A stretch of 64,000 bases of DNA from Ancylobacter defluvii (GTDB lineage: Bacteria; Pseudomonadota; Alphaproteobacteria; Rhizobiales; Xanthobacteraceae), in assembly GCF_018390605.1 (NCBI RefSeq), contig NZ_JAHBGD010000028.1:62001-126000 (forward strand). The letters run 5' to 3'. Positions 1 to 64,000 of the stretch are shown here, one piece after another. Under the pieces are notes generated by a model. The model was not told the DNA's origin. It saw only the letters and a program-made list of their open reading frames with translations, and did not search any database. Each line of letters opens with the position of its first letter. Position 1 is the stretch's first letter. Both the position numbers and the translations under genes were made by a program.

Positions 1-392
1 CCGAGCAGGAAGTCGCCGACCAGCACGCTGGCCTCGTTGCCCCACAGCATGCGGGCGGCCGGCTTGCCGCGGCGCATGTCGCTGTCGTCCACCACGTCGT
101 CATGCAGCAGCGTCGCGGTGTGCATGAACTCCACCGAGGCGGCGAGCTTGACGTGGCCCTCGCCCCGATAGCCGGCGAGAATGGCGGTGGCCACGGTGAG
201 CATTGGCCGCAGCCGCTTGCCGCCGGAGGAGATGAGATGCGTCGCCACTTCCGGGATCATGGTGACGTCGGAGCCGGTGCGCGACAGGATCAGCGCATTG
301 GCGCGCTCCATGTCGTCGCGGACGAGAGAGATGATGGTCTCGAGCGACGGTTCGGCAACGGGATCGAAAGGAACGACGACAGCCACAGTCAT
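1..392 (-). CDS. ispB: Polyprenyl (octaprenyl) diphosphate synthase, 5' part only
   Basis: The gene enters from the left edge; the first 130 residues are visible from an ATG at 392. They contain GGKRLRP (residues 57-63) and the first aspartate-rich motif DDVVD (98-102), which binds the magnesium-diphosphate of the allylic substrate in trans-prenyltransferases. Family knowledge: these cytosolic enzymes extend farnesyl diphosphate with isopentenyl diphosphate to make the ubiquinone side chain. The N-terminus and motif spacing fit the long-chain octaprenyl/decaprenyl class better than farnesyl or geranylgeranyl synthases, but chain length cannot be read here. It diverges from the DUF2007 gene; the second DDxxD motif lies outside the window. 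Confidence 0.9.
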   Translation of the reverse strand, partial: MTVAVVVPFDPVAEPSLETIISLVRDDMERANALILSRTGSDVTMIPEVATHLISSGGKRLRPMLTVATAILAGYRGEGHVKLAASVEFMHTATLLHDDVVDDSDMRRGKPAARMLWGNEASVLVGDFLL

Positions 393-555
393 TTTCCGAC
401 AGGATGAAAACCGGCGCCACAATAAGGACAGGCCCGCCTCTCGGGCAAGCCGCCCGCGGGAACGCCGGTTTCCGGGCGAGGCCGGCCGGCGGGATCCGGC
501 GGGCGGAATCGGCGCGCCCCTCCCCAGTCGGAGGGCGCCGTGCCATGATGCACGC

Positions 556-780
556 ATGCGGGAAATCATGCGTACCAACGACCCGGTCCTCATCAGCGCC
601 GTCGAGTCGCTCCTCGCCGCCGACGGCATCGGCCATCTGGTTCTCGACCGGCATATGAGCATCCTCGAAGGCTCGCTCGGGGTGATCCCCCGCCGGGTGC
701 TGGTGGAGGACGACGCGGCGAATCGCGCCCGCCGGCTGCTGGTCGAGGCCGGCCTCGGGCGTGAACTGGTGCCGGAATGA
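556..780 (+). CDS. DUF2007-type small protein
   Basis: A 74-residue protein starting MREIMRTNDP; an ATG at 568 is an alternative start. Length and pattern (switching of a short sequence between beta strands, a VLDRHMS segment, a C-terminal RRLLVEAG helix) match the DUF2007 'putative signal transducing protein' family, which has a GlnB-like fold but no established biochemical role. Its stop overlaps the start of the methyltransferase at 777 (ATGA), so the two are almost certainly translationally coupled. Next to ispB and a YfiC-like methyltransferase, this is a common arrangement in Rhizobiales. The open frame extends upstream to 181, but that part is antisense to ispB and unlikely to be coding. 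Confidence 0.75.
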   Translation: MREIMRTNDPVLISAVESLLAADGIGHLVLDRHMSILEGSLGVIPRRVLVEDDAANRARRLLVEAGLGRELVPE

Positions 781-1556
781 GCGCGGGCGAGCCGCCACCG
801 GACGATCTGCCGCTCACCGACGACGCGCTGCTCGGCGGCCGGCTGCGGCTGCTGCAGCCGGCGCGCGGCCACCGCGCCGGGCACGACGCGCTGCTGCTCG
901 CCGCCAGCGTGCCGGCGGCGATTCGCCGCGCGGTCGACCTCGGCGCTGGTGTCGGCGCGGCCGGCCTCGCCGTCGCCGCACGGCTGCCGGCGACGCGGCT
1001 GCACCTTGTCGAGATCGACCCGGTGACCGCTGCGCTCGCCCGCCGCAACGCCGCGCGCCAGCAGCCCGATCTCTCGGCGCGGGTGTCGGTGGTGGAGGCC
1101 GACATCGCGACGCTCGCCCGGCCGGGCGGGCCGGCGGAGCCCGGGGCCCGCGCCGCCGACGCCGTGCTGATGAACCCGCCCTTCAACGATCCGGCGCGCC
1201 ATCGGGTCTCGCCCAGCGGCCGGCGGGCGCTGGCCCATATGGCGGAAGACGTTGCGCTCGACGACTGGGTAAAGGCGGCCGAGCGGCTGCTGGCGCCGGG
1301 CGGCCATCTCGCCCTCATCCACCGCCCTGAGGCGCTGGAGGCCATCCTCGCAGCGCTGTCAGGCCGTTTCGGTGCCGTGACGATACGCCCGGTCCATGGC
1401 CGGCCGGACGCGCCGGCGATCCGCGTGCTGGTCGGCGCGGTGAAGGGGCGGCGCACCCCGCCGGCGCTGCTGCCCGGATTGCTGCTCGCCGATGCCGGCG
1501 GCCGGCCGACGCCGGCGGCCGAGGCGGTGCTACGGGATGGTGCCGGGGTCGCGTGA
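777..1556 (+). CDS. SAM-dependent methyltransferase (TrmN6/YfiC-like)
   Basis: A 259-residue class I methyltransferase. The SAM-binding glycine loop DLGAGVGAAG is at residues 54-63 and the NPPF catalytic motif at 133-136. NPPF/NPPY marks enzymes that methylate an exocyclic amino group of adenine, guanine or glutamine; the overall pattern resembles YfiC (TrmN6), which methylates A37 of tRNA-Val, and its distant relatives. The exact substrate is inferred, so no symbol is given. The ATG overlaps the DUF2007 stop by four bases, supporting both the start and an operon. Confidence 0.8.
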   Translation: MSAGEPPPDDLPLTDDALLGGRLRLLQPARGHRAGHDALLLAASVPAAIRRAVDLGAGVGAAGLAVAARLPATRLHLVEIDPVTAALARRNAARQQPDLSARVSVVEADIATLARPGGPAEPGARAADAVLMNPPFNDPARHRVSPSGRRALAHMAEDVALDDWVKAAERLLAPGGHLALIHRPEALEAILAALSGRFGAVTIRPVHGRPDAPAIRVLVGAVKGRRTPPALLPGLLLADAGGRPTPAAEAVLRDGAGVA

Positions 1557-1646
1557 GACCCTCGGCTGCGCGCGCTCGCCGGACCGTTATCGCGTTCGCC
1601 GGCGGATGCGCTTGAGCCGGAGCGCGTGCGGCCCTATGTCTTGCTG

Positions 1647-2540
1647 ATGGCAACTGCGTCCCTGTTTACCCAGCTGCGCCGGCACATGGCGCCCATCCTG
1701 CCGGCTTCGCTGCGTGACGACGCGGCCATCGTGCCGGTGGTCCGCCTTGCCGGCACCATCGGCGTCGGCACGCCGCTGCGCCCGGCCCTCACTCTCGCCG
1801 GGGTGGCGAAAAGCCTCGACAAGGCCTTCGCCGTGAAGGGCGCCAAGGCGGTGGCGCTGGTCATCAATTCGCCCGGCGGCGCGCCGGCGCAGTCGCATCT
1901 GATCTATAAGCGCATCCGCGATCTCGCCGCCGAGAAGCACCTGCCGGTGATCGCCTTCGTCGAGGACGTGGCCGCCTCCGGCGGCTACATGCTGGCCTGC
2001 GCCGCCGACGAGATCGTCGCCGACCCGTTCTCGATCGTCGGCTCGATCGGGGTGGTGAGCGCCGGTTTCGGCTTCGACAAGGCGCTGGAGAAGCTCGGCA
2101 TCGACCGGCGCGTCTACACCGCCGGCGAGCGCAAGGTAATGCTCGACCCGTTCCAGCCGGAGAAGGCGGAGGACGTCGAGCGGCTGAAAAGCCTGCAGAA
2201 GGACATCCACGCGGTGTTCGCCGGCCTGGTGCGGGCGCGGCGTGGCGATGTGCTGACCGCCGACGAGACGACGCTGTTCTCCGGCGAGTTCTGGACGGCG
2301 GAACAGGCGCAGGAATTCGGCCTCGTCGATTCGATCGGCGACCTGCGCGCGTTCCTGCGCGCCCGCTACGGCGAAAAGGTCGTCACGCCGCTGATCCAGT
2401 CCGGCGGCGGGCTTTTCGGCCGCCGTGTCCCCGGTGTCGGTGCCCAGGCCGAATCGGCCGCCGCGATCGGTGCCGGCTTCGCCGACGAGATCGTCCAAGC
2501 CGCCGAGGCACGGGCGCTTTGGGGCCGCTTCGGCCTGTAA
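1647..2540 (+). CDS. S49 family serine peptidase (SppA/SohB-like)
   Basis: A 297-residue protein resembling signal-peptide peptidase A of the short (single-domain) type. The nucleophile serine is in AASGGY (Ser111) and a lysine in GERKVML (Lys163) lies 52 residues later, the same spacing as the Ser/Lys dyad of Bacillus SppA. INSPGG at 74-79 is the conserved oxyanion region. No clear transmembrane anchor is visible, so it may be cytoplasmic or peripheral. A GTG at 1626 would add seven residues, but the nearby GGAG is too close to it to serve as a ribosome site; the ATG is preferred with moderate confidence. Confidence 0.85.
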   Translation: MATASLFTQLRRHMAPILPASLRDDAAIVPVVRLAGTIGVGTPLRPALTLAGVAKSLDKAFAVKGAKAVALVINSPGGAPAQSHLIYKRIRDLAAEKHLPVIAFVEDVAASGGYMLACAADEIVADPFSIVGSIGVVSAGFGFDKALEKLGIDRRVYTAGERKVMLDPFQPEKAEDVERLKSLQKDIHAVFAGLVRARRGDVLTADETTLFSGEFWTAEQAQEFGLVDSIGDLRAFLRARYGEKVVTPLIQSGGGLFGRRVPGVGAQAESAAAIGAGFADEIVQAAEARALWGRFGL

Positions 2541-2555
2541 CCGAGGAAACCGTTC

Positions 2556-2747
2556 ATGCCCCCTTTCCTGATCGTCGCCCTGGGCGCCCTGGGCGCCGCC
2601 GCCCTGATCAAGAAGCTGGCGCAGGAGTCGCGCCGGGTGAATGCCGAACTAGATGAGGCCCGCAACGACGAGACGGCGGTCGCGCCGCCCCCGGCCACGC
2701 TACGGCGCGATCCGGCGACGGGTGACTACCGGCCGCAGCAGCGCTAG
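2556..2747 (+). CDS. Small single-pass membrane protein of unknown function
   Basis: A 63-residue protein 15 bases after the S49 peptidase. Residues 3-18 (FLIVALGALGAAALIK) form a short hydrophobic stretch, probably a membrane anchor, followed by a charged helix and a proline/arginine-rich tail. I do not recognise a family. Position suggests it is the last gene of the run from 556 and may be co-expressed with the peptidase. The stop codon overlaps the left arm of the palindromic element at 2746-2794. Confidence 0.6.
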   Translation: MPPFLIVALGALGAAALIKKLAQESRRVNAELDEARNDETAVAPPPATLRRDPATGDYRPQQR

Positions 2748-2794
2748 AGCCCATTCCGATCGGGCGGAATCGCCCGGTCGATAAAAAGGGCTCT
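2746..2794. repeat. Interrupted palindrome with inner hairpin, possible terminator or repetitive element
   Basis: Outer arms AGAGCCC (2746-2752) and GGGCTCT (2788-2794) are perfectly complementary. Inside is CGGGCG (2761-2766) paired with CGCCCG (2771-2776) around a GAAT loop. There is no T-run, so it is not a classical terminator on the + strand. It looks like the dispersed palindromes found at gene ends in Rhizobiales, which I infer only from its shape. Confidence 0.45.
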
Positions 2795-2809
2795 GGAGGC
2801 AACGCGTTA

Positions 2810-2837
2810 GGTAATGGCGCCCGCGGGCGACATTACC
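2810..2837. promoter_or_regulatory. 28-bp near-perfect palindrome upstream of macA, candidate operator
   Basis: Outer arms GGTAATG and CATTACC flank a fully palindromic core CGCCCG/CGGGCG; 13 of 14 paired positions match. It lies 45 bp before the macA ATG, where an operator for a dimeric repressor or activator (TetR, MarR or similar) would be expected. No regulator gene is adjacent. Confidence 0.5.
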
Positions 2838-2881
2838 GCGAATTCACTTTATGCCGTGCGGCTTCCGGTCTATCCCCTTGG

Positions 2882-4108
2882 ATGGACAGGGAAAGCGGCG
2901 GAACGGCGATGCTTCAGCGCTCTGGTACGGAATTGGGTGAGACGCGCCTCGCGCCGCGCCGGCGGCGTTGGCCGTGGCTGGCGCTGGTGGCCGTTCTGGC
3001 GGCCGGCGGCGGCGCCTATGCCTATCTCGCCGGCGAGCGCAATGCTGCCGAGGCGCCGGCTTACCAGACCGCCAGGGTCGAGCTCGGCGACATCGAGACC
3101 GTGGTCACCGCCATCGCCAAGCTGCAGCCGAAGAACTATGTCGATGTCGGCACCCAGGTCTCCGGCCAGCTCCGCGTCATCCATCCCGATGTCGGCGCGG
3201 TGGTGAAGAAGGGCGATCTGCTCGCCGAGATCGATCCCACCGTGTACCAGACCCGCGTCGCCGGCGACCGCGCCAGCCTCGACAATCTGCGCGCCCAGCT
3301 TGCGCAGGCGGAAGCACAGCTCACGCTCGATCGGCTGCGCAACGAGCGCGCGCAGCAATTGCTGGCCAATCAGTCCGGCAGCAAGGATGCCGCCGATGCC
3401 GCCACCGCCACGGCGCGCATCAGCGAAGCCAAGATCGACGCCCTCAAGGCTCAGATTGCCCAGACGCAGGCGACGCTCGAGGGCGATCTCGCCAATCTTG
3501 GATACACCAAGATCTACGCGCCGATGGACGGCACCGTGGTGTCGATCACCGCCCGCGAAGGCTCGACGCTCAATGCCAATCAGAGCGCGCCGATCGTGCT
3601 GCGCATCGCCGACCTCCAGACCATGACGGTGACGGCGCAGGTCGCCGAGGGTGACATTCCGCGCATCCAGGTCGGCACCCCCGCCTATTTCTCCACGCTG
3701 GGCCTGCCGGACCGGCGCTGGGAGGGCACGGTGCGGCAGGTCGAGCCGACCCCCACCATCGTAAACGACGTGGTGCTCTACAACGTGCTGATCGACGTGC
3801 CGAACCCCGATCTGATGCTGATGACCGACATGACGGCGCAGGTGTTCTTCCGGCTCGGCGAGGCCAAGGGCGTGCCGCTGGTGCCGACCGCCGCCATACG
3901 CACCGGCCGCGACGGCGCCAAGACGGTGCGCGTGCTCTCCCGTGGCGGTGCGGTGGAGGAGCGCGCGGTGACGACGGGGCTGTCGAACCGTTCGATGACG
4001 CAGATCGTCGAGGGCCTGGCGGTCGGCGACCGGGTGATCACCGGCAACCGCGCGCCGGGCGCCGCCCCGGGGCAGGGCCGGCCGCCGATGATGCCGCGGC
4101 TCGGCTGA
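2882..4108 (+). CDS. macA: MacA-like periplasmic adaptor (HlyD/RND family)
   Basis: A 408-residue adaptor with an Arg-rich N-terminus, one membrane anchor (about residues 25-45), a lipoyl half (VGTQVSGQL), a long coiled-coil hairpin (about 115-195), and a second lipoyl and beta-barrel part with the APMDGTVVSI signature. In the family these hexameric adaptors link an inner-membrane MacB transporter to an outer-membrane TolC channel. macB follows 9 bases later. No TolC-like gene is in the window. The ATG at 2909 is an equally plausible start that removes nine residues; no good ribosome site distinguishes them. The substrate is unknown; assignment to macrolide export rests on family only. Confidence 0.8.
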   Translation: MDRESGGTAMLQRSGTELGETRLAPRRRRWPWLALVAVLAAGGGAYAYLAGERNAAEAPAYQTARVELGDIETVVTAIAKLQPKNYVDVGTQVSGQLRVIHPDVGAVVKKGDLLAEIDPTVYQTRVAGDRASLDNLRAQLAQAEAQLTLDRLRNERAQQLLANQSGSKDAADAATATARISEAKIDALKAQIAQTQATLEGDLANLGYTKIYAPMDGTVVSITAREGSTLNANQSAPIVLRIADLQTMTVTAQVAEGDIPRIQVGTPAYFSTLGLPDRRWEGTVRQVEPTPTIVNDVVLYNVLIDVPNPDLMLMTDMTAQVFFRLGEAKGVPLVPTAAIRTGRDGAKTVRVLSRGGAVEERAVTTGLSNRSMTQIVEGLAVGDRVITGNRAPGAAPGQGRPPMMPRLG

Positions 4109-4117
4109 GGCAGCGCC

Positions 4118-6166
<2,049 letters not shown>

Positions 6167-6230
6167 ATCCCGTCTTGGCCCGGCGGCCCCTTGCTCCCCG
6201 GCGCCGGGTCGTCTAGGCGAAGCGCGGACC

Positions 6231-6275
6231 GGATGGCGCGTAGCTGGATGACGCGCAGCCGAATGACGCGAACGG
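6231..6275. repeat. Three-copy 15-nt tandem repeat upstream of purD
   Basis: Units GGATGGCGCGTAGCT, GGATGACGCGCAGCC and GAATGACGCGAACGG run head to tail and end 10 bp before the purD start. No gene covers them. Confidence 0.75.
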
Positions 6276-6285
6276 GAGACGAGGC

Positions 6286-7554
6286 ATGAAAGTTCTGCTG
6301 CTGGGCTCGGGCGGCCGCGAGCATGCACTCGCCTGGAAGCTGGCGCAGAGCCCGCTGCTCACCACGCTGATCGCCATTCCCGGCAATCCCGGCATTGCCG
6401 AGCATGCGCGCTGCCTCGAGTCCATCCCGCTTACCGATCACGACGCCATCGTCTCGATCTGTGCCGCCGAGAAGATCGACCTGGTGGTGGTCGGTCCCGA
6501 AGCGCCGCTGGTCGACGGCATTGCCGACCGACTGGCCGCCGAGGGCATCAACGTGTTCGGCCCGCGCCGGGCCCCCGCGCAGCTGGAAGGCTCCAAGCTG
6601 TTCACCAAGGAGCTGTGCCGCCAGCACGATATTCCGACCGCCGCCTTCGGCCGGTTCTCGCAGGCCGACGCCGCCCGCGCCTATGTGCGCGAGCGCGGCG
6701 CGCCGATCGTGCTGAAAGCCGATGGGCTGATGGCCGGCAAGGGCGTCGTCGTCGCCATGAGCCTCGACGAGGCGCTCGCCGCCGTCGACGAGGTGTTCGC
6801 CATGGGCACGCCCGGCACCGAGATCCTCATCGAGGAGTTCCTCGAAGGCGAGGAAGTGAGCTTCTTCTGCCTCGTCGATGGCGAGACGGTGCTGCCCTTC
6901 GGCTCGGCGCAGGACCACAAGCGCGCCTTCGACGGCGATCAGGGGCCGAACACCGGCGGCATGGGCGCCTATTCGCCGGCGCCGGTGTTCACCGCCGAGA
7001 TGGAGCGCCGCACGCTGTCGGAAATCGTCAAGCCGACCGCCCGCGCCCTTGCCGATGGCGGCAGCCCCTATCGCGGCATCATCTTCGCCGGGCTGATGAT
7101 CACCATCGATGGGCCGAAGCTCATTGAATACAATGTCCGTTTCGGCGACCCGGAATGCCAGGTGCTGCTGATGCGGCTGGAGGGCGACCTGCTGGAGCTG
7201 CTCCATGCCACCGCCACCGGTGCGCTTGCCGACGAGCGCGGCGTTTCCATGGCGCCGGATGCCGCCATCACCGTGGTCATGGCCGCGCGCGGCTATCCGG
7301 GTTCCTACGAGAAGGGCACGCCGATCAAGGGTGTCGGCGCCGCCGGCGCGCTGCCGGGCGTGCATGTCTTCCATGCCGGCACCCGGCTGGAGGGCGGGCA
7401 TCTCGTCGCCAATGGCGGGCGGGTGCTGAACGTCACCGCCATCGGCGCCAACGTCGCCGAGGCGCGCGAGCGTGCTTATGACGCCGTGGCGCTGATCGAC
7501 TGGCCGGAGGGTTTCTGCCGCTCCGACATCGCCTGGCGGGCGCTGGCGGAATAG
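6286..7554 (+). CDS. purD: Phosphoribosylamine-glycine ligase (GAR synthetase)
   Basis: A 422-residue ATP-grasp enzyme that joins glycine to phosphoribosylamine, the second step of purine synthesis in the cytosol. Family motifs are clear: [13 protein letters not shown] at the N-terminus, GPEAPLVDG near residue 68, the ATP-grasp [14 protein letters not shown] about 144-157, [14 protein letters not shown] near 220 and [10 protein letters not shown] near 285. Length is normal. A purine-rich GGGAGACGAGGC precedes the ATG. It appears to be transcribed alone; the patatin follows after a gap of about 100 bases. Confidence 0.97.
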
Positions 7555-7657
7555 CCTGACGGGCGAAACCGCAAAAGAAGATCGTCGTGCCGGCCGAACC
7601 ATGAGGCTGTCGCGACGTTTTCAAACAATTGCCGTGGAATCATGCGACATAGCCGCC

Positions 7658-8563
7658 ATGGACGACCCTCACGCCGGGCGCGGACGTCACGCGCCGCCTC
7701 ACGAACCGGTCCTTTCCTCGCACGGTACCTCGCTTGCCGGGCGTGAGCCTTCGCTTGCCGTGGCGCTGGGGTCGGGTGGTGCGCGCGGTCTGTCGCACAT
7801 CCTGGTGCTGGAAGCGCTGGACGAACTCGGCATCCGCCCCGTCGCCATTGCCGGCGCCTCGATCGGCGCGCTGATCGGCGCCGCCTATGCGTCCGGCATC
7901 CCGGCGCAGGAGCTGCGCCATATGGTGTCGAGCCTGTTGAAGGACCGCGGCGAGGTGATGCGACGCCTGCTGGCGGCCCGTGTGGGGCGCATCGCCGACC
8001 TGTTCGGCGGGCTGGGCAATCCGGTGCTGCTCGATGCCGAGCGTTTCCTTGAGGGTTTTCTGCCCGCCTCGGTGCCGGAGCGCTTCGAGGAGCTGGCGAT
8101 TCCGCTGCATGTCGTCGCCACCAACTACTGGGCCCGGCGCGAGCAGGTGTTCTCCTCCGGCGAGATTCGCCCGGCGGTGGCGGCGTCGCTGGCGATTCCC
8201 GGGCTGATCCGCCCGGTGGTGCATGGCGGCCATACGCTGGTCGATGGCGGCGCGGTCAATCCGCTGCCGTTCGACCTGCTGCGGCTGCGCGCCGACAAGG
8301 TGCTGGCGGTGGATATCACCGGCGGCCACGGCGGCGAGACGCGCGGCGTGCCGCGGCCCTTCGACGCAATGTTCGCGGCGTTGCAGATCATGGCCGGCTC
8401 GATCGTCGCCGAGAAGCTTAAATCCGGTGCGCCGGATATCCTGATCCGACCCAATGTCGACGGTTTCCGGGTGCTGGACTTCTTCCGTTCAGCCGCGATC
8501 TTCAAGGCCGCCGAGCCGGTGAAGGACGAGGTGAAGCGCCGGGTCGAGGCGGTGCTGGCGTAG
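7658..8563 (+). CDS. Patatin-like phospholipase (RssA type)
   Basis: A 301-residue patatin-fold serine hydrolase. It has the oxyanion glycine motif GSGGARG (38-44), the nucleophile elbow GASIG (Ser68) and the catalytic DGG with Asp196, so the Ser-Asp dyad is complete. No signal peptide is seen; bacterial patatins of this type are cytosolic or membrane-peripheral lipid acyl hydrolases, and the physiological lipid is unknown. An ATG at 7601 in frame would add 19 residues; the later start is chosen because the extra segment does not resemble the family. Confidence 0.85.
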   Translation: MDDPHAGRGRHAPPHEPVLSSHGTSLAGREPSLAVALGSGGARGLSHILVLEALDELGIRPVAIAGASIGALIGAAYASGIPAQELRHMVSSLLKDRGEVMRRLLAARVGRIADLFGGLGNPVLLDAERFLEGFLPASVPERFEELAIPLHVVATNYWARREQVFSSGEIRPAVAASLAIPGLIRPVVHGGHTLVDGGAVNPLPFDLLRLRADKVLAVDITGGHGGETRGVPRPFDAMFAALQIMAGSIVAEKLKSGAPDILIRPNVDGFRVLDFFRSAAIFKAAEPVKDEVKRRVEAVLA

Positions 8564-8578
8564 TTCCGCGCCGCCCGC

Positions 8579-9007
8579 CTAGCGCCGCGTCACAAAGAAG
8601 CTTTTCAGCAGTGTCGCCGCTTCGCTTGCCCTGATACCGTCATAGATCTCCGGCACATGGTGGCAGGTCGGCGCCGAGAAGAACCGCACGCCGCTCTCCA
8701 CCGCCCCGCCCTTGGGATCGGCGGCGCCGTAATAGAGGCGGCGCAGCCGCGCCCAGGCAATGACGCCGGCGCACATGGTGCAGGGCTCCAGCGTCACATA
8801 CAGATCGCAGTCGCTGAGCCGATCGGTGCCGAGAAGCGCCGCGGCCCGGCGGATCGCCAGCATCTCGGCATGTGCCGATGGGTCGGCGAGTTCGCGGGTG
8901 CGATTGCCCTCCGCGGCCAGTACCGCGCCTTCGCGTACCACCACCGCGCCGACCGGCACCTCGCCGCGCTCGGTGGCCTTTCGGGCCTCCTCAAGGGCCC
9001 TTTCCAT
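8579..9007 (-). CDS. tadA: tRNA-specific adenosine deaminase
   Basis: A 142-residue zinc deaminase that converts adenosine 34 of tRNA-Arg(ACG) to inosine. HAE (46-48) provides the zinc ligand and proton shuttle, and PCTMC (75-79) the two cysteine ligands. The N-terminal ALEEARKATERGEVPVGAV is the standard TadA opening. The open frame continues far upstream through the opposite-strand pseudouridine synthase, but this is a shadow; the ATG at 9007 gives the usual length. It diverges from rluB, leaving about 100 bp for two promoters. Confidence 0.93.
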   Translation of the reverse strand: MERALEEARKATERGEVPVGAVVVREGAVLAAEGNRTRELADPSAHAEMLAIRRAAALLGTDRLSDCDLYVTLEPCTMCAGVIAWARLRRLYYGAADPKGGAVESGVRFFSAPTCHHVPEIYDGIRASEAATLLKSFFVTRR

Positions 9008-9112
9008 GAAATCCGGCCGTGCCGTCGCCTCATTCAACCGTTGATGCCCCCAAAAGCTCGCGTCCGCGTTCCGGACGTGATAGCACCGCCGCCCAAAGTT
9101 CGGATCATCCCC

Positions 9113-11407
9113 ATGCCCAAACCGCCTCCGCGCAACCCGTCCGCGCCCCGCAAGGAACAGAACCGCGTGCCGCGTGCGCCGCGCAACCTCGCCCCCGCCG
9201 AGCCGCGGGAGGCCGAGCGCGTCGCCAAGGTCATCGCCCGCGCCGGCCTCGGCTCGCGGCGCGAGATCGAGGACTGGATCGGCGAAGGCCGGGTGACGGT
9301 GAATGGCGAGGTGCTCGATACCCCCGCCCGCACCGTGACGCCCGAGGATGCCATCACCGTCGACGGTCGCCCGCTGCCGGCGAAGGAGCGCACGCGGCTG
9401 TTCCTCTACCACAAGCCCAAGGGCGTGGTGACGACCAATTTCGACCCCGAAGGGCGCCCGACCCTGTTCGAGATCCTGCCCGCCGACCTGCCCCGCCTGG
9501 TCTCGGTCGGCCGGCTCGATCTCAACACCGAGGGGTTGATCCTGCTCACCAATGATGGCGGCCTGTCGCGGGTGCTGGAGCTGCCGGAGACCGGCTGGCT
9601 GCGCCGTTATCGCGTGCGCGCCAAGGGCGAGATCACCCAGGACAAGCTCGACGCGCTGATCAATGGCATTACGGTGGACGGCGTGCATTACGGCCCCATC
9701 GAGGCCGTGCTCGACCGCGTGCAGGGGGCCAATTCCTGGCTGACCCTCGCTCTGCGCGAAGGCAAGAACCGCGAAGTGCGCAACGTCCTCGGCTCGCTCG
9801 GCCTCGACGTCAACCGGCTGATCCGCCTGTCCTACGGCCCGTTCCAGCTCGGCGAGATCGCGCAGGGCGCGATCGAGGAAGTGCGTACCCGCGTGCTCGC
9901 CGACCAGCTTGGCCCGGAGCTGACCGCCGCTGCCGGCGCCGATTTCGAGGGGCCGGTCTTCATCTATGACGGCTCGGACGAGGAGGCGCCCCGCGCCCCC
10001 GCGCGTTCCGGCAAGGCGGCGCGCTATGCCAAGGCCGAGGGAGCCGAGGATCGTCACCGCCGCAAGCCGATCGATACAGAAGAGACGCCCGAGCGCACGG
10101 TAAAGGCTGGGATCGTCGCCGATCGCAAGGGCCGCAAGGTGCTGGTGCAGCGCGTGAAAAGCAATGCGCCGGAGCCGGAGCCCGAGCGCGCGCCGTTGCG
10201 CGGCCGCCGCAGCGAAGGCGACCGCCCGTTCCGCAAGCGCGAAGACGGCGACCGTCCGGCCCGCAGCCCGCGCCGCGAGGGGGAAGGCGGCGAACGCACG
10301 TTCCGTTCGCGCAGCGAGCGTCCGGAGGGTGATCGTCCGTTCCGCCAGCGTGAGGATGGCGACCGTCCGGCCCATCGCCGCGATGGCGACGAGCGTCCGG
10401 CTCGCGGCCAGCGCCGCGAGGAGAGTGGCCAGCCGTTCCGTGCCCGCACCGAGCGCCCACGTCGCGAGGAGGAAGGCGGCGAGCGCACGTTCCGTCCGCG
10501 CAGCGAGCGTCCGGAGGGCGACCGTCCGTTCCGCAAGCGTGAAGATGGCGACCGTCCGGCGCATCGCCGCGACGGCGACGAGCGTCCGGCCCGCGGCCCG
10601 CGTCGCGAGGAGAGCGGTCCGCCGTTCCGCGCCCGCACCGAGCGTCCGCGCCGCGAGGAAGACGGTGGCGAGCGCCCGCCGCGTCCGCGCCGCGAGGATG
10701 GCGAACGCACCGAGCGGGCCTTCCGCCCGCGCACGCCGCGTGAGGAGGCTGCGGCCGCGCGTCCCTTCCGTCCGCGCTCCGAAGAAGGTGGCTTTCGCAA
10801 GCGGGAAGAGGGCGACCGCCCGTCCCGTCCGCGTCCGCCCCGCGAAGAGGGCGAGCGCGGCGAGCGCCCGTTCCGCCCGCGCGGCGAACGTGCGGAAGGT
10901 GAGCGTCCGTTCCGGCCCCGCACCGAGCGACCGGAGGGCGACCGGCCGTTCCGCAACCGCGATGGTGAGGAGCGCCCGGAGCGCGCGCCGCGTCGCGAGC
11001 AGGGCGAGCGGCCGTTCCGTGAACGCTCCTTCCGCGGCGAGGGCAGCAACCGGCCCTATAGTGGCCGGGTGAAGTCCGAAGAGGCCGGGCGCGGCCGTTC
11101 GTTCCGCTCCGGCGACGGCGCCGAGCGCCGCGACAGCCGGCCGGAAGGCAAGAGCTTCGGCGGCAAGAGCTTCGGGGCCAAGAACTTCGCCGGCAAGGGT
11201 GCCGCAGCGGACAAGCCGCGCGGCGAACGTTCCTTCGGCGACAAGCCTGGGGGGCGTCCTGCCGGCAAGTTCGCCGGCAAGCCGGGCGGCGGCAAGAGTT
11301 TCGGTGGCAAGCCCGGTGGTGGCAAGCCCGGTGGTGGCAAGCCGCGCGGAGAGCGTCCCTCCGGCGGCCCATCGAAGCCGCGCGGCCCGCGTCCGCCGCG
11401 TAGCTGA
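9113..11407 (+). CDS. rluB: RluB/RsuA-family rRNA pseudouridine synthase with very long Arg/Glu-rich repeat tail
   Basis: Residues 36-85 form an S4 RNA-binding domain. Residues 95-275 are the RsuA/RluB catalytic domain, with GRLDLNTEGLILLTNDG at 133-149 and catalytic Asp136; the family isomerises a uridine in 23S or 16S rRNA. From about residue 280 to 764 the protein becomes low-complexity, dominated by R, E, D, G and P (units such as RPEGDRPFRKREDGDRPA), then G/K-rich units (GGKSFGGK, GGGKPGGGKP). The catalytic part is normal length; the tail is nearly 490 residues. The tail is predicted disordered and strongly charged, so it may hold RNA or ribosome precursors; that is inference. The ATG at 9044 could extend the N-terminus by 23 residues. 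Confidence 0.9.
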   Translation: MPKPPPRNPSAPRKEQNRVPRAPRNLAPAEPREAERVAKVIARAGLGSRREIEDWIGEGRVTVNGEVLDTPARTVTPEDAITVDGRPLPAKERTRLFLYHKPKGVVTTNFDPEGRPTLFEILPADLPRLVSVGRLDLNTEGLILLTNDGGLSRVLELPETGWLRRYRVRAKGEITQDKLDALINGITVDGVHYGPIEAVLDRVQGANSWLTLALREGKNREVRNVLGSLGLDVNRLIRLSYGPFQLGEIAQGAIEEVRTRVLADQLGPELTAAAGADFEGPVFIYDGSDEEAPRAPARSGKAARYAKAEGAEDRHRRKPIDTEETPERTVKAGIVADRKGRKVLVQRVKSNAPEPEPERAPLRGRRSEGDRPFRKREDGDRPARSPRREGEGGERTFRSRSERPEGDRPFRQREDGDRPAHRRDGDERPARGQRREESGQPFRARTERPRREEEGGERTFRPRSERPEGDRPFRKREDGDRPAHRRDGDERPARGPRREESGPPFRARTERPRREEDGGERPPRPRREDGERTERAFRPRTPREEAAAARPFRPRSEEGGFRKREEGDRPSRPRPPREEGERGERPFRPRGERAEGERPFRPRTERPEGDRPFRNRDGEERPERAPRREQGERPFRERSFRGEGSNRPYSGRVKSEEAGRGRSFRSGDGAERRDSRPEGKSFGGKSFGAKNFAGKGAAADKPRGERSFGDKPGGRPAGKFAGKPGGGKSFGGKPGGGKPGGGKPRGERPSGGPSKPRGPRPPRS
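10292..10669 (+). repeat. 189-bp (63-codon) tandem duplication in the rluB tail
   Basis: Residues 394-456 and 457-519 of the pseudouridine synthase are adjacent copies with 58 of 63 residues identical, beginning ERTFR and ending in an acidic EGG or DGG. Shorter degenerate units surround them. Confidence 0.85.
11303..11344. repeat. 15-nt tandem repeat near the end of rluB
   Basis: GGTGGCAAGCCCGGT occurs twice perfectly (11303-11317, 11318-11332) and a third time incompletely. It encodes GGKPG units. Confidence 0.85.
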
Positions 11408-11424
11408 GCCGCGGGAACCGCACG

Positions 11425-11994
11425 ATGCGCATCGTCGGCGGCCGGCTCGGCGGCCGGCCCCTCCGGGCCCCGACCTCCAATGCGACCCGTCCCACCACCG
11501 ATCGGCTGCGCGAGGCGTTGTTCAACGTGCTCGCCCATGCCTATGACGATGCGGCCGACGATGCCCGGGTGCTGGACCTGTTCGCCGGCACCGGCGCGCT
11601 GGGCCTCGAGGCGCTGTCGCGCGGGGCGAAGCTCGCGGTGTTCGTCGAGGAGGCCGCCGAGCCGCGGGGCCTGATTCGCGCCAATGTCGAGGCGCTCGGG
11701 CTCGGCGGGGTTACCCGCATTTTCCGCCGCGACGCGACGAAGCTGGGCACCGCCTTTGCCAGCGATGCATTCGATCTCGTCTTCTGTGACCCGCCCTATG
11801 GACGCGGCCTCGCCGAGCAGGCACTGGCCGGTGCCCGCGATGGCGGCTGGCTGGCGCTGGGCGCCCTCATCCTCGTCGAGGAGGCGGTGGAGGCCGCCTT
11901 TGCGCCGCCGGAAGGCTTCGAGGAACTGGAGCGGCGGCGCTACGGTACGACGGAAGTCATCTTCCTGCGTGCGCCGGGCGGCAGCGCGGCCTAG
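11425..11994 (+). CDS. rsmD: 16S rRNA (guanine(966)-N2)-methyltransferase
   Basis: A 189-residue class I methyltransferase. MRIVGGRLGGRPL and the TRPTTDRLREALFNVL segment are typical of RsmD; DLFAGTGALG (51-60) binds SAM and DPPY (122-125) is the amino-methylating motif. The product methylates G966 in the 30S head. It follows the pseudouridine synthase by 17 bases, so two rRNA-modification genes form one unit. Its stop and that of the convergent hydrolase share a single CTAG (11991-11994). Confidence 0.94.
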   Translation: MRIVGGRLGGRPLRAPTSNATRPTTDRLREALFNVLAHAYDDAADDARVLDLFAGTGALGLEALSRGAKLAVFVEEAAEPRGLIRANVEALGLGGVTRIFRRDATKLGTAFASDAFDLVFCDPPYGRGLAEQALAGARDGGWLALGALILVEEAVEAAFAPPEGFEELERRRYGTTEVIFLRAPGGSAA

Positions 11995-12836
11995 CCCAGT
12001 TGCTCGACCGCCGCGAGGATGCGCGCAATGTCCTCCGGACGCGACAGCCGGTGATCGCCATCCTTGACCAGCGTCGCCACCACGTCGTCCTCGGCGAGGC
12101 AGGTAACCAGCTTCATCGCATGGCGCCACGGCACGACGTCGTCGGCGACGCCCTGGAGGATGCGCACCGGACAGCCTACCGCGAACGGTTCGCCCAGCAC
12201 CTGGTGCAGCCGGCCGTCCTCGATCAGCTTCAAGGTGATGGGACTGCGGCCATGCTCGCTTTCGCGGTACCAGACCCCGTTTTCGACCAGCTCGGCGCGG
12301 ATCTGCGGCGTCATCGCCTTCCACATCAGCTCCTCGGTGAAATCCGGCGCCGGGGCGATGAGGACCAGGCCGGCAAGTCGCTTGTCCTCTCCCGGCTTGT
12401 CCTCTCGCCGCTGTTCCTCCCGCGCCGCCAGCGCCCGGGCCAGCAGCAGCGAGATCCAGCCGCCCATGGAGGAGCCGACGATGATCTGCGGCCCTCTGGT
12501 GCAGCGATCGAACACCGCGAGCGCGTCCTCGGCCCAGTCGGAAATCGTGCCGTCGATGAAGGCGCCGGCGGATTCGCCGTGGCCGGAATAGTCGAAGCGC
12601 ACCACCTGCCGACCCTGGGCGACGCCCCACTTGGCGAGCTCTTCGGCCTTGGTGCCGCGCATGTCGGAGAGATAGCCGCCACACCACAGGATGCCGGGCG
12701 CGCCCTGTTCGCTGCGTCCGGGCGTCGTCCGCACGGCGATGCGTCGCGCCGGCATGCCGACCTCGATGAAGCGCGCCCCGGTGAAGCTTGCCTCGGTGAA
12801 GCTTGCCTCGATGACATCCGGCGTATCGTCGGCCAT
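11991..12836 (-). CDS. Alpha/beta hydrolase
   Basis: A 281-residue alpha/beta-hydrolase-fold protein with nucleophile elbow GSSMGG (Ser123), an FDYSGHGES loop and a C-terminal VKDGDHRLSR that supplies the catalytic His. Similar proteins are annotated as lipase or esterase-like; the substrate is unknown. Two 15-nt tandem duplications lie within it, one making EASFTEASFTG at the N-terminus and one making EDKPGEDKR in the cap region. The gene runs convergently into rsmD with overlapping stops and diverges from infC. The first 25 residues are not family-like, so the true start could be later. Confidence 0.8.
   Translation of the reverse strand: MADDTPDVIEASFTEASFTGARFIEVGMPARRIAVRTTPGRSEQGAPGILWCGGYLSDMRGTKAEELAKWGVAQGRQVVRFDYSGHGESAGAFIDGTISDWAEDALAVFDRCTRGPQIIVGSSMGGWISLLLARALAAREEQRREDKPGEDKRLAGLVLIAPAPDFTEELMWKAMTPQIRAELVENGVWYRESEHGRSPITLKLIEDGRLHQVLGEPFAVGCPVRILQGVADDVVPWRHAMKLVTCLAEDDVVATLVKDGDHRLSRPEDIARILAAVEQLG
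12380..12409. repeat. 15-nt tandem duplication inside the hydrolase gene
   Basis: GCTTGTCCTCTCCCG is followed by GCTTGTCCTCTCGCC. It encodes the EDKPGEDKR segment on the minus strand. Confidence 0.7.
12780..12809. repeat. Perfect 15-nt tandem duplication at the hydrolase N-terminus
   Basis: GGTGAAGCTTGCCTC occurs twice head to tail with no mismatch. It encodes the repeated EASFT. Confidence 0.85.
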
Positions 12837-13112
12837 TCCCGTCCTCGCTGCCCGTATCCGTTCTCGTACCGGCGCGGCGAAAATCCGTCGCCCGACAGCG
12901 CACTCAAGGCGTCCCGAGAGCCGAAAAGCAACATCAAAAGGCAGGGCGGAGAAGGAAATTGCTTATTTTCGCGGCTTTGAGGCCCTCTTACCCTTGGTAA
13001 GACCGTTGACTTCCGGCGGGTTTATACCGATGTTCTGCGACCGTTTTACACGCGCGTGAGCGAGCCGGCCGGCCTGTCCCGAGACGCGCGGTGAGATGTA
13101 CCCGGAACGTCA

Positions 13113-13130
13113 GAGGAGAAGACCGCCATT
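13113..13130 (+). promoter_or_regulatory. infC ribosome-binding site and probable AUU start codon
   Basis: GAGGAGA (13113-13119) lies eight bases before ATT at 13128. The ATG used by simple ORF calling (13140) is 20 bases from it, too far. The four codons from ATT read (M)RRPM, matching the remembered start of alphaproteobacterial IF-3. Confidence 0.8.
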
Positions 13131-13664
13131 CGTCGCCCTATGAGAGCCGCCGTGCCTGAGAAGGAAGGCCCGCGCGTCAACGAAGACATCCGCATCCGTG
13201 AAGTCCAGCTCATCGACCAGGACGGGCAGAATCGTGGCGTCGTGCCGACGCGCGATGCCATTGCCCTGGCGCAGGAGGCTGGCCTCGATCTCGTCGAGAT
13301 CGCGCCGAACTCGGTCCCGCCTGTCTGCAAGATCCTCGATTACGGCCGCTTCAAGTACCAGAACCAGAAGAAGGCCAGCGAGGCGCGCAAGAAGCAGCAC
13401 GTCGTCGAGATCAAGGAAATCAAGCTGCGCCCCGGCATCGACACCCACGACTACGAGGTGAAGATGAAGGCCATCCACCGCTTCTTCGACGAAGGCGACA
13501 AGGTGAAGGTCACCCTGCGCTTCCGCGGCCGTGAGATGGCGCATCAGGAGCTCGGCTACAAGCTGCTCAACAAGGTCAAGGAAGAGCTCGCGCCGATCGC
13601 CAAGGTCGAGTCGGAGCCGCTGCTGGAAGGCCGGCAGATGATCATGGTGCTGGCGCCGCGCTGA
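13128..13664 (+). CDS. infC: Translation initiation factor IF-3, AUU start
   Basis: A 178-residue IF-3. The N-domain has [21 protein letters not shown] and [12 protein letters not shown]; the C-domain has [19 protein letters not shown] and [18 protein letters not shown]-3 binds the 30S subunit, discriminates start codons and prevents subunit joining. The ATT start at 13128 is preferred because of its well-placed ribosome site. In enterobacteria such an AUU lets IF-3 repress its own translation, and the same control is likely here. The usual partners rpmI and rplT are not next to it; folC follows on the other strand. The 290-base upstream region holds no gene; I find no convincing promoter there. 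Confidence 0.93.
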
Positions 13665-13721
13665 GCGCGGGCGCCGGGCCGTCTTCCGACGGAACGGGCC
13701 TTCTCCCGTGGATTGCAAGCC

Positions 13722-13750
13722 ACCGGGCCCTTGCGGGCGCCGGTGCTTTT
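13722..13750 (+). terminator. Rho-independent terminator after infC
   Basis: ACCGG-GCCC (13722-13730), loop TTGC, GGGC-g-CCGGT (13735-13744) forms a stem with one bulge, followed by GCTTTT. It is 58 bases after the infC stop. Confidence 0.6.
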
Positions 13751-13827
13751 GCGTGTCCGGGGCGCAGCGTCAAAGCAGGCAGCGGCGGAAGGCTCGCCGC
13801 ATCCCTCCGACCTTCCCGGATGGCCGG

Positions 13828-15171
13828 TCACTCCGGCAGGTTGCCGTTCTCTGCCAGTACCGCGCCGGCAAGATAGAGCGAGCCGGCGATCAGCACCCGC
13901 GGCGCCGGGGTCACCGGGAAGGCGGCGAGCCCGTCGAGCGCTGCGGCGACGCTGGGCGCCGTCGAGGAGGAGAGGCCGTGCGCCGCGCCAGCGGCCGCGA
14001 CTTCCTCCGGAGAGCGGCCCTTGTGGTCGCCCGGCACCGGCACGGCGATGAGCTCGCGTGCCAGCCCGGCGAAGGGGGCAAGGAAGGCGCCGGAATCCTT
14101 GGTGCCCAGCATGCCGACGATCAGCACCAGCGGCCGCGGCACCCGATCCTCGATATCGGCGAGCGCGGCGGCGAGTGCCTGCCCGCCGGCGGCGTTGTGG
14201 CCGCCGTCGAGCCAGACGTCGACGCCGTCCGGCGCGCGGGCGGTCAGCGGGCCGGGACCGAGCCGCTGCAGCCGCGCCGGCCATTCCGCCGCGCGCACCC
14301 CCTCCTCGAACGCGTGAGAGGGCAGCACCAGCGACGGCATGGCCAGGCCGGCGACCCGCAGCGCCTCGACGGCGAGGCCGGCATTCTCGATCTGGTGCGG
14401 GCCGACGAGACGCGGGCGCGGCAGGTCGATGAGGCCGTTCTCGTCGGCGACGATGAGCCGTCCGCCCTCGTCATGCGCCTGGAACTGTTCGCCCATGATG
14501 GTGAGCGGCGCCTGCAGGCGCGCCGCCTGCCGCTCGATGACCCGGAGCGCCGCCTCGCTCTGGCGACCGATCACCGCCGGAACCCCGCGCTTGAGGATGC
14601 CGGCCTTCTCGCCGGCGATGGCGGCAACGGTCTCGCCGAGGAAGTCGACATGGTCGATCGACACCGGCGTGATGACGCTGGCCAGCGCGGTCTCGACCAC
14701 ATTGGTGGCGTCGAGCCGGCCGCCGAGGCCGACTTCCAGCAGCAGCACGTCGGCGGGAACGTCCGCGAACAGCAGGAAGGCGGCGGCGGTGGTGATCTCG
14801 AAGAAGGTGATCGGCTCACCGCCATTGGCTTGCTCGGCGCGGTCGAGCGCGTCGGCCAGCTGCGCGTCCTCGACCAGATGCCCGGCGAGACGGATGCGCT
14901 CGTTGAAGCGCACCAGGTGCGGCGAGGTGTAGACATGCACGCGCTTGCCGGCGGCTTCCAGGATCGCCCGCATGAAGGCGACGGTCGAGCCCTTGCCGTT
15001 GGTGCCGGCAACATGGATGAGCGGCGGCAGCCGGCGTTCGGGATGGCCGAGCCGCGCCATCAGCCGCTCCATGCGGTCGAGCGACAGGTCGATCAGCTTG
15101 GGATGCAGCGCCAGCAGCCGTGTGAAGATGGCGTCGATGGGCACGCCGCCGGCGGTCGGAAAGGCAGGCAC
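13828..15171 (-). CDS. folC: Dihydrofolate synthase / folylpolyglutamate synthase
   Basis: A 447-residue Mur-ligase-fold enzyme. The P-loop GTNGKGS is at 56-62, followed by YTSPHLVRFNERIR; LLEVGLGGRLDATNV and SIDHVDFLG are further family signatures. It adds glutamate to dihydropteroate and lengthens folate polyglutamates in the cytosol. The start is a GTG with an AAGGA about eight bases before it, and the accD stop lies only 16 bases upstream, so folC is the last gene of the trpFBA-accD-folC transcript. Confidence 0.95.
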   Translation of the reverse strand: MPAFPTAGGVPIDAIFTRLLALHPKLIDLSLDRMERLMARLGHPERRLPPLIHVAGTNGKGSTVAFMRAILEAAGKRVHVYTSPHLVRFNERIRLAGHLVEDAQLADALDRAEQANGGEPITFFEITTAAAFLLFADVPADVLLLEVGLGGRLDATNVVETALASVITPVSIDHVDFLGETVAAIAGEKAGILKRGVPAVIGRQSEAALRVIERQAARLQAPLTIMGEQFQAHDEGGRLIVADENGLIDLPRPRLVGPHQIENAGLAVEALRVAGLAMPSLVLPSHAFEEGVRAAEWPARLQRLGPGPLTARAPDGVDVWLDGGHNAAGGQALAAALADIEDRVPRPLVLIVGMLGTKDSGAFLAPFAGLARELIAVPVPGDHKGRSPEEVAAAGAAHGLSSSTAPSVAAALDGLAAFPVTPAPRVLIAGSLYLAGAVLAENGNLPE

Positions 15172-15187
15172 GGCCGTCGTCCTTGCG

Positions 15188-16123
15188 TCAGGAGGCCGCC
15201 GGAGCAGCGGGTGCGGCGGCTGCGTCCGGGGTCTCGGCCGGTTGCTCGGCCCTGGCCGGGGCCACCTCGGCGGCGGGTGCCCGCATCAGCAGCCGGCACA
15301 GCCGCGAGAGGGTGGCGCGCATGTCGTGGCGGTGTACCACCATGTCCACCATGCCGTGCTGGCGCAGGAACTCCGAGCGCTGGAAGCCGTCGGGCAGTTT
15401 CTCGCGGATGGTCTGCTCGATGACGCGCGGGCCGGCGAAGCCGATGAGCGCCCCCGGCTCGGCGATGTGCACGTCGCCGAGCATGGCGTAGGAAGCGGTG
15501 ACGCCGCCGGTGGTCGGGTTGGTGAGCACCACGACATAGGGCAGGCGCGCCTCGCGCAGTTCCTGCACCGCGCAGGTGGTGCGCGGCATCTGCATCAGCG
15601 AGAGGATGCCCTCCTGCATGCGGGCGCCGCCGGAGGAGGCGAAGATGATGAACGGGGTCTGCCGCGCCGCGGCGGTCTCCAGCCCGGTGACGATCGCCTC
15701 GCCGGCGGCCATGCCGAGCGAGCCACCCATGAAGCCGAAATCCTGCACCGCAATGGTCACCGGCAGGCCCTCGAGCTTGCCATAGCCGACCTTCAGCGCG
15801 TCCTGCGCGCCGGTTTTCGCACGGGCGTCCTTCAGCCGGTCGGTGTAGCGCTTCTCGTCGCGGAACTTCAGCGGGTCGGCGACGACCGAGGGCAGAGCGA
15901 TATCGTACCATTTGCCGCCGTCGAACATGGTCCGCAGCCGTGCCGTCGGCTCCATGCGCATATGGTAGCCGGAGCCGGGAATGACGTGCAGATTGGCTTC
16001 CAGATCCTTGTGGAACACCATCTGCCCGGTCTCGGGGCACTTCACCCACAGATTCTCCGGCACTTCCCGACGGTTCAGGAAGCTGTTGAGCTTGGGGCGG
16101 ACGACGTTCGAGATCCAGTTCAA
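15188..16123 (-). CDS. accD: Acetyl-CoA carboxylase carboxyltransferase subunit beta, TTG start
   Basis: The 311-residue beta subunit transfers carboxyl from carboxybiotin to acetyl-CoA, the committed step of fatty-acid synthesis. Crotonase-fold signatures are present ([35 protein letters not shown]). I place the start at a TTG giving [12 protein letters not shown], the usual family beginning, with GGAG eight bases upstream; an ATG at 16174 would add 17 unrelated residues. Of the four zinc-ribbon cysteines known from E. coli AccD only one remains (KCPETG, with IPGSGYH where the second pair should be), so this subunit probably lacks zinc. The tail is Ala/Pro-rich. Confidence 0.93.
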
Positions 16124-16175
16124 GGGCTCGGCTCCGAGGTGGTCGAGGCGGCGCGCCACGGCGCCGGCCTTCATC

Positions 16176-16205
16176 TAGTCACGCAGCAAGTAATCATGCA
16201 GCAAG
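16176..16205. repeat. 15-nt tandem duplication in the trpA-accD gap
   Basis: TAGTCACGCAGCAAG is followed by TAATCATGCAGCAAG (13 of 15 identical). It is intergenic if accD starts at either candidate codon. Confidence 0.75.
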
Positions 16206-16225
16206 GCGAGGAAAAGGCGGACGCG

Positions 16226-17061
16226 CTACTCGGCGGCGGCCGGCCGCGCGTTGCGCACCGCCGTCGCCAGCGCCGAGACCAGCTGGGTCACGGCGGGGAT
16301 GGTGGCCGGTGTCGCCTTCTCCTCGGTATCGAGCGTGCCGCGCAGGGCATCGATCAGTGCCGAGCCGACCACCACGCCATCGGCACCGGCGGCGATGGCG
16401 GCGGCCTGCGCCGGTGTCCTCACCCCGAAGCCGACCGCCACCGGCAGCGGCGTATGCGCCTTGATGCGGGCGACGGCCTGCGTCACCCGGTCCGCATCCG
16501 GCGTGGCGGCTCCGGTGATGCCGGCGATGGAGACATAATAGACGAAGCCGGCGGTGTTCTTCAGCACGGTCGGCAGGCGCTTGTCGTCGGTGGTCGGGGT
16601 GGCGAGGCGGATGAAGGCGAGCCCGGCGGCGAGCGCCGGCAGGCAAAGCTCGTTGTCTTCCTCCGGCGGCAGGTCCACCACTACCAGACCGTCGACCCCC
16701 GCGGCCTTGGCGTCGACCAGGAAGCGCTCGACGCCGTAGATGTACACCGGATTGTAATAGCCCATCAGCACGACCGGCGTGGTCGAGTCGGTCTCGCGGA
16801 AGGCGCGCACCATGGCCAGCGTCTTGACGACCGTCTGGCCGTTCTTGAGCGCGCGCAGGCCGGCGGCCTGGATCGCCGGGCCATCGGCCATCGGATCGGT
16901 GAAGGGCACACCGAATTCGATGACGTCGGCTCCTGCCGCCGGCAACGCCTTCAGCAGCGCCAGCGAGGTGTCGTAATCGGGATCGCCGGCGGTGACGAAG
17001 GTGACGAGCGCGGCGCGGCCCTCGCGGGCGCAGGCCTCGAAGCGGGTGGTGAGGCGCGAGC

Positions 17062-17065
<4 letters not shown>
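16226..17065 (-). CDS. trpA: Tryptophan synthase alpha subunit
   Basis: A 279-residue TIM barrel that cleaves indole-3-glycerol phosphate to indole. [16 protein letters not shown] carries the catalytic Glu and Asp, and [26 protein letters not shown] the phosphate loop. The ATG at 17065 overlaps the trpB stop by four bases (ATGA), so translation is coupled as expected for subunits of one complex. Confidence 0.97.
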
Positions 17066-18299
<1,234 letters not shown>

Positions 18300-18303
<4 letters not shown>

Positions 18304-19046
18304 GACGTGGAGCTCGTTAGGTTGGCGGGGCTTGCCGGCGCGGCCGGCAAGTGGTCCGCCGGCGGGCCGGCGGCGGCGGTTTCGTAGGCGCGGGCGACGT
18401 CGTGCGCGGCTTCCCGCGCGTGTCGCACAAAGGCGGCGATCCGCGCCGGATCCTTCACGCCCGGCGCGCTTTCCACGCCGGACGAGACATCGACCGCCCG
18501 GGCGCGGGTGATGGCCAGAGCCTGCCCGACATTTTCAGGCGTCAGCCCTCCTGACAGCATGAAGGGCTTTGCGAGGTCAAGGCCGGCGAGCAGATTCCAG
18601 TCGAACGGCACGCCATTGCCGCCCGGCAGCGCCGCGCCCTTCGGCGCCTTGGCGTCGAGCAGCAGCCGGTCGGCGACCGCCGCATAGGCCGGCAGCTTGG
18701 CGAGATCCTCCGGCCCGGCAATGCCGATTGCCTTCCATACCGGCCGGCCGAAGCGGGCCTTGACGGCGGCGACACGCTCCGGCGTCTCGCTTCCGTGCAG
18801 CTGCAGCGCATCGGGGGCGAGCGCGGCGATGATATCGGCGAGCGCCGCATCGTCGGCATCGACGGAGAGCGCGACGATCTGCGCCTTGCCGCGTGCGCGC
18901 GCGCCGAGCTGGGCGGCCGTGGCGAGGTCGAGATGGCGCGGGCTCGGCGCGAAGAACACCGCGCCGACCATGTCGGCGCCGGCGGCAAGCGCCGCGTCCA
19001 GCGTCTCCGGCGTCTTCAGCCCGCAGATCTTGATCTCGATGGCCAC
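18300..19046 (-). CDS. trpF: Phosphoribosylanthranilate isomerase
   Basis: A TIM-barrel isomerase of tryptophan synthesis; [33 protein letters not shown] and [15 protein letters not shown] are diagnostic. The start is GTG with GAGGAGAG seven bases upstream. At 248 residues it is about 35 longer than usual because of an Ala/Pro-rich C-terminal tail (after HAREAAHDV) that runs into the trpB start; the tail is not conserved in the family as I know it. It is the first gene of the trpFBA-accD-folC cluster. Confidence 0.95.
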
Positions 19047-19246
19047 GCGCGTCTCTCCTCGGGGCCTGCCACTAGCACGGAACCATCGGCCGATGCGAGG
19101 TTTTGCTTGTCATATGGCGTCGCCCGCGGCGTCCCGCAGCCCCCGCCGCAGGCGGGAGCACGGCAGGCGAACCGCAGGGCGCGAATGCGTGCCGGTGCCG
19201 ATTCACCCTTCCGTGACGACAATTGCCATGCTACATCAAATCCGAC

Positions 19247-19267
19247 TGTGGAATTAGTATTTCCACA
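19247..19267. promoter_or_regulatory. Perfect inverted repeat upstream of the sulfate-binding gene
   Basis: TGTGGAA (19247-19253) and TTCCACA (19261-19267) are perfect 7-bp arms around an AT-rich 7-bp spacer, 40 bp before the ATG and within the only AT-rich part of the region. It is a candidate operator for a sulfur regulator. Confidence 0.45.
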
Positions 19268-19306
19268 AATTACAATCGATAATTATCGCCTGCTGGAGAC
19301 TACGCC

Positions 19307-20326
19307 ATGCGCCTGTCGCGCCGCCTCGTCCTCGCCGCCGCCCTGGCGCCCCTCGTGCTGTCGGCCGCCGTGCCGTCCGCCCGCGCCGCCGAGCCCAATG
19401 CGATCCTCAACGCCTCCTACGATATCGCCCGCGAGCTGTTCGAGGCGATCAACGCCAAGTTCGAGCCGGCCTACAAGGCGGAGAAAGGCAGGGAGATCAA
19501 GGTCAACCAGAGCCATGCCGGCACCTCCAAGCAGGCGCGCTCGATCGTCGAGGGCCTGGAGGCCGACGTCGTCACCTTCAACCAGATCACCGACATCACC
19601 TTCCTGGTCGACAAGGGCTATGTCGCCAAGGATTGGCAGACCCGCCTGCCCAACGCGTCCTCGCCCTGGTATTCCTTCCCCGCCTTCCTGGTGCGCGCCG
19701 GCAATCCCAAGAATGTGAAGAACTGGGATGACCTCGTCCGCGACGACGTCAAGCTGGTGTTCCCCAACCCGAAGACCTCCGGCAATGGGCGCTACACCTA
19801 TATCGCCGCCTATGCCTTCGCGCTGGAGAAGTTCAACGGCGACAAGGTGCAGGCCGATGCCTTCGCCAAGAAGCTGCTCTCCAACGTCGTCGTCTTCGAC
19901 ACCGGCGGGCGCGGCGCCACCACCTCCTTCGTCGAGCGCGAGCAGGGCGACGTGCTGATCACCTTCGAGGCCGAGGTCATCAGCGTGAAGGACGCCTATA
20001 AGGACAAGAATTTCCAGGTCGTGGTGCCGCCGGTGAGCCTGCTTGCCGAGTTCCCGGTCGCGGTGGTCGACAAGGTGGTCGACAAGCGCGGCTCGCGCCA
20101 AGTCGCCACTGATTACCTCACCTGGCTCTATTCGCCGGAAGGCCAGACCATCGCCGCGCAGGCCAATAACCGCGTCGTCGACGTCAATGTTGCCGACCAG
20201 TTCAAGGCGAAGTTCGCTCCGGTGCGGCTGCTAAAGGTCGAGGACGTGTTCGGCGGCTGGGCCGACCTGCAGAAGGAGCATTTCGTCTCCGACGGCAAGC
20301 TGGACCAGCTCTTCGTCGGCAAGTGA
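19307..20326 (+). CDS. sbp: Sulfate ABC transporter, periplasmic substrate-binding protein
   Basis: A 339-residue binding protein with a Sec signal peptide (Arg-rich start, hydrophobic core, cleavage near ARA-AEP at about residue 27). NASYDIARELFEAINAKF, NQSHAGTSKQARSI and FPNPKTSGNGRYTY are sulfate/thiosulfate-binding signatures. It captures sulfate in the periplasm for the CysT-CysW permease encoded downstream. GGAGA lies a few bases before the ATG. The symbol could equally be cysP; the two paralogues are hard to separate by eye. Confidence 0.92.
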   Translation: MRLSRRLVLAAALAPLVLSAAVPSARAAEPNAILNASYDIARELFEAINAKFEPAYKAEKGREIKVNQSHAGTSKQARSIVEGLEADVVTFNQITDITFLVDKGYVAKDWQTRLPNASSPWYSFPAFLVRAGNPKNVKNWDDLVRDDVKLVFPNPKTSGNGRYTYIAAYAFALEKFNGDKVQADAFAKKLLSNVVVFDTGGRGATTSFVEREQGDVLITFEAEVISVKDAYKDKNFQVVVPPVSLLAEFPVAVVDKVVDKRGSRQVATDYLTWLYSPEGQTIAAQANNRVVDVNVADQFKAKFAPVRLLKVEDVFGGWADLQKEHFVSDGKLDQLFVGK

Positions 20327-20652
20327 TTGGCCTCTTTGAGGGGCCGTTTTTGGAGTGTTTCTCCTGAAGCGATGATTCTGCGGCTCCAGCATGTCCTGGC
20401 CTGCGCCGACCCTGGCTGTTGCCGGGGCCGGCCTTCGGCGCTTGGCGCGGGGCCGTCGTGCGGCTGGCTGCGCGCCGTTGTCACGGCCTCGGAGGACCAG
20501 GGCTCGCCACCGATACCGATGCCAAGTATTTCCTTTCAATAAATGTGAAAATCGCCCTCGCACTGGACATTGGCGGATAAGTGCGGCATGGCCGAAGCGG
20601 TGCTGGCGATTGGCCGCACCATGTCCGTCGCCGAGCTTGAGGAGCCGAGCCG
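20327..20652 (+). other. 326-bp gap between the binding protein and cysT
   Basis: Beyond the terminator-like hairpin I see no recognisable gene. An AT-rich patch at 20520-20550 (around TTTCAATAAATG) could hold a secondary promoter. A 22-codon frame, ATG 20588 to TGA 20656 (MAEAVLAIGR...), overlaps the cysT start codon as TTGA and might act as a leader peptide, but nothing proves that it is translated. Confidence 0.3.
20329..20351 (+). terminator. Hairpin with T-run after the sulfate-binding gene
   Basis: GGCCTC (20329-20334) pairs with GGGGCC (20340-20345, one G-U) and is followed by GTTTTT. It sits only three bases after the stop and could cut transcription before cysT, so that the binding protein is made in excess. 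Confidence 0.6.
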
Positions 20653-21477
20653 TTGAATCGCGTCGTCCCGGGTTTCGGATTGTCGCTCGGCATTACCCTC
20701 ACCTATCTCAGCCTGATCGTGCTGCTGCCGCTCGGCGCCCTGGTCTGGCAGGCGCTGGGCGTCGGCTGGGAGCGCTACCTCGCCATCCTGGCCGGCCCGC
20801 GCACCGCCACCGCCTTCCGTATTACCTTCGCTACCGCCGCGCTCGCCACCGCCTTCAACTGCGTCTACGGTCTCGCGCTCGCCTGGGTGCTGGCGCGCTA
20901 TGAGTTTCCCGGCAAGCGGCTGCTTGACGCGCTGGTCGACGTGCCATTCGCCCTGCCCACCGCGGTGGCCGGCCTCGCGCTGTCGGCGCTGTTCGTCAAG
21001 AACGGCTGGTTCGGCGGCCCGCTGGCCTCGCTCGGCATCGAGGTCGCCTATACGCCGCTCGGCATCGCCATCGCCATGGCGTTCACTTCCATCCCCTTCG
21101 TGGTGCGCACCGTGCAGCCGGTGCTGGAGGATCTGCATGCCGATGTCGAGGAGGCGGCCGCCACGCTGGGCGCCTCCGATGCACGCATCTTTGCCACCGT
21201 GATCTTTCCGGCGATCTTCCCGGCCTTCCTCACCGGCGCGTCGCTCGGCTTCGCCCGTTCGCTCGGCGAGTTCGGGGCGATCATCTTCATTGCCGGCAAC
21301 CTGCCCGGCAAGACCGAGGTGGTGTCGCTGCTTACCTTCATCCGCATCGAGGAATATGACTACCCCGCCGCCGCCGCCATCGCCACCACGCTGCTTCTGA
21401 CCGCGTTCGTGATGCTGTTCCTCGTCAACATGATCCAGCTCTGGCAGCAGCGCCGGATCGGCGCGTCGGGAGACTGA
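20653..21477 (+). CDS. cysT: Sulfate ABC transporter permease CysT (CysU)
   Basis: A 274-residue inner-membrane permease with about six hydrophobic helices and the EAA loop EEAAATLGASDARIFATVIFP that contacts the ATPase. The start is TTG at 20653, supported by GAGGAG eight bases upstream and by the MNRVVPGFGLSLGITLTYLSLIV opening of the family. It pairs with CysW to form the transmembrane channel for sulfate or thiosulfate. cysW begins two bases after the stop. Confidence 0.94.
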   Translation: MNRVVPGFGLSLGITLTYLSLIVLLPLGALVWQALGVGWERYLAILAGPRTATAFRITFATAALATAFNCVYGLALAWVLARYEFPGKRLLDALVDVPFALPTAVAGLALSALFVKNGWFGGPLASLGIEVAYTPLGIAIAMAFTSIPFVVRTVQPVLEDLHADVEEAAATLGASDARIFATVIFPAIFPAFLTGASLGFARSLGEFGAIIFIAGNLPGKTEVVSLLTFIRIEEYDYPAAAAIATTLLLTAFVMLFLVNMIQLWQQRRIGASGD

Positions 21478-21479
21478 GC

Positions 21480-22358
21480 ATGGCCACTTCGCCGATCATT
21501 CCCCGTCCCCGCAAGGATGCTCTCGGCGCCCGCGTGCGCGTCGGCTCCGGTGCGACCACCCGCCGGGTGCTGATCGGCGCCGTGCTGCTGGTCACCGCGC
21601 TGGTTCTGGTGGCACCGCTCGTCGCCATCTTCGCCGAGGCGCTGCGCCATGGCTGGGGCGCCTATGCCAGCTCCTTCGCCGCGCCGGACACGCAATACGC
21701 GATCTGGCTGACGCTGATCACCGCACTGGTGGTGGTGCCGATCAATATCGGTTTCGGCATCGCCGCCGCCTGGTGCATCGCCAAGTTCAGCTTCCCCGGC
21801 CGCAACCTGCTGGTGGCGCTGGTGGAACTGCCCTTCTCTATCTCGCCGATCATCGCCGGCGTCGCCTATCTGTTCGTCTATGGCGCGCAAGGCCTGCTCG
21901 GGCCGTTCCTCGAGGCGCATGACATCAAGATCATGTTCGCGGTGCCCGGCATCATGCTGGCGAGCCTGTTCGTCACCGCGCCCTTCGTCGCCCGCGAGCT
22001 GATCCCGCTGATGATCGCGCAGGGGTCGGAGGAGGAAGAGGCGGCGGTGACGCTGGGGGCCGGCGGCTGGCGCATCCTGCGGACGGTGACGCTGCCCAAT
22101 GTCCGCTTCGCGCTGCTCTACGGGGCGGCGCTGTGCAATGCGCGGGTGATGGGCGAGTTCGGCGCGGTGTCGATCGTCTCCGGCAACATACGCGGCCAGA
22201 CCAACACGCTGCCGCTGCAGATCGAGCTGCTGTACCAGGACAACAACGCGGTCGCCGCCTTCGCGGTGGCGACGCTGCTCACCGCGGTGGCGCTGGTAAC
22301 GCTGATCGCCAAGGCGATCATCGAGCGGCTCGACCGGGTACGGGAAGCCGCGCACTGA
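21480..22358 (+). CDS. cysW: Sulfate ABC transporter permease CysW
   Basis: A 292-residue partner of CysT with six membrane helices and the loop EEEAAVTLGAGGWRILRTVTLP. The C-terminal helix and the AVAAFAVATLLTAVALVTL segment fit CysW. In most bacteria cysA, for the ATPase, follows; here a palindromic repeat and then the end of polA follow, so the ATPase must be encoded elsewhere. Confidence 0.94.
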   Translation: MATSPIIPRPRKDALGARVRVGSGATTRRVLIGAVLLVTALVLVAPLVAIFAEALRHGWGAYASSFAAPDTQYAIWLTLITALVVVPINIGFGIAAAWCIAKFSFPGRNLLVALVELPFSISPIIAGVAYLFVYGAQGLLGPFLEAHDIKIMFAVPGIMLASLFVTAPFVARELIPLMIAQGSEEEEAAVTLGAGGWRILRTVTLPNVRFALLYGAALCNARVMGEFGAVSIVSGNIRGQTNTLPLQIELLYQDNNAVAAFAVATLLTAVALVTLIAKAIIERLDRVREAAH

Positions 22359-22374
22359 GGCGTTCTTTTCTTTC

Positions 22375-22395
22375 CCTCTCCCCATCGGGGAGAGG
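22375..22395. repeat. REP-like palindrome between cysW and polA
   Basis: CCTCTCCCC, loop ATC, GGGGAGAGG: a perfect 9-bp stem between convergent stops. The same palindrome occurs at 26291, 26414 and 62137. Confidence 0.8.
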
Positions 22396-22443
22396 AAGCA
22401 GCTCTATCGTTTGAAATCGCGGCGTTGGCGTAGGCCCCTGCCC

Positions 22444-25416
22444 TCAATGCGCCTCGTCCCAATTGGCGGCGGCGCGGGCGTCGACCTTCAGCGGCACCTT
22501 GAGCGCCAGCGCCGGCAGCGGCGCCTCCTCCATTACCTTGGCGATCACCGGGATGGTCGCGGCGATCTGATCGTCCGGCACCTCGAAGATCAGTTCGTCA
22601 TGCACCTGCAACAGCATGCGGGCGTCCAGCTTGGCGCGGGAGAGCGCCGCATCCATGCGCACCATGGCGCGGCGGATGATGTCGGCCGCCGAACCCTGTA
22701 GCCGGGCATTGATCGCCGCCCGCTCGTTGAAGGCGCGGATCGACGGGTTCTTGGCGGCGATGTCGGGATAGTGGCAGCGCCGGCCAAACAGCGTCTCCAC
22801 ATAGCCGTGCTCGCGGGCGAAGGTGCGCGTCTCGTCCATATAGGCGCGGATGCCGGGGAAGCGCTCGAAATAGCGCTTGATATAGGCCCCCGCCTCCTCG
22901 CGCGGGATTGAGAGCTGGTTGGCGAGCCCGAAGGCCGAGATGCCGTAGATGATGCCGAAATTGATCGCCTTGGCGCGCCGTCGCACCTCGCTCGGCATGC
23001 CGGCGATCGGCACGCCGAACATCTCCGACGCCGTCATCGCATGGATGTCGAGCCCGTCCTGGAACGCCTGGCGCAGCGAGGGCGTGTCGGCGATCTCGGC
23101 GAGCAGCCGCAGTTCGATCTGCGAATAGTCGGCCGAGACCAGCTTGTGGCCGGGCGCGGCGACGAACGCCTTGCGGATCTTGCGGCCTTCCTCGGTGCGC
23201 ACCGGGATGTTCTGCAGGTTCGGCTCGGAGGAGGAGAGCCGGCCGGTCGTCGTCGCCGCCAGCGCGAAACTCGTATGCACCCGGCCGGAATGTGGGTTCA
23301 CATAGGTCGGCAGCGCGTCGGCATAGGTCGATTTCAGCTTTTGCAGCTGGCGCCAGTCGAGGATGCGACGGGGCAGTTCGTGCCCTTGCTCGGCGAGTTC
23401 CTCCAGCACGTCGGCGCCGGTCGACCAGGCGCCGGTCGGCGTCTTGCGTCCGCCGGGAATCTGCATCTTGCCGAACAATATGTCGCCGAGCTGCTTGGGC
23501 GAGCCGGGATTGAAGCTCTCGCCCGCCATCTCGCCGATCTCGGCCTCCAGCCGCGCCATGCCCTGCGCGAAGTCGCCGGACAGCCGCGACAGCATCTGGC
23601 GGTCGATCAGGATGCCGCGCCGCTCCATATTGGCGAGCACGGTAACCAGCGGCCGCTCGAGCGTCTCATAGACCGCGCTCTTGCGTTCTGCCACCAGCCG
23701 CGCCTTCAGCACCCGCCAAAGCCTGAGCGTGACGTCGGCATCCTCGGCGGCGTACTCCACCGCCTTCTCGATGGCGACGCGGTCGAAGGTGACGGCGCCC
23801 TTCCCCTTGCCGGCGACCTCCTCGTACTTGATCGGCGTGTGGTTCAGCCAGCGCATGGAGAGCGGGTCCATGCCGTGCGGCGAGGCGCCGGCGTCCAGCA
23901 CATAGGAGAGCAGCATCGTGTCGTCATAGGGGGCGATCTCGATGCCGTGGCGGGCGAGGATCAGCCAGTCATATTTGAGGTTCTGGCCGATCTTCAGCAC
24001 CGCCGGATCCTCCAGCAGCGGCTTGATCGTCGCCAGCGCCTCGGCGAGCGGGATCTGGCCGGGGATCATCCCCTCGCTGAACAGCCCGTCGCCGGCGCCC
24101 ACATGCTGGAGCGGCACGTAGCAGGCCTCGTTGGGGGCCAGCGCCAGCGAGAAGCCGACCAGCTCGGCCTGCATGGCGTCGAGCGAATTGGTTTCGGTGT
24201 CGATGGCTATGAATCCGGTCTCGAACGCCTTGCCGACCCAGGCCTGCAAGCGAGCGAGGCTCGTCACCGTCTCGTAGCGGGAGCGGTCCACCGGGGTCTT
24301 GCCGGCTTCCTCGACGCGCGCCACGGCACGTCTGGTTGGCGACAGACGCGGGTCATCGCCACCTCCTGTGGTGAAACCGGCCGCCGCGCCGGCTTCTCCG
24401 CCCTCCTCGGCCTGCGGCCCCAATCCGGCCGCCTCGGCAAAGGCCAGCGAGGCCGGCGCTCCGGCCTTCAGCCGCTCATCCGGCTCGATGGCGGCGATCT
24501 CGATCTCATAGGCCTCGCCGACGCGGCGGGTGAGGGTGGTGAACTCCATCGCCTTGAGAAAGGCGACCAGCCGCTTGCCTTCCGGCTCCACCACCGCGAT
24601 CTCGTCGAGCGGTACCTCCACTGGCACGTCACGCTTCAGCGTCACCAGTTCGCGCGACAGCCGCGCCTGGTCGGCGAATTCGATCAGGTTCTCGCGGCGC
24701 TTGGTCTGCTTGATCTCGCCGGCGCGGGCCAGCAGCGTGTCGAGGTCGCCATAGTCGGCGAGCAGCTGCGCCGCGGTCTTGATGCCGATGCCCGGCACGC
24801 CCGGCACGTTGTCCACCGAATCGCCGGCCAGCGACTGCACGTCGATGACCTTGTCCGGGGTGACGCCGAATTTCTCGAACACCTCCTCGGCGCCGATCGT
24901 CTTGTCCTTCATCGGGTCGTACATGCGGACATTGTCGTCCACCAGCTGCATCAGGTCCTTGTCGGAGGAGATGATGGTGACCCGTGCGCCGCGCTTCTTC
25001 GCCTGCTCGGCATAGGTGGCCATGATGTCGTCGGCCTCGAAGCCGGCCTGCTCGACGCAGGCGAGGTCGAAGGCGCGGGTAGCCTCGCGGATCAGCGGGA
25101 ATTGCGGGATCAGGTCTTCCGGCAGGTCGGGACGCTGCGCCTTGTAGAGCGGGTAGATATCCTTGCGGAAGGTCTGCTCGCTCTTGTCGAACACCACCGC
25201 GAGATGGGTCGGGGCGGGGGAGAAGCCCTGCGCCCGCACCAGTTTCCACAGCATGTTGCAGAAGCCGGCCACCGCGCCGACGGGCAGCTTGTCGGACGAG
25301 CGGGTGAGCGGCGGCAGCGCGTGATAGGCGCGGAAGATATAGGCCGAGCCGTCGATCAGCACGACATGGTCGTTCGGGTCTACGATGTCGGTGCGGTCGG
25401 TGGTCGGGGCGGTCAT
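22444..25416 (-). CDS. polA: DNA polymerase I
   Basis: A 990-residue three-domain enzyme. The N-terminal 5'-3' exonuclease has LIDGSAYIFRAYHALPP and the QSLAGDSVDNVPGVPGIG helix-hairpin region. The middle 3'-5' exonuclease keeps the acidic DTET. The polymerase domain has DYSQIELR, the O-helix RRRAKAINFGIIYG and VHDELIFEV. It fills gaps in repair and removes RNA primers. The ATG at 25416 gives MTAPTTDRTD; 17 more residues are open upstream but do not look family-like. A Pro/Ala-rich insert near residue 340 joins the exonuclease domains. It diverges from truA. Confidence 0.96.
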   Translation of the reverse strand: MTAPTTDRTDIVDPNDHVVLIDGSAYIFRAYHALPPLTRSSDKLPVGAVAGFCNMLWKLVRAQGFSPAPTHLAVVFDKSEQTFRKDIYPLYKAQRPDLPEDLIPQFPLIREATRAFDLACVEQAGFEADDIMATYAEQAKKRGARVTIISSDKDLMQLVDDNVRMYDPMKDKTIGAEEVFEKFGVTPDKVIDVQSLAGDSVDNVPGVPGIGIKTAAQLLADYGDLDTLLARAGEIKQTKRRENLIEFADQARLSRELVTLKRDVPVEVPLDEIAVVEPEGKRLVAFLKAMEFTTLTRRVGEAYEIEIAAIEPDERLKAGAPASLAFAEAAGLGPQAEEGGEAGAAAGFTTGGGDDPRLSPTRRAVARVEEAGKTPVDRSRYETVTSLARLQAWVGKAFETGFIAIDTETNSLDAMQAELVGFSLALAPNEACYVPLQHVGAGDGLFSEGMIPGQIPLAEALATIKPLLEDPAVLKIGQNLKYDWLILARHGIEIAPYDDTMLLSYVLDAGASPHGMDPLSMRWLNHTPIKYEEVAGKGKGAVTFDRVAIEKAVEYAAEDADVTLRLWRVLKARLVAERKSAVYETLERPLVTVLANMERRGILIDRQMLSRLSGDFAQGMARLEAEIGEMAGESFNPGSPKQLGDILFGKMQIPGGRKTPTGAWSTGADVLEELAEQGHELPRRILDWRQLQKLKSTYADALPTYVNPHSGRVHTSFALAATTTGRLSSSEPNLQNIPVRTEEGRKIRKAFVAAPGHKLVSADYSQIELRLLAEIADTPSLRQAFQDGLDIHAMTASEMFGVPIAGMPSEVRRRAKAINFGIIYGISAFGLANQLSIPREEAGAYIKRYFERFPGIRAYMDETRTFAREHGYVETLFGRRCHYPDIAAKNPSIRAFNERAAINARLQGSAADIIRRAMVRMDAALSRAKLDARMLLQVHDELIFEVPDDQIAATIPVIAKVMEEAPLPALALKVPLKVDARAAANWDEAH

Positions 25417-25530
25417 GGCGGGCTCCTGTCGGGCGCGCACGATGCCGAACCCGGTCCTTCGGAGCAAGTGCGCGGGACGAGATAGTGACGGCGCGCCCGG
25501 CCGGCGCTACAGAGCCGCGAGGATACGATC

Positions 25531-26280
25531 ATGCCCCGCTACAAGCTCACCATCGAATATGACGGCACGCCCTTCGTCGGCTGGCAGATCCAGGCCGTCG
25601 GCGCGTCCGTGCAGGGCGCGCTCACCGATGCGGTGGAGCGCTTTTCCGGCGAGCGCGTGCATGTGCAGGGGGCGGGGCGCACCGATGCCGGCGTCCACGC
25701 CACCGGGCAGGTCGCCCATGTCGAGCTGGCGAAGGACTGGCGCCCGGACACGGTGCGCGACGCCATGAACGCACATCTGCGGCCCTTGCCGGTCGCCGTG
25801 CTGGCGGCGGAGGTGGCGGCGGATGATTTCCACGCCCGCTTCTCGGCAACCGGCCGCCGCTATCTCTACCGGATCATCATCCGCCGCGCCGATCTCGCGC
25901 TGGAGCGCAACCGCGCGTGGAAAATCCTGCGCCCGCTCGATGCCGCGGCGATGGCGGAAGGGGCAAGGCACCTGATCGGCCGGCACGACTTCACCACCTT
26001 CCGCGCCATAGGCTGCCAGGCCGCCTCGCCGGTGAAGACGCTGGACCGGCTGGAGGTGGAGCAGGTGCCGCTCGATTTCGGCAGCGAGATCCGCGTGCAC
26101 GCCGCCGCGCGATCGTTCCTGCACCATCAGGTGCGCTCGATGGTCGGCACGCTGGTGAAGGTTGGGGAAGGGGCGTGGACGCCGGAGGATGTCGGCGCGG
26201 CGCTGGCGGCGGCGGACCGCACGCGCTGCGGCCCGATGGCGCCGTCGGCGGGGCTGTATCTGGCGGAAGTGACGTATTGA
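25531..26280 (+). CDS. truA: tRNA pseudouridine(38-40) synthase
   Basis: A 249-residue Tru[16 protein letters not shown] contains the catalytic Asp, [10 protein letters not shown] is the N-terminal motif and [15 protein letters not shown] the C-terminal one. It isomerises uridines 38-40 in the anticodon arm of many tRNAs. It stands alone; downstream lie two REP-like palindromes and the convergent dihydroorotase-like gene. Confidence 0.96.
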
Positions 26281-26290
26281 GGGACATGCT

Positions 26291-26434
26291 CCCTCTCCCC
26301 GTCGGGGAGAGGGCTGGGGTGAGGGGTCCTTTGCGACAACGGGAAGAAGCTAGGGTTGGCGCCTTCGCAACACGTCGAAGCGTTGTGCCCCCTCACCCGC
26401 CGCTGCGCGGCGACCTCTCCCCCTCGGGGAGAGG
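26291..26434. repeat. Paired REP-like palindromes between truA and the dihydroorotase-like gene
   Basis: Two stems, CCCTCTCCCC/GGGGAGAGGG (26291-26313) and CCTCTCCCC/GGGGAGAGG (26414-26434), lie about 100 bp apart between convergent stops. The flanks are also mutually inverted: GGGGTGAGGGG after the first and CCCCTCACCC before the second, so the whole element could fold as one large cruciform, like a BIME. Confidence 0.8.
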
Positions 26435-26443
26435 CGAAGAACC

Positions 26444-27778
26444 TCACAGCGGCTTCAGCGCATCCATGAAGCGCACCGGCGCTCCCTGCGACGGTGTCGC
26501 CAGCTCGCCGTCCCACATCACCTTCGTGCCGCGCACGAAGGTTCCGACCGGCCAGCCGGTGACCTCCACCCCGTCATAGGGCGTCCAGCCCGGCTTGGAG
26601 GCGATCCAGCCATTGCGGATGGTCTCGCGCCGCTTGAGGTCGACCACGGTGAAGTCGGCGTCATAGCCGACCGCGATCCGCCCCTTGGTGGCGATGTTGA
26701 AGATGCGCGCCGGCCCGGCGCTGGCGAGGTCGATGAAGCGCTCCAGCGTTAGCCGCCCGGCATTCACATGGTCGAGCATCATCGGCACCAGCGTCTGCAC
26801 CCCGGTCATGCCGGAGGGGCTGTCGGGATAGGGCTTGGCCTTCTCCTCCAGCGTGTGCGGCGCATGGTCGGAGCCGAGCACGTCGACCACGCCGTCGGCC
26901 AGCGCCTGCCACAGCGCGGCGCGGTGCCGGGCCTCGCGCACCGGCGGGTTCATCTGCACCAGCGAGCCGAGCTTGCCGTACCAGCTCGCATCCATGGTGA
27001 GGTGGTGCGGCGTCACCTCGACGGTGGCGACGTCCTTGTTGTCGCGCAGGAACGCCATTTCCTCGGCCGAGGTGACATGCAGCACATGCACGCGCTTGCC
27101 GACCTCGCGGGCGAGGTTGACGAGGCGGGTGGTGGCGGTCAGCGCGGCGATCTCGTCGCGCCACACCGGATGCGAGGAGGCATCGCCCGGCACGCGCAGG
27201 CCCTTGCGCTCGGACAGGCGCGGCTCGTCCTCGCAATGGAACGAGGCGCGGCGGCGGATCACCTGCAGGATCGCCTTCACGCCCGGATCGTCGGCCACCA
27301 GCAGCGAGCCGGTGGAGGAGCCGATGAACACCTTGATGCCGGCGGCGCCGGGCAGCATCTCCAGCTCCGGCAGGTCCTTGACGTTCTCATGGGTGCCGCC
27401 GACGAAGAAGGCGAAGTCGCAATGCATGCGGCCCGTGGCGCGGGCGATCTTGTCCTCGAGCGCGCTGGCCGAGGTGGTCAGCGGATTGGTGTTCGGCATC
27501 TCGAACACCGCGGTCACCCCGCCCATCACCGCCGCTCGGGAGCCGGTTTCAAGGTCTTCCTTGTGCTCCATGCCAGGCTCGCGGAAATGCACCTGGGTGT
27601 CGATCACCCCCGGCAGCACGTGCAGGCCGGTGCAGTCGATCGTCTCGCCGGCCTGGGCGGCGTCGAAGGAACCGATGCCGGCGATGCGCCCGCCGGTCAC
27701 GCCGACATCCCGCGGGGCGATGCCGTCCTGGTTCACCACGGTGCCGCCCTTGAGGAGAAGGTCGAAGGTCTGGGTCAT
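26444..27778 (-). CDS. pyrC: Dihydroorotase-like amidohydrolase with altered zinc motif
   Basis: A 444-residue amidohydrolase of the type I dihydroorotase group (MGGVTAVFEMPNTNP, FHCEDEPRLSER, HVLHVTSAEEM, GSDHAPHTLEEK). True dihydroorotases begin with DxHxHxREPG, whose two His bind zinc; here residues 60-69 read DTQVHFREPG, so the first His is Gln62. The other ligands and the catalytic Asp in SDHAPH are kept. From memory a Rhizobiales subgroup shares this change, so it may be an active variant, a PyrC'-like partner of aspartate carbamoyltransferase, or act on another cyclic amide. It stands apart from pyrF at 35 kb. Confidence 0.75.
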   Translation of the reverse strand: MTQTFDLLLKGGTVVNQDGIAPRDVGVTGGRIAGIGSFDAAQAGETIDCTGLHVLPGVIDTQVHFREPGMEHKEDLETGSRAAVMGGVTAVFEMPNTNPLTTSASALEDKIARATGRMHCDFAFFVGGTHENVKDLPELEMLPGAAGIKVFIGSSTGSLLVADDPGVKAILQVIRRRASFHCEDEPRLSERKGLRVPGDASSHPVWRDEIAALTATTRLVNLAREVGKRVHVLHVTSAEEMAFLRDNKDVATVEVTPHHLTMDASWYGKLGSLVQMNPPVREARHRAALWQALADGVVDVLGSDHAPHTLEEKAKPYPDSPSGMTGVQTLVPMMLDHVNAGRLTLERFIDLASAGPARIFNIATKGRIAVGYDADFTVVDLKRRETIRNGWIASKPGWTPYDGVEVTGWPVGTFVRGTKVMWDGELATPSQGAPVRFMDALKPL

Positions 27779-27904
27779 GGTGTCCCCGCTGGTGATGGAA
27801 GCGCTTCGGCGCTCTTAACCCAGTTCCGGCCGCAAGGCCATGTCCGAAGGGTCGCGCGAGGGTTCCGCCGGGAGGGCCGCGCATCGGCTCGGCAGTGGGG
27901 CCGC

Positions 27905-28960
27905 TCAGGCGAGGGCGAACTCCACCCTCACCGCCGTGCCCCTGCCGCTGGCGGCGCCGGCAAGCCGCACCTCGCCGCCGAGCTGGGCGGCGAGGCCCTG
28001 GATGATCCGCCAGCCGAGGCTCTTGCCGCCGACCAGGTCCACCCCCTGTGGCAGGCCACGTCCATCATCGGCAACGACAATCTCGAAGCGACGTTCCCCA
28101 CGCGGCGTCACCGTGATGCGCACCGTGCCGCCGCTGCCGGGCGCAAAGGCGTGCTTGAGCGAATTGGTGACGATCTCGGCGACCAGCATGGAGAGCGTGG
28201 TCAGCTGCGCCACGTTCAGCGGCAGGTCCGGCGAGGAGACCTCGCAGGCGATGTCCTCGACGCCGGCCGCGGCGATGAGATCGCCGCACAGCTCGCGCAG
28301 ATACCGGTCGGTCGGCATGTCCAGCCGCTCGGGGGCATAGAGGTGGCGGTGAATGCGCGAGATGGTGTCGAGCCGCAGGCGCGCCTCGTCGAGCGCCACC
28401 AGCGCATGCCCCGGCTCGTCGGCGGCGCGGCGCTTGTGCAGGTTCAGCAGCGCCGCCACGAACTGCATGTTGTTGGCGACGCGGTGCTGCAACTCCTGGA
28501 ACATGATGCGCTGGCTCTCATAGAGCCGGGCGGTGGTCGCCTCCTCCTCGCGCAGCTGCTCGGCGGCGCTGAAGGTGAAGTGGATCAGCGTGATGTCGAT
28601 GGAGGCGATGGCGACGAAGAAGGCCAGCGCCATCAACGCCTGGCCGTCGGCGATGTTCATGCCGGTCGCCGGACCGATGAAGAACACCCAGGCGGCGAGG
28701 GTGGACAGCGCCGCGCAGGTGATGCCTGGCCGCAACCCGCAGAAGAAGGTGCTGAGGATCACCGCCGGGAAGAAGGTGAGGAAGGGAAAGCCCGGTGGCA
28801 GCACGTCGTCGACGGCGAAGCGCAGCGCCACCGCCGCGGCAAGCATGACGAGGCCGACGGCATCGCCCAGCCAGCGATGGTGGCGCAGCGGCCGTGCCGC
28901 GGTGACCAGCTTCCAGAACAGCGAAACCCTGGGCGATCCGGCCCGATGCGGCTCAGCCAT
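27905..28960 (-). CDS. Sensor histidine kinase (DUF4118 membrane domain, HisKA_2)
   Basis: A 351-residue kinase. Residues 30-130 contain four hydrophobic segments in the KdpD-like DUF4118 pattern (FPFLTFFPAVILST, ITCAALSTLAAWVFF). The phosphoacceptor is His159 in ELQHRVANN, typical of HisKA_2, followed by an HATPase with VTNSLKHAF and VADDGRGLP. No response regulator is adjacent. It diverges from the Crp/Fnr gene across 247 bp. The ATG at 28960 is chosen because residues from earlier starts (28987, 29068) are not family-like. The signal is unknown. Confidence 0.85.
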   Translation of the reverse strand: MAEPHRAGSPRVSLFWKLVTAARPLRHHRWLGDAVGLVMLAAAVALRFAVDDVLPPGFPFLTFFPAVILSTFFCGLRPGITCAALSTLAAWVFFIGPATGMNIADGQALMALAFFVAIASIDITLIHFTFSAAEQLREEEATTARLYESQRIMFQELQHRVANNMQFVAALLNLHKRRAADEPGHALVALDEARLRLDTISRIHRHLYAPERLDMPTDRYLRELCGDLIAAAGVEDIACEVSSPDLPLNVAQLTTLSMLVAEIVTNSLKHAFAPGSGGTVRITVTPRGERRFEIVVADDGRGLPQGVDLVGGKSLGWRIIQGLAAQLGGEVRLAGAASGRGTAVRVEFALA

Positions 28961-29207
28961 GCCGCGGGACGGCCATTTTGCGAGCATGCCGGAATGAACC
29001 GCGGCGATCGCCGCCCCGGCGCCATGCCCCGTCCTTAACTGCCATTGATGCGGACGCTCCTGATTCACCGCGCGGCGAACATGCCCATGCTTGCCAGCCT
29101 AAGATACCGTCTTGTAGAGGCCCCCGGCGCCGGCTTCTGCACACTGGTGAACATTTCTCCCCCTACTGCGTTGCCTGTCTGTCGAAGGCGAACAGGGGTG
29201 GAGCGAT

Positions 29208-30011
29208 ATGGCGGCGACGGGCGCGACCAATATCCCGATCAACGGCACGGCGACCGGCAACAATCTTCTCGCGGCGGTGCGGGAGGTGGATTTTGCGCTG
29301 CTGCGCGGCCATCTGATGCGGCTGGAGCGTCCGGCCGGGGCGGTGCTCTACGAGCCGGGCGACGACGTGCGCACCGTCTATTTCCCCTGCGGCCCGACCC
29401 TCGTCTCCTTCATGGTGATGCTGGAGGATGGCCGTCCCGCCGAGGTCGGCATGGTCGGGCGCGAGGGAGCCGTCGGCGGCATCGTCAGCCAGGGCCGGCT
29501 GCCGGCCTATTGCCGGGCGCAGGTGCAGATCGGCGGGGCGCTGTTGCGCCTCGATAGCGCCGATCTCGAGCGCGCCAAGGAGCACTCGCTCAACCTGCGC
29601 CACCTCTTCTCTCGCTATGCCGATTGCCTGCTGGCGCAGATCTTCCAGTCGGTGGCCTGCAACGCCGCGCATTCCATCGAGCAGCGCACCGCCAAATGGC
29701 TGCTCGGTGCCATGGAACGCACCGGCGACGAGAATGTCCGCCTCACCCAGGAGCAACTCGCCGCCATGCTGGCGGTCGGCCGCTCCTATATTGGCCGGGT
29801 GCTGAATTCGCTGCGCGAAGCGGGTGCCGTCGATACCCGCCGCGGCCGGCTGGTGGTGAAGGACGCGACGCGGCTGCGGCAGATCAGCTGCGACTGTTCC
29901 GACGCGGTGCGCCGCCATTTCGACGAAGTGCTGAGCGGTGTCTATCCCAGCGGCGATCTCACCGGCCACGGCGTCGACATTGGCGCGCCGGCCGCGCCGC
30001 GCCGGACGTGA
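29208..30011 (+). CDS. Crp/Fnr-family transcriptional regulator
   Basis: A 267-residue regulator with a cyclic-nucleotide-binding-like beta barrel (about 25-140) and a C-terminal winged helix (LTQEQLAAMLAVGRSYIGRVLNSLREAG). The sensory part lacks the N-terminal cysteine cluster of Fnr and the classical cAMP-contacting residues, so the ligand cannot be named. Downstream of the DNA-binding domain there is a CDCSD stretch with two cysteines that is not usual. It is divergent from the sensor kinase, and the two might regulate one another; that is inference. Confidence 0.85.
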   Translation: MAATGATNIPINGTATGNNLLAAVREVDFALLRGHLMRLERPAGAVLYEPGDDVRTVYFPCGPTLVSFMVMLEDGRPAEVGMVGREGAVGGIVSQGRLPAYCRAQVQIGGALLRLDSADLERAKEHSLNLRHLFSRYADCLLAQIFQSVACNAAHSIEQRTAKWLLGAMERTGDENVRLTQEQLAAMLAVGRSYIGRVLNSLREAGAVDTRRGRLVVKDATRLRQISCDCSDAVRRHFDEVLSGVYPSGDLTGHGVDIGAPAAPRRT

Positions 30012-30178
30012 GAGCCGGCGCATCGCCGTCCTTTCGAAGCGTCCCGGTCGAGACCGTGCCCTGCCAGTCTCCGGCGGCTCTTGCCCGCGTCGCCGGCGCG
30101 CCTTACCTGTGCGGAACGGCCGGTCCGCCGGTCGAGTCGGTGCCCATACCGGCGTCCATGGTGCCGGGAGACGGCTGA

Positions 30179-31024
30179 ATGCCCATCGCTCTTCACGAAC
30201 AGCGCGCCGTTGCCCGGATCGACGGCGCCGATGCGGTGCACTTCCTCGACAATCTGCTCACCGCACGCACCCCGGCGCCGGGGGCGGCGCGCTATGCCGC
30301 GCTGCTGACCCCGCAGGGCAAGATCATCGCCGACATGTTCGTGCTCGGCGTCGAGGGCGGCTTCCGCCTCGATCTGCCCGCCGACCGCCTTGCCGATCTG
30401 CTCAAGCGCCTGACGCTTTACCGCCTGCGCGCCAAGGTGGAGATCGCGGCGCTGGAGGGTTGGCGCGTCGGTGTCGCCTGGGGCGATGCCGTGCCGCCCG
30501 CGGGTGCTACCGCCTTCACCGATCCGCGCCTGCCGGCGCTCGGCACCCGCTTCCTGCTCGCCCCCGATGTCGCCGTCGCCCTCGATGCCGACGAAGCGGC
30601 CTGGCAGGCGCACAGGGTGGCGCTCGGCGTGCCGGAAGGCGGGCGCGACTTCACCTATGCCGACGCCTTCCCGCATGAGGCGGATATGGACCAACTGCAC
30701 GGCATCGACTTCGACAAGGGCTGCTATGTCGGCCAGGAAATCGTCAGCCGCATGCAGCATCGCGGCACCGCGCGCACCCGCATCGTGCCTTTCGCCATTT
30801 GCGGCGAGCCGCCGGCACCCGGCACGCCGATCCTTGCCGGCGGCAAGACGCTCGGCACCGTCGGTTCCGGCGTCGAGGGGCGGCTGCTGGCGCTGATCCG
30901 CCTCGACCGCCTCGCCGAAGCACGCGAATCCGGGTTGGCCATCGAGGCGGACGGCGCGACGCTGGTGCCCGAGCGGCTCGAATGGGCGAGCTTCGCCATT
31001 CCCGGCGCCGGGAGCGCCGCCTGA
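30179..31024 (+). CDS. ygfZ: Folate-binding YgfZ/Caf17-like protein
   Basis: A 281-residue protein related to GcvT. The diagnostic motif KGCYVGQEIVSRM (near residues 180-192) contains the conserved Cys of the K-G-C-Y-x-G-Q-E signature. YgfZ proteins help maintain certain iron-sulfur enzymes, probably with tetrahydrofolate. It is the first of four genes overlapping by one to four bases (ygfZ, tag, HD hydrolase, Cys phosphatase), so they are very likely co-translated. The tag start overlaps its stop as TGATG. Confidence 0.93.
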   Translation: MPIALHEQRAVARIDGADAVHFLDNLLTARTPAPGAARYAALLTPQGKIIADMFVLGVEGGFRLDLPADRLADLLKRLTLYRLRAKVEIAALEGWRVGVAWGDAVPPAGATAFTDPRLPALGTRFLLAPDVAVALDADEAAWQAHRVALGVPEGGRDFTYADAFPHEADMDQLHGIDFDKGCYVGQEIVSRMQHRGTARTRIVPFAICGEPPAPGTPILAGGKTLGTVGSGVEGRLLALIRLDRLAEARESGLAIEADGATLVPERLEWASFAIPGAGSAA

Positions 31025-31632
31025 TGTCCCAGGACACCAATCCTCTGCACGCCGACGGCCGGCATCGCTGCCGGTGGTGCGGCACCGATCCGCTCTATGT
31101 CGCCTATCACGACGAGGAATGGGGCGTGCCGGAGCGCGACGACCGCGCCCTGTTCGAGAAGCTGATCCTCGACGGCTTCCAGGCCGGCCTCGCCTGGATC
31201 ACCATCCTGCGCAAGCGCGACGGCTTCCGCCGCGCCTTTGACGGCTTCGAACCGGAGATCATCGCCGGCTACGGGCCGGACAAGGTCGAGGCGCTGATGC
31301 AGGATGCCGGCATCGTGCGCAACCGCGCCAAGATCGAGGCCACCATCCGCTCCGCCCGCGTCTATCTCGATATCATGGGCAAGGGGCCGGGCTTCTCGGC
31401 ATGGCTCTGGGACATTAACGGCCCGACGCTGGACAATCGCCGCGAGGAGGGCGCGCCATCGCTCGTTACTTCGCCGGTGGCGCAGGCGATGTCGAAGGAG
31501 CTGAAAAGTCGTGGCTTCAACTTCGTCGGCCCGACCATCGTCTATGCCTTCATGCAGGCGGTGGGCATGGTGGACGACCACGACCTCACCTGCCACCGGC
31601 ACGGCGCACGCGAATTCGGGGGCCGGCGTTGA
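31024..31632 (+). CDS. tag: DNA-3-methyladenine glycosylase I
   Basis: A 202-residue Tag enzyme that removes 3-methyladenine from alkylated DNA. The zinc site is complete: RCRWCG and YHDEEWG near the N-terminus and HDLTCHRH near the C-terminus; FEKLILDGFQAGLAWITIL is the family core. The ATG shares one base with the ygfZ stop. The catalytic Glu is in YHDEEWG. Confidence 0.95.
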   Translation: MSQDTNPLHADGRHRCRWCGTDPLYVAYHDEEWGVPERDDRALFEKLILDGFQAGLAWITILRKRDGFRRAFDGFEPEIIAGYGPDKVEALMQDAGIVRNRAKIEATIRSARVYLDIMGKGPGFSAWLWDINGPTLDNRREEGAPSLVTSPVAQAMSKELKSRGFNFVGPTIVYAFMQAVGMVDDHDLTCHRHGAREFGGRR

Positions 31633-32276
31633 GCGCACCGCGCGCGCCGCGCGCCTGGCAGCGTATGCTCTCCGGCCGGCGGCTCGATCTGCTCGACCCC
31701 TCGCCGCTCGACATCGAGATCGAGGACATCGCCCACGGCCTTGCCCGCGTCGCCCGCTGGAACGGCCAGACCAGCGGCGAGCAGATCTTCTCCGTCGCCC
31801 AGCACTCGGTGCTGGTCGAACTGATCGCCCGCCGGCAGGCGGAGGTCGCCGGCGTCGAGCTCGACCGCCGCTGGCGCCTCGCCATGCTGCTGCACGACGC
31901 ACCGGAATATGTGGTCGGCGACATGATCAGCCCGTTCAAGGCGGTGCTGGGCGGCGACTATAAGGGCGTCGAGGCGCGCCTGCTGGCGGCGGTGAGCCTG
32001 CGCTTCGGCCTGCCGGCGCAGTGGCCGGCGGTGCTGGTGAAGAAGGTGAAGGCTGCCGACCGCGCCAGCGCCTTCCTGGAGGCCACCCGCCTCGCCGGCT
32101 TCAAGGTCGATGAAGCCAGGCGGTTCTTCGGCACGCCGTTTCCGCTCGACCCGGCCGTCGAGCGCGAGCATCTCTCGCCCTGGAGCGCGGGTGAAGCCAA
32201 GGCGCGTTTCCTCGCCCGTTTCACCGAGCTTGCCTCGATACCCTTGCACGACCCCTCGGCCGGAGGCCCGCCATGA
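31629..32276 (+). CDS. HD-domain phosphohydrolase (YfbR-like)
   Basis: A 215-residue HD-domain protein. His in SVAQHSVLV and the His-Asp in LLHDAPEYVVGDMISPFK form the metal site; the LHDAxE..GD.xxPxK pattern is that of YfbR-type 5'-deoxyribonucleotidases. The start is TTG at 31629 overlapping the tag stop (TTGA). The likely role is dephosphorylation of nucleoside monophosphates; substrate is inferred. Neighbouring tag and a phosphatase would suit nucleotide or DNA housekeeping. Confidence 0.8.
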   Translation: MSAPRAPRAWQRMLSGRRLDLLDPSPLDIEIEDIAHGLARVARWNGQTSGEQIFSVAQHSVLVELIARRQAEVAGVELDRRWRLAMLLHDAPEYVVGDMISPFKAVLGGDYKGVEARLLAAVSLRFGLPAQWPAVLVKKVKAADRASAFLEATRLAGFKVDEARRFFGTPFPLDPAVEREHLSPWSAGEAKARFLARFTELASIPLHDPSAGGPP

Positions 32277-32776
32277 TCCATGTCTGCCCGCTCTCGCGTC
32301 TCGAGGAGACGGTGACGCGAACCCGCGCCTCGCATGTGCTTACCGTGATCAATCTCGGCACGCCGGTCCCGCGTCCGGCCGCCATCCGCGCCGAGGACCA
32401 TCTTTTCATCGGCTTCAACGACATAGTGGAACCGCAGCAAGGGTTGATCCATCCGGCGGCGGAACATGTCGAGGCGATCCTCGGCTTCGCCCGCAGCTGG
32501 CCGCGCCAGGCGCCGCTGGTGGTGCACTGCTTTGCCGGCATCAGCCGCTCCACCGCCTCGGCCTTCATCGCCGCTTGTGCGCTCGCCCCCGAGCGCGACG
32601 AGGCGGCGATTGCCCGTGCCCTGCGCGCCGCCTCGCCCAGCGCCACCCCCAACGCGCTGCTGGTCTCGCTCGCCGATGCCGCGCTCGGCCGGCAGGGGCG
32701 GATGAGCGCGGCGATTGCCGGCATCGGCCGTGGCAGCGAGGCGATGCTGGGCGAGCCGTTCGAGATCGCCCTCTGA
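32273..32776 (+). CDS. Cysteine-based (tyrosine/dual-specificity-like) phosphatase
   Basis: A 167-residue protein with the P-loop HCFAGISRS (His85, Cys86, Arg92), an exact C-x5-R phosphatase signature. It lacks other hallmarks that would fix the subfamily; length and the LTVINLG opening recall bacterial dual-specificity-like phosphatases. Its ATG overlaps the HD-hydrolase stop (ATGA). Substrate may be protein or a small phosphate ester; unknown. Confidence 0.8.
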   Translation: MIHVCPLSRLEETVTRTRASHVLTVINLGTPVPRPAAIRAEDHLFIGFNDIVEPQQGLIHPAAEHVEAILGFARSWPRQAPLVVHCFAGISRSTASAFIAACALAPERDEAAIARALRAASPSATPNALLVSLADAALGRQGRMSAAIAGIGRGSEAMLGEPFEIAL

Positions 32777-32793
32777 TTGCTGATCACGCGGGC

Positions 32794-32823
32794 GGCCTTG
32801 GCCTTGAGGGCCTTGGCCTTGAA
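32794..32823. repeat. 15-nt tandem duplication after the phosphatase gene
   Basis: GGCCTTGGCCTTGAG is followed by GGCCTTGGCCTTGAA (14 of 15 identical); each unit itself repeats GGCCTT. It is intergenic. Confidence 0.8.
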
Positions 32824-33009
32824 GGTCCTGTCGTCGAGGGAACATGCTCCGGCCGCATTCTGCGGCTATTGAGCAACAGTCGCGGCTGAAAAGACACAGC
32901 CCGGCGAATTACCGAGCGCCGTTAACCCTTGTTCAAAACATGGGCAGACCATCGGGATCGTCGTGCTATGGTGAGTCGGGGCGCGGCCAGCACGCGCGGA
33001 GGTGCCAGT

Positions 33010-33282
33010 TTGTCCGAGATTACCGATCCGACCGCCATCGATCCCGCTGCCGAGCGGGCGCAGGAAGATGAGCGCCATGCCGCGCTCGCCTATCTCGATG
33101 AGGCGTGGAACGAGGCGGTCTATGACGGTCTCGACGAGGACTGTCTCGCCCAGGCGGCGCTGTTCACCGCCATCCGCTCGATGGTCGCCACCTATGGCGA
33201 GGACGCGGCTGCCGATTTCGCCGCCCGCCTCGCCGAGCGCATCCGTGCCGGCGAATACACGGTGCCGATGAACCGCCAGTGA
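33010..33282 (+). CDS. Small acidic protein of unknown function, TTG start
   Basis: A 90-residue helical protein (MSEITDPTAIDPAAERAQ onward) rich in Ala, Glu and Asp. I do not recognise a family with certainty. TTG at 33010 is the likely start: GGAGG lies seven bases before it, whereas the ATG at 32929 has no ribosome site. It is convergent with the acetyltransferase, the stops being 6 bp apart. Confidence 0.65.
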   Translation: MSEITDPTAIDPAAERAQEDERHAALAYLDEAWNEAVYDGLDEDCLAQAALFTAIRSMVATYGEDAAADFAARLAERIRAGEYTVPMNRQ

Positions 33283-33288
33283 TGCCCG

Positions 33289-33810
33289 TCAATCGGGCAG
33301 CGATGCCCGGCTGAGGATTTCCAGCCCGCCCACATCAGCCTCAAGCGTGGTCCAGTCGCGGCGGCGGTAGTATCCGGCGTTTTCCGGCAGCGCCGCGAGA
33401 TGGACCCGTCGATGGCCGAGGCGCAAGGCGAGGTGGCTCGCGGCCTCGACCAGCGCCGCGCCGATCCCGGCTCGCCGATGCGCCGGCTCCACCCACAACG
33501 CCGCCACCCAGGGCGACAGCGCCGGGCGCTGCTCCACGTCGCTGGCGATCAGCGAGACGGTGCCGAGGAAGTGCGCGTCGCGATGGGCCACCAGGGTGGT
33601 CGGTACCGGCTCGGTGCCGAGGCTTTCCTCCAGCCGCGCGCGCAGCGCATCCAGCGGCACGCCCTCGTCCTGCCACCAGGCACGCCAGACCCGATCGGCC
33701 ACGATGGGGGCGAAATGGAGAGCGGTGCGCAGATCGCAGATACTCACCCCGCCGGCCCCGGTCGGGACCATGGCCGGATTGCAAGCCTGGGTTTTCGCGC
33801 TGTTCGCCAT
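33289..33810 (-). CDS. GNAT-family N-acetyltransferase
   Basis: A protein of about 173 residues with the acetyl-CoA-binding signature VAALWVEPAHRRAGIGAALVEAA (the R/Q-x-x-G-x-G/A loop) and a C-terminal ALPENAGYYRRRDW that is typical of GNATs. The acceptor is unknown. The ATG at 33810 (MANSAKTQ) is chosen among three possible starts (33852, 33810, 33771). Confidence 0.8.
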   Translation of the reverse strand: MANSAKTQACNPAMVPTGAGGVSICDLRTALHFAPIVADRVWRAWWQDEGVPLDALRARLEESLGTEPVPTTLVAHRDAHFLGTVSLIASDVEQRPALSPWVAALWVEPAHRRAGIGAALVEAASHLALRLGHRRVHLAALPENAGYYRRRDWTTLEADVGGLEILSRASLPD

Positions 33811-33884
33811 CTCGCCTCGCGCTCCGGTCCTGCCGATCAGCGGCGGCGGCAAATGCGATCCGTGATCATCGGTCCGGAAACACC

Positions 33885-33913
33885 AAAAAGCGCGGCGACA
33901 TCGTCACCGCGCT
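33885..33913 (-). terminator. Rho-independent terminator of rpsU
   Basis: On the minus strand an 11-bp stem (AGCGCGGTGAC with GTCGCCGCGCT, one T-G pair, loop GAT) is followed by a T-run (33885-33889 as A on the + strand). A second C(TTCG)G-loop hairpin, GCCCC/GGGGC, lies at 33931-33943. Confidence 0.85.
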
Positions 33914-33948
33914 CATCGGATAGTCGACGAGCCCCGAAGGGGCCGCGA

Positions 33949-34188
33949 TCAGCGGCCGCCGATCGTCGGCTTTGGCTTGGACGGCAGCAGGCCTTCGCGC
34001 TGGGCGCGCTTGCGAGCCAGCTTGCGCGCGCGACGGATGGCCTCGGCCTCCTCGCGGGCACGCTTCTCGGAAGGCTTCTCGTAATGGCCGCGCAGCTTCA
34101 TCTCGCGGAAAATGCCTTCGCGCTGCATCTTCTTCTTGAGGGCCTTCAGGGCCTGATCGACATTGTTGTCCCGAACGAGAACCTGCAC
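33949..34188 (-). CDS. rpsU: 30S ribosomal protein S21
   Basis: A 79-residue basic protein; [29 protein letters not shown] is the S21 signature, followed by [25 protein letters not shown]. It sits at the 30S platform and helps initiation. It is monocistronic with a strong terminator. Confidence 0.97.
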
Positions 34189-34387
34189 GTGTCTTCCTCT
34201 TCGTGCCTTCGCTATCGCGCATGCGTTGAATATCGGCGACCGGAGGCGGCATCCCGACTTTGGGCGGAAACCGCGCAGATCCGATCAAGGTGTGCGCACA
34301 TAGCAGACCCGTTCCGCCTTGTCCACATCCGGCGGTGGTCCGGCCGGGCGAATCCGCTTCCGGCCGGCGTCTTCACATCCAGCGGCC

Positions 34388-35011
34388 CTATTCGGCGCCG
34401 TGGATGATGATCACCTCGGCGTCGGCGGCGGCCTTACGGAAGCCGAGCGCGGCCTGGTACTCGGGCGAATGATAGGCGGCGACGGCGGTCGCGTAGTCTT
34501 TGAACGCCAATACCACATTGCGCGAGCGGGCGGGGCCGTGCACCGCCTCGTGCTTGCCGCCGCGCACCAGGAACCAGCCCTTCGAGCTCTCGATGGCGAT
34601 GGCATCGGCGGCGATATAGGGCTTGTAGCCCTCGGCATCGTGCACGTCGATGCGCATCACCCAATAGGCGGTGCCCGGCCCGGAGGCCGGCCCGTCGATC
34701 ACCCCCGCCGCCGGCTGGCTGCCCTCATATTCCTCGATGACGAGGTGCTCGCCATCGGAGGCGGCGAGCCGGTACTTGTAGGCGGCCTGGTATTCCGGCG
34801 AGTTGAAGCAGGCGAGCGCGGTCTCGTAATCCTTGAACTCGACGACCACGTTGCGCGCGCGGGCAACGCCCTCGGGCGCCTCGAACGCGCCGCCGCGCAC
34901 CAGGAAGCGGCCACCATAGGCGGCGATCGCCGCATCGGCGCCGGCGACATAGGGCTTGTAGGCTTCGGCGTCGTTCACGTCGATGCGGCTGATCCAGTAA
35001 CCCTTGGCCAT
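34388..35011 (-). CDS. Protein with two tandem DUF1330 domains
   Basis: A 207-residue protein made of two DUF1330 (dimeric alpha-beta barrel) units of about 95 residues. The first begins MAKGYWISRIDVNDAEAYKPY and the second TAYWVMRIDVHDAEGYKPY; both have GGRFLVRGG/KGWFLVRGG and FNSPEYQAAYKYR/YHSPEYQAALGFR. DUF1330 proteins are normally single-domain dimers of about 95 residues, so this fusion would be an internal pseudo-dimer. It is 28 bases after pyrF on the same strand. No function is established for the family. Confidence 0.85.
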   Translation of the reverse strand: MAKGYWISRIDVNDAEAYKPYVAGADAAIAAYGGRFLVRGGAFEAPEGVARARNVVVEFKDYETALACFNSPEYQAAYKYRLAASDGEHLVIEEYEGSQPAAGVIDGPASGPGTAYWVMRIDVHDAEGYKPYIAADAIAIESSKGWFLVRGGKHEAVHGPARSRNVVLAFKDYATAVAAYHSPEYQAALGFRKAAADAEVIIIHGAE

Positions 35012-35039
35012 GCTGTCGAAACCTTCCCGTTCGGAAAAT

Positions 35040-35768
35040 TCAGGCGGCCGCGAGCGCGGCGGCGATCTCGGCCTGTACGGCGCGGGCGGCGGCGGCCGGA
35101 TCGGGCGAGGCGATGATCGGCCGGCCGACCACCAGATGGTCGGCGCCGGCGCGGATGGCGGCGGCCGGCGTGGCGATGCGCTTCTGGTCGCCGGCGGCGG
35201 AGCCGGCCGGCCGTACGCCGGGCGTGACGATGGCGCGCTTCGGCCCCAGCACCCCGCGCACCATGGCAGCGTCGGTCGGAGCGCAGACAATGCCGTCGAT
35301 GCCGGTCTCGCGCGCCTGCTCCACGCGCCGGCGCACCGTTTCGTCGACGCCCGCGGCATAGCCGGCCTCGGCGAGGTCGGCCTCGTCATAGGAGGTCAGC
35401 ACGGTCACGGCGAGGATGCGCAACGGGCTGGCGCCCTTGCCTTCCATCGCCGCGCGCATGGTCTGCGGATAGGCATGCACGGTGAGGAAGCTGGCGCCCA
35501 TGCCGGCGACGCTCGCCACGCCGCGCGCCACGGTATTGCCGATGTCGTGCAGCTTGAAGTCGATGAAGACCTTCTTGCCCTCGCCGATCAGCTCGCGGGC
35601 GAAGCCGAGGCCGCCGGCAAACCCGAGCTCATAGCCGATCTTGTAGAAGCTGACGGTGTCACCGAGCTTCGAGACTACGTCCTCGGCCGCCCGCAGCGAG
35701 GGTAGGTCGAGAGCGACGATCAGCCGGTCGCGCGGATCGGCAACGGCAAGGCGCGCGGCGGGGCTCAT
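35040..35768 (-). CDS. pyrF: Orotidine 5'-phosphate decarboxylase
   Basis: A 242-residue TIM barrel that makes UMP from [14 protein letters not shown] holds the catalytic Lys-Asp array and GVRP plus VVGRPI the phosphate end. Length is normal. The downstream DUF1330 gene probably shares its transcript. Confidence 0.96.
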
Positions 35769-35814
35769 CGGCGGTCTCCGGTCGACTGGTCCTCAGGCTC
35801 CGCGCCGCGGCACG

Positions 35815-35862
35815 GTGGCTGCGGGCAGTGGCTGCGGGGCGGTGGCTTCGGCGCGGTGGCCT
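35815..35862. repeat. Degenerate 13-14-nt tandem repeat upstream of pyrF
   Basis: GTGGCT(gc/tc)GGG-type units start at 35815, 35828, 35842 and 35856, four in a row, just beyond the flavin reductase stop. Confidence 0.6.
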
Positions 35863-35866
35863 GGCG

Positions 35867-36463
35867 CTAGGCGCGCAGGCCTGCGCGCAGCGCCGACTGG
35901 TCGATAAGCGTGCGCAGCGTTCCGCGCAAGCGTTCGAGCTGACGATCGTCCTTGAAATCCCCGGCGTCGGTGAAAGCCTGGTGCGCGGCGGGCACCATCG
36001 CCTGCTCGGCGAGCACTAGCGCGCTCAGCCCGAGCGCCAGCACCTGGCGCAGCATCATCGCCGCGCGATAGCCGCCGAGCGCGCCGGGCGAGGTCGAGCC
36101 GATGGCGAAGACCGGCCCCTTGAAGGGGTCGTGCCCGCCGCCGCCCGGCGCGCCCTTGGCGCGGCTCGCCCAGTCGATGGCGTTCTTCAGCAGCGGCGAC
36201 ACGGAGGCATTGTATTCCGGCGTGGCGATGAACACCCCGTCGGCCAGCGCCAGCTGGTCGCGCAACTGCTCGGCGGCCTGCGGCACGCCTTCCTCGGCTT
36301 CGAGATCGGCGTCGTAGATCGGCAGCGGGTAGTCCTGGAGCGAGATCAGCACCGGCTCGGCGCCGAGCAAGGCAAGCTCCTTGGCGGCCACAGCCGCCAG
36401 ATTCGCCGAATAGGAGCCGGTGCGGATCGAGCCGGCGAAGGTGAGGATCTTGGGCGGGCGCAT
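35867..36463 (-). CDS. NAD(P)H-dependent FMN reductase
   Basis: A 198-residue flavodoxin-fold enzyme. GSIRTGSYSANLA (phosphate loop for FMN) and ATPEYNASVSPLLKNAIDWASR are diagnostic of the NADPH-dependent FMN reductase family (chromate/quinone reductase-like). It reduces FMN or quinones in the cytosol; the physiological acceptor is unknown. The ATG at 36463 is chosen because upstream residues are not family-like. Confidence 0.9.
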   Translation of the reverse strand: MRPPKILTFAGSIRTGSYSANLAAVAAKELALLGAEPVLISLQDYPLPIYDADLEAEEGVPQAAEQLRDQLALADGVFIATPEYNASVSPLLKNAIDWASRAKGAPGGGGHDPFKGPVFAIGSTSPGALGGYRAAMMLRQVLALGLSALVLAEQAMVPAAHQAFTDAGDFKDDRQLERLRGTLRTLIDQSALRAGLRA

Positions 36464-36542
36464 GGCTCTCTCCGCAGGGGCGTGTTGATGGCGGGCTGGG
36501 TGCGGGGAATGCCCCCGGCCGCTCCGCCGCCGGGGGCGGATG

Positions 36543-37142
36543 TCAGGCGGTGCGGGAACGATACACCCAGACGCGGGCCGGCGGCAGATTGGCCCAGATG
36601 CGCGGGCTGCGGTGGGAATCGAAGCGCTCGGGCTGCAACGGCACCGGCGACACCACCGCATAGGTGAACTGGATGAACGGCGCCTGCGGCCGCGACAAGT
36701 CGAAGGACTGGTCGAGCAGGCTGTAGCGTTCGGCCACTGGCCGGGTGAACAGCGGCAGCGAGGAGACCACCGCCGCCGCCGGCTTGTCGAGCGAGCCGTC
36801 AAGCGTCTTGCCGATGCCGTAGGCATCGCCGCGGATCACCGTCGCGCCGGGAAAGCGCGCCTTGAGCAGGTTGCAGAATTCCGGGTTGTACTCGATCAGC
36901 ACCAGCCGCTCCGGCGCCACGCCGCGGGCGATCAGCGCCGCCGTCACCGGCCCGGTGCCAGGCCCGAGCTCGATGACCGGGCCGTCCGCATCGGGGTCGA
37001 CATAGCCGGCCATGGTGCGCGCCAGCGCCCGGCCGGACGGCGACACCGCTCCGGTGCGTAGCGGATCCTGCAGCCAGGATTGGAGGAAGCGGACTTCGTC
37101 GGGACGTGCCTTTTGGCCGTCGGAGCAGGAACGATGCAGCAT
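36543..37142 (-). CDS. pmtA: PmtA-like phospholipid N-methyltransferase
   Basis: A 199-residue class I methyltransferase. GAVSPSGRALARTMAGYVDP and IELGPGTGPVT match phosphatidylethanolamine N-methyltransferase of the Rhodobacter/Sinorhizobium type, which methylates phosphatidylethanolamine toward phosphatidylcholine at the inner membrane; VSSLPLFT and IQFTYA are also typical. The ATG at 37142 (MLHRSCSDG) gives family length; a TTG at 37232 would add 30 unlikely residues. Confidence 0.8.
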   Translation of the reverse strand: MLHRSCSDGQKARPDEVRFLQSWLQDPLRTGAVSPSGRALARTMAGYVDPDADGPVIELGPGTGPVTAALIARGVAPERLVLIEYNPEFCNLLKARFPGATVIRGDAYGIGKTLDGSLDKPAAAVVSSLPLFTRPVAERYSLLDQSFDLSRPQAPFIQFTYAVVSPVPLQPERFDSHRSPRIWANLPPARVWVYRSRTA

Positions 37143-37308
37143 GCCACTTGGATTCCAGAGCGCCGAAACGGAACGGCCGTGAATGAAGGGGACGAAATGC
37201 AATCCTGGAAGACTATGCGCGCTATCGGGCAATGTTAAGTCACTGCGATGACGCGGGCGTTACATCGGCCGGAGGTTCCGGCCGCTGCCGATACGTCACG
37301 CGTCGACG

Positions 37309-38460
37309 TCATTCCGCGTCGCCGGCGAAGAAATCCTTGACCTTGGCGAAGAAGCCATGCGCCTCGGGATGATTTTCAGTCGAGGATTCCGCCTCGAACT
37401 CGGTGAGCAGTTCGCGCTGGCGGCGAGTGAGGTTCTGCGGCGTCTCCACCACCACCTGCACATACATGTCGCCGCGGGTGCGGGTGCGCAGCACCGGCAT
37501 GCCCTTGCCGCCGAGGCGGAAGCGCTTGCCGGACTGGGTGCCTTCGGGGATCTTCACCTTCGAGGTGTCGCCGTCGATGGTCGGCACCTCGAACGAGCCG
37601 CCCAGCGCCGCCGTCACCATCGAGATCGGCGCCCGGCAGAACAGGTCGGCGCCGTCGCGCTGGAAGAAGTCGTGCGGAGCGATGGACAGGAAGATGTAGA
37701 GGTCGCCCGCCGGGCCGCCGCGCGTCCCGGCCTCGCCTTCGCCGCCGAGGCGAATGCGGGTGCCGTCCTCGACGCCGGCGGGGATCGCGACCTCCAGCGT
37801 GCGCTCCTTGGTGACCTTCCCGGCGCCGGCGCAGGCCGGGCAGGGATCCTCGATCACCTGGCCGCGGCCCTGGCAGCTCGGGCAGGTGCGCTCCAGGGTG
37901 AAGAAGCCCTGCGCCTGCCGCACGCGGCCGGCGCCGCCGCAGGTGCGGCAGGTGGTCGGCTGGGTGCCCGGCTTGGCGCCGGTGCCGGTGCAGGCCTCGC
38001 AGGTGATCGAGGTCGGCAGGTGCAGCGTGGCATCCTTGCCGGAGAAGGCATCCTCAAGCGTGATTTCCATGTTGTAGCGCAGGTCCGCCCCGCGCTCGCG
38101 GCCGGTGCCGCGCCCGCCGCCGCTGCGCCGCCCGCCACCGCCGCCACCCATCCCGAACAGGTCGTCGAAGATGTCGGAGAAGGTGGAGGCGAAATCATTG
38201 CCGAAGCCGGCACCGGCGCCGCCGCCCGAACCATTCTCGAAGGCGGCATGGCCGAAGCGGTCATAGGCGGAGCGCTTCTGCGGATCCTTCAGCACGTCAT
38301 AGGCTTCGCTGATCTGCTTGAAGCGCGCCTCCGCGGCGGCATCGCCGGGGTTCTTGTCGGGATGCCACTTCATGGCGAGCTTGCGATAGCTCGATTTGAG
38401 TTCCCCGTCCGAGCAGGTGCGGGTGACTTCGAGCAGTTCGTAATAGTCGATCTTGGCCAT
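37309..38460 (-). CDS. dnaJ: Chaperone DnaJ
   Basis: A 383-residue type I DnaJ: J-domain with HPD in [10 protein letters not shown], a G/F-rich region (about 75-125), four CxxCxGxG zinc repeats ([32 protein letters not shown]), and the C-terminal substrate-binding domains. It delivers clients to DnaK and stimulates its ATPase. It lies 229 bases downstream of dnaK on the same strand and is probably co-transcribed from the dnaK heat-shock promoter past a GC-rich hairpin. Confidence 0.97.
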
Positions 38461-38644
38461 GGGTCGCCGTGCCGCCGAATCGTTCTGTCCACCGGCCAGC
38501 CGTGCCGTTCGGATCCGTCATGGATGCGCGCAGGCTGGCGGGACGCTCGGGCCCGTTACATGCAGGAAGCTTGCCGCCGGAAACTCCATCCGGCAGCAAA
38601 TCTGCCGGGGCCTGGGCACGCTCGCCTGCGTCGTCACTACAAAG

Positions 38645-38672
38645 CCGCCCCGGAAGCGGACTCCCGGGGCGG
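38645..38672 (-). terminator. GC-rich hairpin between dnaK and dnaJ
   Basis: Arms CCGCCCCGG and CCGGGGCGG form nine perfect pairs around a 10-base loop, 18 bases after the dnaK stop. Only three T residues follow, so it may be a partial terminator or mRNA stabiliser that lowers dnaJ relative to dnaK. Confidence 0.6.
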
Positions 38673-38689
38673 GGTGTCGGAGAAGCCGA

Positions 38690-40588
<1,899 letters not shown>

Positions 40589-40701
40589 ATATATTCTCCT
40601 TCTGGCAGGCCGGCCGGGCCTCATGAAGCACCCGGAGAGGAACGACACCGGCGCTCGTCGCGCCACGCCGTCCCCCCGGACCGGCCTCCGATAGATTGGG
40701 T

Positions 40702-40724
40702 ACGACGCTTTTTCCGAGCGTCGT
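40702..40724 (-). other. Perfect 8-bp hairpin at the predicted 5' end of the dnaK mRNA
   Basis: ACGACGCT and AGCGTCGT flank a 7-base loop. An alternative stem (CGAGCG with CGCTCG, just upstream) uses the same bases and excludes it. Both lie within about 25 bases of the expected transcription start. Confidence 0.55.
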
Positions 40725-40731
40725 TCGCTCG

Positions 40732-40763
40732 CCGATATAGGGGCGGCGTTACGCGCCTGCAAG
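40732..40763 (-). promoter_or_regulatory. RpoH (sigma-32) type promoter of dnaK
   Basis: On the minus strand CTTG (40760-40763), an 18-base spacer and CCTATATCGG (40732-40741) match the alphaproteobacterial heat-shock consensus CTTG-N17/18-CYTATNTNNG at every fixed position. No CIRCE element (HrcA site) was seen. Confidence 0.8.
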
Positions 40764-40868
40764 AAGCCTTCTCGGGTTGAATCCGAGCCATGTTGGATTG
40801 AATCGCGGCCTTGGCCGGCTGACCGCGGCTTGCTTGCGCAATGCGCGGCGGGGAGCCGCCGCGACGCC

Positions 40869-41798
40869 TCAGGCCGCCACGGCGGTGGCGACGCCGCGGA
40901 ACCGTCCCGCCAGTTCCCTGAGCACCGGCACCTGGGTGCCGATCTCCCGCCAGTGACGCGGGTTGAGCTCCAGGATCGCCGTCACGGCGGAGGTGAGCGG
41001 CGCCGCCTCGGCGACCGCCTGCCAGTCGATGCCGCCCCAGCCGATCGGCAGGTGCAGGTCGCCCTCGCCGAAGGCCACGGCCTCGGCGGGATGATAGGTC
41101 CACAGGTCGCTCGGCCGGCCGAAGCTGTCATGCAGGTGCAGATGCGCGACATACGGCGCCAGCGCCGCGATCTCGGCGATCGGGTCGTGCCGGGTCTCGG
41201 CGCAGCGGATGAAGGCATGGCTGACGTCGAGCGTCGCCCTCACCGCGTCGTGGTCGATGGCGGCGAGCTCGCCGGCCAGCTTCAGCGGGGTCGCGGTCTC
41301 CCGCGCGCCGGCAAAGCGGAAGATGTTCTCGACGCACAGCGTCAGCCCGGCGGCGGCGGCGCGGTCGCCGGCGCGGACCAGCGCATCGCGCTGGCGGGCA
41401 TAGGCGACCTCGATGTCGTCGCCCTGCTCGCGCACGATGCCGGTATGGATGACCAGTTTGTCGGCACCGATGGTGCCGGCGATCTCGATTGCGGCGTCCA
41501 GCACCGCTTCATGGCGCGACAGCCGCTCGGGCAGGTCCATCAGGTTGATCGAGAGCGGCCCGTGCACCGTGTAGCGGAGCTTGCGGCCGGCTAGGCTGCT
41601 TGTGAGGTCGGCGAGCCGGCCGGTCAGCACCCGGCCGCCGACGATGAGGTGCCACGCATAGACCGGCAGTTCCACCACATCGACGCCGAGCGCCTCCGCT
41701 TCGTCGAGAGAGAGACCGAGATCGTCGAACTCGGGACTGCCTTCACGCAGGGAATAGCCACAGGCACGGATGGGGGAAGCCGGGAGGGGCATCTGCAT
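40869..41798 (-). CDS. Sugar phosphate isomerase/epimerase-like TIM barrel protein
   Basis: A 309-residue protein of the xylose-isomerase-like TIM-barrel superfamily (AP endonuclease 2 fold). Metal-site residues appear in [35 protein letters not shown] and ILELNPRHW, all in the expected order. Substrate unknown; family members epimerise keto-sugars or process inositol derivatives. It is upstream of no obvious partner; dnaK begins 280 bases further on. Confidence 0.75.
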
Positions 41799-41943
41799 CG
41801 TTCGGAATTTCCTTCACTTCGCAGGTTGATAGAGGTCGTGCGGACGCCGGAGCGCCACTTGATCGACGCACCTGCGCCTTCAACATGACATGCGAATGTC
41901 GGAATCGCCTAATGCCCTACCGTCATCAGGGCCTTGCGCCGCC

Positions 41944-42327
41944 TCACATTTTTGGCGTGATCCAACCCATATAGGCACCTTCGGCATCCCGCACGATGGC
42001 GATCCGGCCGACGCCGGGCACGTCGAAGGGCGGCCTGACGATGGTGCCGCCGGCGGCCTGCGCCTCCCCGGCGCGCGCATCGACGTCGTCGATGGCGATG
42101 TAGGTCATCCAGTGCGCCGGCATGTCCTTGAAGTCCGGCCCGGCGAGCGGAAACAGGCCGCCGATCTCCGTGTCGCCCTTCTTGATGATCCAGTACTCGC
42201 CCTCCGCCATGGGGAAGGGCGCGAAGCTCCATCCCATCAGCCGGGTGTAGAAGGCCTTGGCGGCGGCGGGATCGGGGCTGTTGAGCTCGTTCCAGACGAA
42301 GCTGCCGTGCTGCGGCGTCTCGGACAT
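41944..42327 (-). CDS. VOC-superfamily (glyoxalase/bleomycin-resistance-like) protein
   Basis: A 127-residue protein with the paired beta-alpha-beta-beta-beta pattern of VOC proteins; FVWNELNSPDPAAAKAFYTRLMGW is the usual start and PAHWMTYIAIDDVDARAGEAQAAGG the second half. The ATG at 42327 follows GGAGG by five bases. Resembles 27-kDa antigen CFP30B-like VOC proteins; no reaction can be named. Confidence 0.85.
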   Translation of the reverse strand: MSETPQHGSFVWNELNSPDPAAAKAFYTRLMGWSFAPFPMAEGEYWIIKKGDTEIGGLFPLAGPDFKDMPAHWMTYIAIDDVDARAGEAQAAGGTIVRPPFDVPGVGRIAIVRDAEGAYMGWITPKM

Positions 42328-42543
42328 GGGTTCCTCCCGTGCGGCGCCGGCCGGCGGGAGGGCCGGAGCGGCGATGTTAACGGTCCGGATACGATACTCC
42401 GAGAAAGGCGATCCGTGGCGTAGCGGCGACCCGTTCTCGTCGGCCATCTTGATGCCGTCATCGCTTGCGATGTCGCCGTAACCTCTCTAGACCGATCAAC
42501 GGACGGCGCTTTTCTCAAGCAGCCGCGCGGCGCATCCCGGAAA

Positions 42544-43233
42544 ATGCAGCTCTATCATCACCCCTTCTGCCAGTTCTCGCGCATGATCCGTCTCGCCCTC
42601 GGCGAGATGGGAATGGACCCCGAGCTCATCGAGGAACGGGTCTGGGAACGTCGCCCGGGCTTCCTGATGCTCGACCCCGCCGGCCAGACGCCGGTGCTGG
42701 CGGAGGCGGACGGGCTGGTGGTGCCGGGCGGTACCGTCATCGCCGAATATCTCGACGAGACCTATGGCCATGCGATGGGCGACCGTCGGCTGCTGCCCGC
42801 CGGGCGCGAGGACCGCGTCGAGGTGCGCCGGCTAATGGCCTGGTTCAACGAGAAGTTCTACTTCGAGGTGTCCGAGCCGCTGGTGCGCGAGAAGGTCTAC
42901 AAGCGCTACATGCCGCGCGAGGCCGGCGGCGGCCCGCCGGACATGCCGGCCATCCGCGCCGCGCGCGCCAATATCCGCTATCATCTGCATTATATCGGCT
43001 GGCTTCTGAAGACGCGGAACTGGCTCGGCGGCGACCGGCTCACCTTTGCCGACCTCGCCGCCGCCGCCCATATTTCCTGCGTCGACTATCTGGGCGACGT
43101 GCCGTGGGGCGAGGACGAGACGGCGAAGATCTGGTACGCGCGCATCAAGTCGCGCCCGGCCTTCCGGCCGCTGCTCGCCCTGAGCATGGCGGGGATGCCG
43201 CCGGCCGCCTGCTACGCGGATCTGGATTTCTGA
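42544..43233 (+). CDS. Glutathione S-transferase family protein
   Basis: A 229-residue GST: thioredoxin-like N-domain ([18 protein letters not shown], with the GQTPVL cis-proline loop) and an all-helical C-domain with [20 protein letters not shown]. It is likely to conjugate or bind glutathione; substrate unknown. Its last four bases are shared with a probable CTG start of queG, so the two are coupled. Confidence 0.9.
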
Positions 43234-44402
43234 ACCCGCAGGCTTCCGACGCGCCGCGCGCCGCTGCCGCTGCCAGGGCTCTGCTCCACCAGCTCGCCCG
43301 CGACGAGGGGTTCGACGCCATCGGCATCTGCGCCGCCGACGCCATCCCGCAGGCGGCGCCGCGCCTTGCGCAATGGCTGGCCTCCGGCGCCCAGGGCGAC
43401 ATGGAGTGGATGGAAGAGACCGCCGCGCGCCGTTCCTCGCCGCGCGCCCTGTGGCCGCAGGCGCGCTCGGTCGTCATGCTCGGCCTCAATTACGGCCCGG
43501 ACGAGGATCCCCGTCTTGCACTGGCCGACGCATCGCGGGGCGCCATCTCGGTCTATGCCCGCGGCGATGACTATCACGAGCTGGTCAAGGGCAAGCTGAA
43601 GCGCATCGCCTCGCGCTTTGTGCCGCGCGTCGGAGGCCCTGAGAACGTCGAGGTGAAGGTGTTCGTCGACACCGCGCCGCTGATGGAGAAGCCGCTGGCC
43701 GCCGCCGCCGGCCTCGGCTGGCAGGGCAAGCACACCAATCTGGTCTCGCGCGAAAAGGGCTCCTGGCTGCTGCTCGGCGCCATCGCCACCACGCTGGAGC
43801 TGCCGCCGGACGCGGCGGAGCGCGATCATTGCGGCTCCTGCCGTGCCTGCCTCGATGCCTGCCCGACGGGCGCCTTTCCGGCCCCCTATCGCATCGATGC
43901 CCGCCGCTGCGTGTCCTATCTCACCATCGAGCACCGGGGGCCGATCCCGCGTGCGCTGCGCCCGCTCATCGGCAACCGCATCTATGGCTGCGACGATTGC
44001 CTCGCTGCCTGCCCGTGGAACAAGTTCGCGCAGCTCGGCCGCGAGGCCCGGCTCGCCGCCCGCGACGAAAACCGCAATCCCGCCCTCGCCGAACTCGCCC
44101 GGCTCGACGATGCGCAGTTCCGCGCCCGCTTCAGCAAGAGCCCGATCAAGCGGACCGGGCGCGTGCGTTTCTTGCGCAATGTGTTGACCGCCATCGGCAA
44201 TTCCGGCGACCCTTCGCTCGCCGGCGAAGCCGAGCGTCTGCTTGCCGATCCGGAGCCGCTGATCCGCGGCGCGGCGGTCTGGGCGCTGTCGCGCCTCGTC
44301 CCGCCGGACGATTTCGCCCGCCTCGCCTCCCGGCATCTGCCGGGTGAACCCGACGCCGAGGTGCGTGCGGAATGGGATACCTCGTTGGAGAGCGCCGCGT
44401 GA
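43230..44402 (+). CDS. queG: Epoxyqueuosine reductase, probable CTG start
   Basis: A 390-residue cobalamin/iron-sulfur enzyme for the last step of queuosine synthesis in tRNA. The two 4Fe-4S clusters are marked by [14 protein letters not shown] and [11 protein letters not shown]; the family core [15 protein letters not shown] and the C-terminal HEAT-like repeat are present. No ATG, GTG or TTG lies near the expected N-terminus. A CTG at 43230 overlaps the GST stop as CTGA, gives [10 protein letters not shown], and reaches the conserved [12 protein letters not shown] at normal distance. A far-upstream start inside the GST gene is unlikely. Confidence 0.88.
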
Positions 44403-45262
44403 CCACGCTGATCTGCCTCGGCTACGGCTTCTGCGCCCGTGGCTATGCCGCGCTGTTCGCCGGGCGCTTCTCCCGCGTCCTCGGCACCTCGCGCCAGGGT
44501 GCGGGCGCGCAAGGCCCGGTGGAACGGCTGGCACCGGATTCGCCGGCCCTCGCCGCGGCGATATCCGGCGAGGCGGCGGTGCTGGCCAGCGCCGCGCCGG
44601 GGGAGGCCGGCGATCCGTTCCTGCCCGCGCTCGCCGGCGCGCTGGAGCAGGGCTCCGGCCCGATCGTCTATCTCTCCACCATCGGCGTCTATGGCGACAG
44701 CGCCGGTGCCTGGATCGACGAGAGCGCGCCGCTCGATGCCGGCAAGCCCCGCGCCAGCCGCCGCATCGAGGCGGAGGCGGCTTGGCGCGCGCTCGGCGCC
44801 CGCGCCGGCCGGCCGGTGGCGATCCTCAGGCTGGGGGGCATCTACGGTCCCGGCCGTAACGCGCTGGTCGATGTCGCCGATGGCAGTGCCCGCTGCATCG
44901 AGCGCGCCGGCCAGATGTTCAACCGCATCCATGTCGACGACATCGCCCGCACTGTCGACGCCGCCTTCCGCCTCGGTTTCGAGGGTGCGGTGAACGTGGT
45001 GGACGACGAGCCCGCGCCGGCTTGCGCGCCGGTGCGCCATGCCGCGCGCCTGCTCGGCCGGCCGGAGCCGGTGGCGGTGCCGTTCGCGCAGGCCGCGCCC
45101 GCCATGTCGGCAATGGCGCTGTCGTTCTGGGCCGACAACCGCCGGGTGCGCAATGCGCGGCTCAGGCGCGAGCTCGGCGTCGACCTCGCCTTTCCGAGCT
45201 ATCGCGAGGGGCTCGACGCGCTGTTCGCGCAAGGCGAGGGAAGCGCCGGGGCGCGCGACTGA
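44399..45262 (+). CDS. NAD(P)-dependent epimerase/dehydratase-like SDR (YeeZ-like)
   Basis: A 287-residue Rossmann protein beginning [29 protein letters not shown] is the dinucleotide loop. [20 protein letters not shown] and [13 protein letters not shown] fit YeeZ/extended SDRs. The GTG start overlaps the queG stop (GTGA). Substrate unknown. GST, queG and this gene appear to form one operon. Confidence 0.85.
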
Positions 45263-45269
45263 TTTTCGC

Positions 45270-45911
45270 TCACGCCGCCGGGCCGAAGGCGCGCAGGAAG
45301 GCGTCCACGGTGAAGCGGATCGCCTTCGCGATCTCGTCCGGCGCCGGTTGCTCCATCTGGCCGAACAGCATCGGGGTGACGGTCTGGGCATAGCAGCTGC
45401 AGATGAACTGCCGCGCCGCCAGTTCGGGGGCCTCGACGGCGAGTTCGCCGCGGGCGGATTTGGCGGCGAGCCAGTCGCTCAGCAGCGCCACGGCGGTCTC
45501 GATGCCGGCCTCGTGATAGGCGGCGCCAACCGCCGGGAATTTGTCGGCGACGCCGATCACCACCCGCACCGTGGCAATGTATTCCGGCTCCGCCATCGCC
45601 GCGATGTAGCGCCCGGCCACCGCGGTCAGCTCGGCGCGCACGTCGCCTTCCGGCTCGAGTACGAAGCAGCGCTCGGCGGTGCTGGCGCATTTCTCGCGCA
45701 GCAGCGCACGGAACAGCTCCTCTTTCGAGACGAAATAAGTGTAAAGCGTGCCCTTCGACACACCGGCGGCCCGCGCGATCTCGCCCATGCTGGCGCCGTC
45801 GAAGCCGCTCGCCAGAAACACGCCACCGGCGCCGTCGAGAATCCGTCGGCGTTTTTCCGTGCCGTGCGATGGAAAGGCCCAAACATCCGGTAGGGTGAGG
45901 GTGGCTGCCAT
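45270..45911 (-). CDS. TetR-family transcriptional regulator
   Basis: A 213-residue regulator; the N-terminal helix-turn-helix is FLASGFDGASMGEIARAAGVSKGTLYTYFVSKEELF, with a C-terminal ligand domain of AcrR/TetR type. It is convergent with the SDR gene (7 bp apart). A perfect inverted repeat 29 bp before its ATG is its probable operator, so it may autoregulate and perhaps act on the promoter reading toward kup. Confidence 0.9.
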   Translation of the reverse strand: MAATLTLPDVWAFPSHGTEKRRRILDGAGGVFLASGFDGASMGEIARAAGVSKGTLYTYFVSKEELFRALLREKCASTAERCFVLEPEGDVRAELTAVAGRYIAAMAEPEYIATVRVVIGVADKFPAVGAAYHEAGIETAVALLSDWLAAKSARGELAVEAPELAARQFICSCYAQTVTPMLFGQMEQPAPDEIAKAIRFTVDAFLRAFGPAA

Positions 45912-45939
45912 ATCGGTCCATCGTGACGCGAGAAAACGA

Positions 45940-45962
45940 TCGGAAATCTATTACATTTCCGA
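45940..45962. promoter_or_regulatory. Perfect inverted repeat upstream of the tetR-type gene, candidate operator
   Basis: TCGGAAAT and ATTTCCGA, 8-bp arms with a 7-bp spacer, in an AT-rich region. A second palindrome, CCGAAC-G-GTTCGG, lies at 46057-46069. Confidence 0.6.
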
Positions 45963-46012
45963 ATTTTTGCGATCACGTTGTCGCTATCGCCGTGGGCGTT
46001 CTCGGCAAAACC

Positions 46013-46043
46013 CTGACAAAGCTTCGTCTGGAGTCTATATAAT
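46013..46043 (+). promoter_or_regulatory. Sigma-70-like promoter reading toward kup
   Basis: CTGACA (46013-46018), a 17-base spacer, then TATATAAT (46036-46043). It is the best match to vegetative consensus in the window and lies 430 bp before kup. Confidence 0.55.
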
Positions 46044-46478
46044 TTCGGACGAATGACCGAACGGTTCGGATGGCGAATTGGATCCAATAATTCGATCCAC
46101 CATCCCCCGGTCCGTCACCCGCCGTCGTGAGTCCGAATGGCTCCCGCAAGCCTTCGGGGCGCTCCGACGGATGGTCGAGGGAGGGGAGCTTTCCGCCCCC
46201 CATGCTCTCCTCCCTCAAACCCATTGCGTCGGTTGCCCATCGCGCCGGTTGCCCGTCGTCCTGCCTTGCTGGGCACGCGGCATCCGGCGTGCGATCCTTT
46301 TCGACGCGGCCTTCGGGGAAACTCCGCTTGGCGGCGGCAGCCTGCCGCGCTATTGCTGCGGTGCGCGACTTCCCCCTCATCGCCGGCGTCGATCATGCCA
46401 AGGGCCAGTTTGGTAAAATGCGTCCGGAGCGGCGGCCGGTGCCGACTGCGCCGTCCGTCAGGGGCATAACGAGGCATT
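46044..46478 (+). other. Long structured leader upstream of kup
   Basis: No convincing gene is found here. It contains a 13-bp stem (46177-46189 with 46204-46216, one G-U, loop of 14) made of GAGGGAGG/CCTCCCTC-like arms, and two 16-nt near-direct repeats sharing CGGTTGCCC at 46230 and 46246. It could be a 5' leader that controls kup or a separate small RNA. Open frames that cross it look random. Confidence 0.4.
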
Positions 46479-48368
46479 ATGGCCCGATCCTCTTCTTCGA
46501 CCAGCGCGAAACGCGTGATTCCATTTACCGCCGAACTTGCGGCGCTGGGCGTGGTATTCGGCGATATCGGCACCAGCCCGCTCTATGCCTTCAAGCAGGG
46601 TCTTCTGGCGGTCGGCGGCGCCTCGGTGACCCATGACGAGGTGCTGGGCCTGCTTTCGCTCGTCACCTGGGCGATCATCCTGTCGGTAACCATCAAATAT
46701 GTGCTGCTGGTGCTGCGGGCCGACAATGACGGCGAAGGCGGCATCCTGGCGCTGGTGACCCTGCTCGACCTGCACCGCAGCGCCAATGGCGGGCGGCTGT
46801 GGCTGCTCATTGCCGGGCTGGTCGGCGCGGCGATGCTGATCGGCGACGGCGTGCTCACCCCGGCCATGTCGGTGCTCTCGGCCATCGAGGGGCTGGAGGT
46901 CGTGGCGCCGGCGTTGGACCACTGGATCGTCGCCGTCACCGTGGTGGTGATCGTGGCGGTCTTCGTGTCGCAACGGGCTGGCACCGACCGTATCGGCGCG
47001 TTTTACGGGCCGATCATGCTGGTCTGGTTCCTTACACTCGGCGGGTTCGGCCTCTACGGCATCGTCCAGCAGCCCGGCGTGCTGGTCGCGGTCGATCCGC
47101 GCTACGGCATCGCCCTCATCGCCGATCATATCTGGCTGGCGGGCGCGGTGCTGGGCGCCACCTTCCTCGCCATCACCGGCGGCGAGGCGCTTTATGCCGA
47201 TCTCGGCCATTTCGGCCGTCCGGTGATCACCCGGGCCTGGCTGTTCATCGCCATGCCGGCGCTGCTGCTCAACTATTACGGTCAGGGCGCCACGGTGCTG
47301 GTCAATCCGGCGGCGGTACGCAACCCGTTCTACGATCTGTCTCCGGATATTTTCGACGTGCCGCTGCTGTTCCTGGCGGCGGCGGCGACCGTCATCGCCT
47401 CGCAGGCGATCATCACCGGTGTGTTCTCGCTCGCCAAGCAGGCCATCGAGCTCGGCTACCTGCCGCCGATGCGGATCCGCTACACCAGCGAACACAACGA
47501 CCAGCACATCTATGTCGGCCGGCTCAACTGGCTGCTGATGCTGGCCTGCACCGCCGTGGTGGTGTCCTTCGGCTCCTCGGACCGCCTCGCCTCCGCCTAT
47601 GGCATCGCGGTAGCGATGGCGATGATCTCCACCACCATCCTGTTCGTCGCCTACGTCAAGCGCCTCAACCGGCTGCCGGTGATCGCCCTGGTCGGCCTCG
47701 CCGCCGGGCTGCTGGTGGTCGATCTCTCCTTCGCCGCCGCCAATCTCACCAAGCTGCACGATGGCGGCTGGCTGCCGGTCGCCATCGCCTCGCTGGTGCT
47801 GGTGGTGATGGTGAGCTGGCGGCGCGGGCTGGAAGGACTCGGCATCCAGCAGAAGCGCTTCGCCGAGCCGCTGGAGGAGTTCATTGCCCGCGGCAAGCCG
47901 GCCGGCAGCGCCACCAGCCCGCGCACCGCCATCTTCCTGTCGCGCGGCGGCGCGCTCACCCCGGTGGCACTCGGCCGGCTGTCCGATCTGCTCAACGTGC
48001 AGTTCACCAAATCGGTCATCGCCTCGGTGTGGATCGCCTCGCGCCCGCGGGTGCCGGTGGACGAGCGGGTGCGCGTCACCGTGCTGGATGCCGGCCATGT
48101 GCGCGTCGATGTGCGCTTCGGCTACATGCAGCAGATCGACGTGCCCTCGGTGCTCGGCCCGGCGCTGTATTCGCTGGGCATCGATCCGGACGAGGCGGTC
48201 TATGTCATCGGCCATGAGCGCATCATGCCGCCCGAGGAGATCCTGGGCATCCGCGACGCGCTCGCTCATGTGTTCGCCTTCCTGGCGCGCAATGCCGAAC
48301 GCTCGGTCGACCGCTTCGGCCTGCCGCGCCCGCGCACCATCGAGATCGGCTATCCGGTGCGTTTGTGA
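46479..48368 (+). CDS. kup: Potassium uptake protein Kup (TrkD)
   Basis: A 629-residue HAK/KUP transporter with about twelve membrane helices. AALGVVFGDIGTSPLYAFK is the family signature; EGGILALVTLL and GDGVLTPAMSVLSAIEGLE are also typical. It imports K+ with protons. The C-terminal 170 residues are the cytosolic domain. The ATG at 46479 is accepted because the family start is close by; no strong ribosome site is seen. Confidence 0.96.
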   Translation: MARSSSSTSAKRVIPFTAELAALGVVFGDIGTSPLYAFKQGLLAVGGASVTHDEVLGLLSLVTWAIILSVTIKYVLLVLRADNDGEGGILALVTLLDLHRSANGGRLWLLIAGLVGAAMLIGDGVLTPAMSVLSAIEGLEVVAPALDHWIVAVTVVVIVAVFVSQRAGTDRIGAFYGPIMLVWFLTLGGFGLYGIVQQPGVLVAVDPRYGIALIADHIWLAGAVLGATFLAITGGEALYADLGHFGRPVITRAWLFIAMPALLLNYYGQGATVLVNPAAVRNPFYDLSPDIFDVPLLFLAAAATVIASQAIITGVFSLAKQAIELGYLPPMRIRYTSEHNDQHIYVGRLNWLLMLACTAVVVSFGSSDRLASAYGIAVAMAMISTTILFVAYVKRLNRLPVIALVGLAAGLLVVDLSFAAANLTKLHDGGWLPVAIASLVLVVMVSWRRGLEGLGIQQKRFAEPLEEFIARGKPAGSATSPRTAIFLSRGGALTPVALGRLSDLLNVQFTKSVIASVWIASRPRVPVDERVRVTVLDAGHVRVDVRFGYMQQIDVPSVLGPALYSLGIDPDEAVYVIGHERIMPPEEILGIRDALAHVFAFLARNAERSVDRFGLPRPRTIEIGYPVRL

Positions 48369-48418
48369 GCGCCGGCTCCGGGCTTCCGTACGCACCGGCG
48401 CGCTGCCGACAGGCGCCT

Positions 48419-48462
48419 GCCATGGCCATGCCGCGTTCCGGGCGGATATGCCCGGCCATGGC
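48419..48462. repeat. Nested inverted repeat after kup
   Basis: GCCATGGC occurs at both ends (48419-48426 and 48455-48462), enclosing CCGGGC-ggatat-GCCCGG (48438-48455). No T-run; may be a transcript-end structure. Confidence 0.4.
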
Positions 48463-48606
48463 GGCTCCAGAGCCGGCTCGGGCACCCTGCGTAAGGCCTC
48501 CCCCCGCGCGGTGCCGTCGCACTCAAGGCAGGTTCCGCCGCCGGCCAAGGTCTGCTACGGCTGAAAAGGGAATGCGCATGACGAGGCACAGGATGACGGG
48601 AACGCC

Positions 48607-49734
48607 ATGAGCAGCAAGCTGAACACGACAGCGAGGTTCTTCCGCGAGCGTGTCGGCTGGCATGGCGTGGGCGTCGTCGCCAGCCTGGTCATCATCGGCA
48701 TCGCGGCGGTGGTTCTGTATGAGATGCTCCGCAACATCCGCCCCGGCGAGGTGTTCGACGCGCTCACCGATACCGCGCCGTGGCGGGTAGCGCTGGCCGC
48801 GCTGTTCGTCGCCTGCGCCTATTTCACCCTCACCTTCTATGATTGGTTCGCGCTGCGCACCATCGGCAAGGCCCACGTGCCCTATCGCACCGCGGCGCTG
48901 GCCTCCTTCACCTCCTATTCCATCGGCCACAATATCGGCTTCTCCGCCTTCACCGGCGGCACGGTGCGTTATCGCATCTATTCGGCGCACGGGCTCGGGG
49001 CGGTGGATGTCGCCAAGCTGTGCTTCATCACCGGCCTCACCTTCTGGCTCGGCAACATGGCGATCCTCGGCCTCGGCGTTTCCGTCGAGCCCTGGGCGGC
49101 GAGCGCGGTGGACAAGCTGCCGGCCTGGATCAACCGGTTTATCGGCCTCGGCCTGCTCGCGGCGCTGGCCGCCTATGTGGTGTGGGTGGGCCTGAAGCCG
49201 CGGCGCATCGGAATCGGCAAGGGCCATTGGCAGGTCACCCTGCCGGGCTGGAAGCTGACGCTGCTGCAGATCGGCATCGGCATCGTCGACCTCTCGTTCT
49301 GCGCCCTGGCGATGTATGTGCTGATGCCGCAGACGCCGTTCATCGATCCGATCGCGCTCGGCGTGGTGTTCATCTCGGCGACGCTGCTCGGCTTTGCCAG
49401 CCATGCGCCCGGCGGGCTCGGGGTGTTCGACGCCGCCATGCTGGTCGCGCTGCCGCAATTCGAGACCGAGCCGCTGCTCGGGGCGCTGCTGCTGCTGCGC
49501 CTGCTCTACTATGTCACGCCGTTCGCCATCGCATTGGTCACCATGGGTGTTCGCGAACTGCTGGTCAGTCGTCGGCGACGCTTCGCGCCTCCGGCCTCGC
49601 TCGATGCGGCGCTGGCCGCCGCCGCGGTGCCGGCGCTCATCGAGGATGTGCAGCCGCAGTTGCGCGACGCCCCCCAGTTGGCCGCGGCGTCGGCCGATGG
49701 CGAGGCCGAGGCGCCGCGTCGCGCCGTCGGCTGA
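48607..49734 (+). CDS. UPF0104 (lysylphosphatidylglycerol-synthase TM region-like) membrane protein
   Basis: A 375-residue integral membrane protein with about eight hydrophobic segments; ASFTSYSIGHNIGFSAFTGGTVRYRIYSAHG and HAPGGLGVFDAAML are the family motifs of YbhN/MprF flippase-domain proteins. The C-terminal 60 residues are an acidic/Ala-rich cytosolic tail. Family members flip lipids, or their role is unknown; the synthetase domain of MprF is absent. The ATG has no neighbour within 200 bp. Confidence 0.85.
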   Translation: MSSKLNTTARFFRERVGWHGVGVVASLVIIGIAAVVLYEMLRNIRPGEVFDALTDTAPWRVALAALFVACAYFTLTFYDWFALRTIGKAHVPYRTAALASFTSYSIGHNIGFSAFTGGTVRYRIYSAHGLGAVDVAKLCFITGLTFWLGNMAILGLGVSVEPWAASAVDKLPAWINRFIGLGLLAALAAYVVWVGLKPRRIGIGKGHWQVTLPGWKLTLLQIGIGIVDLSFCALAMYVLMPQTPFIDPIALGVVFISATLLGFASHAPGGLGVFDAAMLVALPQFETEPLLGALLLLRLLYYVTPFAIALVTMGVRELLVSRRRRFAPPASLDAALAAAAVPALIEDVQPQLRDAPQLAAASADGEAEAPRRAVG

Positions 49735-49832
49735 CAACCGGCGGGGCGTTTCCGGTCGTATCCGGCAGACCGTCTTGGTGGAATAGCGCTCCGGGTGACG
49801 AGCCCGGGCGTGGGCGGCCCTGGCCGCCGTAC

Positions 49833-50588
49833 TCAGCGGGTCAGGCTCGGCACCATGCTCTCGAGAGCGCCGGGCAGGCGGGTGACCTTCACCCCCTTGG
49901 GCAGCGCCACCGCGTCGGCGCCGAGCGGTGCGCGCGAAATCTCCACGGCCTCGAACATCACCTTCTTGCCGGTGTCGGTGTAGCTCAGCGAGCGCAACGG
50001 CACGCCGTCCAGGGTGATGCAGGCCTCGATCGGCGCCGAGCTGATGGGGTCGAGGCTGCGCCAGATGTCGCAGGGTTCGCCGGCCACCGTATCCGTGCCC
50101 CAGTACCGGCTGTCGGCCGGCATGTCGATCGCCACATATTCCTGCGGCAGCTTCATTTCCACCGCCACCCGGCCGAGGCCGGGAAGATTGGACAGCACCG
50201 CCAGCTTGCGCGTCTTCAGGTCGATGAAACCGGTTAGCGTCGTCGTCACCGCAGCGACGCGGACATCAACGCGCAGCCGTCCTTGACGATGCACGATGCG
50301 CACGTCGCCGCCTTCCGGCAGAGTGCGCCCGCGCAGCGTGAAGTCGACGGTGGGGCGCGGCGGCAGCGGTCCCAGCGCCGGCGGACCGAACGGCATGAGA
50401 CCGAAGGGCGTGGGCGCGAAGGGCGGCGGCGTGAACGATTCCGATGGCGGGCCGGGCGGCGGACCGAAGGCGGGCGGCGGGGCCGGCGGCGACCGGTAGG
50501 GTGCGGGCTCCGTGGCCGCGGCCGCGCTCGCGCACAGGCCGAACAGGCCCGTGGTCAGCAAGCGCCGCATCGGCCGAAGGAAGATCAT
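49833..50588 (-). CDS. Secreted proline-rich protein of unknown function
   Basis: A 251-residue protein with a signal peptide (MIFLRPMRRLLTTGLFGLCA, cleavage near AAA-TEP), a proline-rich segment (about 25-70, PPP-rich) and then a beta-rich domain that I do not recognise (FTLRGRTLPEGG, WGTDTVAGEPCDIWRS). The C-terminal pattern CDIWRSLDP..ACITLDGVPLRS resembles DUF4412-type lipoprotein-like domains only vaguely. The ATG at 50588 is the one that begins the signal peptide. Confidence 0.65.
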   Translation of the reverse strand: MIFLRPMRRLLTTGLFGLCASAAAATEPAPYRSPPAPPPAFGPPPGPPSESFTPPPFAPTPFGLMPFGPPALGPLPPRPTVDFTLRGRTLPEGGDVRIVHRQGRLRVDVRVAAVTTTLTGFIDLKTRKLAVLSNLPGLGRVAVEMKLPQEYVAIDMPADSRYWGTDTVAGEPCDIWRSLDPISSAPIEACITLDGVPLRSLSYTDTGKKVMFEAVEISRAPLGADAVALPKGVKVTRLPGALESMVPSLTR

Positions 50589-50812
50589 GGCTCGGTTACG
50601 GTCCTGGGTCGGACGGAATCGGGTCGGGTGGAAACGCGGTGCGGGTGTTGCCGCTGGCGTTCCAGGCACCGGACGGCACGGCATGGTATCTCGATCCGCC
50701 CGGCATTGGCCGGCCGTCCTGGTACCTGTCGTGCATCCGCCCCCTGTGACCGACGCAGCGTCATGCTCTTACGTCGATGAGCACTGGCAGGCAATCTGGG
50801 CGCCAGCGCGGC

Positions 50813-51880
50813 TCACGCATCGGTCCGATGCAGAAAGTTGCGCCCGCCGAGCACAATTTGCGGATCGGGCACGCCGATGACCCGGTCGTCGCGCTCGGCA
50901 TAGGGAAGCTGGGCCAGTACCTCGCGGATCACGCCGAGCCGCGCCCGCATCTTGTCATTGGCGAGCACCGCCGTCCACGGCGCCGCCGGCTGGTCGGTGG
51001 CGGCGATCATCGCGTCGCGCGCCGCCGAGATCGCCTCCCAGCGGGAGGGGGCGGCGAGGTCGACGGGAGAGAGCTTCCAGTGCTTCAGCGGATCCTTCTT
51101 GCGGGCAAACAGCCGCTTCAGCTGCATTTCGCGGCCGATGTCGAGCCAGATCTTGAACAGGCGGATGCCGTCATCGGCCAGCATCTTCTCGAAGGTCGGC
51201 GCCTGTTCGAGGAAATGCGCCGTCTCCTGCGGCGTGCAGAAGCCCATGACAGGCTCGACCACGGCGCGGTTGTACCAGGAGCGATCGAACAGCACGATCT
51301 CGCCGCGGCGGGGCAGATGCGCGATGTAGCGCTGGAAATACCACTGGCCGGCCTCGGCTTCGGTCGGTTTGGTCAGCGCCACCACCCGCACCGAGCGCGG
51401 GTTGAGATGCTGCACCAGGCGGTGGATGGTGCCGCCCTTGCCGGCGGCGTCGCGGCCCTCGAACACGATGACGATGCGCTCTCCGGTGTCGCTCACCCAG
51501 CGCTGCAGCTTCAAAAGCTCGATCTGCAGCGCGCGGAGTTCCTTCTGGTAGTGCTTGCGCTTGGGCCGGTCGGCATAGGGATAGTTGCCGCTGCGATAGG
51601 CCCGCTCGTCGATGACCGCCGGCAGCGCCGGCAAATCCATCGAGAAGGTGGCGAGAGCCGCGGCGAGGCGGTCGGAACCTCCGCCGTTCTTGCGCGTGGA
51701 ATCCTTGGCGGCGGCCTTCTTGCCGCCGGTGGCGCCCTTGCGGATGGCGGCGGGCGGAAGGGCGGCGTCCGGCCCATCCTGCGGGGCGCCGGTGGCGGCG
51801 GCCTGCGCCATGGTGGCGTCGGTAGCGGAAGATTTGGCCGCTGCGGGCTTGACCGTGGGTCGGTTCGGCTTCTTCGTCAT
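50813..51880 (-). CDS. ppk2: Polyphosphate kinase 2
   Basis: A 355-residue protein whose core (about 80-345) is a P-loop kinase: GRDAAGKGG (142-150) and lid/Walker-B DRSWYNR (199-205), followed by KDPLKHWKLSPVD; this is the PPK2 signature. PPK2 enzymes phosphorylate nucleotides from polyphosphate or the reverse. The first 70 residues are Lys/Ala-rich and probably disordered. It diverges from phoR, so phosphate storage and phosphate sensing lie together. Whether it uses AMP, ADP or GDP cannot be read reliably. Confidence 0.93.
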   Translation of the reverse strand: MTKKPNRPTVKPAAAKSSATDATMAQAAATGAPQDGPDAALPPAAIRKGATGGKKAAAKDSTRKNGGGSDRLAAALATFSMDLPALPAVIDERAYRSGNYPYADRPKRKHYQKELRALQIELLKLQRWVSDTGERIVIVFEGRDAAGKGGTIHRLVQHLNPRSVRVVALTKPTEAEAGQWYFQRYIAHLPRRGEIVLFDRSWYNRAVVEPVMGFCTPQETAHFLEQAPTFEKMLADDGIRLFKIWLDIGREMQLKRLFARKKDPLKHWKLSPVDLAAPSRWEAISAARDAMIAATDQPAAPWTAVLANDKMRARLGVIREVLAQLPYAERDDRVIGVPDPQIVLGGRNFLHRTDA

Positions 51881-52012
51881 ATGGAAGCCTCTCGATGAGA
51901 CCATAAGGAGACGGTGAATCGTTCCCTTGCCGCCGGACCTGATTCCGGCGAATCCATCCGGGAAGTCGAGGACAACATAGCGAATTTCGGGCGTACCGGG
52001 GAGGAAACCGCC

Positions 52013-53338
52013 ATGAGCATCGACGAATCCGGCCCGTTCGCCCGCGAGACGCTCGGCGAGCGGCTCGCTGCGGCGCGCTGGATTTTGCTCGCCGGCGGTC
52101 TCGGCCTGGCGGTGGCGGTGGTGCAGGAGGTGCTCGCGGCCGGGCCGGCGCTGATCCTCGGCGCCGTCATCTTTGTCGCCGCCTGCCTGCCGGCGGGGCG
52201 CTGGCGGCTGCGCCGGCCGGTCGCCGCGGCGCTGTCGCGCTTCCGCGAGCCGCCGGCCCCGCCGCCGGATCGACTCGCCTCGCTGGTGGGGGCGCTGCCG
52301 GAGGCGGCGCTGCTGCTCGATCACCGCGGCACGGTGCGCGCCACCAACAGCCGCGCCTCCGGCATGCTCGCCGCCGTGCGGGTCGGCGATCCCGTCTCTT
52401 TCGCGGTACGGGTGCCCGAGGTGCTGGAGGCGATCCGCGCCGCCAGCGCCGATGGCCAGGCCCGCCGCGTCGAGTTCAGCCAGCGGGTGCCGGTGGATCG
52501 CTGGCTGCGCGCCGACATCGTCCCGGTGACCGGGCCGGGCGGCAATGGCGTCCGGACGGAGAGGGTGGAATCGCTGTTGCTCACCTTCACCGATCTCACA
52601 CCGCAGCGCCGTGTCGAGCAGATGCGGGTCGATTTCATCGCCAATGCCAGCCACGAGCTGCGCACCCCGCTCGCCTCGCTCTCCGGCTTCATCGAGACCT
52701 TGCAGGGCCCGGCCCGCAACGACGTCACCGCCCGCGAGCGCTTCCTCAAGATCATGGCCGAGCAGGCCAAGCGGATGTCGCGGCTGATCGACGACCTGCT
52801 GTCGCTGTCGCGCATCGAGCTCAACGCACATCTGCGGCCGCAGTCGCGGATCGATCTCGTCGCGGTGGTCGGCCATGTGCGCGAGGCGCTCGCCCCGCTC
52901 GGCGCCGAGCGGCAGGTGGAGATCGTGTTCCAGCCCGCCGATGCCTCGGTGATGGTGCAGGGCGACCGCGACGAGCTGATCCGCGTCTTCGAGAACCTGG
53001 TCGAGAATGCCCTGAAATATGGGGCCTCCGGCGGGCAGGTGGACATCACCCTGTCGCGCGACGGCGACGACGCGCTGGTCGCGATACGCGATTACGGGCC
53101 CGGCATCGCCCCGGAGCACGTGCCGCGGCTTACCGAGCGATTCTACCGCGTCGATACCGCCCATTCGCGCGAGCAGGGAGGCACCGGGCTGGGGCTCGCC
53201 ATCGTCAAGCACATCGTCGCCCGCCATCGCGGCCGGCTCGGCATAGACAGCACGCCGGGCGAGGGCTCGACATTCTCGGTACGTTTGGCGGCGCTCCCGG
53301 CCGAAGCGAGGAAAATGTCTGTTAAATCAGTAGCTTGA
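52013..53338 (+). CDS. phoR: Phosphate-regulon sensor histidine kinase
   Basis: A 441-residue kinase with two N-terminal membrane helices (about 24-58), a PAS-like region (90-195), the phosphoacceptor His214 in FIANASHELRTPL, and an HATPase (NLVENALKYG, DYGPGIAPEH, GGTGLGLAIVKHI). It phosphorylates PhoB when the Pst complex is starved. The ATG at 52013 has GGAGG eight bases upstream; the ATG-less extension to 51914 is not needed. The gene order phoR-pstSCAB-phoU-phoB places it first. Confidence 0.93.
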   Translation: MSIDESGPFARETLGERLAAARWILLAGGLGLAVAVVQEVLAAGPALILGAVIFVAACLPAGRWRLRRPVAAALSRFREPPAPPPDRLASLVGALPEAALLLDHRGTVRATNSRASGMLAAVRVGDPVSFAVRVPEVLEAIRAASADGQARRVEFSQRVPVDRWLRADIVPVTGPGGNGVRTERVESLLLTFTDLTPQRRVEQMRVDFIANASHELRTPLASLSGFIETLQGPARNDVTARERFLKIMAEQAKRMSRLIDDLLSLSRIELNAHLRPQSRIDLVAVVGHVREALAPLGAERQVEIVFQPADASVMVQGDRDELIRVFENLVENALKYGASGGQVDITLSRDGDDALVAIRDYGPGIAPEHVPRLTERFYRVDTAHSREQGGTGLGLAIVKHIVARHRGRLGIDSTPGEGSTFSVRLAALPAEARKMSVKSVA

Positions 53339-53340
53339 AG

Positions 53341-53368
53341 TGTCATGCAGATGTCATCGCATGGTCAT
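53341..53368 (+). promoter_or_regulatory. PHO box upstream of pstS
   Basis: Three direct repeats with an 11-base period: TGTCAT at 53341, TGTCAT at 53352, GGTCAT at 53363. This is the spacing of PhoB-binding direct repeats. It sits three bases after the phoR stop, so pstS has its own PhoB-dependent promoter. Confidence 0.8.
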
Positions 53369-53485
53369 AGAACGGTGGCGTCCGGTCGTTAAGAGTCCGG
53401 TGTGATCTCTTTCACCGCCTACGGGCAAACACCTCCGGCCCGGTTCGTGCGCCGCGCGGATCGCTGAAGCACTGGGAGAAGACCC

Positions 53486-54529
53486 TTGAAATTCAACCGC
53501 CTCCTCGGCGTCGCCGTGGTCTCGTTCGCCACCTTTACCGGCGCTGCTTTCGCCGCCGACATCAACGGCGCTGGCGCCTCGTTCCCCGCCCCGGTCTACC
53601 AGGCCTGGGCTGCGGCATATAAGGCGAAGTCCGGCACCGGCCTCAACTATCAGTCGATCGGCTCCGGCGGCGGTCAGAACCAGATCGTCAACCGCACCGT
53701 CGATTTCGGCGCCTCCGACGCGCCGATGAAGGACGACAAGCTCGAGCAGGCCAGCCTGCTGCAGTTCCCGACCGTGATCGGCTCGGTGGTCGCCATCGTC
53801 AACATCGACGGCATCGCCGATGGCCAACTGACCCTCGACGGCGCCACCCTGGCCGATATCTACCAGGGCAAGATCACCAAGTGGAACGACCCGAAGATCG
53901 CGGCGCTGAACAAGGGCGCGACCCTGCCGGATCTGGCCATCGTCCCGGTCTACCGTTCGGATTCGTCGGGCACCTCCTTCGTGTTCACTTCCTACCTCAC
54001 CTCGGTGAGCGCGGACTGGAAGTCCAATGTCGGCGCCGCCACCTCGGTGCAGTGGCCGGCCGGCGCGGGCGCCAAGGGCAATGAAGGCATTGCCGGCACC
54101 GTGAAGAACACCAAGGGTGCGGTCGGCTATGTCGAGTTCGTCTATGCCGCGGCGAACTCGCTGACCTCGACCAACCTCGTCAACAAGGCCGGCAAGGTCG
54201 TGAAGCCCACCACCGAGGCCTTCATGGACGCCGCCGCCGCCGCCGACTGGAAGGGCGCGAAGAACTTCGCCGCCTCGATGATCAACACCCCCGGCGACAA
54301 GGCGTGGCCGATCACCAGCGCCACCTATATCCTGCTGCCGAAGAACCCCGCCAACGGCGCGCAGTCGGCCGAGGCGATCAAGTTCTTCGACTGGGCCTAT
54401 GGCGCGGAAGGCGACGCCATCGCCGAGAAGCTGCACTACATCCCGCTGCCGGACGCGGTGGTGACCACCATCCGCGACGCCTGGAAGGCCGAGATCAAGG
54501 CTGACGGCAAGTCGGTCTGGACCAACTGA
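53486..54529 (+). CDS. pstS: Phosphate ABC transporter, substrate-binding protein PstS
   Basis: A 347-residue periplasmic protein with a signal peptide (cleavage after AAFA near residue 23). NGAGASFPAPVYQAW, VDFGASDAPM and YRSDSSGTSFVFTSYL contain the phosphate-contacting Ser/Thr/Asp residues. The start is TTG at 53486 with GGGAGAAG about eight bases upstream; ATG-like alternatives are absent. It captures phosphate for PstCAB. Confidence 0.97.
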   Translation: MKFNRLLGVAVVSFATFTGAAFAADINGAGASFPAPVYQAWAAAYKAKSGTGLNYQSIGSGGGQNQIVNRTVDFGASDAPMKDDKLEQASLLQFPTVIGSVVAIVNIDGIADGQLTLDGATLADIYQGKITKWNDPKIAALNKGATLPDLAIVPVYRSDSSGTSFVFTSYLTSVSADWKSNVGAATSVQWPAGAGAKGNEGIAGTVKNTKGAVGYVEFVYAAANSLTSTNLVNKAGKVVKPTTEAFMDAAAAADWKGAKNFAASMINTPGDKAWPITSATYILLPKNPANGAQSAEAIKFFDWAYGAEGDAIAEKLHYIPLPDAVVTTIRDAWKAEIKADGKSVWTN

Positions 54530-54547
54530 GCCTGGTAGTCCCGATCG

Positions 54548-54581
54548 GCGAGGGGGTGCCGCCACGCGGCCGCCCCCTCGC
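54548..54581 (+). terminator. Strong hairpin between pstS and pstC
   Basis: GCGAGGGGG (54548-54556) pairs with CCCCCTCGC (54573-54581), with an inner CCGC/GCGG. It is followed by only a short T-run (TTT). It is probably an attenuator or 3'-end stabiliser that keeps pstS mRNA in excess over pstCAB. Confidence 0.65.
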
Positions 54582-54735
54582 CTTTCGCTCGCCTGAACCT
54601 CCGTGCCGTGCCTTCCGCGTCCTGCCTGCCGCCTGGGAGCGCTAGCGTCTTTTACAGATGCGGCCCGCGACCGCCGGTGACAGGCTGATCCCGTTTCAAG
54701 CGCATCAGCGGCGACAGCGCTCAAGGAAATTCGAC

Positions 54736-55713
54736 ATGGCTGCCTCCATCAGCGGAACCGAGGCCGACACGGCCCTGATCGCCGCGCATAAGCCGACCGG
54801 GCGCATCAGCGATCCCATCTTCGTCGGCCTGCTCTGGGCCAGCGGCATTTTCGTGCTGGTTCTGCTCGGGCTCATCATCGCGATGCTGTTCGAGGGCGGG
54901 CTGCCGGCGCTGCGCGAATTCGGCATTTCCTTCCTCTGGTCCACCACCTGGAACCCGGTCACCGAGCGCTTCGGCGCCGGCGTCATGGTGTTCGGCACGG
55001 TGGCGAGCGCGGTGATCGCCGTCATCGTGGCGCTTCCGCTCTCCTTCGGCATTGCCTTCTTCCTCACCGAGATCGCCCCCGGTCCGCTACGCCGGCCGAT
55101 CGGCGTCGCGGTCCAGTTGCTCGCCGCCATCCCGTCGATCATCTACGGCATGTGGGGCTTCTTCATCGTCGTGCCGCTGATCGCCGCCTATGTGCAGCCG
55201 CCGCTGATCGAGTGGCTCGGGCCGATCCCGCTGCTCGGGGCGCTGTTCCAGGGGCCGCCGCTGGGTGCCGGCATGCTCACCGCCGGCCTGATCCTGGCGC
55301 TGATGATCCTGCCCTTCATCACCGCCATGTTCGTCGAGGTGCTGGAATCGGTGCCGCCGATGATCAAGGAATCCGCCTATGGCGTCGGCGCCACCACCTA
55401 CGAGGTCTACCGCAACGTCTCGGTGCCCTATGGCCGCACGGCGATGGTCGGCGCGGTGATGCTCGGCCTCGGCCGCGCGCTGGGCGAGACCATGGCGGTG
55501 ACCTTCGTGATCGGCAACGCAACCCGCATGTCGGCCTCGCTGTTCGCGCCGGGCGCCACCATCGCCTCGACCATCGCTAACGAGTTTCCGGAGGCATCGA
55601 TCGGCTCGCTGAAGCTGCAGGCACTGCTGCAACTCGGCTTCATCCTGTTCGTCATCTCCTTCATCGTGCTGGCGTTGTCCCGCCTGCTCGTCCGCTCGAA
55701 GCTCAAGGGCTGA
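54736..55713 (+). CDS. pstC: Phosphate ABC transporter permease PstC
   Basis: A 325-residue permease with six membrane helices; [37 protein letters not shown] is the PstC signature loop. The ATG at 54736 follows AAGGAA by seven bases; an earlier in-frame ATG at 54658 is not supported. Forms the channel with PstA. Confidence 0.95.
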
Positions 55714-55726
55714 GGGAGAGGAAACC

Positions 55727-56560
55727 ATGTCATCGCTCGCCCGCCGTCGCACCACCGATTACGCCGTCAAGGCGATCTCGACCGGCTTCGCCGCCCTTTC
55801 GCTTGTCCTGCTCGCCTGGATCCTGTGGACGCTGCTCTCCCGCGGCCTGCCGGCGCTCGGTCCGCACGTCTTCACCAATATCACCGCGCCGCCTGGCGCC
55901 GGCGGCGGCCTGCTCAACGCCATTGTCGGCTCGCTGATCCAGATCGGCGTCGCGCTGGTGATCGGCACGCCGATCGGCCTGATGTGCGGTACCTTCCTCG
56001 CAGAAAACGGCCGCGGCACCCAGATCGGCAATGTGGTGCGCTTCGTCAACGACGTGCTGCTGTCGGCGCCGTCGATCCTGATCGGTCTGTTCGTCTACCA
56101 GCTGCTTGTGGTGCCGTTCGGCGGCTTCTCCGGCTGGGCGGGGTCGATCGCCCTGGCGATCCTGGTGATCCCGGTGGTGGTGCGCACCACCGAGGACATG
56201 CTGGCGCTGGTGCCGATCGGCCTGCGCGAAGCGGCCTTCGCGCTTGGCGCGCCGCAGTGGAAGGTTGTGACCTTCATCACCTGGCGCGCTGCCCGCGCCG
56301 GCATCGTCACCGGCATCCTGCTGGCGCTGGCGCGCGCCGCTGGCGAGACGGCGCCGCTGCTGTTCACCTCGCTTGGCAATAATGGCTGGTCGCTGAACAT
56401 GTCGGCGCCCATGGCGTCGCTGCCGATCGCCATCTATCAATACGCCGCCAGCCCCTTCGAGGATTGGGTCGCCCTTGCCTGGGCCGGCGCCCTCATCATC
56501 ACCGTCGGGGTGCTGACCCTGAACGTCCTGTCCCGCCTGGTTCTGGCGAAGATGAAGTGA
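55727..56560 (+). CDS. pstA: Phosphate ABC transporter permease PstA
   Basis: A 277-residue inner-membrane permease. [47 protein letters not shown] is the PstA/PstC loop. It begins 13 bases after pstC and ends 7 bases before pstB. Confidence 0.96.
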
Positions 56561-56567
56561 GACGGCC

Positions 56568-57389
56568 ATGAATTTCGCACCCGATACCTCCATCGACATC
56601 GCTTCCGCCGTCAACCGCGCCACCGCGCCGTCCGCACAGCCGAAGCTCAAGGTCGAGAAGCTGAATTTCTACTACGGCGACAATCATGCGCTGAAGAACA
56701 TCAATTTCGAAATTCCCGAGAAGCGCGTCACCGCGATGATCGGGCCCTCGGGCTGCGGCAAGTCCACGCTGCTGCGCATCTTCAACCGCATGTACCAGCT
56801 CTATCCGGGCCAGCGCGCGGAAGGGAAGATCCTGTTCGACGGCGGCGACCTGCTGTCGAAGGATCTCGACTCCACCGTCGTGCGCTCGCGCATCGGCATG
56901 GTGTTCCAGAAGCCCACGCCGTTCCCGATGTCGATCTACGACAACATCGCCTTCGGCGTGAAGCTGCATGAGAGCCTCAGCAAGGCGCAGATGGACGAGC
57001 GGGTGGAGTGGTGCCTGCGCAAGGCCGCCATCTGGGAGGAGACCAAGGACCGCCTGCACACCTCGGCGCTCGGCATGTCCGGCGGCCAGCAGCAGCGCCT
57101 GTGCATCGCCCGCACCATCGCGGTACGTCCGGAGGTGATCCTGCTCGACGAGCCCACCTCGGCGCTCGATCCGATCTCGACCTCGAAGATCGAGGACCTG
57201 ATCGACGAACTGAAGCAGGAATTCACCATCGTCATCGTGACGCACAACATGCAGCAGGCCGCCCGCTGCGCCGACATCACCTCGTTCTTCTATCTAGGCG
57301 AGCTGATCGAGGTGAATGCGTCCAACGAGATCTTCACCAATCCGCGCGAGGCGCGCACCCGCGACTACATCACCGGCCGCTTCGGCTGA
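56568..57389 (+). CDS. pstB: Phosphate ABC transporter ATPase PstB
   Basis: A 273-residue ATP-binding subunit: Walker [10 protein letters not shown], signature [16 protein letters not shown], Walker [17 protein letters not shown], with the PstB-typical [15 protein letters not shown]. It powers PstCA and, with PhoU, couples transport to PhoR signalling. Confidence 0.97.
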
Positions 57390-57415
57390 GTGGCGACGGG
57401 AAAGAGGACCAGTCC

Positions 57416-58132
57416 ATGCCCTCCGAACATATCGTCTCGTCCTTCGATACCGATCTCAAGGAGATCAGCCGCCGCGTGGTGGAGATGGGTGGCCAGGCCG
57501 AGCAGTTGGTCGCCGATTCCGTGCAGTCGCTGGTCAAGCGCGACACCGAGCTGGCGCAGAAGGTGATCGTGCTGGACGGGCCCATCGACCTGCTCCAGCG
57601 CGAGATCGAGGAAAAGTCGGTGCTCACCATCGCCCGTCGCCAGCCGCTGGCCGGCGATCTGCGCGAGATCGTGGCGGCGATGCGCGTCGCCAACGATCTG
57701 GAGCGCATCGGCGACCTCGCCAAGAATACCTCCAAGCGGGTGCTGGCGCTCACCGGCGAGTTCCATCCGCAGAAGCTGGTGCGCGGCGTCGAGCATATGT
57801 CGAGCATGGTGCTGGAGCAGCTGAAGGAGGTGCTCGACGCCTATGCCAGCCGCGAGGACGCCCGCGCCATCGAGGTGTGGAAGCGCGACGGCGAGATCGA
57901 CGTGCTCTACACCTCGCTGTTCCGCGAACTCCTCACCTATATGATGGAGGATCCGCGCAACATCTCGCTGTGCACGCATCTGTTGTTCTGCGCCAAGAAC
58001 ATCGAACGCATCGGCGACCACGCCACCAATATCGCCGAGACCGTGCATTACCTCGCGACCGGCCAGTTGCTCACCGAAGAGCGGCCGAAGCAGGATACCA
58101 CCAGCCTGACCACGGTTCCGTTCCCGTCCTGA
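57416..58132 (+). CDS. phoU: Phosphate signalling regulator PhoU
   Basis: A 238-residue all-helical protein with two PhoU repeats; EIVAAMRVANDLERIGDLAKNTSKR and HLLFCAKNIERIGDHATNIAE contain the E/D-x-x-x-D metal motifs. It links PstB to inhibition of PhoR under phosphate plenty. The ATG follows AAAGAGGA; pstB ends 26 bases upstream. Confidence 0.96.
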   Translation: MPSEHIVSSFDTDLKEISRRVVEMGGQAEQLVADSVQSLVKRDTELAQKVIVLDGPIDLLQREIEEKSVLTIARRQPLAGDLREIVAAMRVANDLERIGDLAKNTSKRVLALTGEFHPQKLVRGVEHMSSMVLEQLKEVLDAYASREDARAIEVWKRDGEIDVLYTSLFRELLTYMMEDPRNISLCTHLLFCAKNIERIGDHATNIAETVHYLATGQLLTEERPKQDTTSLTTVPFPS

Positions 58133-58176
58133 GGCGGGCCGGATCGCGGTTACGGATCATTCGCACGGGAAAAGCG

Positions 58177-58878
58177 ATGCCGACCAATATTCTCATCGTC
58201 GAGGACGAGGAGCCGCTCACCCTGTTGCTGCGCTACAACCTCGAATCCGAAGGCTATTCGGTGGAGAGCGTGGCGCGCGGCGACGAAGCGGAGACGCGGC
58301 TGCGCGAGAAGGTGCCGGATCTTCTGTTGCTCGACTGGATGCTTCCGGGCCTGTCCGGCATCGAGCTGTGCCGGCGCCTGCGGGCCCGGCCGGAAACCGA
58401 GCGCATGCCGATCCTCATGCTCACCGCCCGCGGCGAGGAGACCGAGCGCGTGCGCGGCCTCGCCACCGGGGCGGATGATTATGTGGTGAAGCCGTTCTCG
58501 GTGCCGGAGCTGGTCGCCCGCGTGCGCGCCCTGCTGCGCCGCGCCAAGCCGGACCACATCTCGACGCTGCTGCGGGCCGGCGACATCGAGCTGGACCGCG
58601 AGACCAAGCGGGTGCACCGCTCCGGCCGCGAGCTGCATCTCGGCCCCACCGAGTTCCGGCTGCTGGAATTCCTCATGCAGTCGCCGGGCCGGGTCTATTC
58701 GCGCGAGCAGTTGCTCGACGGCGTCTGGGGCCAGGACGTCTATATCGACGAGCGCACGGTGGACGTGCATGTCGGCCGGCTGCGCAAGGCGCTGAACCGC
58801 CCGCGCCAGCCCGATCCGATCCGCACCGTGCGCGGCTCCGGCTATTCCTTCAACGAGATGTTCGCCCGCACCCATTGA
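58177..58878 (+). CDS. phoB: Phosphate regulon response regulator PhoB
   Basis: A 233-residue OmpR-family regulator. The receiver domain has acidic pocket EDEE and phosphoacceptor Asp53 in LLLLDWMLPG; the winged helix has LGPTEFRLLEFLMQSPGRVYSREQLLD and RTVDVHVGRLRKAL. It binds PHO boxes such as the one before pstS. It ends the operon before a strong terminator. Confidence 0.97.
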   Translation: MPTNILIVEDEEPLTLLLRYNLESEGYSVESVARGDEAETRLREKVPDLLLLDWMLPGLSGIELCRRLRARPETERMPILMLTARGEETERVRGLATGADDYVVKPFSVPELVARVRALLRRAKPDHISTLLRAGDIELDRETKRVHRSGRELHLGPTEFRLLEFLMQSPGRVYSREQLLDGVWGQDVYIDERTVDVHVGRLRKALNRPRQPDPIRTVRGSGYSFNEMFARTH

Positions 58879-58914
58879 GGCGGCCCAGCCGCAGAGGGCA
58901 CGGAGCGTGGAAAG

Positions 58915-58946
58915 AAATCCGCCGGCGCGTGAGCCGGCGGATTTTT
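58915..58946. terminator. Bidirectional terminator between phoB and the hydrolase gene
   Basis: A perfect 12-bp stem (arms 58915-58926 and 58933-58944, each beginning or ending AAATCC/GGATTT) has a T-run after it on the + strand, and on the other strand GGATTTCTTT follows. It separates the pho operon from the convergent hydrolase. Confidence 0.9.
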
Positions 58947-58970
58947 CGTGTCACGGCTTCGGGTCTTGCC

Positions 58971-60107
58971 TCACGGCTTGGGAAACGCCAGCGGCGGCGG
59001 CGTCAGGTTCGGCTTCAGCGGCGCGGTGGCCAGCGTCTTGGCGTCGAGGTCGAAGCTCATCAGATCGACCCCGCGCAGCACCTGGTCATCATAGGTCTTC
59101 ACGTAATAGCGCCGGTTCTTGAGATCGGCGACCGACGACCACTGGGTGTATTCCATGTCGGCGGTGTTGCCGGCTTCCGGCTTGATGAAGCCGACGGGGA
59201 TGTCGAAATTGTTGAGGATGTGCTCGGCGACGCGCACGCTCTCCTCGCCGCTCGGCTTCTTCTCCGCCGACATCGCATAGCCGAGCGCGCGGATCAGCCG
59301 CGAGGGCGGCGTCGGGTCGCCGGGAATGCCGAGCAGTCCCGAGCCCTGGCCGAAGGAGGAGATGGCCTGGCCGTTCACCGTGATGTCCGGGGCGTTGACC
59401 GGCGAGATCTTCACATAGTTCTTCAGGTTGGTCAGGTGCCAGCTGAACTCCGGCGCATTGGTCATCACCCCGAACGGGTTGTCATAGACCTTGAGCACCC
59501 CGCCCACCGGCTCGATCACCAGCGAGGCGCCGGTCTCGTCGTGCAGCGTGTAGTGAAACGGCGGCGTGATGCCCATTTGCGGCTGGGCGACATCGACGAT
59601 CGAAATGCCTGAGATCGCCGCCTTCACCTCGGCCACGGTGGCGAAATTGGTCAGCGCCCAGGTCAGGAAGTCCCACGGCGCCATCGCGGTCTTCGGGTCG
59701 GCCTTGGCCGGGTCGGCATAGCCGGCATAGTCCGGGAAATACAGGATGCCGCCCGCCAGCCCCTTCTCGTTCATGCCGTCGGTCAGCACCGGCAGGCCGA
59801 AGGCGTTGAGGCCGACGGCGGCGTATTTTGCCGTCCATTCGATGCCGGGCTTGCCGCCGGGGCCGGTGCCGGCCAGCGCGAATTGGCGGGGGATTACCAT
59901 CATGTCGGAGGCGAGCTCGAAGCCGAATTCCATGGTGCGGCCATAGACATAGGCGCCATCGGAGGTGCCGAGCAGGAAGCTGGTGCAGGCCTGTGCCGGC
60001 GGGCCGAAAGCCAGCCCCAACGCAAGGGCAAGGGTGGCGCCAAGGCGGGCGGTCGGCGCGGAGCGGCGGCTTGCCGATGCTGAACGTTTTGATTTTGCCG
60101 CGAACAT
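58971..60107 (-). CDS. Secreted choloylglycine hydrolase / penicillin V acylase family protein
   Basis: A 378-residue Ntn-hydrolase of the linear amide C-N hydrolase family. A signal sequence ends at AQA (residue 40); the next residue, Cys41, begins CTSFLLGTSDGAYVYGRTMEF and would become the catalytic N-terminal cysteine after cleavage. LTDGMNEKGLAGGILYFPDY and the Asn-containing NPFGVMTNAPEF are further active-site regions. Known members hydrolyse bile salts, penicillin V or acyl-homoserine lactones; the substrate here is unknown. AAGGA lies about nine bases before the ATG. Confidence 0.88.
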   Translation of the reverse strand: MFAAKSKRSASASRRSAPTARLGATLALALGLAFGPPAQACTSFLLGTSDGAYVYGRTMEFGFELASDMMVIPRQFALAGTGPGGKPGIEWTAKYAAVGLNAFGLPVLTDGMNEKGLAGGILYFPDYAGYADPAKADPKTAMAPWDFLTWALTNFATVAEVKAAISGISIVDVAQPQMGITPPFHYTLHDETGASLVIEPVGGVLKVYDNPFGVMTNAPEFSWHLTNLKNYVKISPVNAPDITVNGQAISSFGQGSGLLGIPGDPTPPSRLIRALGYAMSAEKKPSGEESVRVAEHILNNFDIPVGFIKPEAGNTADMEYTQWSSVADLKNRRYYVKTYDDQVLRGVDLMSFDLDAKTLATAPLKPNLTPPPLAFPKP

Positions 60108-60327
60108 CGCCCGAATCCTTTGCTATATTTTGAGGGTTCCAGCCTAAGGCAGATTCGGCCGGCGGCAAGCGAAGTCGGGCAGGGGCGCACCGCATCGGCG
60201 TCTGCGCCGGGACCTGTAGCGGCGCCCGTTTTTTCACCGTGCCGCTTTTCTACTCCTGCGTCGTCGACACGCGCGCGGCGTGTCCGCATAATACGATCCT
60301 CTCGGCGCAGGGACGGATCGCTTCGGC

Positions 60328-61041
60328 ATGGCAGGGCAGCACGACGACCACGATCACGATGATCATGCGCATCACGATCACCCGCATCACCATTTCCACC
60401 GCATCCATTCCGAGGCGGCCGACGCGCTGCTGATGTCGATCGCCGACATCGAGATCAGCGCCCGCGTCAAGGCATTGGAGGAACTGCTCACCCTGAAGGG
60501 GCTGGTCGATCCGGCCGCGCTCGATGCGGTGGTGGATCTCTATGAGAACCAGATCGGCCCGAAGAACGGCGCCCGGGTGATCGCCCGCGCCTGGAGCGAT
60601 CCGGCCTACAAGAAGTGGCTGCTCGAGGATCCCAACGCCGCCATTGCCGATCTCGGCTTCACCGGCGCGCAGGGCGAGAACATGGTGGCGCTGGAGAACA
60701 CCGACGGCGTGCACAATGTCGTCGTCTGCACCCTGTGCTCCTGCTATCCGTGGCCGGTGCTGGGCCTGCCGCCGGTCTGGTACAAGAGCATGCCCTACCG
60801 CACCCGCATCGTGCGCGATCCGCGCTCGGTGCTGGCCGAATTCGGCACCGTGCTGCCGGACACCACCGAAATCCGCGTCTGGGACAGCAATTCGGAAGTC
60901 CGCTACCTCGTCGTCCCCCGCCGCCCGGAGGGCACGCAGGGCATGGACGAGGCGGCGCTCGCCGGCCTCGTCACCCGCGACAGCATGATCGGCGTCACCG
61001 AGGCGCTCACACCGGAGCCGGCCGCAGAGGGTGCGCCATGA
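60328..61041 (+). CDS. nthA: Nitrile hydratase alpha subunit, cobalt type, with His-rich N-terminus
   Basis: A 237-residue catalytic subunit. [10 protein letters not shown] holds Cys134, Cys137, Ser138 and Cys139, the claw-setting metal motif; Thr and Tyr in this motif mark the low-spin cobalt type rather than the iron type. [38 protein letters not shown] and VTRDSMIGV are alpha-subunit signatures. Residues 5-27 contain 12 His and six Asp, an unusual metal-binding-looking extension. It converts nitriles to amides. Thiocyanate hydrolase gamma subunits share the same architecture and cannot be excluded. Its stop overlaps the next start (ATGA). Confidence 0.88.
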
Positions 61042-61382
61042 ACTCGGTGCATGATTGCGGTGGTTTCGACGGATTCGGCCGGGTGGTGCCGGAGGACTAT
61101 GACGGGCGCGAGCCGGTGTTCAAGGAGGAGTGGGAGCGACGCATGTGCGGGCTGTTCATGATCACCATCGGCGCGCACTACTCCGACGACGAATTCCGCC
61201 AGTCGCGCGAGCGGCTGGAGCCGGTGAAGTACCTCACCCGCCCCTATTACGAGCAATGGTGGTTCGCGGTGGCGCGGCTGATGATGGAGAAGGGCCTGCT
61301 GACGCCGGAGGAATTCGCCCGGCACCTTGCCGCCGGACGTGCCGCCGCCGGCAATGCCGATATTCTTGCCGGGGACGCCTGA
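61038..61382 (+). CDS. Nitrile hydratase beta subunit, N-terminal half as separate gene
   Basis: A 114-residue protein equal to the N-terminal domain of nitrile hydratase beta: [16 protein letters not shown] at the start (usual form MNG-IHDMGG--GFG-V), [15 protein letters not shown], and [25 protein letters not shown]. It ends with a stop where the ordinary beta subunit continues. The next gene begins at the same base (TGATG). This two-gene beta matches the layout of toyocamycin nitrile hydratase and thiocyanate hydrolase, known three-subunit relatives. Confidence 0.85.
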
Positions 61383-61747
61383 TGCTCAGCGCCGCCGACA
61401 TTCTCGATCTGCTGAAGACCGGCGCCACCACCAGGGTCGACGACCCCTCGCGCCTCCCGGCCTTCGCCCCCGGCGATCCGGTCCTCACCCGCACGCTCAG
61501 CCCGCTCACGCATACGCGGCTGCCGCGCTATTGCCGCGGCAAGCGCGGCGTGGTGGTGAAGGTGCACGGCCTCTACGCCTTGCCGGACGTCCGCGCCATC
61601 GGCGACGAGGACACCCGCGAACATTGCTATGCCGTGCGCTTCTCCATGCGCGAATTATGGGGCCCGCAGGGGTCGCCGGCCGACAGCCTCACCATCGATC
61701 TGTGGGACAGCTACCTGCTGCCGGCCGGGGCGGAGGCGACGCCATGA
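61382..61747 (+). CDS. Nitrile hydratase beta subunit, C-terminal half as separate gene
   Basis: A 121-residue protein equal to the C-terminal, SH3-like half of nitrile hydratase beta: FAPGDPVLTRTLSPLTHTRLPRYCRGKRGVV, then HCYAVRFSMRELWG and LTIDLWDSYLLPA. The HTRLPRY-RGK Arg residues contact the alpha-subunit metal site in the family. The ATG shares one base with the previous stop, and its stop overlaps the next start (ATGA). A frameshift reading is unlikely: both halves have proper starts, and a linker-like N-terminus is present. Confidence 0.85.
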   Translation: MLSAADILDLLKTGATTRVDDPSRLPAFAPGDPVLTRTLSPLTHTRLPRYCRGKRGVVVKVHGLYALPDVRAIGDEDTREHCYAVRFSMRELWGPQGSPADSLTIDLWDSYLLPAGAEATP

Positions 61748-62079
61748 CCGAGTTGCTGCCCGATCTCGACCGGCCGAAGGCCTTTGCGGCGCCATGGGAG
61801 GCGCAGGCCTTCGCGCTGGTGCTGAAGCTGCACGAGCGTGGCCTGTTCGAATGGCCGGAATTCGCCGCCCGCCTCAGCGCCGAGATCCACGCCCACCCGG
61901 ACCAGCCCTATTACGTCTGCTGGCACGAGGCGGCGGTGGAGCTGCTGGTCGCCAAGGGGTTGGTGGAGGCATCGGCCTTCCTCGACCAGGCCCGCGCCGT
62001 GGTGCGGTTTCGCGCCTCCGACCATCACCACGTCGCCCACACCACCCCGATCGCCGTCGATCCGGCGCGGGGCGGCTGA
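61744..62079 (+). CDS. Nitrile hydratase accessory (activator) protein
   Basis: A 111-residue protein similar to beta N-terminal domains and annotated in the family as the nitrile hydratase accessory protein: KAFAAPWEAQAFALVLKLHERGLFEWPEFAARLSAEI, then PYYVCWHEAAVELLVAKGLVEA. Such proteins load or oxidise the alpha-subunit metal site by a subunit exchange. It ends the four-gene operon. The C-terminal segment ASDHHHVAH is His-rich, as in other cobalt-delivery partners; this is inference. Confidence 0.85.
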   Translation: MTELLPDLDRPKAFAAPWEAQAFALVLKLHERGLFEWPEFAARLSAEIHAHPDQPYYVCWHEAAVELLVAKGLVEASAFLDQARAVVRFRASDHHHVAHTTPIAVDPARGG

Positions 62080-62136
62080 GCGGGTCCGGCTCGGGCCGGC
62101 TGGTGCCGACGAGGTTGCCGAGGCCGGCCGCCATCT

Positions 62137-62159
62137 CCCTCTCCCCGAGGGGGAGAGGG
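62137..62159. repeat. REP-like palindrome after the nitrile hydratase operon
   Basis: CCCTCTCCCC, loop GAG, GGGGAGAGGG, followed by GGGGTGAAGGG, the same flank as at 26291. It lies between convergent stops. Confidence 0.85.
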
Positions 62160-62212
62160 GCGGGGTGAAGGGGGCGACGCGACTCGAAAGGGAGCGGGCA
62201 ATCGCGGCACGC

Positions 62213-62977
62213 TCAGGTGCGGGTGATCGATAGCCCGCCATCCACCAGATGCGCGGTGCCGGAGACGAAGGACGAATCGTCCGAGGCGAGATAGAGCACC
62301 GAGCGCGCCAGTTCCTCCGGCTGCGCCACCCGCTTCAGCGCGTGCAGGCCGGTGACGAAGCTCTGCGCCTCCGGCGTGCCATTGGCCTCGCGGAACATCT
62401 CGGTTTCCACCGCGCCGGGCAGCACCGCGTTCACCCTTATTCCCTTCGGCCCATATTCGGCGGCCAGCGCCTGGGTCAGGCCGATCAGCCCGGATTTCGA
62501 GGCGGCATAGGCGGCAAGGCCGGGAAACGCCGTCGAATAGCCGACAAAGGTCGAGGTGAAGATCACCGAGCCGCCGCCGGTCTTCAGCATCGCGGCGATC
62601 TGGTGCTTGGCGCCGAGAAAGGCGCCGGTGAGGTTCACCGCCAGCGTGTCGGCCCAGCCCTGCGCTGATATCTCGGTGCTGGGGCCGCTGGCGCCGAGCG
62701 TGCCGGCATTGTTGAAGGCGATATCGAGCCGGCCGAAGCGCTCCACCGCCAGCGCCACCAGCGCGCTCGCATAATCCTCGTCCTTCACGTCGCCGGCCAG
62801 TGCCGCCGCCGCGCCGCCGGCTTGGGCGATCTCGGCCACCAGCGTGTCGAGCTCGGCCTGCCGGCGGGCACCGACCACCACCTTCGCGCCTTCGCGGGCG
62901 AACAATTCGGCGGTGGCGCGGCCGATGCCGGCGCTGGCGCCGGTGATCAGCGCGACTTTTCCATCCAGACGTCCCAT
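62213..62977 (-). CDS. Short-chain dehydrogenase/reductase
   Basis: A 254-residue classical SDR: TGASAGIG (12-19), NNAG, the YAASK catalytic pair, and a C-terminal VSGTAHLVDGGLSITR. NADPH preference is suggested by RR in VGARRQAEL. Substrate unknown. The ATG at 62977 gives MGRLDGKVALITG; upstream residues are not SDR-like. It diverges from the LysR gene with an operator-like palindrome between them. Confidence 0.92.
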   Translation of the reverse strand: MGRLDGKVALITGASAGIGRATAELFAREGAKVVVGARRQAELDTLVAEIAQAGGAAAALAGDVKDEDYASALVALAVERFGRLDIAFNNAGTLGASGPSTEISAQGWADTLAVNLTGAFLGAKHQIAAMLKTGGGSVIFTSTFVGYSTAFPGLAAYAASKSGLIGLTQALAAEYGPKGIRVNAVLPGAVETEMFREANGTPEAQSFVTGLHALKRVAQPEELARSVLYLASDDSSFVSGTAHLVDGGLSITRT

Positions 62978-63033
62978 CGATATTCTCCTGGGTCTGCCGG
63001 CCGCCGCGCATTCCGGGGCGGCCATGGCTGTGT

Positions 63034-63048
63034 GACAACGTGGTTGTC
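63034..63048. promoter_or_regulatory. Palindrome between the SDR and lysR genes, candidate operator
   Basis: GACAAC-GTG-GTTGTC is a perfect 6-bp inverted repeat with a 3-bp centre, in the divergent promoter region, where LysR regulators bind. It is not exactly the T-N11-A form. Confidence 0.5.
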
Positions 63049-63132
63049 GTCCTGTTGCCGGGAAGTATGGCGATGCCGGCGCGTTCGGATTAGCCTGCGA
63101 TCGGTGGAACTCATGTCCGGAAAATCCGAACG

Positions 63133-64000
63133 ATGAAGCTCGACGGCATCGCCGCCTTCGTCGCCATCGCCGAGGCGGGCTCGATCAGCGAGGCCGCCCG
63201 GCGGCTGCGGCTGTCGAAATCGGTGGTCAGCGACCGGCTCAGGGAGCTGGAGCACCGGCTCGGCGCCAGCCTGATTCACCGCTCCACCCGCAAATTGTCG
63301 CTGACCGAGGATGGCCTGGCGTTCCTGGAGCGGGCGTCGGGGGCGCTGCGCGAGCTCGATGCCGCCGCCGCCGCGCTGGCCGAGCGGCGCAGCACCCTGG
63401 CCGGGCCGCTGCGGCTGTCGGCGCCGGTCACCTTCAGCCGGCTGCATCTCGGCCCGGCGCTCTATCCCTTCCTGGCCCGTCATCCGCAGATCGAGCTCAC
63501 CCTCGATCTCGACGACCGCCGCATCGACGCCCATTCGGAAGGCTATGACGGGGTGGTCCGGCACGGGCCGCTCACCGATAGCCGGCTCATCGCCTGGCGG
63601 CTCGCCCGCAGCCGGCGGGTGCTGGTCGCCTCGCCGGATTATCTCGCCCGCCACGGCACCCCGTCGGGCCTTGCCGAGCTGGAGGCCCATCGCGGCATCC
63701 TCTACACCGGCCGCGGCATTGCCGATTGGCGCTTCCTCACCGAAGGCGGCGCGGTGCAGCTGCGCGCCCCGGCGGCGCTGCGGGTGAACAATGGCGAGCT
63801 GATGCGCGACGCTGCCATTGCCGGCCTCGGCATCGCGCTGCTGCCCCTGTTCATCGCCGGCCCGCCGCTCAAGGCGGGCACGCTGGTCGCCATCGAGGTC
63901 GGCGCCGCCACCGAGCCGGAATTCATCTATGTCGCGCATCCGGAGGGCCGCCGCCCGTCGGCGAAGCTGCGGGCGCTGACCGACTGGCTGCGCCAGGCCT
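63133..64000 (+). CDS. LysR-family transcriptional regulator, 3' end beyond the window
   Basis: At least 289 residues are visible. The N-terminal helix-turn-helix is FVAIAEAGSISEAARRLRLSKSVVSDRLRELEHRLGASLIHR, followed by the substrate-binding domain with RLSAPVTFSRLHLGPALYPFL. It diverges from the SDR gene and probably controls it. The frame runs off the right edge without a stop. Confidence 0.93.
   Translation, partial: MKLDGIAAFVAIAEAGSISEAARRLRLSKSVVSDRLRELEHRLGASLIHRSTRKLSLTEDGLAFLERASGALRELDAAAAALAERRSTLAGPLRLSAPVTFSRLHLGPALYPFLARHPQIELTLDLDDRRIDAHSEGYDGVVRHGPLTDSRLIAWRLARSRRVLVASPDYLARHGTPSGLAELEAHRGILYTGRGIADWRFLTEGGAVQLRAPAALRVNNGELMRDAAIAGLGIALLPLFIAGPPLKAGTLVAIEVGAATEPEFIYVAHPEGRRPSAKLRALTDWLRQA

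Follow-up and report, generated by a model that had tools for sequence, protein, structure and literature searches.

Results

Four overlapping genes encode a probable nitrile hydratase whose beta subunit is in two parts

We analysed a 64,000-nucleotide stretch of Ancylobacter defluvii DNA (the window), in which four genes form a tightly packed operon (Table 1). The ATGA, TGATG and ATGA junctions described in an initial annotation were confirmed from the sequence and the open reading frames, and all four products match the families expected of them. Profile searches assigned the alpha subunit to NHase_alpha (9.4e-88) and to TIGR01323 (300.7 bits, cut-off 249.85), beta-N to NHase_beta_N (6.3e-28), beta-C to NHase_beta_C (1.5e-28), and the accessory protein to TIGR03889 nitrile_acc (66.7 bits, cut-off 46). 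Against TIGR03888, the model of full-length beta, the two halves score 91.2 and 102.8 bits, under the cut-off of 152.2, a threshold that bears on the two-subunit form only. No Rfam family matched positions 56000-64000 of the window above its gathering score.

Table 1. Positions of the operon, its elements and the divergent upstream gene in the window.
Feature	Position	Strand	Remarks
Choloylglycine hydrolase/penicillin V acylase-like gene	58971-60107	-	Upstream, divergent from the operon
Promoter-like match	60264..60292	+	Ends 36 bases 5' of the alpha start; weak consensus evidence only, 1 found against 0.2 expected
Alpha subunit gene	60328..61041	+	237 aa; His/Asp-rich N-terminal tail and NHase_alpha domain (residues 43-224)
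His/Asp-rich segment (alpha residues 5-27)	60340..60408	+	23 residues, of which 12 are His and 6 are Asp
Alpha/beta-N junction, ATGA	61038-61041	+	From the sequence
Beta-N gene	61038..61382	+	114 aa; N-terminal half of beta
Beta-N/beta-C stop/start overlap, TGATG	61380..61384	+	From the sequence; divides the two halves
Beta-C gene	61382..61747	+	121 aa; C-terminal half of beta
Beta-C/accessory junction, ATGA	61744-61747	+	From the sequence
Nitrile hydratase accessory (activator) gene	61744..62079	+	111 aa; TIGR03889 above cut-off

Active-site residues are distributed over three polypeptides

The alpha subunit contains the annotated motif CTLCSCYPW: a cobalt claw, VCTLCSC, occupies residues 133-139 and is followed by Tyr140, Pro141 and Trp142. 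The titles of PDB entries 3VYH/3VYG (R136W of thiocyanate hydrolase, aW116R of nitrile hydratase) allowed us to identify the substrate position, which is Trp142 in the window alpha and not Arg. The cobalt-type nitrile hydratase of Pseudomonas putida (3QXE) has the same claw and Trp, and its alpha chain is 62% identical to that of the window over 192 aligned residues. Its beta subunit is one chain, whereas the window has two proteins: residues 1-100 of 3qxe_B align with beta-N and residues 108-219 with beta-C. The break thus falls between the two halves of beta, and these alignments, together with the domain matches, bear out the assignment of the two small middle genes to the N- and C-terminal halves.

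Counted on the alignments, Arg52 and Glu56 of the 3QXE beta chain are kept as Arg54 and Glu58 of beta-N, and Tyr215 as Tyr111 of beta-C, but His71 is replaced by Gln73 of beta-N. Arg157 of the P. thermophila beta chain aligns with Arg46 (in HTR) of beta-C. With Arg54 on beta-N and Arg46 on beta-C, the two active-site arginines of beta therefore sit on different polypeptides; both are targets of published mutants, going by PDB titles. In enzymes of this family, these two arginines bind the claw through its oxidised cysteines. In our tree, the accessory protein forms a clade separate from beta-N and is its distant paralogue.

The split form is a minority layout that reaches several lineages

To describe the range of layouts we used 112 alpha-bearing loci: 79 of 80 from a search that leans towards relatives of the window, the window itself, three further Ancylobacter loci and 29 of 30 loci from a phylum sample (an incomplete locus, L081, four Ancylobacter duplicates and the window's own phylum-sample entry were dropped). 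The order alpha-betaN-betaC occurs at 39 of them, alpha-beta at 38, beta-alpha at 21, betaN-betaC-alpha at nine and alpha-beta-beta at five. In the last group (L024, L025, L028, L029 and L037), alpha is separated from the accessory gene by a tandem of two different full-length beta genes. Going by record titles, the split loci span Alpha- and Gammaproteobacteria and cyanobacteria.

The split had been presented as rare, and this holds for an even sample of the phylum. Among 398 genomes, 58 carry the enzyme at 61 places, of which 51 have a fused beta, eight the order betaN-betaC-alpha and two the order alpha-betaN-betaC; one of these two is the window itself, leaving 1 of 60 other places. It does not hold for the 112 gathered loci, more than a third of which (39) share the window's order, nor is the arrangement new to public records: a plasmid of the cyanobacterium Gloeocapsopsis dulcis (NZ_CP119970) carries nthA, two "SH3-like domain-containing" genes and an accessory gene in the same order, under these generic names. 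Unlike in the window, this locus is followed by an isochorismatase-family gene and then by ABC uptake genes. The split form is therefore a minority layout of wide reach.

Two other plasmids deserve mention. On Agrobacterium tumefaciens pAtAF1_95 (L153, NZ_CP124965), split beta-N and beta-C genes lie at 5585-6343 between nthA and the accessory gene, where the plasmid's gene table has no gene. On Planktothrix agardhii plasmid p1 (L157, NZ_LR882951), positions 2711-3964 hold two SH3-like genes and then an "nthA" with the Arg-type motif YPRM, directly 3' of asnB; its naming as "nthA" is perhaps an error, and the locus could have a biosynthetic function.

In the host's taxonomic family, alpha scored above cut-off in 188 of 296 genomes, and the 27 further best-scoring loci, none from Ancylobacter and one from a genome also in the phylum sample, all have a fused beta. 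Ancylobacter thus stands out by its split beta among the family members examined. Within the genus, alpha is above cut-off in 8 of 30 genomes: six have the order alpha, beta-N, beta-C, accessory; A. radicis has alpha, a fused beta and accessory; and one genome (G005) has beta, alpha and accessory. This last locus (L089) encodes a divergent nitrile hydratase on a long branch, in which the claw is followed by WPWP. A further Ancylobacter genome contains a sub-threshold NHase_alpha match of 22.7 bits (L090, G028:C14:75272-75442), perhaps an NHLP-type leader peptide. The nearest relative outside Ancylobacter in our trees is a Rhodospirillales MAG with the same split (L008), a hint of transfer.

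The fused beta of A. radicis is nested among split relatives in the trees and is probably a natural re-fusion, an observation made here. Trees in which the split Ancylobacter exclude A. radicis were not rejected (p-AU 0.17 and 0.096, with outgroups that are all split), and a single clade of all split loci plus A. radicis, at p-AU 0.094, was neither demonstrated nor rejected. When the accessory protein was used as outgroup to beta-N (93 columns), the base of the beta-N side was poorly defined. We tentatively raise a broader scenario, on balance doubtful: the split beta might be the older state, two-subunit nitrile hydratases would have arisen by several separate fusions, of which a recent one could be read from the DNA of A. 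radicis, and the accessory protein would be a relic of the separate halves.

The His/Asp-rich tail of alpha is shared with ordinary nitrile hydratases

The 12 His and 6 Asp counted earlier at the start of alpha are correct. Mean pLDDT over residues 1-30 was 49, 53 and 62 in the predicted structures, suggesting that the segment is probably disordered, and the tail matched nothing among solved structures. At least four His upstream of the alpha core were found at 32 of 38 alpha-beta, 4 of 5 alpha-beta-beta, 6 of 21 beta-alpha, 7 of 9 betaN-betaC-alpha and 15 of 39 alpha-betaN-betaC loci, counts that lean high since the upstream Met giving the densest tail was taken. The gamma subunit of solved thiocyanate hydrolase also begins with HD repeats.

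One could suppose that the split enzyme depends on the tail for its loading, as a store dedicated to cobalt. Such a density of His and Asp would suit this role, as would the retention of the tail in the two closest species (identities of 82-85% across the first 40 aligned codons) and the low predicted confidence, which is as for a flexible tail. However, the tail is commoner with an ordinary beta than with the alpha-betaN-betaC split, and a congener (G007) keeps the split with no His after the first upstream Met; three His precede this Met in the open frame. There is thus no tie between tail and split, and a dedicated store is unlikely. Across the sequences compared, the tail appears as a widespread family trait; it may bind metal, and a role in cobalt loading is possible.

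Neighbours of related loci favour nitrile and amide use

Five neighbours lie within 56.5-63.0 kb of the window. Beyond the choloylglycine-hydrolase-like gene are genes for a PhoU protein, a response regulator and an ABC ATPase, the last of which we take to be PstB; an SDR gene lies downstream of the operon on the other strand. The operon also adjoins choloylglycine-hydrolase-like and ABC ATPase genes in A. sonchi and Ancylobacter sp. Lp-2 (L003, L004); the former gene was not observed next to the A. radicis operon (L005). Elsewhere in the A. defluvii genome, on contigs other than that of the window, profile matches comprise 15 rows for Amidase, seven for cobW and four for NicO, some rows being pieces of one gene.

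A search for eight classes of catabolic or metal-uptake genes found none close to the operon, either in the window or in four congeners. This would fit a tailoring role in natural-product biosynthesis, on one particular nitrile, instead of broad catabolism. A precedent would be the toyocamycin nitrile hydratase ToyJKL, which, compared by description only, we take to be a three-subunit cobalt nitrile hydratase like that of the window. ToyJKL presumably sits in a natural-product cluster, and none was seen among the five neighbours here. Moreover, the flanks of other split loci contain relatives of urea/amide-type binding proteins (15/36), amidases (9/36) and NicO (6/36), as counted with one query per class over loci up to L082 and within the retrieved flanks. 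Three plasmid loci were read in detail: L152 and L154, which are fused, and L153, which is split. All three have an amidase gene nearby; CbtAB accompanies it at L153 and L154, and at L154 there is an aldoxime dehydratase gene as well. By analogy with these loci, nitrile and amide use is tentatively favoured, and a tailoring role seems very unlikely.

The enzyme resembles nitrile hydratases more than thiocyanate hydrolases

Thiocyanate hydrolase of Thiobacillus thioparus (2DD4, 2ZZD, 3VYG), another three-subunit cobalt enzyme, is similar to the window's enzyme in having three polypeptides, a break between the same halves, a similar fold and a His/Asp-rich start of the claw subunit. The window operon could accordingly be imagined to encode a thiocyanate hydrolase or a close relative of one, but we consider this more improbable still. 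Alpha, beta-N and beta-C each obtain higher scores against nitrile hydratase chains than against those of thiocyanate hydrolase, and Trp142 stands in place of Arg136. TIGR03887, the thiocyanate hydrolase model, gave 179.2 bits against a cut-off of 291.45, although none of the 398 phylum genomes passes that cut-off either. The gene order differs as well, as the initial annotation had claimed: we take scnBAC to be betaN-betaC-claw subunit, whereas alpha comes first in the window.

We also considered whether two betaN-betaC-alpha loci (L095, L096) are thiocyanate hydrolases. Their alphas scored 205 and 203 bits with the best nitrile hydratase versus 152 and 170 bits with the best thiocyanate hydrolase; loci of this order are therefore called Arg-type here, and not thiocyanate hydrolases.

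The split is a genuine, conserved variant

The source genome (5.28 Mb, 29 contigs, 99.95% complete) has a single NHase_alpha match and a single NHase_beta_C match, both in the operon. The NHase_beta_N model matches twice, once in beta-N and once in the accessory gene. Hence, there is no full-length beta elsewhere in this strain. The beta halves overlap by TGATG or ATGA in all six split Ancylobacter loci, beta-N and beta-C are in different frames, and beta-C has its own start codon. For the four genes, comparison with the nearest species, A. sonchi and Ancylobacter sp. Lp-2, gives dN/dS of 0.12-0.28, and comparison with the more distant A. mangrovi 0.29-0.53, indicating purifying selection. That beta is a single gene in A. 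radicis and at most places in the even phylum sample might have raised the suspicion of a recent lesion or assembly frameshift in an ordinary beta gene, but this is refuted for the genus, short of an identical error in six assemblies, since the split is common to six of the eight Ancylobacter genomes with the enzyme, its genes are under purifying selection, and beta-N/beta-C breaks also occur in many other taxa.

Discussion

The best explanation of the locus as a whole, to which we assign a probability of roughly 0.86, is a three-subunit cobalt nitrile hydratase in which a split beta wraps alpha, cobalt is inserted with the aid of the accessory protein, and nitriles are converted to amides. 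The initial annotation had arrived at a cobalt-type nitrile hydratase made of three polypeptides and accompanied by an accessory gene; our analysis supports it, and neither outcome that the annotation named as refuting was seen. The genes, their families, the conserved residues, the junctions, purifying selection and the absence of another beta are direct observations; from these, we infer complex formation, translational coupling, hand-over from accessory protein to beta-N, the metal and the substrate class.

We propose that Co(III) would be held by the alpha claw Cys-Thr-Leu-Cys-Ser-Cys, and that beta-N and beta-C, made from overlapping genes, would jointly wrap alpha as a single beta chain would. 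The accessory protein, being a relative of beta-N, most likely grips alpha during cobalt insertion; beta-N would then displace it, and beta-C would close the site afterwards. The resulting enzyme would hydrate a nitrile to its amide, which one of the host's amidases could cleave.

It would seem that three-subunit forms are a regular branch of the nitrile hydratases, a family in industrial use; in at least one public record their beta halves are annotated only as "SH3-like domain-containing protein". The His-rich tail appears to be a family-wide trait whose role is open to testing by removal. Lastly, closely related species with split and naturally fused beta offer a ready system in which to study how joining the halves affects assembly, the need for the activator, and stability.
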